DNA of 64,000 bases from Clavaria fumosa (Eukaryota > Basidiomycota > Agaricomycetes > Agaricales > Clavariaceae). Positions 1 to 64,000 of this stretch are shown in pieces (position 1 is the first letter of the stretch; every line of letters begins with the position of its first letter). The stretch is taken from contig OX637796.1 of assembly GCA_951802425.1 (NCBI GenBank), positions 1,054,001-1,118,000 of the forward strand. Reading direction: 5' to 3'. A model generated the notes under the pieces. It was not told the origin of the DNA. It made no database searches and was given only the letters and a program-made list of their open reading frames with translations. The translations under genes were made by a program, and so were the position numbers.

Positions 1-1786
1 CCTCTCGACTACTGAAGGAGAAGGATCAGATGATGTTGTGGAGGATGTGGTTGCGCCTATCGGACCCAGGGAAGATGCAGCACCTCGTCAAGAGCCATCC
101 AAACGCCAACGTCGTCCACCAGTTCGTTTTGGGGAAGAAGCGACCGCAGAAGAATATGAAGAAGCTGTGAGGGAGGGCGTTCATCAGGCATTCGTTGTCA
201 TGGATGGCGATCCTCATACTTACAAAGAGGCGATGAAGACTGGTCAGGCTAAAGAGTGGGAGAAGGCAATCGAGGCTGAGCTCGAGCAGCTTCGTTCTTC
301 AGGGACCTTCGAGTGGGTATCCAAGGTCCCAGACAGTCGCAAAGCAGTCGGAAGCTGCATAGTCTTTCAAATAAAAAGGGATGGTGATGGAAAGGTGGTC
401 AGATACAAGGCTAGGATAGTCATGAAGGGGTTCTCACAGGTTCCAGGTCAAGACTTCGAGGCAACATTCGCATCCGTCACATGTCTGTCGACGCTCCGAG
501 CCCTTCTGTCTATGGCTGTGAGGGAGGACTGGACCCTCCACCAGGTCGATGTCATTGGGGCGTATCTGCGAGGCGACTTGAGTGAAGAAATCTACCTGGA
601 TCCACCAGACAGAACACGTACAAATGAAAAGGACCAGTGAGTCTGGCGCTTGCGGAGACCACTCTACAGCCTCAAGCAAGCTGGGAGACAATGGAAAATA
701 AAGCTAGGCGAGACCATGAAACGATTGGGCTTTGCCAGTGGGATGGCAGACAACTGTTTATATGTGAAGCAAGAGGAGAGGAAGGTGAAGATACTTGTAC
801 TGGTGTATGTTGATGACATGGTGGTTGCAGCAGCAGATGTCCGTGATGTGAGGTGGTTTAAGACGGAGCTGGGAAAAGTCTTTCAACTTACTGACTTGGG
901 AGAGCTGAAACACATTCTAGGAATTCGGGTCCGTCGTGACCGCATGGCCCACACAATCCGATTGGACCAGACAGTGTATATTCAGGCACTTCTCACACAG
1001 TATGGCATGGAAAATTCCACACCTGTCACAACACCAGCTGTTGTCAAGGAGAAATTGTCCATTTCAGATTGTCCCGCTTCTGATGCTGACCACACTGCCT
1101 ACAATGAGTTCGCCCAGGGCTTTGGCTACCTCAAATGCCTCGGTGGTGTCTTGTATGTGACGCACACTTGACCGGATATCCAGTACATGACCAACGTCTG
1201 TGCCCAGTTTGGGGCGAATCCAGGAAGGCCACACCTCATTGCTCTGAAGAGAGTTCTTTGCTACCTTAAGGGCATGGCTCAGCTTGGTCTAGTATTGGGA
1301 GGTAAAAACGACGGTGTTAACCTTGTTGGATGGACAGATTCAGATTGGGCCCAAGATGCTGACGACCAACACTCGATTGCCAGCTTCATCTTTGACATTG
1401 CTGGCAGCACAGTCTCGTGGTCATCGAAGAAACAGCCGATGGTCACTCTATCTACTGTCGAAGCTGAATATATGGCCTCTGCAAATGCGACCAAGGAGGC
1501 AGTTTGGCTGCGCTCGCTACTTACCGATCTCGGCTTTACTCCCTTTACTGCGACGGTCATCCACGCTGACAACCAAGGCTGTATCGCACTTGCGAAGAAT
1601 CCCGTTGCCCACTCACATGCAAAACACATAGATATTCGCCACCACTTTGTTTGAGAGTGCATCGCCAGCTCCAAGGTCTCTTTCCAGTACTGCCCGATGA
1701 TGCAGATGATTGCGGACATCTTGACAAAGCCTTTGCCACACGACCTGTTCGAAAAATTCCAGGTCACTATCAGTGTACTCAAGTAG
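1..1786 (+). pseudogene. Ty1/copia retrotransposon pol fragment (reverse transcriptase and RNase H), broken
   Basis: This is the 3' part of a copia-type polyprotein; the element runs off the left edge. One reading frame carries the reverse transcriptase from about 240 (WEKAIEAE start, YVDDMVV catalytic motif near 805-825), then RNase H from about 1190 (WTDSDWA, STVEAEYMA), and ends with the hallmark ADILTKPLP before a natural TAG at 1784-1786. Three TGA stops at 638-640, 1169-1171 and 1652-1654 interrupt it without changing frame. At the last two the family normally has arginine (TRPDIQY, HHFVREC), so each fits one CGA-to-TGA change. The order RT then RNase H with integrase upstream is the copia arrangement; integrase and gag are outside the window. 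It is a dead copy. I could not pair LTRs. Confidence 0.9.
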
Positions 1787-2000
1787 TGGGAGCTCAGCAA
1801 GTGGGAGTGACGAAGAGCATACCCAGATGCCTCGTCCCGACTCACTTGGATCTGTGCCTTGTGCGGATCCGTCATTCTCCCACCGCTCTTCTCTTGTCTG
1901 CTCTTTTCTTGTACTTTGATTCATTTAACCCTTAGACTCTTGCTTCGTAGTCTCCCTTTTGCCTTAAGTACCACCGTGATAGTTTACTAGGAGTTCATGC

Positions 2001-2105
2001 ATTACTGCTCTCTCATGCGAACTCCAGGTCCATATCATCTTGTAATACTTCGCACTACATACTACTAACAATACACACATTACTGCTCTCTCATGCGAAC
2101 TCCAG
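2001..2105. repeat. 27-bp direct repeat pair
   Basis: The same 27 bases (attactgctctctcatgcg followed by aactccag) occur at 2001-2027 and 2079-2105, with 51 bp between them. They lie about 215 bp downstream of the copia pol stop, so they may be part of its decayed 3' LTR or a local duplication. The rest of 1787-2127 shows no gene. Confidence 0.8.
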
Positions 2106-2127
2106 AGTTGCACTGCTGAGATCACCT

Positions 2128-2345
2128 GCAGCGATTTTGGGATGTGTGGTATCTGCCTCAACCTGTTTTGCTGAAGCAGGAGTTGGGCTGCTGCACGTCC
2201 GTGAGTACTACATCAGCTCTTTGTGTAAGAATAGTAGAGTGCATGCACACAGCTTGAGAAATCCTGCAGAGATATGGGGGAGCTAAGAACTGAGGCAGGG
2301 TGGAATGAGAGCTCGGCGCTGAGCGCTGAGCCCTTATAAGGCACT
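2128..2345 (-). repeat. Dispersed repeat A, copy 1 (LTR- or promoter-like)
   Basis: Read on the minus strand this segment shares a series of blocks, in the same order, with plus-strand 9918-10106. They are a TATAA box, ttcttagctcccc, tgcactctactattc, cacaaagagctgatgta, gacgtgcagcag and atcgctgcaggtg. Short gaps separate the blocks, so the copies are old. The order TATA box then leader-like sequence suggests a solo LTR or a transposed promoter segment, but I see no clear TG...CA ends or target duplication. The two copies are inverted relative to each other and flank the NLR gene. Confidence 0.6.
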
Positions 2346-2717
2346 GGAGACGACAAACTGGTTAGGGATGTGCGCTTTAAAGTCAGGCGTGCTCCATGTA
2401 AAGTCACGTGGCGGACCTGTCAGGCGAGGAGGTGAGACCCGATCTGGTTCCGTGCTTGTTGCGACGCAACGACTGATCCGCTTCATTCCGAATCCCAATT
2501 TCCACTCTCTTGCAGCCACAATGTATGCAATGTACACAGCATCTATATTGTATCTTTCATTATTTCCATCCACCATCCAGCTGTACTCTGACTGAGTTCT
2601 TCTAAGCAACCATCCTCTGTCATAAATGTCGCTGTGTGCCCGCCGTAAGATAGTGGTGGTACCAACAAAGCATGGGCATGAATCAATCTGGTCTCTGAGA
2701 GCGGTTGTCTCATTTTG

Positions 2718-2880
2718 ATTCCCCAGACACCACTCTTCCTCATAAGTGCATTTCCACCTCGAACCAATGTTCCTTGTCTCATTCATTCATTTGGTTCGAC
2801 AAACGACTCGCTCACATTCAAGCACTGGCACGTCGATGTCAGAAGCCGAGACGCCACCACTCAGCGGACTGCGTGCCACA
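2718..2880 (+). repeat. Dispersed repeat B, copy 1
   Basis: About 160 bp, roughly 80 percent identical by eye to the reverse complement of 13113-13290. Shared blocks include caccactcttcctc, ctcattcattc, ttggttcgac, caagcactggcacg and gtcagaa.ccgagacgc. The repeat can be translated in part, but the frame differs between copies, so I do not call a gene. The surrounding stretch 2346-3765 shows nothing else I recognise. Confidence 0.6.
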
Positions 2881-3899
2881 TCTGGAATCCATCAAACAGT
2901 GAAAGGATGGAGCAAAAGATCCACGGGCAAGGCGAAAACGAGCGACGGGAAGGAGAGGTCTTGGTCAGAGCACTACCACTGTGTGAGTTTTGAAGCCTAG
3001 CGCTAGAGCTGTCCCTTCTTTTACTGACTTCCTTTCAGTCCTGCAGAATCCCTGAAGATGACGCGCCCTCGTCCTCGAGGACGCCTCATGCAGCGTCTAC
3101 AAGACCAAGTAATGTGTGACCTTTGATGGTACCATGGTATGGCACTAGGCATCTCATATGCTATGAATATATGCTCTCCTTTCGACACCACACACTCAGG
3201 CCCTCCGTAACTGACAAGAACCCTCTGCGTAATCGAATATACTCATGACTCTCTGATGCATTGATTGTTTCGATTTCTTGTAACCAATTCTGAGTAAAAA
3301 TCATTTCTGCCTGTCTGTAGCAAACCACAGGATGTGCGTAACTGAGACTGTAACTGTAGTTGTCAATTGGCTGACCATATTTATCGCACAATGATACCTG
3401 GCACCATTTCCTCTTCTTGCATGATCACACAGTTCATGATCACACAGTTCAAACCTACCTCACCTTAGTGCATGCTTTTATGTTGAATGGGCATGTTATA
3501 GCAGACCCCATTTCTATTCCTATAAGTAGGGACAGCTCTGTATTATTTAGTTTCTCAGTTCCACATGTGGCCCTCTGGCAGGTCTTACTGTATATACTCT
3601 GGCTAAGGGCTGTCCATGATGGAATCAGCCTGTGATTAAATATCCGATGTGACAGAGGCATTGGATTGGGTCTTACAGTAAAGGATCTGTAACACAGGGA
3701 ATGGCACTGCAAAGCAGTGTTTATAAATCTTCTAATGAGTGATGTCATTGATAATCTGGCTTATAGATCAAGCCTCTCTCTGGCATCATACCATATTTCA
3801 GACTCCTCATCTATACCATTCAAGTTGATGTTGGATGTAGCAACAGCTAGGTCCTCTGTGGCATCATGCTACATCTCAGACACTTCATGTGGAACATTG

Positions 3900-6800
3900 T
3901 CACTGGATGAGGCACAGTCTGGATAAGTTGCCCAGACTTCTGTGACATGAACTATCAGCTCTTTTGCTTTTTTTTCTTTCATTGTGCTTCCCCTGATTTG
4001 AATATGTGGATGCCAAATTGCCAATGCTTGTCAGAGTGTCTGGATGTTCTGGGCCAAGCACTCTCTTCCTGGCTTTCATGACATGAACCTTCAGTTCCTC
4101 TGCTTCATTGTGCTTCCCCTGAGCTGAATATGTGGATGCCAAATTGCCAATGCTTGTCAGAGTGGATGGATGTTCTGGGCCAAGCACTCTCTTGATGGCT
4201 TCCATGACATGAACCTTCAGTTCCTCTGCTTCATTGTGCTTCCCCTGAGCTGAATATGTGGATGCCAAATTGCTAATGCTCATCAGAGTGTCTGGATGTT
4301 CTGGGCCAAGCACTCTCTTGCTGGCTTCCATGACATGAACCTTCAGTTCCTCTGCTTCATTGTGCTTCCCCTGAGCTGAATATGTGGATGCCAAATTGCC
4401 AATGCTTGTCAGAGTGGATGGATGTTCTGGGCCAAGCACTCTCTTGATGGCTTCCATGACATGAACCTTTAGTTCCTCTGCTTCATTGTGCTTCCCCTGA
4501 GCTGAATATGTGGATGCCAAATTGCTAATGCTTGTCAGAGTTGATGGATGTTCTGGGCCAAGCACTCTCTTGCTGGCTTCCATGACATGAACCTCCAGTT
4601 CCTCTGCTTCATTGTGCTTTCCCTGGTCTGAATATACGGATGCCAAATTGCCAATGCTTGTCAGAGTGTCTGGATGTTCTGGGCCAAGCACTCTCTTCCT
4701 GGCTTTCATGACATGAATATTCAATTTCTTTGCTTCATTGTGCTTCCACTGATTTGAATATGTGCATGCCAAATCACTAATGCTTGCCAGAGTGTCTGGG
4801 TGTTCTGGGCCAAGCACTCTCTTGCTGGCTTCTATGACATGAACCTTCAGCTCCTCTGCTTCATTGTGCTTCCCCTGAGCTGAATATGTGGATGCTAAAT
4901 TGTTAATGCTTGTCAGAGTGGATGGATGTTCTGGGCCAAGCACTCTCTTGCTGGCTTCCATGACATGAACCTTCAGTTCCTCTGCTTCATTGTGCTTCCC
5001 CTGAGCTGAATATGTGGATGCCAAATTGCCAATGCTTGTCAGAGTGTCTGGATGTTCTGGGCCAAGCACTCTCTTCCTGGCTTTCATGACATGAATATTC
5101 AATTTCTTTGCTTCATTGTGCTTCCACTGATTTGAATATGTGCATGCCAAATCACTAATGCTTGCCAGAGTGTCTGGGTGTTCTGGGCCAAGCACTCTCT
5201 TCCTGGCTTCTATGACATGAACCTTCAGCTCCTCTGCTTCATTGTGCTTCCCCTGAGCTGAATATGTGGATGCTAAATTGTTAATGCTTGTCAGAGTGGA
5301 TGGATGTTCTGGGCCAAGCACTCTCTTGCTGGCTTCCATGACATGAACTCTCAGCTCCTCTGCTTCATTATGCTTCCCCTGAGCTGAATATGTGCATGCC
5401 AAATTGTTAATGCTTGCCAGAGTGTCTGGATGTTCTGCACCAAGCACTCTCTTCCTGGCTTCCATGACATGAATATTCAGTTCCTCTGCTTCATTGTGCT
5501 TCCCCTGGTCTGAATATGTGGATGCCAAATTGCTAATGCTTGTCAGAGTGGATGGATGTTCTGGGCCAAGCACTCTCTTCCTGGCTTCTGTGACATGAAC
5601 TCTCAGCTCCTCTGCTTCATTGTGCTTCCCCTGGTCTGAATATGTGGATGCCAAATTGCTAATGCTTGTCAGAGTAGATGGATGTTCTGGGCCAAGCACT
5701 CTCTTCCTGGCTTCTGTGACATGAACTCTCAGCTCCTCTGCTTCATTATGCTTCCCCTGAGCTGAATATGTGGATGCCAAATTGCTAATGCTTGTCAGAG
5801 TGGATGGATGTTCTGGGCCAAGCACTCTCTTCCTGGCTTCTGTGACATGAACTCTCAGCTCCTCTGCTTCATTATGCTTCCCCTGAGCTGAATATGTGGA
5901 TGCCAAATTGTTAATGCTTGTCAGAGTGTCTGGATGTTCTGCACCAAGCACTCTCTTCCTGGCTTCCATGACATGAATATTCAGTTCCTCTGCTTCATTG
6001 TGCTTCCCCTGGTCTGAATATGTGGATGCCAAATTGTTAATGCTTGTCAGAGTGGATGGATGTTCTGGGCCAAGCACTCTCTTGCTGGCTTCCATGACAT
6101 GAACCTTCAGTTCCTCTGCTTCATTGTGCTTCCCCTGGTCTGAATATGTGGATGCCAAATTGTTAATGCTTGCCAGAGTGTCTGGATGTTCTGCACCAAG
6201 CACTCTCTTCCTGGCTTCCATGACATGAACCTTCAGTTCCTCTGCTTCATTGTGCTTCCCCTGGTCTGAATATGTGGATGCCAAATTGCTAATGCTTGTC
6301 AGAGTGGATGGATGTTCTGGGTCAATCACTCTCTTCCTGGCTTCTGTGACATGAACTCTCAGCTCCTCTGCTTCATTATGCTTCCCCTGAGCTGAATATG
6401 TGGATGCCAAATTGCTAATGCTTGTCAGAGTGTCTGGATGTTCTGCACCAAGCACTCTCTTCCTGGCTTCCATGACATGAATATTCAATTTCTTTGCTTC
6501 ATTGTGCTTCCACTGATTTGAATATGTGCATGCCAAATTGCTAATGCTTGCCAGAGTGTCTGGGTGTTCTGGGCCAAGCACTCTCTTGCTGGTTTCTATG
6601 ACATGAACCTTCAGCTCCTCTGCTTCATTGTGCTTCCCCTGAGCTGAATATGTGGATGCCAAATTGCTAATGCTTGTCAGAGTGGATGGATGTTCTGGGC
6701 CAAGCACTCTCTTCTTGGCTTCCATGACATGAACATCCAGTTCCTCTGCTTCATTGTGCTTCCCCTGAGCTGAATATGTGGATGCCAAATTGCTAATGCT

Positions 6801-8705
6801 TGCCAGAGTGGATGGATGTTCTGGGCCAAGCTCCCTCCTTTGGCTTTCCATTGCACACAGAGAAACTTCCTCTGCATCCTCAAACAATCTATTTTCATAG
6901 TAAATCAATCCCAGTTTCTTCCATCTTTCAGCATCCTCAATTGCATATTCTCTTTGTAAATGTAGATTGATGTTTTTTATGTGTAGCAGTAGTGATTGAC
7001 GAAAGGCATAATCAGAGCTATCATTCCCATATGTGATTGAGTGGCACACCAAAGTGTCAACAGCAACATATTTTGACTGTTTCTCCTCTTCAGAACACCT
7101 GTCTTGGCACCACAGATGTACCAGTGGATGTATGGAGTACAGTCTTCTAGAGCTGCTGCATTTGCATTTCACAAGTGAAAATGATCTCAACATCTCAACA
7201 CCTTCCCTAAAAATGAAATTGTCCCAGTTCCCTGCATTGTCAACATGCAATATGCTGGACCAATCTACTGAATCCCCGAGTAACTGCCCCCAGCTCCTCC
7301 TTGCATTGTTTTTGTGTGACGCACCCAAAGCTATCTCTTTGGCAGCACTTCTGAACATCATTTCTGGAATGTTTTCATGGTGGAGGCAGGCAAATATCTG
7401 TAGCAGGAGAAGTGCACTTGAAGCTGCCTGGGCTTCCCCTCTTTTGCTCCTGACATGTGCCCTGGCTTCTATCTCTGCAACTGACAGTTCCCATGTCCCA
7501 TAAACTGCTTTTCCATAGTTGGATGCCCCCATGAATTTAGGATTATCCAACAATTTTTGATGGTGTTTCTCATACTGTTCAAGGTAATCCTCAAGATCAC
7601 ATAGGCCACTTGCAATAGATGCACCAGCTTGGTCAACAGCTAGAGGCAAGTAGCATAAGGTGGCCACAATAGAGCATGCTATCTGCCTCCATTCACCAGT
7701 TGCATCATTGCAATGGCTCGCTCTCAGAAGGAGAGTGATTGCTTCCTCCTTCCCCATCTGGTCAACTTCGGTTGAGTCCCGAGAATGTACCAGTCCAGGC
7801 ATGACTGGATTCCGGCTGGTGATGAGTATATTGCCTCGGTTGTTTGCAGGTATATAATTCTTCACAGTACCAGAATCACTTGCATTATCATAAACAAGCA
7901 ACCACTCCTGTCCCATCCAGGATATCCATGAGAGAACCGAGTGCACAGAGCTCTCAACTCCAGATGCTTGGGCAGCATGATCATGAGCCATATCTTTGAT
8001 AGACTGCTCAATGGTCTCAGGGCTGGTCGCATCAATCCAGAAGACTCGCCAGAACCTGTTCAGAATGGTAAGTGATCAAGCAGTGTAGTACGATGCCGGT
8101 CAACGCACAACTTTGGATTTTCCTCAATGAATTTCAGACAAATCTGAGTCTTGCCAATGCCTCCCATTCCATAGAGGAGAAAGAGCCGTCTAGGGAGAAA
8201 TTGTCCCTCACGCAGGCCAAAATGATGTTTGAGTTTCTCGAGATATGATCTCTGCCCTGTGAAAATTGGGCTCGGGGAGGGCATCCCTTTGAATATGACT
8301 TGGGACTGGAACTGTGCAGAAGAGGGAGGATCAAACAGGGCTACATTGGCAAGTCAGGCCAGTTAGGTCGAGAGCACAAAGCTTCATTCATTAAAGCTTA
8401 CTTGGGTGGATGTGGAGTGAACCGATGGTGAGGTTATGAGACCCAATATCTCTGGCATCTACAACAGTTTGTTGGAATTTGGGAAGAGGGGTAAGCTTCT
8501 TACATAGACTCACGTATAGTTGAGTGATCATAAGCCTGTTGCACAACCAAGGACACCGGTGGCATGCCAGTCACCCTCTCAATGTCTGCAAGAGATCAGG
8601 TTGCAAGTAAGATCAAAGAGCCCTGAACTTTGCAAACAACTCACTAGCTGTAGTATGATCTTCATTTAGTGAGGGTAAATCCTCACCAGTGATACCCTGT
8701 GCCAT
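3900..8705 (-). CDS. NLR-type receptor: NB-ARC NTPase with a long TPR (kinesin-light-chain type) repeat domain
   Basis: Likely an intracellular sensor of the fungal NOD-like receptor class, where the NTP switch controls oligomerisation and the repeats bind ligand. My model has five exons: 8705-8645, 8585-8514, 8458-8402, 8340-8109 and 8055-3900. The four introns (59, 55, 61, 53 nt) are GT-AG and all phases agree, giving 1525 aa. The ATG at 8705 opens the first exon. Residues 1-110 show no domain I recognise. Walker A GMGGIGKT is at about 121-128, followed by FWIDAT, the Walker-B-like WLLVYDN at about 192-198, ILITSR, and YLPLAVDQAG. From about residue 547 come 23 copies of a 42-aa unit beginning G(P/A)EHP.TL. 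The last unit is broken by a probable frameshift at an A-run (see findings). The family is known; the role here is inferred. Confidence 0.88.
3975..6840 (-). repeat. 126-bp tandem coding repeat (about 23 TPR units)
   Basis: Each unit encodes 42 residues of the pattern GPEHP-S/D-TL-T/A-SI-x-NLA, then TYS.QGKHNEAEEL.VHV.EA.KRVL. Variation is confined to a few positions: S/D after EHP, S/N/G before NL, D/A/N before Q, and EEL versus KKL with RVHV/KVHV/NIHV. Higher-order copying is visible. Units 13-14-15 are repeated almost unchanged as 16-17-18, and units 19-20 as 21-22. The near identity at DNA level points to recent unequal exchange or gene conversion. Confidence 0.95.
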
Positions 8706-9030
8706 GGGTGAGGGGTGCAGTGGCACGAAATGGTGAGAGCGACGAGGATTCGTGCTTATCGATGGCAGAGCAGCACACATGGCGGTACATGATGTGTGAC
8801 ATGCGGTACATTGATGTGTGACACTGATGACGCCCAAAGCAGCACATGACCTGTCATTTTCACACGTCGTTATCCGTCATTTCCGGGCTAGCGGTAGGGT
8901 AGTACTTTACACTTAGTCTATTCCATTGTAAGCATCCATTGCAAGGGCTCCGTCGCTTCTTCCCTGTACAAGTTTCCAGTGTCATCAACAATTGAGTCTC
9001 GGCCTCCCACCACCACTACCAAACGCGCCG
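8706..9030. other. Upstream region of the NLR gene; no gene seen
   Basis: The minus-strand promoter and 5' leader of the NLR gene should lie here. I see a repeated cacat/tgatgtgtgac motif near 8775-8825, but no clear TATA box or ORF with family resemblance. Confidence 0.4.
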
Positions 9031-9385
9031 ATGAACCGTCCGCATCGCCGACTTCCTGGGCATGCAAGCCTGCAACCAGCAGAGCCTGCCCGAGAACTAC
9101 ACCATGAAGCTCAGTGCGTCGCTCCACCCCACCCCCTCGCGCACTGACCACTCGCGCGCAGACATGTACCATGCGCTCACCTGGCCGTCGTTGTCCTGCG
9201 TCGCTGAGGACCAGAAGGGCACATCACCTCGGTCGCCATCCTGCGCTCGTACCGGCGCCTCGGGCTCGCCACAGAGAGGCCGTGGCGTGCGCGTCTCGAG
9301 CCGCGCCGCGCTCGCGCTTTACCGCGATGTGCTGTCGCTGTGCAGGGCGTCGGGAAGGAGTACTGTGAGCGCCGCCCGTGCCCCT
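9031..9385 (+). pseudogene. N-alpha-acetyltransferase catalytic subunit (NAA10/ARD1) pseudogene
   Basis: The intact relative is the NatA catalytic subunit, which acetylates nascent protein N-termini at the ribosome. Pieces in family order are an N-terminal RIADFLGMQACNQQSLPENY stretch (about 9040-9095), YHALTWPSLS-C-VAEDQKG (about 9168-9215), HITSVAILRSYRRLGLA (about 9222-9272, with the acetyl-CoA-binding R-x-x-G-x-A), and RAALALYRDVL (about 9300-9335). The pieces are in different frames. An extra C after ATGAAC breaks the start. The splice donor expected after the YTMK stretch (about 9108) reads ct rather than gt, and the central loop before HITS is missing. It is a degenerate, probably unexpressed copy; the functional gene should be elsewhere. 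The region is GC-rich. Confidence 0.75.
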
Positions 9386-9917
9386 GTGCCGTCCGTGCCC
9401 CTCTGCCGTCCGTGCCCCTCTGCCGTCCATGCTCGCGGCTGACCAATTTATTATTTATGGCACAGATGGACGCGTTTGCGACGAGGCTGGCGTTAACGTC
9501 GCGGGCACCACCATAGAGATGTGGTGGTATCCTGTATCATTACTACTGCTTTATGAGATCATCATGGCTACGAATGCGCATTTATACCTGCCCCGTCCCG
9601 CCTCTCTGCCGGGGCTTCCCCGACTGCCTGATTCCTTGCCATAGCTTGCGCTGCACTCACTTTCTGAACACGACGCCGCACTCCTTCTCGACGCCGACGA
9701 GCCGCTCGACGCGCCGCCTCAGCGCCGTCTCGCCCTGGAGATGGCCGATGTACTTGAGGTGGTCCGTGATCCAGCCGTATCCTGACGCGCGTTTCTGGTA
9801 GGCCGCCCCGGCGGTGCTCGCGAGGAGGGTGAGCGTAGCCGCGCCCCAGCCCCGGGGAGCGGACGGTGACGGCGTTGGCGGGGACGTGAGCACGGTGAGG
9901 GCACGTGTGTTGCGTCC
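9386..9917. other. GC-rich stretch without a confident gene
   Basis: A minus-strand open frame at about 9657-9860 reads like protein (KRASGYGWITDHLKYIG and following charged residues), but I cannot assign it or find its other exons. It may be the end of a decayed gene. Tandem gtccgtgcccctctgcc copies occur at about 9387-9428. Confidence 0.35.
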
Positions 9918-10106
9918 CTGCCTGTTATAAACGGTCGGCCCGTATTCCCATCCTGCCCCGGTTCTTAGCTCCCCCACATCTCTTTCTCCCCTCGTGCACT
10001 CTACTATTCCATGAACAAACTTCACAAAGAGCTGATGTACTCAGAGACGTGCAGCAGTTCTCAGGTTGAAGCAGATGCCGCGAATATCGAGATCGCTGCA
10101 GGTGGA
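9918..10106 (+). repeat. Dispersed repeat A, copy 2
   Basis: Plus-strand partner of the segment at 2128-2345, with the same ordered blocks beginning with a TATAA box near 9926 and ending with atcgctgcaggtgg. It runs into the ORF at 10075, so it may serve as promoter or first exon for that reading frame. Confidence 0.6.
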
Positions 10107-10734
10107 AAACAAGTTCTCTCTGTCACTATGCAGTGTCAGCCGGCTGGTATGCACTTCTGCAGTTGGAGATGACACGATGACATACCTTTATTTGTGCTTC
10201 TTCTCAGCAGAAGACCGTAACACGGGGTCAGACAACATACGAACCATCGTCGCTGTTGTTCGTGTCTCTCGTTGCTATGTCTCCATTATTCTCGTCCTCG
10301 CGTTACCTGAGCTATTTGCACAGTGCTGTGTCTTCCTCGCCGCCGAGAACCAGCTGGTCGCGTCTAATTGGGTCAACCGTGAACCATTTTCGCGCGTCGT
10401 CCTCCATTGTATTGCCGAGCTCGACTTGCTTGCCATCTTTGCCGCCGTCTGCTACCTCCACCAAGGCGGTAGAAGCGGCCGACACTTCGCAAACGCCTCT
10501 CCAGTGAACAAGCCTTGGCTGCTCCATGCCGCTGCTCTCTTTCCGGTAGTCATGTTGCTCCTCAGCATTGTAGGCATGGCCATCGTCCTCGAGCTTGAGA
10601 TGCTTCATGTCGCGGTGGGCATCGCAGTAGTCATGATTGGGAGCCTTGTGATTGGAATGGAATTCTGTGCCATGGTAGCGGTGTATGCAAGCCAAGTGAG
10701 CTCGACGGTGGAACAGACCGACGTGCAAGCGTAA
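10075..10734 (+). CDS. Hypothetical multi-pass membrane protein
   Basis: An uninterrupted frame of about 219 codons from the ATG at 10075, or about 185 from the ATG at 10177, to a TAA at 10732-10734. The middle and C-terminal parts contain three or four hydrophobic stretches long enough to span a membrane: around IIVLALPELFAQCCVFLAA, LDLLAIFAAVCYL, and a long run rich in V, L, I, M and A at about 10530-10700. I do not recognise a family. The opposite strand is also open over 10312-10842, but its product is very rich in His, Asp and Glu, as expected of a shadow of a hydrophobic gene. The start lies at the end of dispersed repeat A. Confidence 0.4.
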   Translation: MPRISRSLQVENKFSLSLCSVSRLVCTSAVGDDTMTYLYLCFFSAEDRNTGSDNIRTIVAVVRVSRCYVSIILVLALPELFAQCCVFLAAENQLVASNWVNREPFSRVVLHCIAELDLLAIFAAVCYLHQGGRSGRHFANASPVNKPWLLHAAALFPVVMLLLSIVGMAIVLELEMLHVAVGIAVVMIGSLVIGMEFCAMVAVYASQVSSTVEQTDVQA

Positions 10735-11080
10735 GCGGTGTGGTTCTTCTACAATCTCCTGCGTTTCTTCTTTCTCGCCTTTCCACTGAGTTCTGATCGG
10801 AATTACTGAGGGCGAGAGGGAGGCGGCAACACTGGAATACAATCAGTTGTTGGACCCTTTAAAATTTGCCTGTGATACCAGAGTCCAAGAGACCATAGAA
10901 GGGCGTGTTATCATTTGAATATTCACCAAAGAAAGCGCATTTAATGTTTAACCGGCTGCCGTAATTGATTGTGTAGATGGGATATCGCACCCACAGGGCG
11001 CCATAAGCGTGTTGGCCGTGTTCGAGCGCTTGTTCAGTTCTGGAGACGCCACGCCCAGCTCAAAGAGAAATCCTGACCTC

Positions 11081-11365
11081 AAAGTAGACAACCACAATAT
11101 CCTGCTCTTTGCGTTGTACGAGGGCATTCATATGGATGGCGAGCCTATTCCACATATTAATTCCAATGAGGGACGATGCATAACCGAAATATATATAGTC
11201 GGGCCCACAGCAGCAGATAAGAAAAACCTGTGCGACAGCGTTACAAGGGCCTTGAACGTGAACAAGACGGCTTACGTTCGGGAGATCGCACGCCAGGTCA
11301 TACGAGTCACATCCCCGCCAGAGCCTGCCCACGACACACCCCCCTCCTCTTCATCATCGCTGTGA
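11081..11365 (+). pseudogene. Degenerate P-loop protein fragment (AAA_28-like)
   Basis: A plus-strand frame contains EIYIVGP, then NLCDSVTRALNV and YVREIARQVIR. In P-loop proteins of the AAA_28 type this reads as a beta strand, a phosphate-binding loop, a helix and a conserved VREVAR segment. Here the loop reads GPTAADKKN and lacks the Gly-Lys-Ser/Thr needed to bind nucleotide. No matching downstream exon was found, and the frame ends in a Ser-rich tail at 11365. I treat it as a decayed fragment; the family assignment is tentative. Confidence 0.3.
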
Positions 11366-13112
11366 ATAACCTTGGCTGGCACCACCCTCGCGTTGCGATT
11401 CCTCGAGAATGTGTCTCGCGAATGCCCGCATGGGTTACATGGACGACAGACCATACGTAAATTACACAGCCACTTTCACGGACTGGCCACAGCGCTAGCG
11501 GGAGAGGCAGGATCAGGTAGGAAGACGACGAGTGCTGGAGTCATTATGTCATTGACGGATGAGCGCGGGAAATCTGCAGAGGTCAAGTCGACCTTCATTT
11601 TCGCCTGACAAAGTGCTATGCGGGGCCGTTGGTCTTCAAGACTCCAAGGTTGACTGAGCAGAGAAAAAATATTAGTGAGACATTTGGTGGGAACAGGTAG
11701 AGCTCAAGGCTTGTTCGATATACCTGGACGCCGCTCCCAGCCTTTCAGAGTCAACGACCACTTGAAATTGAGACTCTTCCAGACGAAGTGCCGCACAATT
11801 TTGTTCGTTACTATCGCAGCCGTGGTGGGCGACTGCAGCCGCTCAGCGTTGAGTAGTGTGCGGACATTTTGGAAAAAGGGAATAAAAAAGTGGTAATGAC
11901 CCAAGTGACTCACCTTATTGTCAAGCTCTTGCGGGTTCCTTAACCCTCCTCTGAGACCGATTGGACTTGGCCGCGGAAGGATGTTGGGACAGGGATTTGG
12001 ACGAAGAAGCCTTGAACGTGACAAAAAAATACGGTCTGGCAATCGAAGATCTTCCTGCTCGTCTGAGTGAATCGACGCATCCTCATCACTGTCCCTCCGC
12101 TCTCGTCATCTTCCTCTCCCAAGTCCCGCGGTCCCCGCCAAAGGTCCCGCTCGCGACGCATCCTCCTCGTAATCACCGCTCTTAAGAGCTTCGACCTGCG
12201 CCGCCCACTTCTTACGACTGGTGAGAAGGGCTTGACGAGGCGGCTGTGGCCGACTCGGTCTCCGCGGCTCTCGTTCCCGACCCTCGGGTAACAAAAATCT
12301 CATAACTGTGGCCGACTCGCAGAGGTTGAGATTGACAAGGAGTGTCTACAGAGGCACAGCGCGGGGAGGTTGGTGTTTTGCCTTGATATCGTTGAATGAC
12401 CATTGCGTTAGTTCGTCATCCACCGGTGACATGCCCGCAGACCTCGGAGAACAGGTGTTCACGATGACAAGAGAAGGTCGGAGCAGGCTAGATGTCATGG
12501 AGATCTTGAGTGTTCTCTCGCCAGGTGCGCTTAGCCTAATGAGCGCTGGCCTAATCAGTGACGTTCCCGGCGACCGGGCAAGATAGGGCGTTGGCCTCGA
12601 AATAGTCCGATTTCTACTACGAGCGCAGTCACGAAGCTCCCGTGGAAGGGACCAATATTGCTGAATGGACTGTTCGAGCACGTCTTGCATGCTTGATAGT
12701 TTTCTTGGCGGCTCGAATGCTACGCGGACGAGAGAAACGCATCAACAACGTTCAAGGCACATAACGCGGGAAGTACACCTACAATGCAAGGCGAAAGTGG
12801 AAAACGGTGTATCTTGCCAAAGACGCCTGCTCTCTACGATGATTTCCTCAGCCTTGTCCTTGAATGCAAAATACTTGTGCATACTGACCCCGCCATCCCC
12901 ATCATTTGTCGCCATCCACCATCGCCATTTCAGAGTCATAGACTAAAATAGGCTGAGAATGCGTACGATCATCAATCTCCAGAGATAATGGGTTGGAAGC
13001 ATCTTTGCGACCTCCTTCAACATTCGTACGAGCCGGGAACTTGGCAGGCTGTAACGCTGGACAGGATGGTGTCGAGTCTAGCGAAGTCCAAGGCTGCATG
13101 CGATCTGATGAG
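11366..13112. other. 1.7 kb of unassigned sequence, probably decayed
   Basis: Several 60-115 codon frames are open on both strands. None shows a domain I recognise, a convincing exon chain or consistent splice phases. A minus-strand frame at about 11704-11890 looks more protein-like than the rest but has no partner exon. Confidence 0.4.
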
Positions 13113-13290
13113 GTGAAGCTATTCTCCGCTGAGAGTGGTTGCGTCTCGGTTTCTGACATTAACGTGCCAGTGCTTGAACTTGAATCAAGTCGTTCGTCGA
13201 ACCAAAGGAATGAATGAGAAAAGGAACCTCGGTTCGAGATGAAAATGCGCTTACGAGGAAGAGTGGTGTTGTGGGCATCAAAAACGAGAC
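13113..13290 (-). repeat. Dispersed repeat B, copy 2
   Basis: Reverse-complement partner of 2718-2880 (same blocks, roughly 80 percent identity by eye). Together with repeat A it gives two unrelated repeat pairs, each in inverted orientation, bracketing the NLR-to-NAA10 interval. Confidence 0.6.
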
Positions 13291-13573
13291 GACCACTCCA
13301 GTACTGCAATGCAAGGATTGGTTAACCGCGCCCCCAATGAAGGCCCGCGTTGGGGGTTCCCCTGCTGCGCTTTCCATTAGTTAGTCAGCCTGTCGAGGAA
13401 AGCAAAATAAAAAGCAAAAAAATTGACTTGGACAAAAAAAAGTCCAACTTTTTACCAAATAAGGGGGAACCCTTGCCCGAAAGAGGTGTGATGTCACGTG
13501 ACTCACCAGATCTGGCAAGGTGGCGAACTGATCGCCGCTGATCAACTTCAACGTCACGCACGCACAAGAGAAC
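13291..13573 (+). promoter_or_regulatory. Probable upstream region of the H3-mimic gene
   Basis: This interval lies between repeat B and the ATG at 13574. It contains a perfect CACGTG E-box-type palindrome at 13495-13500 and A-rich tracts at 13405-13445. No TATA box is convincing. Assignment as promoter is by position only. Confidence 0.3.
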
Positions 13574-15253
13574 ATGGCAAGAACTAAGCAGAATCCGAAG
13601 AAGACAACCGGCAGTCACTCGATCAGGGCGCGACTAAGGCTCCCAACCCGCAGTAAGCTCAGCCCCCAAATTTCAAGGGACAAACCCACGCCGGTAAGCC
13701 TAAGCCGTCGTGCACCTACGCCCAGCACTGATTATGCCAACAGAAGGTAGACACCGCCAGGAATGATAGGGTTTGTAAAGATTTTAAATTATTGCTTAAC
13801 AATTCATCCTGATCTTTGCTGTGATCCTACTACAGTGGTGTTCTGGCTGTGGTAATGGCGGCGATTCAATCGACTGCGATTTCTGCGAAAGAACGATCTG
13901 TAACGAATGCTTCCAGATTCCCCATGGGGAAGCTGCTATAGCAAGACAAGAAGTCAAGTTCAAATGTCCTGCCTGCCACATCTCATCTGAAAACCGCAAA
14001 AACCCCTACGAGGTAGAGCGCATCTTAGATTCCACCTACTCAGCCTTTTTTTACAACAACATTTTAAAGCCCCTCTATCTCCGGGGAAAGCCAATGAAGG
14101 ACTTGATTGGCTGGATCAAGGCCCCCACTCTTCGCGGCAACTATGCGTGCCAAAACACCAACTCCCTCGTGATGGTCAACATTCGCCTTTCCAACATCCC
14201 TCGCAGGGGTGATCCGTTCTATTCTGTTGCCAACAACGTCGGGGGTTGGTTCACCGACACCTCCAACGGACAAGAACTCCTCGAATGCGACATAACACTT
14301 GATGTCAATCCCGAGGATGGCAAATCGCTTGAAATGCACCAAGGAATCCTACGGGGCTTCGTAGGAAAACTTCGAGGGTAACTTTTTACATTATTGCACA
14401 TACATAATACTAACAGCCTTTGCAGTTTGGGTGTGCAACGCCTAATCGTCTTTTTATACACCCATTCAAATCCCGATAACGGAGATTTGCACTGTGCTCC
14501 TGGCGTCGGATTGGAGATTGGTCAGGTACAGCCTTAGTTGGATTTTATGGCTTTTTTATCTGATGGCTCTTAGTTCTTGGAAGAAATTATCGGTGCAGAT
14601 GTAAAATTGTTTGCAAAGGAATCGCACTCAACCCTGGTTATGCTGGTCTGTGGCCAAGTCTGGGAGATTCCTGAGGCAACTCAGGCAATCAAAACATATG
14701 CCAAAAGGTGAGTCCGCTGCCATATACTCAGACATTCAATTAAAAAAAACACAGTGAATCCTTCAACTGGATCGTTGGCTTTGGCCAACCGAATTTCTAC
14801 CCGCACCTGGCCGCGCCGTTTCTGATGAAGCTCATGGTCAAAACTTACATCGAATGTTTCTCAATCAGCAGGATCGTCCCCGATTTACTCAAGGAGGAAG
14901 AAGGCCTTGGGGCGCACACCTCACTTATAACTCTCAGCCCCAGCTTTGGGCTCGAATTCTTCTGGTGCCACAAGACCCTCCACCCTCTCGGCGAGCTCAT
15001 TCCGCTTCAGTGCCCGAAATGCGCTGTCCTTCGCTCAATGACGTTCACTACGGTTGGCCAGAGGGCAGGCATGTACAAGGCTTTCTGCCCTTGTGGATTT
15101 ACTGTTGAGAAGGATACGAAGATTGCCAATGCTACGCTGCCCCAGGCAGCTGATGGAAGTGTTATTGGCTGGGGTTCGCGCCTTTGGTTTGGCAGCCCTG
15201 CAGCTGCAAGCAAGGCTTGGAATGCTCCCCGCAACGCATACAACGTCTCGTAA
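13574..15253 (+). CDS. Histone H3-tail-mimic protein with ADD/PHD-like zinc finger and putative caspase/CHAT-like region
   Basis: Six exons in my model: 13574-13693, 13751-13774, 13836-14377, 14426-14525, 14574-14707 and 14755-15253. All introns (57, 61, 48, 48, 47 nt) are GT-AG with matching phase, giving 472 aa and no internal stop. The 24-nt second exon is the least certain; skipping it also keeps frame. Residues 1-13 read MARTKQNPKKTTG, close to the start of histone H3 (MARTKQTARKSTG). Residues 49-96 form a cysteine finger, C50-x2-C53, C62-x2-C65, C70-x2-C73, C92-x2-C95, with the WC..C..GG...C pattern of ADD-type PHD fingers. Strand LIVFLYT-H242 and strand LVMLV-C288 resemble the His/Cys dyad layout of caspase/CHAT proteases. 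A CxxC...CxC ribbon lies at 393-420. The family looks like one I recall from agaricomycetes, unnamed. Function unknown. Confidence 0.85.
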
Positions 15254-15609
15254 TATTTCGCGTGTTTGTCACCGTCGTCTGTCAGGCCAAACGTTGATTT
15301 GTTTGCAATGCCAATTTTGATCGTCTCGTTTGCAATGCCGTTTTTTTTAAATATGCCAAGCAACTAGAGGATGAGCTGCTGTTTTGCTGATTAAAATGGC
15401 CCTGGGGAAAAGCGCTACAGTCTGCTGGCATCACTTTGCACACCGTTTGTTGTTTCTTCATGCTGTACTGGAAATAGCACTGAAATCTTTAATTTAGAGC
15501 TTACAGAAACATTCTAGAATATGTAGGGATACCAAAGAGCATTTTTCTGTAATTTTAGGATGCTCACAGACAAGTGTAGCAATAAATTGAGAATTGGAGC
15601 CACAGAGGA
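15254..15609. other. Downstream region of the H3-mimic gene; no gene
   Basis: AT-rich 3' flank between the TAA at 15253 and the transposase relic on the other strand. I see no ORF or repeat of note. Confidence 0.5.
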
Positions 15610-16790
15610 CTACGCCATACAAACGGTCACTCTGCACAGCCGCGGGAGCGTTTGCTCGTCATCATCTGAGCTCGCAACCTCTTCATCCTCATGCTCTCCA
15701 ACAGCGTCTGGGTGCAACATTGAATCTTCTAACACTAGTTTTGGCTTCAGTGGGCGCTTGGGTCGAGGCGGTAAGTCTTTTGCACGGACTTTTGCGACCC
15801 GCAATCTCTCACACTCCACCATCCATGCCTCGATATCCTGGTTGTACAGGGCCATCATTGCCTTCCACTCAAGCTCGACCACTTGCTTTGCAGCTTTTTT
15901 ACTCTTTCGCCCTGCGGCTCGCCTTGCCTTTGCAGCAGCTTCGTCCTCTTTCTTCTGGTTGTGTGCTCTTAGTTGTTTGCCAAACTCGGGGTCTGTTACA
16001 TGTCTTCCAAGGCCTCCGGGAAAGAGTGTAGCTCAGTCAGTCTTGGGTTTGTTCTCTTTATGCTGCGTTTTCATGCCTCGTCCACCCACTACCATGATAC
16101 TCCCTGGTCTGAAGGGGGGTATCCACTCTCGTCCATTCCATACAAATCTTCAGGTCTGATTTCTGTTCACAACAAACTTCTCCACCAGCTCCAACCAACA
16201 TTTCTTGGTTTCAGGATTCAGGGCTCGTGCGCGTTGTGTGTCAAGCAGCTTGCTCCAGTGGGTTTGGAGCATGTCCCAACGTCGATCCAAGAACCGCCCT
16301 GCCCAGCTCCCTCCCATTTGTTCAGATCTAGTCCCAAGGCGGTTATTTCGGACCAGGTTTGCGTGTTGTTCAATGTTGTTCAGGGTCATTGGGAAGCTTC
16401 AATCTGCTGATTCCTTGATGCAGCTTACAATAACAGCTTCGCTTCTTCAGCAGGTGTGAGCTTCTGCTGCTCTTCATGTGCCTCTCGGATGCTCCTTCCC
16501 CCGTTACACCTGTTAATTATTGTTCTCCACTGAGACTCTATCCATATTCCTTCGCTTTTTGCCACACACTCCTGCGCATGTGGGACTCCTTTGTCTGCTC
16601 ATGATGGTAGGCATCAACTGCGTCCTGCAGCTTTGTATCCTTGGCATGGCTCTTAATTTGAGCTTTGACACGTTCTGACAGCACTCGGTAGGGAATAGGA
16701 AGGCGAGTTCAGGCCGGAGGGTTCCGATGGAACGGGTTGACATGTGAAGAAGCATGCGTTTGATGCGCGCCGTCACGTTAAACGTTGATC
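15610..16790 (-). pseudogene. DDE-superfamily transposase relic with CENP-B-like N-terminus, core deleted
   Basis: Minus-strand pieces follow the order of agaricomycete DDE_1/pogo-like transposases. First is an N-terminal segment with REAHEEQQKLTPAEEAKLL (about 16455-16400), the CENP-B-type helix-turn-helix region. HWSKLLDTQRAR and EKFVVN follow (about 16265-16160), then the first catalytic aspartate region YGMDESGYPPSDQG (about 16130-16090) and GGRGMKTQHK. The sequence then jumps to the C-terminal tail (RHVTDPEFGKQLRAH and a charged end finishing at 15610), so the rest of the DDE core, including the second and third acidic residues, is missing. Several frameshifts and at least one TGA where an arginine is plausible confirm decay. 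No terminal inverted repeats were found by eye. Confidence 0.75.
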
Positions 16791-17121
16791 CTGCTTTAGG
16801 ACTCTCATTTTGCTTGGATTGCTTCCAGATGAGGGATGAGTTTATACAGGAATAAGTTCTATTTTGACTCAATCCAATCTTGAAGCCATAAAATGTGATG
16901 AAGTGGCAAAAATCTTGAAACAAAAGCGACCCAACTGGCTAATACGCATGTCACTTCTCATTGATTCATTCAATCCAGCTGAATTTGGCAAGAAGGTAGA
17001 TATAATAGGTTGCAATCTCTAAAAAAAAATCACAAGGGATCTGGGCAAAAATAGGCGATCTTTGCTATTGGTGTGTAAAGTGGTGGTGGTGTGCAAAGTG
17101 ATGCCGGTAGATTGTATTTGA

Positions 17122-18474
17122 CTATGTTTTTTGGCTATAAATGCCCTGCGTCATCCACCCAATGGCATCCTTTCCAAAATGTCTGAGAACTGCCTTCCTC
17201 ATAAACATGGCGTAACATATGCGATCCCCTTCTCCCCAGCTGTCAACTTCATGTGTGAGCAAGTTGGCACAAAATGCCACAACTGTGCCACTTGGATAAT
17301 GAAGGTCTAGCCCAAGCTCCTTTAAATGCAGTGTGGTGTTTGAATAGCTGCTGACGGTGGTAAGCACATCATACCAAGCATGGCTTCCGTTTCTGTCAAT
17401 GTGAGGCTTTGTTAACCGATTTGCCATGACGGAAATTCCAGTAAAGACGGAGGACCAAAGGGACGCCTTGTGATTCGTGAGCTCATCTTCTCTGAGTCTT
17501 GCCAATATCTCCTTTCCAGCCTGGTAAAGTTCTGGATGGGTAAGCTCCAGGACATCATTCAAAATAGCCATAACTGCTTGAGAAGAGAGCAACCACAGCT
17601 CAGCTTCTTCGCTACTTAAGCTCACAGAGGGCTTCAGGGGCCATTTTTCTGTCTAAAGACCATGGGTTAATAATGAGGGCTAGGTGTAACAGTAAACCTG
17701 ACCCAAATACCATGGCCTTGAGCAAACCATCCAGCTGAATAGGTCTCGACACCTGTTGGAAAGCTTCTGCTCGGATGGGCTTCTGCAAAATTGTTGGGGT
17801 CTTTCCTCCAGGAGACCTTGTTGTCTGCATGTGACGCTTTTACTTGCAAAGACATCTTCTTGGCAATATGGTGTGTTGATCTGAAGAGCTCCGCCTTCAT
17901 GGATAAGGCTTTAGATATATCAGCCTTATAAAAGATTTAAAGATTTACCTGGCGATGAGGCAGCAGCAATCCTGGAAGATACCAGAGGATGATACGGCCT
18001 TTGCAGTCCACTACAGTGGCAGGCTGATCGGTGTGTCCCAACTTGGGGACTGGAAATTTCGATCTTGAGTCATTTGAGGCAGAAGCATACTCTTCAATAT
18101 CCCAGTCAAGGTAATCTATTCCTGGGCTCAGATGGGATAGGAGATGAATAAATGAGCTTACAGGCGTTGAGAAATGCAGATGCAATGACTTTCAGCAGCC
18201 TCCTTCGATCCTCTTGAGCTGGGGTACGATTTCGAGGACGTTTTTTTTCATTTTTGCTGGCCTTTTGGAAATGGCTGCTATCCCTGCTGACGTCGTCAGA
18301 TTTGAAAATGTAGAGAACAAGGATGTTATACTTGAATGGTGAAGGTAGGGCCTTGCTTGGGGACTGGTTTTGTAGCCTATACAAAAACTGCTCTTGAATG
18401 GAGAAAGCCTCCTCTGTTATTTTCATTCTTTTTTGGCGTCTAGGAAGATCCCCATCTGAACATATGTGATTCAT
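17122..18474 (-). CDS. TET/JBP-like 2-oxoglutarate-Fe(II) dioxygenase
   Basis: Predicted to oxidise methylated bases in DNA, in the class of fungal TET/JBP proteins described as lineage-expanded in mushrooms and often linked to KDZ transposons. Four exons (18474-18162, 18115-17949, 17894-17703, 17652-17122) join with matching phases (introns 46, 54, 50 nt) into 400 codons with no stop. A further in-frame 45- or 48-nt intron may lie in exon 1 near 18325-18280. The double-stranded beta-helix signature is complete: PHID gives H308 and D310, LLTH gives H358, and GDRICYA gives R368, the expected 2-oxoglutarate-binding arginine. The upstream segment has FPVPKL, KGRIILWYLPGLL and GWFAQGHGIW, which I recall from mushroom homologues. 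All catalytic residues are present, so it may be active. Substrate and cellular role are inferred. Confidence 0.7.
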
Positions 18475-19486
18475 TTTCTTTCAGGAGGAGGGGAGGGGCG
18501 GGAGAAATAGTGGCAGCAGAGATGGACCAGACAGGCTGTGACAAGCGCGGCATAAACCGTTTTGATCGTCGCACTCTTGCTTTTAGCCTTTTAGTCTTTA
18601 GTCTTTAAACAATTGCATCCCGTAAATGCGTCACGTGTCAAGTTGAATTGTTTATTTATGGATATTTGGATTTAGGCCCAGCGCCTAAATTCCCTTTTAA
18701 ATTTCGGGATTCTCCAGCAGAGTTCAGGTACAACAAATCCAAGAGCCTGCAGTGGCAACGCTGTCATGCTGAGCAGGGCCCCCCTTGCCCACTCCTTTGT
18801 GCTTTGAATCTTATCTTGTCTTGGTAGGGAGGCCTAATACTGAGTATCTACTGAGTTTGGTCTTCATCCTGTGCCAAGAGAGTGATTTGTCTACTAATAA
18901 TTCAACGACTACCCTCTCCCCCCCATTGAAAGGAAGGGCAGCTCATGCCTGCATAGGCCCTATGGTTCTGACAGTTTCTCAGATAGTGGAAAATATTCCA
19001 GTGCAGCAATCTATTATTAAGAGAGCTCTGGGACGTGTGAAGAAGCGCGGTGCATTTTAAGCTGGCATGTCGCAGCGCATTTAGCTGATGGCAGTGCGGC
19101 CTACTAACCACTCTCTGCCGCCTCTCGCCGGCTCAAATTTACTTATAATAAAGTGACACCAGGACTTTTCTGCACTTATGTCCTAAATCTAAAACTGGGA
19201 TGGCGAAATTTGCGCTCTGAAGCCCTGGAGCACAACGGAATGGCATAAAGTCTACGTCACAGTAAGGCAACAGGTGTTTCTGTGGGTCCGAGGGTCATTT
19301 GATGAAGAATAGGTGCCCACCGATGCACCAGCCATGCCCTGCAAGCCTAAGAGCGAGTAAGCAGGACGCGGCGACGCGATCGCGAGGTCATGCGTTGCGA
19401 TTTTCTTTTCCACACCTCTTTTTTTTGTGGAAAAAAGCCTGAGAGTCCAGATTGTCTGTGGAATTGGTGAGAATTTGTGGTCAGTT
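18475..19486. other. 1 kb intergenic stretch between two minus-strand oxygenase genes
   Basis: Contains the upstream region of the TET/JBP-like gene (18475 onward) and the 3' flank of the JmjC-like gene. Short open frames exist, but none resembles a protein family. A TTTAGTCTTTAGTCTTTA triplet repeat lies at about 18590-18610. Confidence 0.5.
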
Positions 19487-22400
19487 TTACTCCAAGAAAG
19501 ATTTCTCAGAAAATGACATGCCGTCATTTTGAGAGTGTGGCCTTTTAGGACGCAGGTCTGGCTCAGATTCGTCATCTCCCGCTCCACTGGCATCTTCGTC
19601 TTGCTCCTCTCCAGATGTCTGTGCATAGACTGGGTCGTTCAACAAATCTTGGAGCTCTGTCCAGACCTGAGACTCATCGCGGGGAAAGATATGGAACTTC
19701 GGGCCGTTCCAAATGAACCAGTGGCATTTGCTCGGATCGTCATTGAGAAGTTGCTCGAAGGAATGTAGAAGATCCTGCCATTCCTTGCGGATGTGGTCAA
19801 GAACAGCCGCGGTCACCTGTTTCGTCGTAATTGTAAGCAGCGCCTTCTCTTCCCATCTCTTCATGTAGAAACAGAGCGTGGCGCCGAATTGAATGAGCGA
19901 TCTGTTGAAGAGATAACAAGGGTTTACCCCTTGATCTCCAATCTCCAAGACATATCGGTGGTTAAACCAGCTTTGAAAAATATGGTATCGCCACATCGCA
20001 GCATTTCGTTCTTCAAGAACCTCTGGATGAGATTTCTTGCCAGAGTGTTTTAGACCGAGCGCCGTCGCAAACTCAAGCATATTTCCGACCATTATGACAT
20101 CCAAGAGACCCTCTTGAGTTGTGACGTCAGGAATGTGGGCAACTGTATCACTAAAGGCTAAAAACAATCTCAGATGGAATACTTTGCAATACAACAGGAA
20201 ATACCATATTTTGATGCGCCACCAACGTAGTGCTCAACCCAGATGGCCATCATCCTACTCAGGTATGTGCCTGTTGACTTGAGGTCCTGATTTGTGATGA
20301 CCGGGTTAAGCACAAATGTGTGCAGGGTTGAAGTGCAGGTCAGAGCCATAGTCGATGCGGAGTAGAAATGCCGGCCGTAGACTATCGTTGGCTCTGGACC
20401 AAGTACAAAGTGAAGTGTTCCAGGTTGCATGAAGCTGTTGGATTCTCAGTAAATGAAGCATGTGGGAATTGCTGTGACTTACAAAACATCCCCTGTCTTC
20501 AAATGGATTGCCTCCGCCTGCAGAAACCCTTTCCCTGTGCTACAGGCACCCCAGCTGAGAGGGAAGGCATGCGTCGAAAAGATGTCACCACGGTGATCTT
20601 CCTTCTCTACATTTTCATGGCGACGTATCACCGCCCACCATTTCGAGCCTGACATGATAGTCGAAACGACTGCAAGACCAGAATCGTCAATGTGTGGCAT
20701 GCTCATGGTACCACCAGTTGAAGCAAGTCCCCAAATCAGGTCCTCCTTGTCAGCTTGATTGCTGATGAAGCCATCCACTTTGCGAGTTTGATGATGAGCC
20801 CACTCGTGGGTTGCAAGAGCGCTGATTTGAGTGTATATCAGTCAAAATGTCATGTCGATGCAGGGGTGGACATGCCTGAAGCGAGGTGGTGGGGGGAGAC
20901 TGAGGTGGCCCATCGGGAAATCCAGGCCGTTTAAAATGCGACGTTTTCCCTCATCCTGCGTTGACTCCAGAAGGTCAGCGAGAGTACCAGTACGGAGGAG
21001 GTTTACGTCTGGGTCCTTGCGCATCTCTGCAACTGCAGAAGATGAATTAGAAGGATCACCTGAAGTACTATGCGTGACTCACCTTGGAAGACGCATTTCT
21101 GGTGTAATGGGCCCAAAGTCGACAACCCCTCCTCATCAAAGTTCAAAGGTGTCATGGGTGTGTTTGTGACCAGGATGTGACGGTGGCGGAAGATCTGTTG
21201 GACCTCTGTACTTGCCATCTTCATGAAATCTGCCCAGGATGTGACGTATATGGCTGACCCCTTGGGGTCAAATATGGGGGACCTAGCGGCAGGAAAATGA
21301 TGCTTGGGGACTCTGTTGACATAACCTTCTTCCACCATTTCGATGATGTCACTCAACACAGGATACTCTTGGAATCCCTGCTCCATTTTGAGAGAGATCT
21401 TTGAAGAACAATATGTTTCAAACTCACTGAATCCTCTGTAGCAAAATGTTCATATAATGTTGGTTCATTATTGGGATTGGCATCAAACATCTTGACCTTA
21501 ATCGCACGGTTCATCATCTTTATTGACATGTGAGATTAAAATGTTGGATGGTAGTCAAGACTTCACTCACCTTCGGGGGAGGTAGAGAATGTAGCTCCTC
21601 AGTCTTCTCACTGTCCTGAATGAAATATAAGATGAAATGATGCAAGGATGATCATATTAGACATACCACTGTGAGATCAATAATAATTCGAACTGGCTTC
21701 ACAGCCGACTTCTTCCCTGGAAACTTTCCCCAGCTCCTACTATTATCCTGTGGGGTCATTCCTTTCTCCTTTCTTGCTGCGGGCTCCTCGTCTGACATCA
21801 ACTCATCGTCATCTTCCTTGTCTGAGGCTTGAAGTCGCAGTCTCTTCACCGCCTTTCGTACTGGATGACCAGATCGACTTTCTTCTTGGGGTTGTGGGGG
21901 CTTTTCCAAGACCTCCTCCTCTTCATTTGACTTGAATGCCAGTTCCTGTTCTGGCTCTTTCACTCCCTCACTTCCCTCAGCTGAAGCGACCCAACCCTTA
22001 TCCCCATAATCTAGCATGGGAAAGATTGGCGCTTGCTCCATGGGACCAGGGTCAGGAGCAGTAATTGCGATTATGACTTTCCCTTGATCTCACATTCAGC
22101 TTTCTTCAGAGACCAAGAAAACAAAATTGCTTACGGGACTGGGAATACCAATCAATCTCAATTTCTAGACCTTGAAACTTTGTGTGTAGCTCTTGGAACT
22201 CAGCGATGAAGGTACTCAAAGCTGCTGAAGTGTCACCGGTAATGCTTGCCTGCATGAGAGCCTTCCAGAGTGCTTTCTCCGTCAGACCCAAAAATGGTGG
22301 CTTTTCATTGCCAAGAGAAATTGCAGTCTGCGTTTCCAGCTCTGTGAACACTGTTTGATTTAGAACTGAAATGTGCTTACTGAAACTAAGTAACTGCGTC

Positions 22401-23401
22401 GGACTTGGGACCGTTCAAACCCTCTTGCAGACAGAGCAAAAAGAGGGGAGATGGCGACACAGTAATGGAAAAGCCCGCGCACATGCTCAAAGAGCATGGG
22501 ACCCAGATTCTGATCTGTGAGCCTTGAGATAAGGCTTGTGGACATTGTAAGACCCTCCCCCTCCAATTGTCTATGTGGAATGAGTTAATCGTGTAATGAG
22601 ACAAGTACAACTCTGTTCTTACTCATTCAATATATTGACCCAGTCTTGGGTAGATTCAGCAAAATCGGTGGCACCATTCTGAAACATTGTTAGTAGTAGT
22701 TGTGGTAGTTCACTCATTACTAACCAATCCAAACCAGGTGATGGCAAAGGCCATCATCTCAAAGTTGAGCAGGAGGGTTTTGACTTTGATGTCTCACATT
22801 CGCTCGAGCCCGCTGCCAAGGAACTTCACCATCTTGATGAGGCGCTGCTGGTCTGTGGTTGGGTTGGCTGGAAGCACACTAAAGTATGTGGCTGGATTTT
22901 GAAGAGGATCCATGCTTTGAAAACCATGAGATCCCTGGGCCTTCTGAATCGGCTTGACCCAATCTTTTATCATCGCAATAAACTAAAAGATATAAGATAC
23001 TTGGACAAGGGCAGGGAATTTGACACACCTCTCGAACCCTCTTTGGGACTTGTGGAAACTCAGAGCGAGGGCTCAACTGAACAGGACAAACTTCATTTCC
23101 TAAGGCAAACACCAAACAGTCCAATAGCGAATGGCGAAAAATGAAATGGGCAGCACCCATCAGAGCGGACGTGTCATGCTTGCCCCATTTGCCTTCACTC
23201 ATTATGTCAGCAAAAGGGGCGCAAAAGTACTCATTGACCGCCTTCTCCTTCTTGATTGCAGTGCGTCCTGGATGCATGCCAAAATTATCTAAAGATTGGG
23301 CAATTAACTGTCAATAAACTTTGATCAGAACATGAGCCCAAGTTTATATATATGTATTCAACCTTGCAAAGTGAAACTTGTTCTTCTCCAATGTTTGGAT
23401 G
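19487..23401 (-). pseudogene. JmjC-like oxygenase gene, main part; 5' exon split by a retrotransposon and one nonsense codon
   Basis: Thirteen exon segments join with consistent phases: 23401-23363 (rest of the split exon), 23307-23029, 22982-22725, 22678-22623, 22570-22381, 22327-22135, 22088-21667, 21615-21571, 21517-21428, 21377-21083, 21026-20876, 20821-20483, 20434-20205 and 20157-19487. With the detached 5' part (28959-29099) the frame covers 1133 codons including the stop. Codon 216 is TGA (22796-22794), in a context that suggests a former CGA. The cupin/JmjC-type metal site is MPHID (H763, D765) and, after VLxxxGDV, MQPGTLHFV (H841), followed by YGRHFYS. A charged linker with IIIDLTV precedes it and an acidic tail ends it. 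The intron at 20875-20822 appears to be GC-AG. From the internal ATG at 22041 a 731-aa intact product could still be made. Confidence 0.72.
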
Positions 23402-23406
23402 GTTTC

Positions 23407-23697
23407 TGTTAGGATCGCTTATGTAAGCCATCCCAAAGTGCAGTTGTGGAGAAACTGGGGAGGGTTGTTGGAAGGTCACATGACCTGTGGCTGGGTCGGA
23501 TTATGTAATCATGTAAGATCACATGACCTGGGGCCTGGGCGCATCACGTGATCCGAGGGTCCGAGCGTGGGAACGCCGGCAAGTGCCGAAGCGTTCGCTA
23601 TAAGTACTTTCGCTTTTCCTTTTTTGTACTCTTTTCCCCTTATCTTAGTATTGTCGTCATGACCTTACGCTTAAGTTGTGTGAGACCCAGTCTGATA
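23407..23697 (+). repeat. Chromovirus copy 1, 5' LTR
   Basis: 291 bp. Carries a TATAAG box at 23599-23604, a palindromic atcacgtgat at about 23545-23554 and several acatgac/catgtg motifs, all consistent with a promoter in the U3 part. The internal part of the element starts at 23698; I see no standard TGG-type primer binding site directly there. Confidence 0.93.
23599..23604 (+). promoter_or_regulatory. Candidate TATA box of the chromovirus LTR
   Basis: TATAAG, 193 bp into the LTR, after the E-box-like palindrome and before a pyrimidine-rich tract (ttcgcttttcctttttt) typical of fungal transcription starts. The same box is in the 3' LTR at 28860-28865, from where it could drive transcription into flanking DNA. 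Confidence 0.45.
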
Positions 23698-24390
23698 TAA
23701 TACTAAGATCCGCCTGTCCGCCCTAGCCCCGTGTCCTAACCCGGCTAGCCTGGACCCTTAATTTCAAACTGTGACACGTTGTCACAGCTCAGCCCCTATC
23801 ATCCTCTTCTCCTTTACCCTGCCCGCGGTGTGTAACAGAACCGCGCGAAATTTTTACTGTGTGTAGATACACGTGACCAGACCAGGAGGAAGTCAACTGT
23901 GACCCTCCCCAAGTGATACCGAGTGCCCAAGGCCCGGAACTTTGTTTTACAGCTACGTACCAGTGAATCGTGTAGTGTACAGGGCAAGGAAAGGCCCCTA
24001 CATAGTCTTTCTGTAGTTTCCTGGTCCAGTGGACAGGGCCCTTGCTCTGTGACCATTGTCAGAAGGGCGCACGGGCAACTCATTAGGAGTTGTGGAGTGA
24101 CCACCTGGGACACCATTTGGGCCCCACGTTAACAAAAGTTTCATAGAATAAGAGTTCTATAGGTACATAAGTACACAGAAGAGCAGCCTAAGAGGACAGG
24201 ACTGTTAAGAGATCGAAGAAATCCTGAGTGCCCAAGGCCTGGAACTTTATTTACAGCATCCAGGGCCTGTGATGGCAGACCATGTCGCCCCGCCTGTAGC
24301 CCAACCTATGAGGCTTGACCTATCTGTTGCCCCTTTGATGGGCAGAAAAGGAACTTCCGTACATTCCTCCGATCCCTTCGCCTCCTGTTT

Positions 24391-25191
24391 ATGGCGAACC
24401 TGACTGTCTATGCTGTGGACCTGGTGAAGGTCCTTTTTGCTCTGAGCAAAATTACTGGAGAAGGATTCGCTGCAGAGTGGGCAAATATGAAGGCGGAAGA
24501 GATCCTGGGTAGTGGCGAGGCCGGAACCTGGGCAGAGTTTGTGGAGGAGATGAAGCGCGCATTCGATGACCCAAATGACTGTGCGACTGCCCTTGCCGAT
24601 ATTGCAGGGCTGAAACAGGGTGCCATGACAGCACCAGAGTTCTTCGCGAAATTCGAGACGCTGTCCCGATGGGCGAAGTTGAGTGCAGAGAAGGACTCAG
24701 GAATCCTAGTCCATTGGCTGGAGTTGAACCTGAGTAGGAGGTTGGTGGAGAGAATCTATGGTGTCTCCCCGATGCCAGAGACATATGGAGAATGGAAGGT
24801 GCTGGCTGAGAGGCTTGATGCCCAGCAAAGGCGATTGGATGGGATACTCACGGAACGGACACCGCGACCCACTGTGACCCCCATGCTGTGTACTCCAGAT
24901 GTGGCCATGGCCCGAGGATGGGCCCCTGCTGATGAGAGATGTTGTTTCCGATGCCACCAGACTGGCCATGCTGTCCGTTTCTGCCCCCTGCCTGATACGC
25001 GTCTGCAGGTCCCAAGGGCCCAAACCCGGGCAGCACCATGTGCCCCCCAAATGGCGGAGGGATATGAGAAAGAGATTGCATGGCTCCGAGCCTGCATAGA
25101 GCTGTGTGAGAGAGAGAGGAGGACTCCCATTGGGGAGAAGAAGTGTGCCAGCCCCCTTTCCGTCCCTGTGCCTGCTGCAAGTATACCCTGA
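24391..25191 (+). CDS. Chromovirus copy 1 gag (capsid/nucleocapsid), N-terminus uncertain
   Basis: 266-codon frame with the retrotransposon gag fold segment (FAAEWANMKAEEIL, WAEFVEEMKRAFDD) and one zinc knuckle CFRCHQTGHAVRFC (C-x2-C-x4-H-x4-C) near 24950-24990. The ATG at 24391 is internal by homology. QKRNFRTFLRSLRLLF is encoded just upstream in the same frame, and a likely true ATG at 24272 is in another frame, so an indel probably lies near 24320-24340. The stop at 25189-25191 appears because this copy has five C at about 25151 where chromovirus copy 2 has four. With four, gag would instead run into the pol region. Confidence 0.8.
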   Translation: MANLTVYAVDLVKVLFALSKITGEGFAAEWANMKAEEILGSGEAGTWAEFVEEMKRAFDDPNDCATALADIAGLKQGAMTAPEFFAKFETLSRWAKLSAEKDSGILVHWLELNLSRRLVERIYGVSPMPETYGEWKVLAERLDAQQRRLDGILTERTPRPTVTPMLCTPDVAMARGWAPADERCCFRCHQTGHAVRFCPLPDTRLQVPRAQTRAAPCAPQMAEGYEKEIAWLRACIELCERERRTPIGEKKCASPLSVPVPAASIP

Positions 25192-28100
25192 TATACTATC
25201 TTGCAGCGGAGACATACCCGAATTGGGGCTGAGGTGAAGGAGGAAGTGAGACTGGCAGAGCACCTAACCAGAGTGCGGCCAGAAGTGCGGAAACATGTGC
25301 CACGAGAGCTAGCCATCCAGGTGCACTTGGAGGCTTTCAGCACTGGCAAAGGGACCACAATGAAGGCCCTTGTCGACTCAGGGTGCACCAACTGCTTCAT
25401 GGATTTGGAGTGGGCAAAAGGAGTGGGACTGGAGCCATCTCTCCTGCTGAACCCAATCACCATGTATAATGTGGATGGGACACAGAACAGGGATGGAAAG
25501 GTCCGATATGGGATAGAAGTGCTGGTGAGAGTTGGTGACCACCAGGAGCGGATCCACTTTCTGCTGGGAAAGACCCAGTCCCACAAGGTCATCCTTGGGC
25601 ATGACTGGCTCAAGCGGCATAACCCGGATATTGACTGGCAGAAGGCAGAGCTGAGCCTTACCCGCTGCCCCCCACAGTGTTCCCCATCCCCTCGAGCCCC
25701 TGCACCCCTGAAAACAAGTACCCTCGCATCCACGAGTATTCTGGACACCCGTTTTCCCAACTCTGGCCCTACCCCCGATTGGCCCAGCCGCTACCCTTTG
25801 GTGTTTAGTGAAGCAAAGTGGGATGAACTTCCCCGCTCCCGACCAGACTTCGATATTAAGATCGAGTTCAAAAAGGACCCTGAGCACCTCTCCTCCAAGC
25901 TGTATTCTTTGACACGGCAGGAGATGGTGGAGATGAACCGTTGGGTGGATGAGCAGCTTGCTTCTGGACGAATCCGGCCCTCGAAATCCCCGTATGCCAG
26001 CCCCTTCTTCTTCAAACATGAGAAGGACAAACTGCGGCCAATCATCGACTACTCAAGGCTGAATGCACACCTGATCAAGGACAAGTACCCCCTCCCCCAC
26101 ATCCGAGACACAGTGGATGTGCTTAAAGGAGCGTCGATCTACTCTAAGATTGATGCAAAGGGAGGTTTCCCATCTATGCAGGTCTGGCCCGAGCACCAGC
26201 ACTGCTGCGCCTTCCTGACACCCCGTGGACTCTTCGAACCAGCTGTCATGTGGTTTGGACTGCAGAATGCCCCTGCCACCTTCCAACGCTTCATGAATCA
26301 TGTGTTGAGGGAGGAGATTGCAGGAGGACATGTGAGGGCCTATGTGGATGATGTCATTGTGTTTGCAGAGGACTTGGCTACACACCAGTACTGGATGGAT
26401 CGGGTCTTGAGGAAGTTTGGAGAGAATGGGTTGTGTCTCAAACTCAGTAAATGCAAGTTTGAGAAGAGTGAGATCATCTTCCTGGGGATGAAGATCTCCC
26501 ACAACAGACTAGAGCATGATCCGGCCAAGGGTGCGGCAGTCCGAGATTGGCCACATCCTAAGAATGTGAAGGATGTCCAGAGGTTCAATGGGATGCTGAA
26601 CTACCTCCGCCGGCACATCCCGAATCTTTCTGCCTGGGCAAAGCCACTCTTCTGGCTGACTGGGAATGTTCCGTGGAAATGGGAGGAGGAGGAGGAAGCG
26701 GCCTTCCAAGATCTCCGCCAGGCACTTGTATCAGCCCCGGTCCTGGCTCTGCCTCAGGACAAAGGGAGATGGAAGGTAGAGACAGATGCAAGCAACCTGG
26801 CAACTGGTGGAGTGCTCTCGCAGCAGCAGACGGATGGAACCTGGAGAGTTGTTGACTATATCTCCAAGGCCCTCACTGCAGCTGAGAAGAACTACGATGT
26901 GTATGACAAGGAGTTCTTGGCTGTGATTCGGGCACTTCGCGAGTGGCGAGCATACCTCATTGGAGCAGAGGAGACGATTGAGATCTGGACAGACCATGCA
27001 AACCTCCAGTACTTCTGGAAGCCCCAGAAGTTGAAGCCAAGGCAGGTTCGTTGGGTTGGAGAGCTCCAGTGCTTTGACTTTGAGATAAAGTATCGCACTG
27101 GCAAGTCGAACACAAAGGCAGATGCACTCTCCCGGAGACCGGACTATGGAGAGATGGTGGAGGAGGATGCACCAGTGCAGGTTTTCCCGGAAACGGAAGT
27201 CCGTGTGTCATTCACATCGGAAATGGAGACGCTACTCCAGAAAAATAGCGCGGTACACATACAGAAGCCGGAGGAGCTTGATGACGAGTGGACATGAGAT
27301 TGTGCTGGACTCTGGCGAAAGGGGATAGTCACCTGGGTCCCCCTAGGAGCTCGTGAGGCCGTTCTCGAGTTTGAGCATGACCTCCCCGCTGCTGGACACC
27401 CTGGGCCCCGGAAGTTGAGAGCAGCACTAGTGAAGGGTTATTGGTGGCCGGACATGGTAAAAGATGCGGATCGGTATGCCGAGGGGTGTGAGACATGCCA
27501 GCGGACGAAGCCTGACCGTACCAAGCGTGCTGCCCCACTGCACCCCCATCTGGTGCCCGATGGTCCCTGGTCGGTGATCTCATGGGACATAGTCGGTCCC
27601 CTCCCCCTCTCCCGTGGACATAATGCCATCCTTGTTATTGTTGACAAATTCACAAAACGGACACTGCTCGAAGCGATCGGGCTCGACCTCACAGGACTTG
27701 GAGTGGCGCGTCTCCTCCGGGATCGAGTGTTTCGTGACCATGGAGTCCCTCACAAGGTTGTGAGTGACCGGGGGTCCCAGTTCGTGTCCCGCTTCATGAA
27801 GGAGTTCTACTCCATGATCCAGGTAAAGGCAAATCCAAGTACTGCCTTTCATCCGCAGACTGATGGACAGACGGAACGGGCGAACCAGGAGATGGAGATC
27901 TATCTCCGGGCTTACGTGGACCATCTCCAGGATGACTGGGCTGAATGGTTGTCCACTGCGGAGTTTGCTCTTAATAATTGTGAGCACTCAGCAACAGGAC
28001 AGACACCTTTCTTCCTCGATTATGGACGACACCCATGGAATGGGGGGCTCCGGCCACCTTCTGAGGTGAACCTGGCAGCGGACGAGTGGATGGCTAAGCT

Positions 28101-28656
28101 CACGGAGTCCCGAAGAGCAGCCAAGGAGGCAATGGAGAAAGCAGTGGCAGCGATGAAGAAGAGCTACGATAAGGGGAAACGCCCAAGTCGGGAGTACTCT
28201 GAGGGAGATCTGGTCTGGCTGGATACTAGAAACTTGAAGATGGACCGGCCCTGTAAAAAGCTTGACAACAAGAGAGCAGGCCCCTTTGCAGTTGAGGAGA
28301 AGGTGGGACCTGCTGGGTATCGCCTCAAGCTCCCTCGGGCCTGGCGCATCCATCGGGTCTTCAATGAGTTGCTGTTGACACCATACCACCCCCCTTCCTT
28401 CCCTTCCCAGAACCTGCCTCCCCCTCCGCCCCCTACGATTGATGATGACCACCTGGAGTATGATGTGGAGGCGATCCTTGATGTTAAGAAGGTGGGGCAT
28501 GGAGTGAGATACCTGGTGAAGTGGTTGGGATACTCTGTAGAGGAGAACACTTGGGAGCCACGACGGAACCTCACCAATGTGGCACTGCTTCTCCGGGACT
28601 TCTTCCTTGCTCACCCTGACAAGGCCAAGCTAGCTGGTCGGGACGCCCAGCCTTAA
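25192..28656 (+). pseudogene. Chromovirus copy 1 pol: protease, reverse transcriptase, RNase H, integrase, chromodomain
   Basis: One frame (with a stop) covers the whole pol region. In order it holds an aspartic protease with ALVDSGCTNCF (about 25370), RT with the catalytic YVDDVIVF (about 26341), and RNase H with VETDASNLATGG (about 26779) and WTDHANLQY (about 26988). Integrase follows with CETCQRTK zinc residues (about 27490), the DDE positions SWDIVGP, VSDRGSQF and TDGQTERANQE (27580-27880), and a chromodomain ending VKWLGYSVEENTWEPRRNL (28515-28575). The frame is interrupted by TGA at 27295-27297. Chromovirus copy 2 has CGA (Arg) there, so this is a nonsense change, not recoding. The first ATG-independent start at 25201 is not a real start; pol is probably made by readthrough or frameshift from gag. 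Confidence 0.93.
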
Positions 28657-28667
28657 GAGGGGGGTGA

Positions 28668-28958
28668 TGTTAGGATCGCTTATGTAAGCCATCCCAAAGT
28701 GCAGTTGTGGAGAAACTGGGGAGGGTTGTTGGAAGGTCACATGACCTGTGGCTGGGTCGGATTATGTAATCATGTAAGATCACATGACCTGGGGCCTGGG
28801 CGCATCACGTGATCCGAGGGTCCGAGCGTGGGAATGCCGGCAAGTGCCGAAGCGTTCGCTATAAGTACTTTCGCTTTTCCTTTTTTGTACTCTTTTCCCC
28901 TTATCTTAGTATTGTCGTCATGACCTTACGCTTAAGTTGTGTGAGACCCAGTCTGATA
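28668..28958 (+). repeat. Chromovirus copy 1, 3' LTR
   Basis: 291 bp, matching the 5' LTR base for base apart from one C-to-T difference. It begins directly after the polypurine run that follows the integrase-chromodomain stop and ends at the GTTTC target duplication. Confidence 0.93.
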
Positions 28959-29099
28959 GTTTCCCAGCCAAGTCACAACGTTATCTTCAAGGGGTCCAGG
29001 TTGGGAGATGACATTGGTCATCCAGGGATACCTCTTGAAGACTGTGCTGGCACGGATGGTCTCTGGGTTGAAGATCGTAAGAGATTTTGAAGTGGACAT
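28959..29099 (-). pseudogene. Detached 5' coding part of the JmjC-like gene
   Basis: From an ATG at 29099-29097 the minus strand encodes 47 codons ending in TWLGN, where the last bases are the GTTTC target duplication. Beyond the retrotransposon the frame resumes at 23401 with HPNIGEEQVSLCK and then a normal splice donor. The two halves join seamlessly once the element and one copy of the duplication are removed, which fixes the insertion inside a coding exon. Whether further exons lie upstream of 29099 is not known. Confidence 0.7.
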
Positions 29100-30135
29100 G
29101 GTGTTGCGTAGTTGGGAGAGTTCAAGTAAAACGATAAACTTGATGGTGGTGGCAGTGCCTGGGATCCCAACTGTTACAGGTCACATCACATGTCACATTT
29201 GGGAATATGAACTTGTTGTCATCTCAGTGAGTGGACTTGCCAATTTTTACTTTGGTAGGTTTGACAAGGTCTTCATGTTACAAAGTATTAGTACTAGCAG
29301 TTAACCTGTGCTATGCCACAGTTGATGCACTTAAAGTTTACATAAGTTGTCACTCAATCATAACAGTAACGACGACAAAGCGCGTGCGACATCTACCCTG
29401 TGTAAAACTAAGATGTAGACCCACTCAGTGGTGGCTGTTCCTCCACCCTACTGGTCTTGAGACGCTTCAAATTCGATGAACCAGTCCGAGAAAAATTGAA
29501 TTTGAGTTTGCTGGGACTCATGTCAATGTAACCGAAGCATTCAAACTAATGTCTTCCGTCTCAAAGCCATAGATTCCGCAGTAGAGTCATGGTGTTCCCA
29601 CATCCAAGACCAGACTGAAATATGCAGTAGAGCAATAAAGCAAAGCAGAAGGAGTGGCACAAAAAGGAAAGCAGAAAAAGTTTGAGACAATGAAATGAGT
29701 GAGTAGAGGGCAAGCAAAGACCCCAAAAGGAAACAGAGGGATAAAGGAAAGGAAAGGCAGAACCAGACAGCTGAGTGAGTAGAGTATATGCATGTCGAGT
29801 GCGATGCCATCACGTGAATGCACCACGTGCTTTTGACATTTGACTTTGACGTTGGTCTCGCACGTGATACCAACCTTCCTTTGTAGTATAGATGTGCTTC
29901 TGCTCAGCATCATGCTGTGCATGTGCTCGGAGTGAGACATTAGTCATTGTCAACACCCATCCCCCAAATGTGGTGGGCTCATATTGGTTGTATCCCAAAA
30001 GGCATCAATATGGCAGGGAACCTGGTATGCAATGAATGCACATATTCTGTGCATAGACTTGTTTCCTAGTTCAATCCTACAAAGTATGGGAAAAACTTTG
30101 GGCCATTGAAAGCTTTGCTAACACCGTTGTCCTTG
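29100..30135. other. 1 kb stretch upstream of the JmjC-like gene; no gene recognised
   Basis: Should contain the original promoter of the split JmjC-like gene. Open frames on the minus strand (29541-29940) are short and of low-complexity hydrophobic composition. CACGTG-type sites occur near 29810-29870 (three acgtg cores). Confidence 0.45.
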
Positions 30136-30670
30136 TCACTCGTCTTTATCTTCTGCAAGTGTCTCAACGGTTTCCTTGACAGACCGCCGGAGCTCATTAC
30201 CATCCATTTCAATTGGAGTAAGCAATGGTTTTTGAGTTGCTTCACTGTGATGGGGAAACGTTGTCAATCTGAATTGCTCCTTGGAGTGTGTTGTGTACCC
30301 AGGTATTTTGTTTTCAGACCATGTGTTTGCTGATTCCTCGGCCCTTATGACATTATTGACACTTGAATTTAGCTTATCATGCAGACTACATACCCCATGA
30401 ATCCCCATGAGTCTCCAGGAAAGTTTGCTTTCACAGACAGAACAAAAGCCTCATACTGTTGCCTACTCCAGTAATTGGAGTCTTGATCAAACAGCAGATG
30501 GAGTTGCTGAAAGAATGCATGTCCTAGACATATTATTTTTAGATCATGACAGGAAAAGGTGCATAGGGTACATACCTTCTTCAGTCTTTCCCAAGAAATT
30601 TGACACATGCGATTGCATTGGGCGAACAAGATTCACATCCAAAAGCATTACGATGTGATGCCCTTTCGTA
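30136..30670 (-). CDS. Hypothetical protein, 3' exons only
   Basis: At least three minus-strand coding blocks are separated by plausible introns. The first lies around 30670-30580 (frame uncertain; it can be read as DVNLVRPMQSHVSNFLG or, shifted, as DEPPRYERASHRNAFGC). The second is about 30509-30400 (FDQDSNYWSRQQYEAFVLSV). The third, about 30350-30136, includes ESANTWSENKIPGY and ends at a TGA at 30138-30136 after a charged tail. Donors gtatgt and acceptors cag/aag are present. I do not recognise the family and could not follow the gene further 5' with confidence. It lies divergently from the gene starting at 31176. Confidence 0.35.
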
Positions 30671-31175
30671 TCTGGGTGGCTCATCTAATATGATCAGCAG
30701 TTGAAATGTAGCGGCTTGTGAAGACTGACTTTACATGCATATGCATCCCTTTCCAAGCGCAGCATTACCTGTGGGAATCCAACTCCTGTCAAAGTCATTG
30801 TGGCCCTTCCACAAACCAGTTAGTTGAACAAGTCGAAGCAGCAGTGGCCCTGCATAGAGATCAAGAGCAGGAAAGCTTACATGGCCCCCTGGACTTGAAG
30901 TGAAGCAACCAGAGAGTCTGGGCGGCTGACCTTTTGACCCACACGAACAGCAGAACAAGGAAGGATGAGTGGTGAAGACATAACTGACGCGCAAGTCACA
31001 GTACGTGAGTATTAGTCACAAATGTGACAGTAACGGTTGGGATCCCAGGTGTTACAATGTCACAGACTCACGTGAAGCAAGTTGCGCTTTGCCTCCTCAC
31101 GTGACACATGCCGCTTCTCTTTCGACATTTGATCCCCACTATTTCACTGCTGAAACAACCCCACCAGCTTGGAAA

Positions 31176-33124
31176 ATGACACGTTGGACCACCCAAGAAT
31201 ATACCAAGATACTCACAGACAGCCTTGCAGGCTACAAAGAAGCAAACTCAAAAGGCAGAGCACGTATTGTCAAAGAAATCAAAGCGAAAATCAGGGATGC
31301 AGCCCAGAATGATCACAAGAACATTCCAGATGACCTAACCACAGTAACATAGAACCATTTTACCCATCTCCTTGCTTGATTTTTGATTTTGTGTCATCCT
31401 AGAAAATTCGCAACTGGCTACATAACAATCGTAGAGCTGTGGCCAGAGAAGAAGGCTCTTCTGATTCAGGAGGTGATTACTACCAAGGGCTCCAGTTCAG
31501 CAACAGAAAGAGGTGGACCCTCCAAAGCATTGTGGAACATCACGAGAAGGAGAAAATCAACAACAGGGCAGAGGAGCTGTCGAATGCTGAAAGAGGATCA
31601 GCCCAATTCCTTGGCTCATACCGTCGTGCTAGGACTGAGATTTGCAACAGCCTAAGCCAGCAGGACCATCAACGATACTTGGCATTGGTGGGTAAATGGA
31701 ACGCAGAGCCTGTTCCAGTCAAGGTGCAGAGAGAGTCAGTGTCTCAATTGTTGCCCTATCAACCACAGTGGCTCAGCCTCTTCTGGAAGATTGGCTTCAA
31801 GCAAGTTCATGCAGCAGGCTCTCAACTTTGCGTGATTTGCAAAGGAACAGATGGGTGCTGAAGTCTTTATGTTGGCTGGCTGGCAAGATGAAAGGGGAAA
31901 TTTCAAGAAGGCAAAGTGGGTCTCAGAGATCTGCCTACGCAACTATTTAATTAATACAATCCTGCTCTAGGATTCAGACTCCTGGGCCTGTGACTGGTAG
32001 CTTCAAGGATCAATTCAATAAGGTTGGAGTTGAGGTTTGGCAGGAGTGGGATAAGTATCTGGCTGAGACATGGAATGGTAAGCAATCATCCTGAGCCACA
32101 GTTGCAAATTTTACTAACAGGGATTCAGATGAGGGAGGAAGGGGGCATCACATTGATCAGGAGGAGATGCTTTCAAAAAAGCAAACAGATGCCAGCGTAC
32201 CATGGAATCTGCCCACTGATGATGAGGGATGGCCTGTTCTCCCTTTGGAACTGAATCTACCATTGCCCCAACTGAAAGAAATCTTGAGGTCATTTTTGAC
32301 CATCACTTATCGTATGTCTCTCTTGCACCTCATTTTAGTCCATTTTTGAAATAAAGCCTTAAAAATACAGGCAACACAACCAAAAACAAGAAGGTTGCTG
32401 TTCCTTGGCTTCTGATAGCTGATCAGCCACACAAATTCATTGCAAAGGAATATCTTCCAGATGGCTTGCAGATCTGGGAGCCTTCAAAAATGCACTATGT
32501 GGATGTCAGGCACCTCTGTGATTTTCTCTGTCATCGTCAGACGCTTGGCCAAAAGATATTCCGGTTTCAGCATGTCCTTCCACAGCATCTAAGAGGGAAG
32601 GCATCAAGGCCACTGGTCAGCCATCACCAAGGATCTGAAGAAGAACCTTCATTGTCATCTGACAACAGGGTGAAGAGGCTGTCTCTCAAGAAGGGGAAGG
32701 CACAAGAAGATTGTGTCTATATCAGTACTGAGTGAGTGTTTTCATGTCATCATTATCATCAATGCACTTTTTAATTGTATAAAGTGAGGAATCTGGCTCA
32801 CAGGAGTCAGATAATGATGGGCAGAGTGATGATGGGGATGATGATAGGGTCAATGCTTCTGTTCCCCCAACCACTGATGCAGAAGAATCCAGTCTGTGGA
32901 AGAAGGTGGATATTGAACAGTGTGATGGTGCTGAGGGGGTTGGGGTAGAAAGTGGTGATCATCCTGCCACTCATGTGGTAGTTGAGATCCATAATGAGGC
33001 AGAACCCAGCCTACAGAAAAGGAGATGGGTGGGGGGTGAAAAGGATGAGGAAAGGTCCAAGTCACTATATAGGACCAGGGCCAGACAGAGGGCCTCCATG
33101 GATGCAAAGAAACGGGTACTGTGA
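31176..33124 (+). CDS. Multi-exon protein of unknown function with a KIRNWLHNNRR segment; possibly damaged
   Basis: Begins at ATG 31176. Exon 1 is 31176-31343, then a 59-nt intron to 31403, where KIRNWLHNNRRA recalls the recognition helix of a homeodomain (WFxNRR). Further coding blocks are LQSIVEHHEKEK, FMQQALNFA, MGAEVFMLAGW (about 31800-31905), the block from 31971 (VWQEWDKYLAETWN), LPTDDEGWPVLPLEL (32200-32260), TTKNKKVAVPWLLIADQPH (about 32375-32435) with YVDVRHLCDFLCHRQ, and an acidic tail with KRRW ending at TGA 33122-33124. Two problems remain. A TGA lies inside the FMQQALNFA-to-FAKEQMG block, and the junction near 32074-32119 is not phase-consistent in my model. The architecture matches a family I recall in many copies in agaricomycetes, of unknown function. 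Confidence 0.55.
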
Positions 33125-34152
33125 CCAAGGAGGAATGGTTGAAAATAGATCTCAGTAGTGCAGTAAAATGTGAACAGGTTCCATTTTACAGCTGTTTGAC
33201 AATCATCTCCCAATAAGACAGTGAAGCATATCTTTATTCAGTATGGATCATATTCATAGCATGGAATATCTAAATGTGCATATTGTGCAGGATGTCAGTC
33301 TCTCCAGATTCTAATAATTCTTTGTAATCTGTGCTCATGTAGTGCAATAGTTTAGCCCTTTTTAAGAGATACCAGATAATCACAAGGAGTATGCCCTGAT
33401 GGATGGCATATTTGGGGCCTTTTATAATGAATTGTGGAATAACAGATAATGATACTGCCTGCATCACTTGCCACATTCAATTACAGATCATAATGGCTCA
33501 ATTTTATGTCCAAATTTGCCATCTAAACTAACCATTTTTTAGTCTATTCAAATGCATATCAGGTTCTAGACAGTGCTTGCTGCATGGTATTCAAAAGGTC
33601 CATCCTTTTCTAAAGAACATCATCTTGCAACATTCCTGATTCAGTTGACAGACCACATTTCATCCTAAGTTCACAGTGGCTCTATTGCATGTTTGGAGGT
33701 TGAGTTTGCTCCAACCTATTGGAAGCCTATTATAAGGCATATTGGTTTTGATTTCACCCTGCTGTATTAAGGTGTATGGTCTCATTTAACACTAATGCAG
33801 TCTCAGATGATGATGACTTTGTAATTTATGTTCCTATCAAATAGCATATCTGATCTATTGCTTCATAAACTCTATATATGCTTCATCCCCAGCCTCTTTG
33901 ATATTATTTGTCATGTAAGGAGAGAAGTGTTTTGAATAGGGTGCTTCAGGCCTTCTTCACTGGTTCCTAAAATGTTCATTGGCTAGCTCTTTTGAAAGGG
34001 CATCATTAGTACCATGAGATCTGTGTATGTATAACATGACTTTGGTATATCGAGTTGATCGGCCAAGCCTATATGACTATATCTCGGCCGACGATTGGCT
34101 GGGCCTATAAAAAGGGCATCAGTCAAAATTGGCTAGGCCTTTTGGATAGGGG
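33125..34152. other. AT-rich gene-poor kilobase
   Basis: No ORF longer than 70 codons with protein character, no tandem repeat, and no recognisable element ends. The last 100 bp contain ggccaagcctata and ggctgggcctata copies (about 34060-34115) with a tataaaaa box at 34105-34115, which could be remnants of a retrotransposon leader or LTR. Confidence 0.5.
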
Positions 34153-35500
34153 GTGGGTGTGCTGAAGGGGGTGGAAGCCCATGCGGTCCTAGGACACATG
34201 GGGTCATGGGTAATGATGGATTATGTCCGTCAGTACTACTGGTGGCCATCAGTGTCTAAAGACATCAATAAGTTTTGTACATCATGTGGTGTGTGCCAGA
34301 CGAGCAAGACTTCCCCGCAGAAGCCGCAAGGGCTTCTACACACCCTTCCGATCTCCAGGCGGCCCTGGGAATCAATAGGAATGGACTTTGTAAGTCCATT
34401 CCCTATGTCAAGAGAGGTGGACTACCTCTGGGTGGTGATTTGCCACCTCACTTCACTGGTACATCTAGTACCAGTTACCATGTCAGTAACGGCAGCAGAG
34501 CTAGCCTGGCTCTTTCTAACCCATGTAGTGAGACTACATGGGCTGCCAGGATCAATTGTGTCTGACTGCGATCCTAGATTCACCTCTGTCTTCTGGCAGG
34601 AAATGCACTGACTACTCGGTGTCAAGCTGCAGATGTCCACAGCTTTCCATCCACAGACGGATGGAGCGATGGAACAGTCGATCCGATCCATGTCTCAGAT
34701 CCTCCGATCTGTGGTCCAACCAGACCAGACGGATTGGGCGGAGCAAATCCCAATGGTCGAATTTGCCATTAACGCGTCAATAAGTGCATCAACAGGGTTT
34801 GCCCCATTTGAGCTCACCTATGGGTACATGCCCCAGATGATGGCAGAGCTGCCAGACGACCTCTGGGTGGTGCCCAGAGGTGTAAGGATGTTTGTGGAGA
34901 AAGCTGCGCTCAACCTTGCAATGGTGCACGATGCGATTATTGAAAGTCATGTCCACCAGACGTTTTATGCTAACCAGCGTAGACGGGCAGAGCACCCATT
35001 TAGAGAGGGACAATTAGTCTACCTCTCAACAGAGAACTTGAATCTCCCTAAAAAAACAAGCTAGAAAGCTCATGCCGAAGTTTATTGGGCCTTACCCAAT
35101 ACGGTCATGTAGACCGGAATTGTCAACATACGAGCTGGAGCTCCCTGACTCGCTAAAGTCGAGGAGAATCCACCTGATATTCCATGTCAGCCGGTTGTGG
35201 TGACATGAGCCAAATGACAATGTGTTGTTCCCACGTTGTGAAGTGAAAGTCTTTTATGACTTTGGTGTGGACTCAAAGGAGGAATGGCTAGTAGATGCCA
35301 TTATTGGCCATAGGTGGGAAGGACGCCACCTAGAATGCGAGGTCCAATGGAACCTTGGGGATATGACTTGGGAGCTGTATATGGGAGTCAAAGAGCTAGC
35401 AGCTCTAGACCACTACCTTGAACTACAAGGTGTAGACTTGTGGAGGGTGCTACCTAGGCGCCCTCAAGCAGAGTGCGGACAGAGCACCTGCGCGGAGTAG
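34153..35500 (+). pseudogene. Gypsy family 2: integrase and chromodomain-like 3' pol fragment, broken
   Basis: Starts abruptly inside integrase: HAVLGHMG with YYWWPSVSKDI and CGVCQTSK (the HHCC zinc site, 34185-34310), WESIGMDFVSPFP, SDCDPRFTSVFW and STAFHPQTDGAMEQSIR (the DDE positions, 34370-34690). Then come a GPY/F-like region (KFIGPYPI, about 35075) and a chromodomain-like end (EVQWNLGDMTWELY, about 35335-35380). TGA at about 34609-34611 replaces an expected arginine (EMH-R-LLG). A frameshift at an A-run near 35050 and another stop at about 35200 follow. RT and everything upstream are absent, so this is a 5'-truncated, inactive copy of a family different from the chromovirus. Confidence 0.88.
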
Positions 35501-35632
35501 TAAACGCGATCGAGCCAGTCTGCGGGGTCGTTAGCCACAGTGATTGAGTCACGTGGTGGCTCCACCGTAAGGTACAAAACCTTAAGAGGGCCTGCCCTCT
35601 TTTTCTCTTTTCTTCATCAACCATTTTTTACA

Positions 35633-37169
35633 ATGGATGATCCGATGGGGGAAACCCCATCTCCTCGCGCTACCTGCACCGCCACCTCTACTGCCACCGC
35701 CGCCATCCCTGGCCTCGTGCCAGGGAACTCGTTACCAACAAGTATCATCAGAATGGCTGGGTTGTCCCAGCCATTGTTGTCACAAGGGGAGGAAACCCTC
35801 CCTTGGGTCCAAGATCGCATGATTCATGTGATCACTCACAGATCCCGGTGCACTCAGTGCATCAGGTTCCATCGTCACATCTTCGAGTCGCTATTGCACT
35901 TGGATGAAGCATTTCAACAAACGCTTAAGGAAGTGCAGGAAAGCGCTAGGCATGAACTTGGGCCGGAGCTCAGGATGATGCAGCGCAAGCTGGACGACTT
36001 GCATGAGGAATATGAGAAGGGCAATGCCCTTTGCACCGGGCACCGGCAAAAGCTTGAAAAAGCTTATGATAGTCTGGATAAGGTTGAGGAGGACCTTAGA
36101 AGTGTGCAGGAGAAAATTCTCTCCTTGACGGAGAAGTTGGCAAGCACCAATGAGGAGCTCGCCGTGTTGCGAACCGCAGCGAAAGGGAAGGGACCTGAAA
36201 GGGATCCCTTGGAGCAGGACCCTAAAAGGGCCCGCATGGCTGTCTTGTACATGGACATAGCACTGCCTATGGGAGACGTGGACGTCCCCATGAACATTGA
36301 GAGGGGTATCCCCCTCTTCCACCTGCTGGTATTAGCCAGCAGAACCCTGATGCCTCATTGAGGCATAAACGAACATTTGTGGAGATGGTGCTTGCGCCTC
36401 CAACAAGGGGTTATCCCTTTAATGCTCCCTGCCCGGACAGGGCTCCGGATGGCTATCCCTGGCCATCGGGGATGTCCACCAAACCCGGTGCGTGGGTTGT
36501 TGAGTTGAAGACGGTTGAGGAGGTGATAGCCCTCAACCAGCAGGTGCATCATGGAGCGCCTGACGGCAGTTACGATATGACTGCTGTAATGAAGATGCGA
36601 TGGGCCATTAAGGAGGCCCAGAAGAATGCAGCAGGAAAGCTGCCTATGCCAGTTGAGGACTGGCTGTTGAGGAACTGGAGAGTTCCTACCGGCATTGAGA
36701 AATTGGCAGACCAGGTGGCATGCCATCTGCAGGGGCAGATGTTGCAAGAGAGCGGAGGGATGGGCGACCCATCCCTGAGGGCAGGACCCTTGGAAGTCGC
36801 AGGAGGGGGAGCACCCTCCTATCCATTGTACCAGACATTGCTGCTGACAGCAGCAAGAGTGGTTGTGCCTCCCATTAGGGAGTTTGTAGAGACCAGGGAG
36901 CTGTTGCTCCCCCAAGAGCTGTGGCTCTCCTTTGTAGGGGAGAAGGGGGAAATTCCCCCTATGAATCCAAAAGGCGACAGAGGCGCAGTGTCAGACCTGT
37001 GCTGCTGGGCCGCCGACATAAGGATGGGCAGAGCGGCCATCCTTGGTATTGATAAAGACGGGGACTCACCCCTGTCCTTTGCATGCAAGGTGGCCATCTG
37101 GCACACCATAATGGCATGCGCACCGTCCCAGGCCCAAATGTGGCGCCTGTTCCTAGCTATGGCTGTAGC
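35633..37169 (+). pseudogene. Gypsy family 2 accessory ORF: coiled-coil protein, frameshifted and 3'-truncated
   Basis: A sense-strand ORF begins at ATG 35633, 130 bp after pol. It is Ser/Thr/Pro-rich at first, then forms a long coiled coil (about residues 95-205, rich in E, K, L: ARHELGPELRMMQRKLDDLH, then EEDLRSVQEKILSLTEKL). It ends at TGA 36359-36361. The protein-like sequence continues in the next frame (QQNPDASLRHKRTFVEMV and on to WRLFLAMAVA), so an indel, probably at the C-run near 36308-36313, split one ORF of about 510 codons. The continuation is cut at 37169 by chromovirus copy 2. It is not similar to gag or pol and has no domain I can name. Confidence 0.65.
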
Positions 37170-37458
37170 TATCAGACTGGGTCTCACACAACTTAAGCAT
37201 AAGGTCATGACGACAATACTAAGATAAGGGGAAAAGAGTACAAAAATGGAAAGGACGCAGTATATATAGCGAGAGCCTCGGGACTTGCCGACTTTCCCAC
37301 GCTCGGACCCTCGGATCACGTGATGCGCCCAGGCCCAGGTCATGTGATCTTACAATTATGTAATCCGACCACAGCCACAGGTCATGTGACCTTCCAACAA
37401 CCCTCCCCAGTTTCTCCACAACTGCACTTTGGGATGGCTTACATAAGCGATCCTAACA
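37170..37458 (-). repeat. Chromovirus copy 2, 3' LTR
   Basis: Reverse complement of the copy 1 LTR with scattered substitutions and small indels (289 versus 291 bp). It contains the same TATA region (tatatatag in inverse sense near 37260) and the atcacgtgat palindrome. The five bases outside its left edge are gtagc; the matching duplicate should lie beyond the window. Confidence 0.92.
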
Positions 37459-38980
37459 TCACCCCCCTTTTAAGGCTGGGCATCCCGACCAGCTAGCTTG
37501 GCCTTGTCAGGGTGGGAGAGGAAGAAGTCCCAGAGAAGCAATGTTACGTTAGTGAGGTTCCTATGGGGCTCCCAAGTGTTTTCCTCCACTGGATATCCCA
37601 ACCACTTCACCAAGTACTTCACCCCATGTCCCACCTTCTTAACATCAAGGATCGCCTCCACATCATACTCCAGGTGGTCATCATCAATCGTAGGGGCGAA
37701 GGGGGAGGCAGGTTCTGAGAAGGGAAGGAAGGGGGGTGGTATGGTGTCAACAGCAACTCATTGAAGACCCGATGGATGCGCCAGGCCTGAGGGAGCTTGA
37801 GGTGATACCCAGCAGGTCCCACCTTCTCCTCAACTGCAAAGGGGCCTGCTCTCTTGTTGTCGAGCTTTTTACAGGGCTGGTCCATCTTCAAGTTTCTAGT
37901 ATCCAGCCAGACCAGATCTCCCTCAGAGTACTCCCGACTTGGGCGTTTCCCCTTATCGTAGCTCTTCTTCATCACTGCCACCGCTTTCTCCATTGCCTCC
38001 TTGGCTGCTCTTTGGGACTCTGTGAGCTTAGCCATCCACTCATCTGCTGCCGGGTTCACCTCAGAAGGTGGCCGGAGCCCCCATTCCATGGGTGTCGTCC
38101 ATAATCGAGGAAGAAAGGTGTCTGTCCTGTTGCTGAGTGCTCACAATTATTAAGAGCAAACTCCGCAGTGGACAACCATTCAGCCCAGTCATCCTGGAGA
38201 TGGTCCACATAAGCCTGGAGATAGATCTCCATCTCCTGGTTTGCCCGTTCCGTCTGTCCATCAGTCTGTGGATGAAAGGCAGTACTTGGATTTGCCTTTA
38301 CCCGGATCATGGAGTAGAACTCCTTCATGAAGCAGGACACGAACTGGGACCCCCGGTCACTCACAACCTTGTGAGGGACTCCATGGTCACGAAACACTCG
38401 ATCCCGGAGGAGACGCACTGCTCCAAGTCCTGTGAGGTCGAGCCCGATCGCTTCGAGCAGTGTCTGTTTCGTGAATTTGTCGACAATAACAAGGATGGCA
38501 TTATGTCCACGGGAGAGGGGGACCGACTATGTCCCATGAGATCACCGACCAGGGACCATCGGGCACCAGATGGGGGTGCAGTGGGGCAGCACGCTTGGTA
38601 CAGTCGGGCTTCGTCCACTGGCATGTCTCACACCCCTCGGCATACCGATCCGCATCTTTTACCATGTCCAGCCACCAATAACCCTTCACTAGTGCTGCTC
38701 TCAACTTCCGGGGCCCAGGGTGTCCAGCAGCGGGGAGGTCATGCTCAAACTCGAGAACGGCCTCATGAGCTCCTAGGGGGACCCAAGTGACTATCCCCTT
38801 TCGCCAGAGTCCAGCACGATCTCGTGTCCACTCATCATCAAGCTCCTCCAGCTTCTGTATGTGTACCGCGCTATTTTTCTGGAGTAGCGTCTCCATTTCC
38901 GATGTGAATGACACACGGACTTCTGTTTCTGAGAAAACCTGCACTGGTGCATCCTCCTCCACCATCTCTCCATAGTCCGG
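37459..38980 (-). pseudogene. Chromovirus copy 2 integrase and chromodomain, frameshifted
   Basis: Reads on the minus strand from EWTRDRAGLWRKG (near 38825) through CETCQWTK, VSDRGSQFVS, TDGQTERANQE and the chromodomain VKWLGYPVEENTWEPHRN to a stop at about 37470. At least three frame changes (near 38510, 38070 and 37640-37690) break it. At the position equivalent to the copy 1 nonsense codon it still has CGA. Confidence 0.9.
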
Positions 38981-39898
38981 TGTAGTGGGTATTACGGTTC
39001 TTGCTGCAACTGCTTGATTACAGTCAAGTCCTTCAGGGGTTCCTGTAAGGCGTTAGAGATTCACCAAACACCCTTGAGGATGTGGAGTATGAATTCAAAA
39101 TATGTGAGAAATAGAAATATACGGTGTCCGGGATATTCTGCTATGTGTCCGATAAAATCCGATAAGGATGGTGCGATAAGACGAAGGGCCGGCAACGACG
39201 GAGGCCAGCGGATCGAAGGTTGCGACGACGGGTGAGCTTAGGTGAGGTTTCTAACAGAGAGAAGGGGTTCAGAAAGCTGTATTTCAGAGAGGTCCGGAGT
39301 GTACTTAAGTACAGTTCTGTAAGTACAGCAAATTGGAATGTACGGAAATGTCCGGAAAACACATGGAACAGCGCCATGTCGCGTGAAGGGTTACATGAAG
39401 GAGTTATATCACAAGGGAAATGAGTAGCTCGGAGGAATGAAATGTCCGATAACTAGCAAATGTCCGGACCGCTCATAAACTGAAGGAAAGTGGGGCTGGT
39501 ACAGCAAAGGGGTACTAAGAACAATGGACAAGGTACTGCAAAGGGTTTGAAACGTTTAAACGATTGAATGGTTGAAAGGGATCATAATATGAAATTTACA
39601 GCATGGTATATGAAATAAAGGAATGGGAATGGAATAGTGTGTATGTCGAGCGCTGACCGTGCTGGAGAGGTGAAATAGAGAGGCGTGGGCGGTGTGTGAG
39701 AGCGGTGGGCTGTGATCGTCACGGGGGATTGAAGACCGAAGTGTCCGACATCGGACATGTATCGGATACTATCGGTCGTTATCGGACGGTGTCGGATCGT
39801 TATCGGTTCGTATCGCACGTAATTTCTTTGGATCGCAAAACATCCGGATAGTCGGTATCTGTCATGTTTCCGTGTTTAGATCGCATATGGTCCTTACA
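38981..39898 (-). repeat. Element A, 3' LTR
   Basis: 918 bp, TGTAGTGGG...TCCTTACA as read on the plus strand. Rich in repeated short motifs tccg, ccgga and atcgg. At its right end, gtatcggatactatcggtcgttatcgg-like copies form an imperfect array (about 39755-39815). Same length and, by eye, same sequence as 47952-48869. Confidence 0.95.
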
Positions 39899-40055
39899 TT
39901 CTCCCGGGGGCTGAAAATGCAACCGCCCTCGGTTGCAACCAAACAAGGCCAAATAACGGTTTGTTGATCGTGAAGTACGCGTCGTGTGGGTGCACATAGG
40001 TCCAAACACACCCTTGTGTTTTCTCCAGCGACAGCAACACGTCAACTCTCCGACA

Positions 40056-41606
40056 ATGGAAAACTTCGATTCTTCAATCTTTCGAAACGCAGTCCAGGCG
40101 ATGACCGAGGCGCAGGCCATGGCGCCGGGCGAGGAGTTGCCGGATCGGGGGCAGGATGGAGAGTGCGCGGAGTGGGTGGGGACGTATGCGGGTGACGCGG
40201 TGCGTGAACGAGAATCTTTCGTACTTTTTTGTATCGCACTGACAACGTTTTTAGGACGATTTTCTTGCCGGATATGTGGCAGCGATCGACGACGACGTGG
40301 AGGTGGACGAGGGACTCGTCCGGGTCGCGCGAAGGCTCAAGAAGTGGCGGAAGCTCCGCGGGGACGAGTGGTCCGCTGAGCGGACGAGAAGGCGGGAGGA
40401 GGTCGAGGCCGAGAAACAGCGCACGAGCGAGGAGAGGGCGGCTACTGAGCGGGCCGCAGCAGAGGCGGAGGCGGAGGAGAGGCGGGCGGAGGCGGCGAGG
40501 GCTGCCGAGAAGAGGGCGCGCCTTGCCCGGGCGCGCTTAATTGTCGTAAGTGACAGCGACGACGAGGGCGAGGCGGCGGCAGCGGCAACAACGACGACGA
40601 CGGGAGCGGCGGAGTCCGGTGCAGCGGCGGTAACAACGACGACGATATCACCGGACGCCGGAGAGCTGCGTGTGGACGAGGTGGCGGCAGGGGAGGATCC
40701 GGACGGTCATCGGACCGTGTGGGGAACCGACGGGGTGACGCCCGTCGGTGTTATCGAGGCGGCGGCGGTGAGTGCGGTGGCCGGGGGAGGCGAGCAGTCG
40801 GTGGAGGAGCCGATGTTCGTGCACCGGGACGGTGCGCGGATGATGGCGACTCCGGTGTGGGTGGAGATCGCGAGGCGGAAGGCAGCGGAGCGAGGGCGAG
40901 GGAGGAGAGGCGGGGCGAAGAGCGACATAGAGTCCCGGGCTGCGCGGCAGCCTGGAGATAAGGTGAGTGGTTAATTAAGATATGTGAGGCTTTTTCGACG
41001 TCTGATATAATGATTAGGAGCACGTTCCGGGGTGCAAGGAGTGCACCCGGAAGTGGCGGGCGTGCTACGGAGTGGAGGGGATAGCGTGCCGGTGGTGCCG
41101 GACGTATAAGGTATCGTGCAGTCTGTCGGCTGTGCGAGGTAAGTGGTATTCTTTTTATTTTTCATGATGAGACAAATGATAGGTGTGTTTCAGGAGCGAA
41201 AACAGAGAGAGCGGCGGTGTCCGGAACGGAAGGTATGTCGAGAAGGTATCGGGTCCGCATTTGCTAACGTATCGGAACAGGTCCGAAGGCGGCGGGAGCG
41301 AGCGGAAGTAAGAGGCCGAGGCGAGGTGCGACGCGGGTACCGGTTCGCGAGGAGACGACGCCGGAGGAGGAGGACGAGATTGAGGAGGATACCAGTGTGG
41401 AGCTGGTGGAGGAGCCGCCGGCAAAGAAGAAGAAGGCGGAGGCGGGACCAAGTCGGAAGGGTAAGGAGCGGGAGGTGGCGCGAGGGGTGTCCGGGAGGGA
41501 GGCGCTCGATAGGGCGCTGGAGATGATGGAGAGGGGGGCGGACCAGGTGAAGGCCGGAGCGGAGCTGCTCCGGATGCTCCTCCTTGGCGAGTCGTTCTCT
41601 AAGTAA
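40056..41606 (+). CDS. Element A antisense accessory gene: coiled-coil protein with Zn2Cys6-type cluster
   Basis: Five exons, 40056-40199, 40255-40962, 41018-41138, 41194-41232 and 41281-41606, with introns of 55, 55, 55 and 48 nt. All are GT-AG and all phases match, giving 445 aa. It is transcribed against gag-pol. Residues 48-150 form a charged, probably helical region rich in E, A and R, followed by SDSDDEGE and an Ala/Thr-rich linker. Residues 290-318 carry C-x2-C-x6-C-x7-C-x2-C-x6-C, the spacing of fungal Zn2Cys6 binuclear clusters that bind DNA. Next is a basic, nuclear-signal-like KRPRRG with an acidic stretch, and a C-terminal amphipathic helix (REALDRALEMMERGADQVKA). The gene is present in elements B and C too. 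Function unknown; control of the element or of host silencing is speculation. Confidence 0.85.
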
Positions 41607-41830
41607 ATATTTTGTTTTTGTTTTTATATATGTTTTTCTTCTTCTATTTGGTATGGTATGTCGTGTGGGATAAGTGAGGAATGTGAGAATGTGAGAAAAT
41701 GGTTGAAAGAACGTCGGGTATAAAGTTTGGACTTGTCCGAAATTTCGATTTTTTTTTTTTTTTTTTTTTTTTTGAAGGTGTGAATCAATGTGAAGTATAG
41801 AAAATGAAGGATATGATGGAGAAAAAATAC

Positions 41831-44800
41831 TTAATGGCGAGGCCGAAGGTTCCGGGTTGCTCCGGAGCGTTGCGGACGAGTTTCTGCAGTGTCGTCGTCG
41901 GTGGTTTCATTATCGGATTCATCGGATAGGTCAGCCGCTTGGTTTTGCTCATCTTCTCTGTCGATAGAGTTGGGTGACGCCTCGTGTATTTGATAGGGAG
42001 AGATGTCCTCGTTTATCTCCGTCGTTTGGTCGATGATAGAAGTGACCGGAATCGATGTTTGCGACCTCGGATAGTAGGGAATGATGCGGAAAGCTGCGTA
42101 GTGGATTTTGGAAACGGCGCCGTCGAGTTCCGAGAGAATATAGGCGCCATATTGTGTTCGGCGAACGACGATCATCGGTCCGAAGAATCGCGGTTTTGTT
42201 TTTCGATTTAATTCCATTTCAACGGCCGAATTGCGGATCAATACCAACGATCCGGGTTGGAAGTCGTAGTCGATAATAGACTTCCGGTGTGCGTCGATGA
42301 ACTGCTTGACGGATTGTTTGCGGGCAGCGAGCACTTTATCGGCGATTGTTGCTAGATCTTCTTCTCGTTTTTGCAGTTGGCGGGCACGAAGGGCTATCAG
42401 TTCCGGAGTGGTCATCGGGGCGTCGGCGGTCGGAATTAAATATGTTGCTTCGGATATGTCGAAGGGGAAAAGCAGTTCGACGCCATGTGCGATGTAAAAT
42501 GGGGAGTGGCCGGTGGACCGTTGGATCGTGGTTCGTTCTGCCCAAATGACTGAGGGTAAAACGTCCGGCCATTTCGATTCGTCTCCATCTGCTGCTTTGA
42601 TTAACGACTCACGGACCGATCGATGGGCACGTTCGATGACGCCGTTAGCGCGGGAGTTGTATCCGGATATACGGATGTGATGGATTCCGTACCGTTTCTT
42701 AAGGAAATCGAGGGCTTTGATAAATGGGGCTCCGTTATCCGTGATAATCTCTTCTACTGCTCCCCATCGGCATAGTATATCTTCGAATATGAAGGTTCCG
42801 AGAAGTCGGGCGGTCTCGTTTCGTAGCGGTCTTGCTTCCGGATATGCGGATAACGAGCATCGGGCGTGGACGAGAAGTCGGAAACCGCGGGCTCTTGGTA
42901 GGAACATAGTATCAATGTGCGCTCGACGGAAAAGACCGGCCGGTGTAGCGACCGTCGGTGGAATGAAGATCTTCCGGATTTGCCGAGTTTGGCATTGGTG
43001 ACAAGTTTTGACAAACCATTTTACGTCTTGATCCAGCACCGGCCACCAGAACCGATTTAGAATACGTGTCCGGATAACGTAAACGCCTTTGTGGCCGAGT
43101 GAATCGTGTGCCTCTGTGATAATTGCGAGACGTTTGTGGTCCGGAGGTACTACTTGGTGGTATCCGTTAGGTCGGCGACGCCATAATTTGTCATCTAGGA
43201 TGAAGAACTCGGATGCGGAGCGGACCAGTCGTCGGAACTGGTTTGCGTCAATGCCGGAGGGACAGATCGGGTTTCGAAGGAAAGATTCAATTTTGCGAAT
43301 CTGTTCTTCTCTTTTGTTTGCTGCATCGGATCGGGGTATAAGGACGGCGGAAGATTCGTTCGGGGTCGGTGATTCCTCGGGTGGTACCGTCGAATTGAGT
43401 AGCGTCGATCCTGTGTAAACTTTGAAGCGAGTATGGGTGATGCCGGCGAGTCGTGTCTCGGATGTGTAGGAAGCGTCCGGTGCTCGATTCATGTGTTCCA
43501 TGGCGAATACGTAGCTCCGATCGATCCATTCTTCGTGATCTTCAGACTCGGTATCTTCTTCACCATCTGCGGCACGTCGGCGTGATAGTCCGTCGGCTCC
43601 GGTGTGCTTATCTGCGGGAATATGAACAAGATCGAAATCGAAGAGTAGTATACCGGCAATCCATCGATTCATGGCAGCGTTGGGTTGAATGTCCGGATTG
43701 TTTAGCATACCCTTAATGAACTTCGCGTCCATTTCGACAGTAAATTTCGGAAGGCCTATAAGGTAAATCCGGTACGACCGAAGTGCGCGGAAGAGTCCGT
43801 ATAATTCGATTTTTGCTTGTGAGTATCGGGCCTCGCGTTCGTTCCAGGTAATGGAGCCAAAGCGGGAGGGATATCGTATTCCATCTTCTCCAATTTGGAA
43901 GAGTGCGAAACCAACGGCGATATTTGATGAGTCGACGGCGAGGATTACGGGTTGTCCGGAGCGGTAGTCGATTGGTCGGATGGCGGATGAGTTCAGAATC
44001 GCGTGTTTGAGTCGGTCCATCGAGTTTTGTTCTTCTTTTTCGAATCTGAATGGCACGTCCTTGCGAGTTAGACTGACAAGAGGTCGGGCAAGTACGGCGT
44101 AGTTTTTAATGAATATCCGGAGTAGTCCGCAAACCCCTAAAAATGATCGGACATCGGTCAGAGTTTTGCAAGGAGGCCAGTCCCGGATACGCTGAACGTT
44201 GGAGGCATCCGGAACTCGTCCTTCGTATGTGCACGTATGTCCGGTAACGACTGCTTCGGGAACGCAAATTGTCGTTTTCTTGCCGTTAAAGGTTCCTCCG
44301 ACTTTCTTGATTCGTTGGAGCACCCGGTTGACGTTATTTAAATGCTCCCAAACAAATCGTCGTATTTGCGGATTCTCAGGGATCGTCTCGTAGGTGCCGT
44401 CCGGAAGCTCGTATCGGGTTTCCGGGCCCTTGATCGCTACATCGTCTACGAATGGGATGGTTACGTGCGGAATTTCATCTTGTAGAACATGCGTGACGTC
44501 TCCATGCATAATCTGCGTCGCGTTGGTGTATCCCATGGGGACGCAGGTGAGCCGTTTTGCTCCGAGAGGGGTTTGAAACGTGGTGAGGTCTCGGCTTCGT
44601 TCGTCCAGAGACCGCTGATCGAAGGAGACGAAAAGGTCGAGTGATCCGTAACATCCGCGTCCGGCGAATGATTCCGCAAAAACCTCCATTATCGGGGGGA
44701 CCGCGGAATCGCCGATAGTGATTTTGTTAAGCGGCTGGAGGTTGTGCACGAGTCGGAGAGACTTTCCGTCTTTCTTTAACACGCAAAACCACTGGGACCG

Positions 44801-45568
44801 ATAAGAAGAGTTGGATTCTTCATAAACGCCGGCTGCGATCTTTTCCCGGATTACTTTGAGAACTTCGTCGTAAATACCGGGGGGAATCGGTATATTTTTG
44901 AAGATCCAAGGGATATGTTCGACTGTCGGGATAATAATCGGATCGAAGTATTTTGCGTCGAATCGTCCTTTTTCGGTCTCTTTCCAAGCGAAGGCGTCTT
45001 CCTGGGCTTTAATAAGATGGTGAACGAGTTTTTCTTCCTCCGGCCATAAGAATCCGGTGGGGTTGGCGTTGTGCGTGTCTTTCCGGTTTTGAGTGTATCG
45101 AAGACCGGGGGTGAAATCGGGGGGATGGGTCGGAAGAGTTGGTATATCGGCTAGGGGGTCCGGGTGTCGGCGTCGGACAATCCGGAATTCTTTGGGTACT
45201 GTCGCTTTGATCGGATTGACGCGATTCGCGACTTTCTTATATTTCTTTCCCAAGTAAACTGGAAGAACGGCGTCCGTAGACAGGGAATTTATTTCGGGGG
45301 TTTTGTTGTACAAGGGGGTTGCAACATTTGGACGCGACGGTTCACGTCCGATAGCGACTGGGGAATCAGCGGAATCGAGAGAAACGTCCGAGATACTGAT
45401 ACAGGGGAAGGGGTCGAGAGAGACTGGGTTTATAAGGGAAAACGATAAGGGAACGTGAACGGAAGTAGGAAAAATGGCTGGAGTCTCGTATCTGGGTATA
45501 GCTTCTGTGTCCGCATTGATCGGAGGTAAGTCCGTTGGTTTGCGGACATTCGAGGCTCCAGCTCTCAA
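41831..45568 (-). CDS. Element A pol: RT, RNase H, integrase
   Basis: 1245-codon open frame. RT includes VHNLQPLNKITI, LDLFVSFDQR and the catalytic FVDDVAIKG (F in place of Y in YxDD, about 44455-44430). RNase H has ILAVDSSNIAVGFALF and ends with GADGLSRR. Integrase has the zinc residues HDSLGHKG with CHQCQTRQ and catalytic positions at IDTMFL, ITDNGAPF and RANGVIERAH. The C-terminus (FFGPMIVVRRTQYGAYIL) is GPY/F-like and lacks a chromodomain. The frame begins by overlapping the gag stop: TTTTTGA at 45571-45565 puts pol in the -1 frame. Its first codon is TTG, so it is made by frameshifting or reinitiation, not from its own ATG. Confidence 0.95.
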   Translation of the reverse strand: MRAGASNVRKPTDLPPINADTEAIPRYETPAIFPTSVHVPLSFSLINPVSLDPFPCISISDVSLDSADSPVAIGREPSRPNVATPLYNKTPEINSLSTDAVLPVYLGKKYKKVANRVNPIKATVPKEFRIVRRRHPDPLADIPTLPTHPPDFTPGLRYTQNRKDTHNANPTGFLWPEEEKLVHHLIKAQEDAFAWKETEKGRFDAKYFDPIIIPTVEHIPWIFKNIPIPPGIYDEVLKVIREKIAAGVYEESNSSYRSQWFCVLKKDGKSLRLVHNLQPLNKITIGDSAVPPIMEVFAESFAGRGCYGSLDLFVSFDQRSLDERSRDLTTFQTPLGAKRLTCVPMGYTNATQIMHGDVTHVLQDEIPHVTIPFVDDVAIKGPETRYELPDGTYETIPENPQIRRFVWEHLNNVNRVLQRIKKVGGTFNGKKTTICVPEAVVTGHTCTYEGRVPDASNVQRIRDWPPCKTLTDVRSFLGVCGLLRIFIKNYAVLARPLVSLTRKDVPFRFEKEEQNSMDRLKHAILNSSAIRPIDYRSGQPVILAVDSSNIAVGFALFQIGEDGIRYPSRFGSITWNEREARYSQAKIELYGLFRALRSYRIYLIGLPKFTVEMDAKFIKGMLNNPDIQPNAAMNRWIAGILLFDFDLVHIPADKHTGADGLSRRRAADGEEDTESEDHEEWIDRSYVFAMEHMNRAPDASYTSETRLAGITHTRFKVYTGSTLLNSTVPPEESPTPNESSAVLIPRSDAANKREEQIRKIESFLRNPICPSGIDANQFRRLVRSASEFFILDDKLWRRRPNGYHQVVPPDHKRLAIITEAHDSLGHKGVYVIRTRILNRFWWPVLDQDVKWFVKTCHQCQTRQIRKIFIPPTVATPAGLFRRAHIDTMFLPRARGFRLLVHARCSLSAYPEARPLRNETARLLGTFIFEDILCRWGAVEEIITDNGAPFIKALDFLKKRYGIHHIRISGYNSRANGVIERAHRSVRESLIKAADGDESKWPDVLPSVIWAERTTIQRSTGHSPFYIAHGVELLFPFDISEATYLIPTADAPMTTPELIALRARQLQKREEDLATIADKVLAARKQSVKQFIDAHRKSIIDYDFQPGSLVLIRNSAVEMELNRKTKPRFFGPMIVVRRTQYGAYILSELDGAVSKIHYAAFRIIPYYPRSQTSIPVTSIIDQTTEINEDISPYQIHEASPNSIDREDEQNQAADLSDESDNETTDDDTAETRPQRSGATRNLRPRH

Positions 45569-47562
45569 AAATCCGGATGCGGTTTCTTGTTCTTCAAGGA
45601 TTTGCGGATCGGGATTCGCTCCTTCGTTGGCACTATGATTCTTTCTCCGGTGTTTGGATCGTTGAGAATAAGGTCCTGGGCCCCGTGGGGATGGTCAATC
45701 GTTTGGGAACCGGTTAACATGAAAAACGGTCGTCCGACAAGAACCTCGCAGGGCAACGTGTCTGCTACTTGCATTTGAACATGGAATGTGCACGGACCGA
45801 TCTGTAGGGGGAAATTCTTGATGAGTCCGAGGGTCGGAGCGATGGTGCCATGAGAGGATTCCATGTGAATAACGTTCTCGGAGTGTAGTGGGTTGCCGAG
45901 TTTCTCCCAAACGTCTCTTCGCATTGCCACGATTGAGCTGCCTTGGTCGAGCAGGCACTCCGCGGCGATCCGGTTGTCCAATATCCCTTCTACGATGCGG
46001 AGCGGAGCAGCGTCGACGGCGACAACAAGATCGGAGGTGTCCGGGACCGTAATGTTTGTATAGAGCGTATCCTGTACGACGGACGCGGTGACCGGAACGC
46101 GACGAGCAGTAACCACATCCTTCATCTTTTTGCGGATGTCTCCGGAAATGGCGAGTAGTTCGCGAGGTGTGACGCGGACTGGCATGTCGAGTGCGCGATC
46201 GAATACTTGTTGAACGGTTACCGGATTTTCGATCGGAGCTTGGTAATGGTACTGGACGTCGGGTCGTTCGATTTTCTCCGGCTTTGATGGACGAGTGACC
46301 TGAGGCGGCGTAATAACAACGGCGGGTGGGGGCGGTAACCTAGATGGCTGAGGATCGGTATTCCTGGGTGTGGGTGCTTTCCTTTTGCCCTTGTCTACTT
46401 TCTTCGCGACATCGTTTGCAAAAGTGCGGACCATGTTTTCCAACACGGTATTCTCGTCATCTTCCTCGTCCGAATCGTCTTCCATGTCCGGGGGGTGAGC
46501 GGATTGTCCGATCGGCTGTGCTTCAAATACCGCGGTTGTCGCCGGTTGCGTGTTCTGGGATTGGTATGTAGCGTAGTACTTGTCGAAGCGCTCGGATAGG
46601 TTGTTCCCTGAGATAGTGCCTGGCAAATATCGTCCGGAGGGGAGACAAATCCTGCCTTCTGTGTTCCGTATACATTTGCCGGACTTAATGTATTCGAGGG
46701 CCTTCGGACAGGCACTAACAAAATGACCTATTTCCGAACAGAAATTACACGTCCGGCCTGCGGGAGAGTTCGTTGTCCGGGGAGCGGAGTGTCTTGCCGG
46801 TTCGAGAGATTGGGCTGTCAAAATCGATTCCAGGCGAGCCATTGTGGAAGCGAATGTTGCCCAGGCTGCGGACATATCAAATTCTTCCTTCTTGACTACC
46901 GGTTTCGTTTCTCTCCCGGGGGCTGAAGATGCGAGACGGACGGGTCCGGAAAGTTGATCGGTTGTCGCAGAGTGGGGGGACGTCGAGGAGAGAAGAAATT
47001 CAGCTGCACCATGTACTTCATTCATGGGGTAAGGATCCTCCGGATGGTGGTTTGGTAGTATGATAGTGAGTCGGCTTTCGATCCGACGCCTTGTATGATC
47101 CCCAAATCCGAGGATGTAAAGTCGGTTCCTGTCATTTGTGGACATACGCTGTGATGTGATCAAGTGCGAGGTGATCCGGAGAAAGTCCCGATAGTATTCT
47201 CCGTGTTCTGCGCGCGTGTAAACTCCCTTTTGGGCCGAGTCCGATATGAAACGGTCCAGGTCGGCGACGGAAAATAAGCGACCTCCATCAGATCCTGGAT
47301 AAAGTCGTCGGACGGCCGCTTTGAAGGTATCCCACGTCCATACCGGGTCCGGGTCAGGTGAAAGAGTCTCCCAGAGGAGACACGTATCGGTGTCGAGATA
47401 GTGCTTGGCGTATCGAATTAAATCGGGTTCTGGAACGTCCGGGTTGACGCCGGTGAGCACGATGTCGATGTCCTCGAAGTACCGGTTGAGGTGTGTCGGT
47501 ACTCCGTCAAAGGCAGGGGCCCCGTGGGCGCCACGGAGCGGATATCTCGGTTGGTTGGCCAT
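45565..47562 (-). CDS. Element A gag with C-terminal protease
   Basis: 665 aa from ATG 47562. The N-terminal half is capsid-like (WETLSPDPDPVWTWDTFKAA, then RLYPGSDGGRLFSVADLDRF). A zinc knuckle CNFCSEIGHFVSACP (C-x2-C-x4-H-x4-C) lies near residue 270. A low-complexity acidic part (DDSDEEDDENT) follows, then a retropepsin-like domain with AECLLDQGSSIVAM, where the catalytic triplet is D-Q-G instead of the usual D-S/T-G, and VLVGRPFF further on. The protease is therefore at the end of gag, not at the start of pol. The stop TGA at 45567-45565 overlaps the beginning of pol. Confidence 0.93.
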   Translation of the reverse strand: MANQPRYPLRGAHGAPAFDGVPTHLNRYFEDIDIVLTGVNPDVPEPDLIRYAKHYLDTDTCLLWETLSPDPDPVWTWDTFKAAVRRLYPGSDGGRLFSVADLDRFISDSAQKGVYTRAEHGEYYRDFLRITSHLITSQRMSTNDRNRLYILGFGDHTRRRIESRLTIILPNHHPEDPYPMNEVHGAAEFLLSSTSPHSATTDQLSGPVRLASSAPGRETKPVVKKEEFDMSAAWATFASTMARLESILTAQSLEPARHSAPRTTNSPAGRTCNFCSEIGHFVSACPKALEYIKSGKCIRNTEGRICLPSGRYLPGTISGNNLSERFDKYYATYQSQNTQPATTAVFEAQPIGQSAHPPDMEDDSDEEDDENTVLENMVRTFANDVAKKVDKGKRKAPTPRNTDPQPSRLPPPPAVVITPPQVTRPSKPEKIERPDVQYHYQAPIENPVTVQQVFDRALDMPVRVTPRELLAISGDIRKKMKDVVTARRVPVTASVVQDTLYTNITVPDTSDLVVAVDAAPLRIVEGILDNRIAAECLLDQGSSIVAMRRDVWEKLGNPLHSENVIHMESSHGTIAPTLGLIKNFPLQIGPCTFHVQMQVADTLPCEVLVGRPFFMLTGSQTIDHPHGAQDLILNDPNTGERIIVPTKERIPIRKSLKNKKPHPDF

Positions 47563-47951
47563 TTGTATTGGTGCGTGGGGCGGTGAGTGAACTTCGTCTG
47601 GTGAATTCTGAGGTGTTTCGGGCGGGAAATGAAGGATGTCTGGTTCAAGGGGAAGTGGTGTAAGCGGTGAGTGTGGTTGTTCGAAGGTCTGTGGTAGTGA
47701 GGGATCCGGAGTGGTGAAACTCGTGTGGGAGTAGACAATGGATGAGATACTGGGAATGTCTGATGGAAGAAGGTGGGAAGTTTCAATTACTTCTCCGGGG
47801 GGTTCGGAGGGCGGTGGTTCTGTGATCGGATTCGGGTTTCGACTTCTCAGGCGTTCGGAGCGTCGAGGCTGAGGAGCGGATGAGCCTCTGGGAATCCTTG
47901 AGGGTGGTAGTGAAGACGTCTTGTTGAACCCCTCGCGGTGGGCTCCAGAAT

Positions 47952-48869
47952 TGTAGTGGGTATTACGGTTCTTGCTGCAACTGCTTGATTACAGTCAAGT
48001 CCTTCAGGGGTTCCTGTAAGGCGTTAGAGATTCACCAAACACCCTTGAGGATGTGGAGTATGAATTCAAAATATGTGAGAAATAGAAATATACGGTGTCC
48101 GGGATATTCTGCTATGTGTCCGATAAAATCCGATAAGGATGGTGCGATAAGACGAAGGGCCGGCAACGACGGAGGCCAGCGGATCGAAGGTTGCGACGAC
48201 GGGTGAGCTTAGGTGAGGTTTCTAACAGAGAGAAGGGGTTCAGAAAGCTGTATTTCAGAGAGGTCCGGAGTGTACTTAAGTACAGTTCTGTAAGTACAGC
48301 AAATTGGAATGTACGGAAATGTCCGGAAAACACATGGAACAGCGCCATGTCGCGTGAAGGGTTACATGAAGGAGTTATATCACAAGGGAAATGAGTAGCT
48401 CGGAGGAATGAAATGTCCGATAACTAGCAAATGTCCGGACCGCTCATAAACTGAAGGAAAGTGGGGCTGGTACAGCAAAGGGGTACTAAGAACAATGGAC
48501 AAGGTACTGCAAAGGGTTTGAAACGTTTAAACGATTGAATGGTTGAAAGGGATCATAATATGAAATTTACAGCATGGTATATGAAATAAAGGAATGGGAA
48601 TGGAATAGTGTGTATGTCGAGCGCTGACCGTGCTGGAGAGGTGAAATAGAGAGGCGTGGGCGGTGTGTGAGAGCGGTGGGCTGTGATCGTCACGGGGGAT
48701 TGAAGACCGAAGTGTCCGACATCGGACATGTATCGGATACTATCGGTCGTTATCGGACGGTGTCGGATCGTTATCGGTTCGTATCGCACGTAATTTCTTT
48801 GGATCGCAAAACATCCGGATAGTCGGTATCTGTCATGTTTCCGTGTTTAGATCGCATATGGTCCTTACA
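47952..48869 (-). repeat. Element A, 5' LTR
   Basis: 918 bp, the partner of 38981-39898. It is followed directly on its right by ccggtctccgggag of the chromovirus, which gives the right-hand end of the insertion. Confidence 0.95.
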
Positions 48870-51170
48870 CCGGTCTCCGGGAGAGTGCATCTGCCTTTGT
48901 ATTCGACTTGCCAGTGCAATACTTTATCTCAAAGTCAAAGCACTGGAGCTCTCCAACCCAACGAACCTGCCTCGGCTTCAACTTCTGGGGCTTCCGGAAG
49001 TACTGGAGGTTTGCATGGTCTGTCCAGATCTCAATCGTCTCCTCTGCTCCAATGAGGTATGCTCGCCACTCGCGAAGTGCCCGAATCACAGCCAAGAACT
49101 CCTTATCGTACACATCGTAGTTCTTCTCAGCTGCAGTGAGGGCCTTGGAGATATAGTCAACAACTCTCCAGGTTCCATCCGTCTGCTGCTGCGAGAGCAC
49201 TCCACCAGTTGCCAGGTTGCTTGCATCTGTCTCTACCTTCCATCTCCCTTTGTCCTGAGGCAGAGCCAAGACCGGGGCTGATACGAGTGCCTGGCGGAGA
49301 TCTCGGAAGGCTGCTTCCTCCTCCTCCTCCCATTTCCATGGAACATTCCCAGTCAGCCGGAAGAGTGGCTTTGCCTGGGCAGAAAGATTCGGGATGTGCC
49401 AGCGGAGGTAGTTCAGCATCCCATTGAACCTCTGGACATCCTTCACATTCTTAGGACATGGCCAATCTTGGACTGCCGCACCCTTGGCCAGATCATGCTC
49501 TAGTCTGTTGTGGGAGATCTTCATCCCCAGGAAGATGATCTCACTCTTCTCAAACTCGCATTTACTGAGTTTGAGACACAACCCATTCTCTCCAAACTTC
49601 CTCAAGACCCAATCCATCCAGTACTGGTGTGTAGCCAAGTCCTCTGCAAACACAATGACATCATCCACATAGGCCCTCACATGTCCTCCTGCAATCTCCT
49701 CCCTCAACACATGATTCATGAAGCGTTGGAAGGTAGCAGGGGCATTCTGCAGTCCAAACCACATGACAGCTGGTTTGAAGAGTCCACGGGGTGTCAGGAA
49801 GGCGCAGCGGTGCTGGTGCTCGGGCCAGACCTGCATAGATGGGAAACCTCCCTTTGCATCAATCTTAGAGTAGATCGACGCTCCTTTAAGCACATCCACT
49901 GTGTCTCGGATGCGGGGGAGGGGGTACTTGTCCTTGATCAGGTGTGCATTCAGCCTCGAGTAGTCAATGATTGGCCGCAGTTTGTCCTTCTCATGTTTGA
50001 AGAAGAAGGGGCTGGCATATGGGGATTTCGAGGGCCGGATTCGTCCAGAAGCAAGCTGCTCATCCACCCAACGGTTCATCTCCACCATCTCCTGCCGTGT
50101 CAAAGAATACAGCTTGGAGGAGAGGTGCTCAGGGTCCTTTTTGAACTCGATCTTAATATCGAAGTCTGGTCGGGAGTGGGGAAGTTCATCCCACTTTGCT
50201 TCACTAAACACCAAAGGGTAGTGGCTGGGCCAATCGGGGGTAGGGCCAGAGTTGGGAAAATGGGTGTCCAGAATACTCGTGGATGCGAGGGTACTCATTT
50301 TCAGGGGTGCAGAGGCTCGAGGGGATGGGGAACACTGTGGGGGGCAGCGGGTAAGGCTCAGCTCTGCCTTCTGCCAGTCGATATCCGGGTTATGCCACTT
50401 GAGCCAGTCATGCCCAAGGATGACCTTGTGGGACTGGGTCTTTCCCAGCAGAAAGTGGATCCGCTCCTGGTGGTCACCAACTCTCACCAGCACCTCTATC
50501 CCATACCGGACCTTTCCATTCCTGTTCTGCATCCCATCCACATTATACATGGTGATTGGGTTCAGCAGGAGAGATGGCTCCAGTCCCACTCCTTTTGCCC
50601 ACTCCAAATCCATGAAGCAGTTGGTGCACCCTGAGTCAACAAGGGCCTTCATTGTGGTCCCTTTGCCAGTGCTGAAAGCCTCCAAGTGCACCTGGATGGC
50701 TAGCTCTCGTGGCACATGTTTCCGCACTTCTGGCTGCACTCTGGTTAGGCGCTCTGCCAGTCTCACTTCCTCCTTCACCTCAACCCCAATTCGGGTATGT
50801 CTCCGCTGCAAGATGGTATATCAGGGTATACTTGCAGCAGGCACAGGGACGGAAAGGGGCTGGCACACTTCTTCTCCCCAGTGGGAGTCCTCCTCTCTCT
50901 CTCACACAGCTCTATGCAGGCTCGGAGCCATGCAATCTCTTTCTCATATCCCTCTGCCATTTGGGGGGCACATGGTGCTGCCCGGGTTTGGGCCCTTGGG
51001 ACCTGCAGACGTGTATCAGGCAGGGGGCAGAAACGGACAGCATGGCCAGTCTGGTGGCATCAGAAACAACGTCTCTCATCAGCAGGGGCCCATCCTCGGG
51101 CCATGGCCACATCCGGAGTACACAGCAGAGGGGTCACAAGAGGTCGCGAAACGGTCACGGCAGGTCGCGG
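48870..51170 (-). pseudogene. Chromovirus copy 2 gag end, protease, RT and RNase H
   Basis: An open 648-codon stretch (50811 down to 48868) carries ALVDSGCTNCF (protease), YVDDVIVF (RT) and VETDASNLATGG (RNase H), and ends at the element A insertion just after DALSRRP. Upstream (51170-50830) are the gag zinc-knuckle region and the gag end. Here the C-run has four C, so gag stays open to LQVYPDIPS and overlaps pol in another frame before its own TGA. The 5' remainder of gag is cut by element B at 51171. Confidence 0.9.
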
Positions 51171-52076
51171 TGTAGTAGGCTGTACAGGTGTTGGCTGCAA
51201 ATAGGTGTTCGTGGCCGGGTTCTTCAGGGGGTCTTATTGCACAACGGGTATACTAGACAGAACCTTGGAGGATATGGAGGTTGAGTGCAAAAGGTTCAGA
51301 GAGTGAAAATATACGTTGTCCGGAGTATCCGGTATCGGATCCGATAGAGTCCGATGTTTGGATCGAAGGTTCGAGGGGCCGGCGACGACGAAGGCCAGCG
51401 GATCAATAGGTACGACAAAAGGTGAGCTTGCTAAAAATCACAGCACGATGTGGGCGTTCAAAAGCTGGATTTCCGTATAGTCCGAAGTGTGCTTAAGTAC
51501 AGTTCTGTAAGTACAGCAAATTGGAATGTCCGGAAATGTCCAGAAAACATATGGAACAGCGCCATGTCACGTGAAGGGTTACATGAGGGAGTTATATCAC
51601 AAGGGAATTGAGTAGCTTGGAGGAATGAAATGTCCGATGAGTAGCACATGTCCGGACCGCTCGTAAACTGAAGGAAAGTGGGGCTGGTACAGCAAAGGGG
51701 TATTAGGAACAATGGGCAAAGTACTGCAAAGGGTTGGAAACATTCAAATGATTGAATGGTTGAAAGGGATCACAATATGAAATTTACAGCATGTTATATG
51801 AAATAAAGGAATGGGAATGGAATAATGAGTATGTTGAGCGCTGACCATGCTGGAGTGATGAAATAGAAAGGTGTGGGCGGTGTGTGAGACCTGCGGGCTG
51901 TGATCTTCACGGGGAGTTGGAGACCGGAGAGTCCGATGTCGGATAAGTATCGGTCGTTATCGGATGGTGTCGGATTGTTATCGGATCGTATCGGACGCGA
52001 TTGCTTTGGATCCCGAAATATCCGGATGATCGGTATCTGTCATGTTTCTATGTTCAAACCGCATATTATCCTTACA
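51171..52076 (-). repeat. Element B LTR (906 bp)
   Basis: Same design as the element A LTR (TGTAGTAGGC start, CTTACA end) but clearly diverged, mainly in the first 300 bp. It is directly preceded by aggtcgcgg of the chromovirus gag and followed by the ttctcccgggggctg segment seen in A and C. Confidence 0.9.
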
Positions 52077-52236
52077 TTCTCCCGGGGGCTGAAAATGCAA
52101 CTGCCCTCGGTTGCGACCAAACAAGGCCAAATAATCGTTTGTTGATCGTGAAGTACGCGTTGTGTGGGTGCACATAGGTCCAAACACGCACTTGTGTCTT
52201 CTCCAATAACAGCAACGCATCAACCATCCAAAAAAA

Positions 52237-54605
52237 ATGGAAAACTTCGACGCTATCGTTTTCCGGAACGCGGTCCAGGCGATGACAGAGGCGCGGACCA
52301 TGGCGCTGGGTGAGGATTTACCGGAGCGGGGGCAGGACAGTGAATACGCGGAGTGGGTGCAGATATATGGGGGTGATGCGGTGTGTGGTGTTTCTTTCTT
52401 TCTTTTTGACTTTGCACTGACAAGTTTTCAGGATGATTTCCTTGCGGGCTACGTTGCCGCAATCGACGATGATGTGGAGGTGGACGAAGGACTCGTCCTC
52501 GTCACGCGAAGGCTCAAAAAGTGGCGAAGGCTCCGCGGGGACGAATGGACCGCTGAGCGGACGAGGAAACAGGAGGAGGCCGAAGCCGAACAGGAACGTG
52601 CGGACGAGGAGAGGGCGGCCGCCGAGAGGGCCGCAGCGGAGGCGGAGGCGGAGGAGAGGCGGACGGAGGCGACGAGAGCTGCCGAGAAGAGGGCGCGCCT
52701 TGCCCGAGCGCGCCTCATTGTGATCAGTGACAGCGACGATGACGGCGGGGTGGCGGCGGCAACAGCAACAACAACGACGGGGGTGGCGGAGTCCGGTGCA
52801 ATGGCAGCGGCGGAGTCCGGTGCAACGGCAGCGGCGGAGTCCGGTGCAACGGCAGCGGCGACGACGACGGTATCGCCAGACGCCGCGGAGCTGCGTGGAG
52901 ACGAGGTTGTGACTGCGGAGGAGGAGACAGGAAAGGTACGGGTGGCAGCGGCGGAAGATCGGGACGGTCTTCGGACCGTGTGGGGAACCGACGGGGTGAT
53001 GCCCATTGGTGTTATCGAGGCGGCGGCAGTGAGTGCGGTGGCCAGGGAAGGCGAGCAGACGGTCGAGGAGCCCCTCACGTTGGAGGCTCGGGTGGGCGGG
53101 TGGATGACGGCAACTCCGGTGTGGGTGGAGATGGCGAGGCGGAGGGCGGCAGAGCGGGGGCGAGGGAGGAGGAGCGGAGCGGGGGCGGACATAAAGTCCC
53201 GGGCTGCGCAGCAGCCTGGAGATAAGGTAAGTGGTCGATTAAAATGTGTGAAGGTTTAGGGTGTCTGATCTAATGAATAGGAACATGATCCGGCTTGCGA
53301 GGAGTGCACCTGGAAGCGGCGCGCGTGTTACGGAGTGGAGGGGATAGCGTGCCGGTGGTGCCAGACATACAAGGTGTCGTGCAGTCTCTCGGCTGTACGA
53401 GGTAAGTAATATTCTTTTTATTTCTTGATGAATCAATCTAAAAGGTGTGTTTCAGGGGTGAAAGCCGAGAGGGTCGCGGTGTCCGGTGCCGGAGGTAAGT
53501 CAAGAGAGTACCGGATCTGTATCGGCTAACGTGTTATGACCCCATCCGCTTGCATAAGCACTATCCCCGCCCCGGACTCCGAGCTCCGTACCAACTCCGA
53601 TCCGCTCCGCCATAACTCCGTACGCCCCGCTCCGCATCTTCATCGGACTTTACTCCGCCGACCTTCGGACCATTCGGACTTCGTTCTAGAACCTTCTCCC
53701 TCCATCCCCTCATTCTGTTCACTACTGAGAGGATACCCTTGACCCATGGGAGTCGCTTTTGTTGTTGTTTCTTTGTTCCAAGAAAATTGCACAGGCACAA
53801 GTGGTGAAACTCTCCTAGTAATTTGATAAGTACATTGTTTCACATTACTCCTATACTCTGTCCTTGCAGTATAAGTTTCCACCTGTATCTCCCTGCTCCT
53901 CAGTTCGAATATTAACGTCTCTTGATCCTAAACATCTCTGAGCTTTCGTCCTCATCGTCCTCGACGTTCTCCACGTCATCCGATCAACTCCGACCAACTC
54001 CGACGGACTCCGATCAACTTCGGAGTTTTGACTTGTGTTCTGATCCTCCCTTAGGTATTGTTCTTGTTTGATAAATAGGGACACGTATATACGCGGTGGC
54101 ACAACACATACGTTGAGGCCGCAGTCCCATAAGTCTCTCTTCCTTGTGTTTACTTCTCCATTTCCCCGATATCAGACTCCGACCGGACTCCGATAGAATA
54201 TCTCCGTTCCGCTCCGCTAACCCCTTCGCCGCTAACCTTGTTAGGACCTTGACATAACGTAGCAGTGTAGGTCCGAAGGCGGCAGAAGCGACCGTGAGCA
54301 AAAGGCCGAGGCGAGGTGCAACGCGGGTACCGGTTCGCAAGGAGACGACGCCGGAGGAGGAGGAGGAGGAGGAGGATGAAATTGAAGATGACAGCGTGGA
54401 GCTGGTGGAGGAGCCGTCAGCGAAGAGGAGGAAGGCGGAGGCAGGCCCTAGCCAGAAGGGAAAGGAGCGGGAGACGGCGGCGGGACCATCGGTCAGAGAG
54501 GCGCTGGAGCAGGCGCTCCAGATGATGGAGAGGGGGGCCGACCAGGTGAAAGCCGGAGCCGAGTTGCTCCGGATGCTTCTCCTTGGTGAGCGCCTTACTG
54601 TATAA
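52237..54605 (+). CDS. Element B antisense accessory gene (Zn2Cys6-type), intron carries a solo LTR
   Basis: Orthologue of the element A gene: ATG at 52237 and the same exon order. The first intron (52384-52437, gtgtgt...cag) happens to be readable in frame. The cysteine cluster exon begins at 53282 and keeps all six cysteines (CEEC, then C after six residues, CRWC, and the final C) although intervening residues differ (TWKRRA versus TRKWRA). The last intron, starting at the gtaagt near 53493, is enlarged by the 723-bp solo LTR and ends at gtag before GTCCGAAG (about 54271). The last exon ends at TAA 54603-54605 after REALEQALQMMERGADQVKA. The frame is maintained despite divergence. Confidence 0.75.
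53532..54254. mobile_element. Solo LTR (723 bp) with 5-bp target duplication
   Basis: Begins TGTTATGACC and ends CCTTGACA. The five bases TAACG occur at 53527-53531 and again at 54255-54259, while elements A and C have a single copy of the corresponding intron region. The segment is unusually rich in actccg/ctccgatc motifs and has no coding frame. It lies in the last intron of the element B accessory gene. The parent retrotransposon family is not otherwise represented in the window. Confidence 0.85.
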
Positions 54606-54839
54606 GTATTGTATTTATATATATATTTTTCTTTTTCCCATTTGCTATATTATGTCGTGCTAGAAAAGTGAGTGAGGGATGTAAGAAAATGGTTAAAGAA
54701 ACGTCTGGTATAAAGTTTGGACTTGTCCGAAATTTCAATTTATTTTATTTTTATTTTTTTTGGGCGATTTTCTGTGTGGAACTTCAAAGGAAATCAATGT
54801 AAATTATAGGGGACTAAGAGATACGATGGAGGAAAGTGC

Positions 54840-56781
54840 TTAATGGCGAGGCCGAAGGTTCCGGGTTGCTCCGGAGCGTTGCGGACGAGTTTCCGGGGCA
54901 TCGGTATCGGTGGCCTCGTTGTCGGATTCATCGGATAGATCGGCCACCTGGCTTTCCTCATCTTCGGTGTTGATAGAGTTATGTGACGTCTCGTGTGTTT
55001 GATGGTGAGGGACGTCCCGGTTTATCTCCGTCGTTTGGTCGGTGATAGCAGTGACCGGAATCGATGTTTGTGACCGCGGATAGTAGGGAATGATGCGGAA
55101 AGCTGCGTAGTGGATTTTGGAGACGGCGCCGTCGAGTTCTGAGAGGATGTATGTGCCGTATTGAGTTCGGCGGACAACGATCATCGGTCCGAAGAATCGC
55201 GGTTTTGTCTTCCGGTTTAATTCCATTTCTACAGCCGAGTTTCGGATCAATACCAGCGATCCGGGTTGGAAGTCGTAATCGATAATAGACTTGCGGTGTG
55301 CGTCGATGAACTGTTTGACGGATTGTTTGCGGGCAGCGAGCACTTTATCAGTGATTGTTGCAAGATCTTCTTCTCGTTTTTGCAGTTGGCAGGCACGAAG
55401 GGCTATCAGTTCCGGAGTGGTCATCGGGGCATTGGCGGTCGGAATTAGATATGTTGCTTCGGATATGTCGAAAGGGAAAAGCGGTTCGACGCCGTGTGCA
55501 ATGTAAAACGGAGAGTGACCGGTGGATCGTTGGATTGTGGTTCGTTCTGCCCAAATGACTGAGGGTAAAATGTCTGGCCATTTCGATTCATCTCCGTCTG
55601 CTGCTTTGATTAACGACTCACGGACCGACCGGTGGGCACGTTCGATGACGCCGTTAGCGCAGGAATTATATCCGGAAATACGGATGTGATGGATTCCATA
55701 CCGCTTCTTGAGGAAATCGAGAGCTTTGATAAATGGGGCACCGTTATCCGTAATAATTTCTTCTACGGCTCCCCATCGGCACAGTATATCTTCAAATATG
55801 AAGGTTCCGAGAAGTCGGGCGGTCTCATTTCGTAGCGGTCTTGCTTCCGGGTATGTGGATAACGAGCATCGGGCGTGGACAAGAAGTCGGAAACCGCGGG
55901 TTTTGGGTAGGAACATGGTATCTATATGCGCTCGATGGAAAAGACCGGCCGGCGTGGCGACCGTCGGTGGAATAAAAATCTTCCGGATTTGCCGAGTCTG
56001 GCATTGGTGACAAGTTCGGACAAACCATTTTACGTCTTGATCCAACACCGGCCACCAGAACCGATTTAGAATACGTGTCCGGATAACGTAAACGCCTTTG
56101 TGGCCGAGTGAATCGTGTGCCTCTGTGATAATTGCAAGCCGTTTGTGGTCCGGAGGCACTACCTGGTGGCATCCGTTAGGTCGGCGACGCCATAGCTTGT
56201 CATCTAGAATGAAGAACTGGGATGCGGAGCGGACTAATCGTCGGAACTGGTTTGCGTCGATGCTGGAAGGACGGATTGGGTTTCGAAGGAAAGATTCTAT
56301 TTTCCGGATCTGGTCTTCTCTTTTCTTTGCTGCATCGGGTCGCGGTATAAGAATGGTGGAGGATTCATTCGGAGCCGGTGAATCATTGGATGGTACCGTC
56401 AAATTGAGTATCATCGATCCTGTGTAAACTTTGAAGTGAGAATGGGCGATGCCGGCGAGTGGCGTCTCGGATGGGTAGGAAGTGTCCGGTGCTCGATTCA
56501 TGTGTTCCATGGCGAATACATAGCTCCGATCGATCCAGTCTTCGTGATCTTCGGACTCGGTGTCTTCTTCACCATCAGCGGCACGTTGGCGTGATAGTCC
56601 GTCGGCTCCGGTGTGTTTATCTGCGGGAATATGAACAAGGTCGAAATCGAAGAGTAGTATACCGGCAATCCATCGATTCATGGCAGCATTTGGTTGAACA
56701 TCCAGATTGTTTAGCATACCCTTAATGAACTTCGCATCCATTTCAACGGTGAATTTCGGAAGGCCGATAAGGTAAATCCGG
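54840..56781 (-). pseudogene. Element B pol, 3' part (RNase H end and integrase)
   Basis: The frame is open from the element C junction at 56781 down to a stop at 54840. It covers the end of RNase H (VHIPADKHTGADGLSRQ), the integrase zinc region (CHQCQTRQ), the catalytic residues IDTMFL, ITDNGAPF and GVIERAH, and the GPMIVVRR tail. No frameshift is seen. It is counted as broken only because element C separates it from the RT part. Confidence 0.9.
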
Positions 56782-57699
56782 TGTAGTGGGTATTACGGTT
56801 CTTGCTGCAACTGCTTGATTACAGTCAAGTCCTTCAGGGGTTCCTGTAAGGCGTTAGAGATTCACCAAACACCCTTGAGGATGTGGAGTATGAATTCAAA
56901 ATATGTGAGAAATAGAAATATACGGTGTCCGGGATATTCTGCTATGTGTCCGATAAAATCCGATAAGGATGGTGCGATAAGACGAAGGGCCGGCAACGAC
57001 GGAGGCCAGCGGATCGAAGGTTGCGACGACGGGTGAGCTTAGGTGAGGTTTCTAACAGAGAGAAGGGGTTCAGAAAGCTGTATTTCAGAGAGGTCCGGAG
57101 TGTACTTAAGTACAGTTCTGTAAGTACAGCAAATTGGAATGTACGGAAATGTCCGGAAAACACATGGAACAGCGCCATGTCGCGTGAAGGGTTACATGAA
57201 GGAGTTATATCACAAGGGAAATGAGTAGCTCGGAGGAATGAAATGTCCGATAACTAGCAAATGTCCGGACCGCTCATAAACTGAAGGAAAGTGGGGCTGG
57301 TACAGCAAAGGGGTACTAAGAACAATGGACAAGGTACTGCAAAGGGTTTGAAACGTTTAAACGATTGAATGGTTGAAAGGGATCATAATATGAAATTTAC
57401 AGCATGGTATATGAAATAAAGGAATGGGAATGGAATAGTGTGTATGTCGAGCGCTGACCGTGCTGGAGAGGTGAAATAGAGAGGCGTGGGCGGTGTGTGA
57501 GAGCGGTGGGCTGTGATCGTCACGGGGGATTGAAGACCGAAGTGTCCGACATCGGACATGTATCGGATACTATCGGTGGTTATCGGACGGTGTCGGATCG
57601 TTATCGGTTCGTATCGCACGTAATTTCTTTGGATCGCAAAACATCCGGATAGTCGGTATCTGTCATGTTTCCGTGTTTAGATCGCATATGGTCCTTACA
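56782..57699 (-). repeat. Element C, 3' LTR
   Basis: 918 bp. Against the element A LTRs I see one difference, tatcggtGgtta in place of tatcggtCgtta near 57577, so the insertion is as young as element A. Confidence 0.93.
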
Positions 57700-57856
57700 T
57701 TCTCCCGGGGGCTGAAAATGCAACCGCCCTCGGTTGCAACCAAACAAGGCCAAATAACGGTTTGTTGATCGTGAAGTACGCGTCGTGTGGGTGCACATAG
57801 GTCCCAACACACCCTTGTGTTTTCTCCAGCGACAGCAACACGTCAACTCTCCGACA

Positions 57857-59406
57857 ATGGAAAACTTCGATTCTTCAATCTTTCGAAACGCAGTCCAGGC
57901 GATGACCGAGGCGCAGGCCATGGCGCCGGGCGAGGAGTTGCCGGATCGGGGGCAGGATGGAGAGTGCGCGGAGTGGGTGGGGACGTATGCGGGTGACGCG
58001 GTGCGTGAACGAGAATCTTTCGTACTTTTTGTATCGCACTGACAACGTTTTTAGGACGATTTTCTTGCCGGATATGTGGCAGCGATCGACGACGACGTGG
58101 AGGTGGACGAGGGACTCGTCCGGGTCGCGCGAAGGCTCAAGAAGTGGCGGAAGCTCCGCGGGGACGAGTGGTCCGCTGAGCGGACGAGAAGGCGGGAGGA
58201 GGTCGAGGCCGAGAAACAGCGCACGAGCGAGGAGAGGGTGGCTACTGAGCGGGCCGCAGCAGAGGCGGAGGCGGAGGAGAGGCGGGCGGAGGCGGCGAGG
58301 GCTGCCGAGAAGAGGGCGCGCCTTGCCCGGGCGCGCTTAATTGTCGTAAGTGACAGCGACGACGAGGGCGAGGCGGCGGCGGCGGCAACAACGACGACGA
58401 CGGGAGCGGCGGAGTCCGGTGCAGCGGCGGTAACAACGACGACGATATCACCGGACGCCGGAGAGCTGCGTGTGGACGAGGTGGCGGCAGGGGAGGATCC
58501 GGACGGTCATCGGACCGTGTGGGGAACCGACGGGGTGACGCCCGTCGGTGTTATCGAGGCGGCGGCGGTGAGTGCGGTGGCCGGGGGAGGCGAGCAGTCG
58601 GTGGAGGAGCCGATGTTCGTGCACCGGGACGGTGCGCGGATGATGGCGACTCCGGTGTGGGTGGAGATCGCGAGGCGGAAGGCAGCGGAGCGAGGGCGAG
58701 GGAGGAGAGGCGGGGCGAAGAGCGACATAGAGTCCCGGGCTGCGCGGCAGCCTGGAGATAAGGTGAGTGGTTAATTAAGATATGTGAGGCTTTTTCGACG
58801 TCTGATATAATGATTAGGAGCACGTTCCGGGGTGCAAGGAGTGCACCCGGAAGTGGCGGGCGTGCTACGGAGTGGAGGGGATAGCGTGCCGGTGGTGCCG
58901 GACGTATAAGGTATCGTGCAGTCTGTCGGCTGTGCGAGGTAAGTGGTATTCTTTTTATTTTTCATGATGAGACAAATGATAGGTGTGTTTCAGGAGCGAA
59001 AACAGAGAGAGCGGCGGTGTCCGGAACGGAAGGTATGTCGAGAAGGTATCGGGTCCGCATTTGCTAACGTATCGGAACAGGTCCGAAGGCGGCGGGAGCG
59101 AGCGGAAGTAAGAGGCCGAGGCGAGGTGCGACGCGGGTACCGGTTCGCGAGGAGACGACGCCGGAGGAGGAGGACGAGATTGAGGAGGATACCAGTGTGG
59201 AGCTGGTGGAGGAGCCGCCGGCAAAGAAGAAGAAGGCGGAGGCGGGACCAAGTCGGAAGGGTAAGGAGCGGGAGGTGGCGCGAGGGGTGTCCGGGAGGGA
59301 GGCGCTCGATAGGGCGCTGGAGATGATGGAGAGGGGGGCGGACCAGGTGAAGGCCGGAGCGGAGCTGCTCCGGATGCTCCTCCTTGGCGAGTCGTCCTCT
59401 AAGTAA
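57857..59406 (+). CDS. Element C antisense accessory gene (Zn2Cys6-type)
   Basis: Same start context, exon order and splice sites as the element A gene, shifted by 17801 bp (17800 after intron 1, which has one T fewer). Only a handful of substitutions are visible, among them one Ala-to-Val in the coiled coil and Phe-to-Ser near the C-terminus. The six cluster cysteines and all reading phases are kept, giving a 445-aa product. Confidence 0.85.
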
Positions 59407-59546
59407 ATATTTTGTTTTTGTTTTTATATATGTTTTTCTTTTTCTATTTGGTATGGTATGTCGTGTGGGATAAGTGAGGAATGTGAGAATGTGAGAAAAT
59501 GGTTGAAAGAACGTCGGGTATAAAGTTTGGACTTGTCCGAAATTTC

Positions 59547-59580
<34 letters not shown>

Positions 59581-59637
59581 AAGGTGTGAATCAATGTGAA
59601 GTATAGAAAAATGAAGGATATGATGGAGAAAAAATAC

Positions 59638-62600
59638 TTAATGGCGAGGCCGAAGGTTCCGGGTTGCTCCGGAGCGTTGCGGACGAGTTTCTGCAGTGTC
59701 GTCGTCGGTGGTTTCATTATCGGATTCATCGGATAGGTCAGCCGCTTGGTTTTGCTCATCTTCTCTGTCGATAGAGCTGGGTGACGCCTCGTGTATTTGA
59801 TAGGGAGAGATGTCCTCGTTTATCTCCGTCGTTTGGTCGATGATAGAAGTGACCGGAATCGATGTTTGCGACCTCGGATAGTAGGGAATGATGCGGAAAG
59901 CTGCGTAGTGGATTTTGGAAACGGCGCCGTCGAGTTCCGAGAGAATATAGGCGCCATATTGTGTTCGGCGAACGACGATCATCGGTCCGAAGAATCGCGG
60001 TTTTGTTTTTCGATTTAATTCCATTGCTTCGGATATGTCGAAGGGGAAAAGCGGTTCGACGCCATGTGCGATGTAAAATGGGGAGTGGCCGGTGGACCGT
60101 TGGATCGTGGTTCGTTCTGCCCAAATGACTGAGGGTAAAACGTCCGGCCATTTCGATTCGTCTCCATCTGCTGCTTTGATTAACGACTCACGGACCGATC
60201 GATGGGCACGTTCGATGACGCCGTTAGCGCGGGAGTTGTATCCGGATATACGGATGTGATGGATTCCGTACCGTTTCTTAAGGAAATCGAGGGCTTTGAT
60301 AAATGGGGCTCCGTTATCCGTGATAATCTCTTCTACTGCTCCCCATCGGCATAGTATATCTTCGAATATGAAGGTTCCGAGAAGTCGGGCGGTCTCGTTT
60401 CGTAGCGGTCTTGCTTCCGGATATGCGGATAACGAGCATCGGGCGTGGACGAGAAGTCGGAAACCGCGGGCTCTTGGTAGGAACATAGTATCAATGTGCG
60501 CTCGACGGAAAAGACCGGCCGGTGTAGCGACCGTCGGTGGAATGAAGATCTTCCGGATTTGCCGAGTTTGGCATTGGTGACAAGTTTTGACAAACCATTT
60601 TACGTCTTGATCCAGCACCGGCCACCAGAACCGATTTAGAATACGTGTCCGGATAACGTAAACGCCTTTGTGGCCGAGTGAATCGTGTGCCTCTGTGATA
60701 ATTGCGAGACGTTTGTGGTCCGGAGGTACTACTTGGTGGTATCCGTTAGGTCGGCGACGCCATAATTTGTCATCTAGGATGAAGAACTCGGATGCGGAGC
60801 GGACCAGTCGTCGGAACTGGTTTGCGTCAATGCCGGAGGGACAGATCGGGTTTCGAAGGAAAGATTCAATTTTGCGAATCTGTTCTTCTCTTTTGTTTGC
60901 TGCATCGGATCGGGGTATAAGGACGGCGGAAGATTCGTTCGGGGTCGGTGATTCCTCGGGTGGTACCGTCGAATTGAGTAGCGTCGATCCTGTGTAAACT
61001 TTGAAGCGAGTATGGGTGATGCCGGCGAGTCGTGTCTCGGATGTGTAGGAAGCGTCCGGTGCTCGATTCATGTGTTCCATGGCGAATACGTAGCTCCGAT
61101 CGATCCATTCTTCGTGATCTTCAGACTCGGTATCTTCTTCACCATCTGCGGCACGTCGGCGTGATAGTCCGTCGGCTCCGGTGTGCTTATCTGCGGGAAT
61201 ATGAACAAGATCGAAATCGAAGAGTAGTATACCGGCAATCCATCGATTCATGGCAGCGTTGGGTTGAATGTCCGGATTGTTTAGCATACCCTTAATGAAC
61301 TTCGCGTCCATTTCGACAGTAAATTTCGGAAGGCCTATAAGGTAAATCCGGTACGACCGAAGTGCGCGGAAGAGTCCGTATAATTCGATTTTTGCTTGTG
61401 AGTATCGGGCCTCGCATTCGTTCCAGGTAATGGAGCCAAAGCGGGAGGGATATCGTATTCCATCTTCTCCAATTTGGAAGAGTGCGAAACCAACGGCGAT
61501 ATTTGATGAGTCGACGGCGAGGATTACGGGTTGTCCGGAGCGGTAGTCGATTGGTCGGATGGCGGATGAGTTCAGAATCGCGTGTTTGAGTCGGTCCATC
61601 GAGTTTTGTTCTTCTTTTTCGAATCTGAATGGCACGTCCTTGCGAGTTAGACTGACAAGAGGTCGGGCAAGTACGGCGTAGTTTTTAATGAATATCCGGA
61701 GTAGTCCGCAAACCCCTAAAAATGATCGGACATCGGTCAGGGTTTTGCAAGGAGGCCAGTCCCGGATACGCTGAACGTTGGAGGCATCCGGAACTCGTCC
61801 TTCGTATGTGCACGTATGTCCGGTAACGACTGCTTCGGGAACGCAAATTGTCGTTTTCTTGCCGTTAAAGGTTCCTCCGACTTTCTTGATTCGTTGGAGC
61901 ACCCGGTTGACGTTATTTAAATGCTCCCAAACAAATCGTCGTATTTGCGGATTCTCAGGGATCGTCTCGTAGGTGCCGTCCGGAAGCTCGTATCGGGTTT
62001 CCGGGCCCTTGATCGCTACATCGTCTACGAATGGGATGGTTACGTGCGGAATTTCATCTTGTAGAACATGCGTGACGTCTCCATGCATAATCTGCGTCGC
62101 GTTGGTGTATCCCATGGGGACGCAGGTGAGCCGTTTTGCTCCGAGAGGGGTTTGAAACGTGGTGAGGTCTCGGCTTCGTTCGTCCAGAGACCGCTGATCG
62201 AAGGAGACGAAAAGGTCGAGTGATCCGTAACATCCGCGTCCGGCGAATGATTCCGCAAAAACCTCCATTATCGGGGGGACCGCGGAATCGCCGATAGTGA
62301 TTTTGTTAAGCGGCTGGAGGTTGTGCACGAGTCGGAGAGACTTTCCGTCTTTCTTTAACACGCAAAACCACTGGGACCGATAAGAAGAGTTGGATTCTTC
62401 ATAAACGCCGGCTGCGATCTTTTCCCGGATTACTTTGAGAACTTCGTCGTAAATACCGGGGGGAATCGGTATATTTTTGAAGATCCAAGGGATATGTTCG
62501 ACTGTCGGGATAATAATCGGATCGAAGTATTTTGCGTCGAATCGTCCTTTTTCGGTCTCTTTCCAAGCGAAGGCGTCTTCCTGGGCTTTAATAAGATGGT

Positions 62601-63147
62601 GAACGAGTTTTTCTTCCTCCGGCCATAAGAATCCGGTGGGGTTGGCGTTGTGCGTGTCTTTCCGGTTTTGAGTGTATCGAAGACCGGGGGTGAAATCGGG
62701 GGGATGGGTCGGAAGAGTTGGCATATCGGCTAGGGGGTCCGGGTGTCGGCGTCGGACAATCCGGAATTCTTTGGGTACTGTCGCTTTGATCGGATTGACG
62801 CGATTCGCGACTTTCTTATATTTCTTTCCCAAGTAAACTGGAAGAACGGCGTCCGTAGACAGGGAATTTATTTCGGGGGTTTTGTTGTACAAGGGGGTTG
62901 CAACATTTGGACGCGACGGTTCACGTCCGATAGCGACTGGGGAATCAGCGGAATCGAGAGAAACGTCCGAGATACTGATACAGGGGAAGGGGTCGAGAGA
63001 GACTGGGTTTATAAGGGAAAACGATAAGGGAACGTGAACGGAAGTAGGAAAAATGGCTGGAGTCTCGTATCTGGGTATAGCTTCCGTGTCCGCATTGATC
63101 GGAGGTAAGTCCGTTGGTTTGCGGACATTCGAGGCTCCAGCTCTCAA
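59638..63147 (-). CDS. Element C pol with 76-codon internal deletion
   Basis: 1169-codon frame, otherwise matching element A pol. Relative to A, 228 bp (equivalent to 42219-42446) are missing at about 60026, between FPFDISEA and MELNRKTK. The frame is preserved. The lost part follows the integrase catalytic core and includes a helical segment (KREEDLATIADKVLAARKQS). RT, RNase H and the integrase catalytic residues remain, so the protein may be made but could be impaired in integration. Confidence 0.92.
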   Translation of the reverse strand: MRAGASNVRKPTDLPPINADTEAIPRYETPAIFPTSVHVPLSFSLINPVSLDPFPCISISDVSLDSADSPVAIGREPSRPNVATPLYNKTPEINSLSTDAVLPVYLGKKYKKVANRVNPIKATVPKEFRIVRRRHPDPLADMPTLPTHPPDFTPGLRYTQNRKDTHNANPTGFLWPEEEKLVHHLIKAQEDAFAWKETEKGRFDAKYFDPIIIPTVEHIPWIFKNIPIPPGIYDEVLKVIREKIAAGVYEESNSSYRSQWFCVLKKDGKSLRLVHNLQPLNKITIGDSAVPPIMEVFAESFAGRGCYGSLDLFVSFDQRSLDERSRDLTTFQTPLGAKRLTCVPMGYTNATQIMHGDVTHVLQDEIPHVTIPFVDDVAIKGPETRYELPDGTYETIPENPQIRRFVWEHLNNVNRVLQRIKKVGGTFNGKKTTICVPEAVVTGHTCTYEGRVPDASNVQRIRDWPPCKTLTDVRSFLGVCGLLRIFIKNYAVLARPLVSLTRKDVPFRFEKEEQNSMDRLKHAILNSSAIRPIDYRSGQPVILAVDSSNIAVGFALFQIGEDGIRYPSRFGSITWNECEARYSQAKIELYGLFRALRSYRIYLIGLPKFTVEMDAKFIKGMLNNPDIQPNAAMNRWIAGILLFDFDLVHIPADKHTGADGLSRRRAADGEEDTESEDHEEWIDRSYVFAMEHMNRAPDASYTSETRLAGITHTRFKVYTGSTLLNSTVPPEESPTPNESSAVLIPRSDAANKREEQIRKIESFLRNPICPSGIDANQFRRLVRSASEFFILDDKLWRRRPNGYHQVVPPDHKRLAIITEAHDSLGHKGVYVIRTRILNRFWWPVLDQDVKWFVKTCHQCQTRQIRKIFIPPTVATPAGLFRRAHIDTMFLPRARGFRLLVHARCSLSAYPEARPLRNETARLLGTFIFEDILCRWGAVEEIITDNGAPFIKALDFLKKRYGIHHIRISGYNSRANGVIERAHRSVRESLIKAADGDESKWPDVLPSVIWAERTTIQRSTGHSPFYIAHGVEPLFPFDISEAMELNRKTKPRFFGPMIVVRRTQYGAYILSELDGAVSKIHYAAFRIIPYYPRSQTSIPVTSIIDQTTEINEDISPYQIHEASPSSIDREDEQNQAADLSDESDNETTDDDTAETRPQRSGATRNLRPRH

Positions 63148-64000
63148 AAATCCGGATGCGGTTTTTTGTTCTTCAAGGATTTGCGGATCGGGATTCGCTC
63201 CTTCGTTGGCACTATGATTCTTTCTCCGGTGTTTGGATCGTTGAGAATAAGGTCCTGGGCCCCGTGGGGATGGTCAATCGTTTGGGAACCGGTTAACATG
63301 AAAAACGGTCGTCCGACAAGAACCTCGCAGGGCAACGTGTCTGCTACTTGCATTTGAACATGGAATGTGCACGGACCGATCTGTAGGGGGAAATTCTTGA
63401 TGAGTCCGAGGGTCGGAGCGATGGTGCCATGAGAGGATTCCATGTGAATAACGTTCTCGGAGTGTAGTGGGTTGCCGAGTTTCTCCCAAACGTCTCTTCG
63501 CATTGCCACGATTGAGCTGCCTTGGTCGAGCAGGCACTCCGCGGCGATCCGGTTGTCCAATATCCCTTCTACGATGCGGAGCGGAGCAGCGTCGACGGCG
63601 ACAACAAGATCGGAGGTGTCCGGGACCGTAATGTTTGTATAGAGCGTATCCTGTACGACGGACGCGGTGACCGGAACGCGACGAGCGGTAACCACATCCT
63701 TCATCTTTTTGCGGATGTCTCCGGAAATGGCGAGTAGTTCGCGAGGTGTGACGCGGACTGGCATGTCGAGTGCGCGATCGAATACTTGTTGAACGGTTAC
63801 CGGATTTTCGATCGGAGCTTGGTAATGGTACTGGACGTCGGGTCGTTCGATTTTCTCCGGCTTTGATGGACGAGTGACCTGAGGCGGCGTAATAACAACG
63901 GCGGGTGGGGGCGGTAACCTAGATGGCTGAGGATCGGTATTCCTGGGTGTGGGTGCTTTCCTTTTGCCCTTGTCTACTTTCTTCGCGACATCGTTTGCAA
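63144..64000 (-). CDS. Element C gag, C-terminal part including protease
   Basis: Open to the window end and nearly identical to the element A gag: the low-complexity linker, RVTPRELLAISGDIRKKM, the protease triplet D-Q-G in ECLLDQGSS, and the KPHPDF end overlapping pol in the -1 frame. The N-terminal part lies outside the window. Confidence 0.9.
   Translation of the reverse strand, partial: ANDVAKKVDKGKRKAPTPRNTDPQPSRLPPPPAVVITPPQVTRPSKPEKIERPDVQYHYQAPIENPVTVQQVFDRALDMPVRVTPRELLAISGDIRKKMKDVVTARRVPVTASVVQDTLYTNITVPDTSDLVVAVDAAPLRIVEGILDNRIAAECLLDQGSSIVAMRRDVWEKLGNPLHSENVIHMESSHGTIAPTLGLIKNFPLQIGPCTFHVQMQVADTLPCEVLVGRPFFMLTGSQTIDHPHGAQDLILNDPNTGERIIVPTKERIPIRKSLKNKKPHPDF

Follow-up and report, generated by a model that had tools for sequence, protein, structure and literature searches.

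A histone H3-tail mimic joined to a putative H3-reading finger in a gene family carried by KDZ transposons of Clavaria fumosa

The gene and its surroundings

The window, which is the whole stretch of 64,000 nucleotides of Clavaria fumosa DNA that was analysed, contains a real gene at 13574..15253 of the forward strand. The reading frame is open from 13532 to 13750, and the earliest ATG in it, at 13574, opens MARTKQNPKKTTG. An earlier sequence-only reading had described a clean six-exon gene. The gene itself has held up, with an intact frame and GT-AG borders at every intron used; however, the six-exon splicing, which leads to a 473-aa product, has been replaced, because sister copies favour an additional 57-nt intron at 14013..14069. 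This segment is free of stops in the window copy; it bears stops in the sister copies L012, L013, L014 and L016 and is missing from subfamily B and subfamily D models, and hence it is probably an intron, with a predicted product that is likely to be 454 aa long and encoded by seven exons. All of them lie on the plus strand: exon 1 (13574..13693) encodes the H3-tail mimic (codons 1-21) and the start of a linker; exon 2 (13744..13770) continues the linker, measures 27 nt instead of the 24 nt previously stated, and has a counterpart of identical length in subfamily B models; exon 3 (13836..14012) encodes an eight-cysteine finger of PHD/ADD type with profile matches in the PDB; exon 4 (14070..14377) covers the middle region; exons 5 (14426..14525) and 6 (14574..14707) contain H224 and C270, respectively; and exon 7 (14755..15253) encodes the C-terminal part with a zinc ribbon and ends with the stop TAA.

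The likely product begins with Met and H3-like positions 1-20, followed by a linker of 29 residues (37 if counted from G12), the finger from C51 to C96, H224, C270 and the ribbon (C375, C378, C400, C402). Both the finger and the C-terminal ribbon of the first reading are present, and so is its His242...Cys288 pair, renumbered as H224/C270 in the 454-aa product.

The gene lies in an A-type repeat copy at 13330..23406 (+), which matches a copy on contig C10 with 98.65% identity over 10,081 bp. The match resumes at 28955-30105, the limit of the comparison, after a nested LTR element at 23407..28958 (+) that is Gypsy-like by its frames and has identical 291-bp LTRs. On its 5' side the repeat copy is truncated: the likeness to other copies ends at 13330, and five of them share sequence further upstream. 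Convergent to the H3-mimic gene, an open frame (stop to stop) for a TET/JBP dioxygenase occupies 17122..17652 on the minus strand (Pfam Tet_JBP E=1e-20), and the two genes are separated by an insertion of 1.7 kb (15416..17116) whose inverted ends measure 29 nt; it is found at nine A-type places including the window (eight whole, one in two parts) and is missing from L014/L025. No KDZ transposase match lies within 88 kb of the window copy among the matches listed (150 of 185). Elsewhere in the window, the minus strand at 3900-8075 holds a 1391-aa frame of near-identical TPR repeats (TPR_10/TPR_12) whose start appears NB-ARC-like by eye, and a fragment of Copia-type reverse transcriptase lies at 641-1171 on the plus strand (RVT_2 E=2.7e-27).

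A family carried by KDZ transposons

The window protein gives 137 matches in its own genome, which were grouped by hand into 68 places. As the sole query it missed subfamilies F, G and H, which were recovered by a codon pattern and an F-protein query and which bring the family to about 111 places (68 + 5 F + 20 G + 18 H, with subfamily names and place counts assigned by hand). When 150 of the 185 KDZ matches are used, a listed KDZ match is found within 5 kb of at least 27 of the 68 places versus 2.1 expected, whereas a Tet_JBP match is found within the same distance of 16 places versus 0.9 expected; at least 42 of the 68 have one or the other (2.6 expected), and 26, some of them fragments, have neither among the KDZ matches listed. 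Conversely, of the 64 Tet_JBP matches, 46 lie no further than 10 kb from a gene of the family, versus 2.8 expected, and 18 have no such neighbour. These expected counts assume uniform placement, and they are on the low side because transposons cluster.

Transposase, defined ends and target-site duplication are found together in the sister B element. Comparison of two B-type copies reveals sharp ends, running from CACATAGTTCAG to CTGAACTATGTG, within which the copies are alike and beyond which they differ; the ends form 60-bp inverted repeats with one mismatch, and the two sites show 7-bp target duplications, TCTGAAG and CGCGCCT. One of these copies, C4:4000408-4015915 (15.5 kb), contains an H3-mimic gene together with a CxC2-bearing KDZ transposase (CxC2 E=1.6e-23), the KDZ match (PF18758) being at C4:4011632 beside the H3-mimic gene. 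The gene thus belongs to a family that is carried by KDZ DNA transposons. Tandem arrays with units of 43 bp and 64 bp flank the genes within the complete B element (L057 9156-9901 and 1437-2465).

The idea that the gene encodes a host sensor of chromatin damage did not survive this result, as the family sits instead on KDZ transposons, beside transposase or TET/JBP genes. A domesticated chromatin sensor of the host would agree with the intact open frame in the window copy, yet it is scarcely credible for a copy that lies inside a repeat found elsewhere in near-identical form and that has dozens of sister copies.

In the family tree, subfamilies A-E of this genome group as a single clade (97/96); subfamily F groups weakly with relatives from Melanogaster and Fomitopsis (73/90). 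Five near-identical copies with truncated 5' ends (C1:91323, C5:39918, C12:42661, C4:4504226, C11:2704588) sit at distances of 40-200 kb to contig ends, a placement suggestive of subtelomeric duplications. A pair of paralogues may be present in several elements, for example at C1:933035-939400, C7:1272029-1278642 and C9:2155238-2160900: 13 of the 18 H-type places lie no more than 12 kb from a place of A-E type.

The H3-like tail

Aligned in register with H3 1-20, the window tail is identical at 10 of 20 residues, a match with P of about 1e-7 (for a single sequence in a fixed register with background frequencies chosen by the authors), and the likeness rises to 15 of 20 in Coprinopsis. A1-R2-T3-K4 stands at the very N-terminus of the protein, with a small residue directly after Met, as expected of an H3-tail mimic. 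The start M[APV]R[TIM][KRTMH]Q occurs in 24 of the 28 modelled copies, and the remaining four (L018, L027, L049, L050) seemingly miss their 5' ends. The copy models were templated on the window protein; independently of them, the genome holds 67 matches to the codons of M[AP][RS]T[KRQ]Q versus 3 for the pattern read backwards. Of these 67, 46 adjoin family places, five lie in subfamily F, two lie in H3 genes, ten represent one recurring sequence and four are others, two of which are not family genes; another of these four has B-type bases and lies about 7 kb from a family place. The matches reading MPRTQQ (the same 18 bases at ten places) were discarded, since in L066, the one that was read, the motif is out of frame in an apparent Gypsy gene.

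Imitation of the H3 N-terminus, as proposed from the first sequence, is backed by nine own subfamilies and by relatives from three other genera, Coprinopsis, Melanogaster and Fomitopsis, which are 22-26% identical across most of the protein. Foreign models with a tail include P0002, P0003, P0006 and P0008, and the foreign tails read MARTKATAKKAVG in Fomitopsis, MARTKQTAQKTTGGIAPRV in Melanogaster and MARTKQTARKSQGAFAPRVPL in Coprinopsis. Subfamily G starts with MARNKQTAQRSTGGRALR (one copy read). The conservation of the H3-like start is not complete: in the divergent subfamily H the likely ATG opens MASRS and the tail is seemingly missing (one copy read), and the degenerate foreign model P0009 starts MEQAKQ. 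Homologues without the H3-like N-terminus had been named in the first reading as counter-evidence, and subfamily H in part speaks against it on this point.

Residue counts were made over 13 chosen tails, a set that omits P0009, P0007 (the same tail within a longer model), subfamilies G and H, the models without a 5' end (P0001, P0004, P0005, P0010, P0011) and additional own copies of subfamilies already represented. R2 and G12 are present in all 13, T3, Q5 and R17 in 12, A1 in 11, K4 in 10 and K9 in 7, whereas lysine at H3 position 14 or 18 occurs in none of the 13, so that the tail resembles a fixed, unmodified H3 end. At position K4, some copies have R, T, M or H. Across six sequences of this genome, drawn from different subfamilies, pN/pS amounts to 0.08 over A1-Q5 (five codons), 0.23 over positions 1-12, 0.53 over positions 13-20, 0.77 in the linker and 0.40-0.46 elsewhere, and A1-Q5 is the most constrained stretch compared. 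Selection on the tail is thereby found across the relatives, with subfamily H and the degenerate P0009 as exceptions.

The likeness to H3 reaches R17 and L20, which makes common descent from H3 plausible, and the first exon could in principle be a relic, taken over from an H3 gene, whose likeness persists without a function. This is very improbable, however, given that A1-Q5 combines a pS of 0.92 (near the ceiling) with a pN of 0.08 between subfamilies while the neighbouring linker drifts, and that introns seemingly interrupt two of the own H3 genes behind STGG and a third one behind MARTK, where the mimic gene has none.

PHD fingers usually contact only H3 residues of about 1-8, and the tail has retained those used by H3K4me0 fingers. 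G12 and R17 lie beyond the usual contacts and are about as constant as R2; consequently, another partner may shape the tail. The main rival to a self-binding switch is a bait that acts in trans, in which the tail would mainly engage a host enzyme that holds the H3 N-terminus, for instance an LSD1-type demethylase, or an ADD-bearing factor, the finger would anchor independently on chromatin, and self-binding would not be required. R2, Q5 and G12 remain steady while K4 varies, a pattern that the fold of H3 in the LSD1 pocket fits better than a pure PHD footprint does, and subfamily B starts with Pro-Arg, as do the SNAG domains that engage LSD1. Precedents are SNAIL1, an H3 mimic for LSD1-CoREST, and NS1, as given in the available part of PMC5663869. 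The genome of the fungus, in which DNA methylase matches are also present, has two matches to SWIRM, a domain that occurs in SWI3-type proteins as well and is thus not specific to LSD1. On the other hand, in every complete modelled copy the tail accompanies a finger of the H3-reader type through a linker that is unconstrained in sequence, an arrangement needless for a pure decoy, and the trans decoy is consequently possible but on the unlikely side.

The finger

The finger spans about 50 residues and has eight cysteines, C51, C54, C63, C66, C71, C74, C93 and C96, as zinc ligands in PHD spacing, together with profile similarity to readers of H3K4me0. Profile A1, built from own members and two foreign ones, matches CHD4 (3.8e-9), 3a1b (8.6e-7), ATRX (1.1e-6) and PHF21A (8.7e-6) in the PDB, and it also reaches about 1e-4 with histone H3 along positions 1-34. 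With the foreign members alone (profile A3), CHD4 reaches 5.7e-12, PHF21A 9.5e-7, AIRE 4.9e-6 and ATRX 2.4e-5, TRIM66, ZMYND8, NSD2 and KDM5A appear as additional matches, and 3a1b drops to 0.0095. CHD4, PHF21A, AIRE and ATRX are readers of unmethylated H3K4, and it is such readers that the profile of the finger fits best, making it a putative H3 reader. The earlier assignment to the ADD/PHD type consequently stands as regards spacing and the profiles of H3 readers, but not as an ADD proper: the absence of cysteines between residues 1 and 50 leaves no place for the GATA-like zinc finger of a full ADD, and the finger of the window family stays under the cut-off of Pfam PHD.

The His/Cys domain

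Each of the 17 rows selected for the core alignment has the His and the Cys of the H224/C270 pair, and the A1 members have the His in 8 of 8 and the Cys in 7 of 8. The conservation that was sought for H242/C288, as the pair was first numbered, is thus seen in most members but not in the stop-bearing copy L014, which has Phe in place of Cys, nor in the foreign models P0003 and P0007, which are without the Cys stretch, or P0009, which is without the His stretch. With hhalign, a 26-sequence CHAT profile places H224/C270 on the catalytic His and Cys with a score of 21.6 (E 0.015, probability 2.9%). None of 200 column shuffles reaches this score (mean 12.1, maximum 20.1), the same profile gives 8.8-11.9 with other parts of the protein, and a true pair, CHAT versus a metacaspase of the same genome, scores 20.5. 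Nevertheless, the His/Cys region scores only 13.8 against that metacaspase, masking H and C lowers the CHAT score to 16.5, a 6-sequence CHAT profile gives no match to the region, and Pfam CHAT and Peptidase_C14 have no match in the window-family protein. Sequence searches of the domain in Pfam, PADLOC and the PDB gave nothing useful, and IMG/VR scans for the gene family and for CHAT found no relatives.

The CHAT/caspase-like region of the original proposal therefore persists as a lead with weak support, namely one marginal profile-profile match in which His and Cys align with the catalytic pair, and it finds no family match. In a protease-centred alternative, a cysteine peptidase of the CHAT/caspase type (H224/C270) would be targeted or gated by the tail and the finger and might, for example, cut H3 tails or silencing factors. 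The conserved pair and a CHAT score above all shuffles speak for such an enzyme; the low hhalign probability, the missing matches and the members that lack one of the two residues or stretches speak against it, and it is judged improbable.

Proposed mechanism

It is tentatively proposed, with a confidence just short of the halfway mark, that the family encodes a self-reading histone mimic that aids the transposon in escaping from silencing, a mechanism that we infer from the anatomy and relatives of the protein. Removal of Met would leave a free Ala/Pro-Arg-Thr-Lys end, which would fill the finger of the same molecule (in cis) or of a neighbouring copy and yield a closed or self-assembled protein. 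Nucleosomal H3 tails without K4 methylation, the state found in silenced chromatin, would then compete for the finger, and the exposed mimic tail could occupy the H3K4me0 readers or erasers of the host. Together with the transposase and TET/JBP, this might help the element to locate silenced chromatin or to act against it. The His/Cys domain might act as a CHAT-like protease or as a scaffold, which is the least certain step. A bolder version, in which a KDZ-borne self-reading histone stays closed until silenced nucleosomes open it, lures or blocks the host factors of silencing and, next to a TET/JBP eraser, sets free an effector of CHAT-like type, is doubtful.

Autoinhibition in cis or trans is compatible with the anatomy of the protein, and a self-binding switch competed by H3K4me0 is favoured because of the pattern of tail and linker and because of two precedents. 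In the engineered CHARM, according to the accessible text of PMC11875203, 12 H3 residues suffice, activity was initially obtained only with a 40-aa linker, a free N-terminus is seemingly needed, and K4A abolished the effect. Similarly, the PHD finger of BAZ2B is inhibited by an internal H3-like linker, which is described as intramolecular mimicry in the available portion of PMC5663869. Since K4 varies among the copies and K4A abolishes the CHARM effect, K4 is kept less strictly here than a simple H3K4me0 mimic would suggest.

Comparison with known systems

KDZ transposons with TET/JBP genes have reportedly been described in fungi by Iyer et al. in 2014. The present family resembles such fungal KDZ (Kyakuja-Dileera-Zisupton) elements in its CxC2 transposase, the TET/JBP cargo of many copies, the 7-bp duplications and the CA..TG ends. 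As far as the available text of Kojima 2025 (PMC12730594) goes, two Kyakuja families of Laccaria have 7-bp duplications and CA..TG ends without inverted ends, in contrast to the 60-bp inverted ends of the B element; TET/JBP cargo is thought there to counter DNA methylation, and the same portion names no histone-like cargo of KDZ elements. A cassette of tail and reader, often accompanied by TET/JBP, would give the mobile DNA of mushrooms a two-layer answer to silencing, at the levels of DNA and chromatin.

Histone mimicry is known from viruses and chromatin proteins; we know of no earlier histone mimic from a transposon, and no report of a transposon-encoded one was found in the open-licence literature. 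If the proposal is true, a self-reading KDZ histone mimic would be, to our knowledge, the first from a transposon. Influenza NS1, G9a, SNAIL1 and the BAZ2B linker likewise place a short H3-like peptide on a non-histone protein, and the BAZ2B linker, which competes for its own PHD finger, parallels the self-reading proposed here. Unlike these, the mimic described here covers H3 1-20, begins at the actual N-terminus of its protein and is carried by a mobile element.

The putative finger shares cysteine spacing and profile matches with the ADD of ATRX/DNMT3 and the PHD fingers of CHD4, PHF21A and AIRE, whereas the GATA-like half of the ADD is missing from it and its similarity to PHD stays below the Pfam cut-off. 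With the CHAT/caspase-like peptidases (clan CD), the protein shares a His and a Cys that are 46 residues apart after hydrophobic stretches, as well as a weak profile match; it differs from them in having no family match, and the rest of the domain is unrecognisable. The closest designs are engineered: the profile-matched 3a1b is a crystallised H3(1-20)-DNMT3A ADD fusion, and both it and CHARM have an N-terminal H3 tail that is either tethered to an ADD finger (3a1b) or acts on one (CHARM). The family of C. fumosa is natural and transposon-borne, and its many evolved variants of tail, linker and finger offer a counterpart from nature to CHARM and other engineered fusions of the H3 tail.
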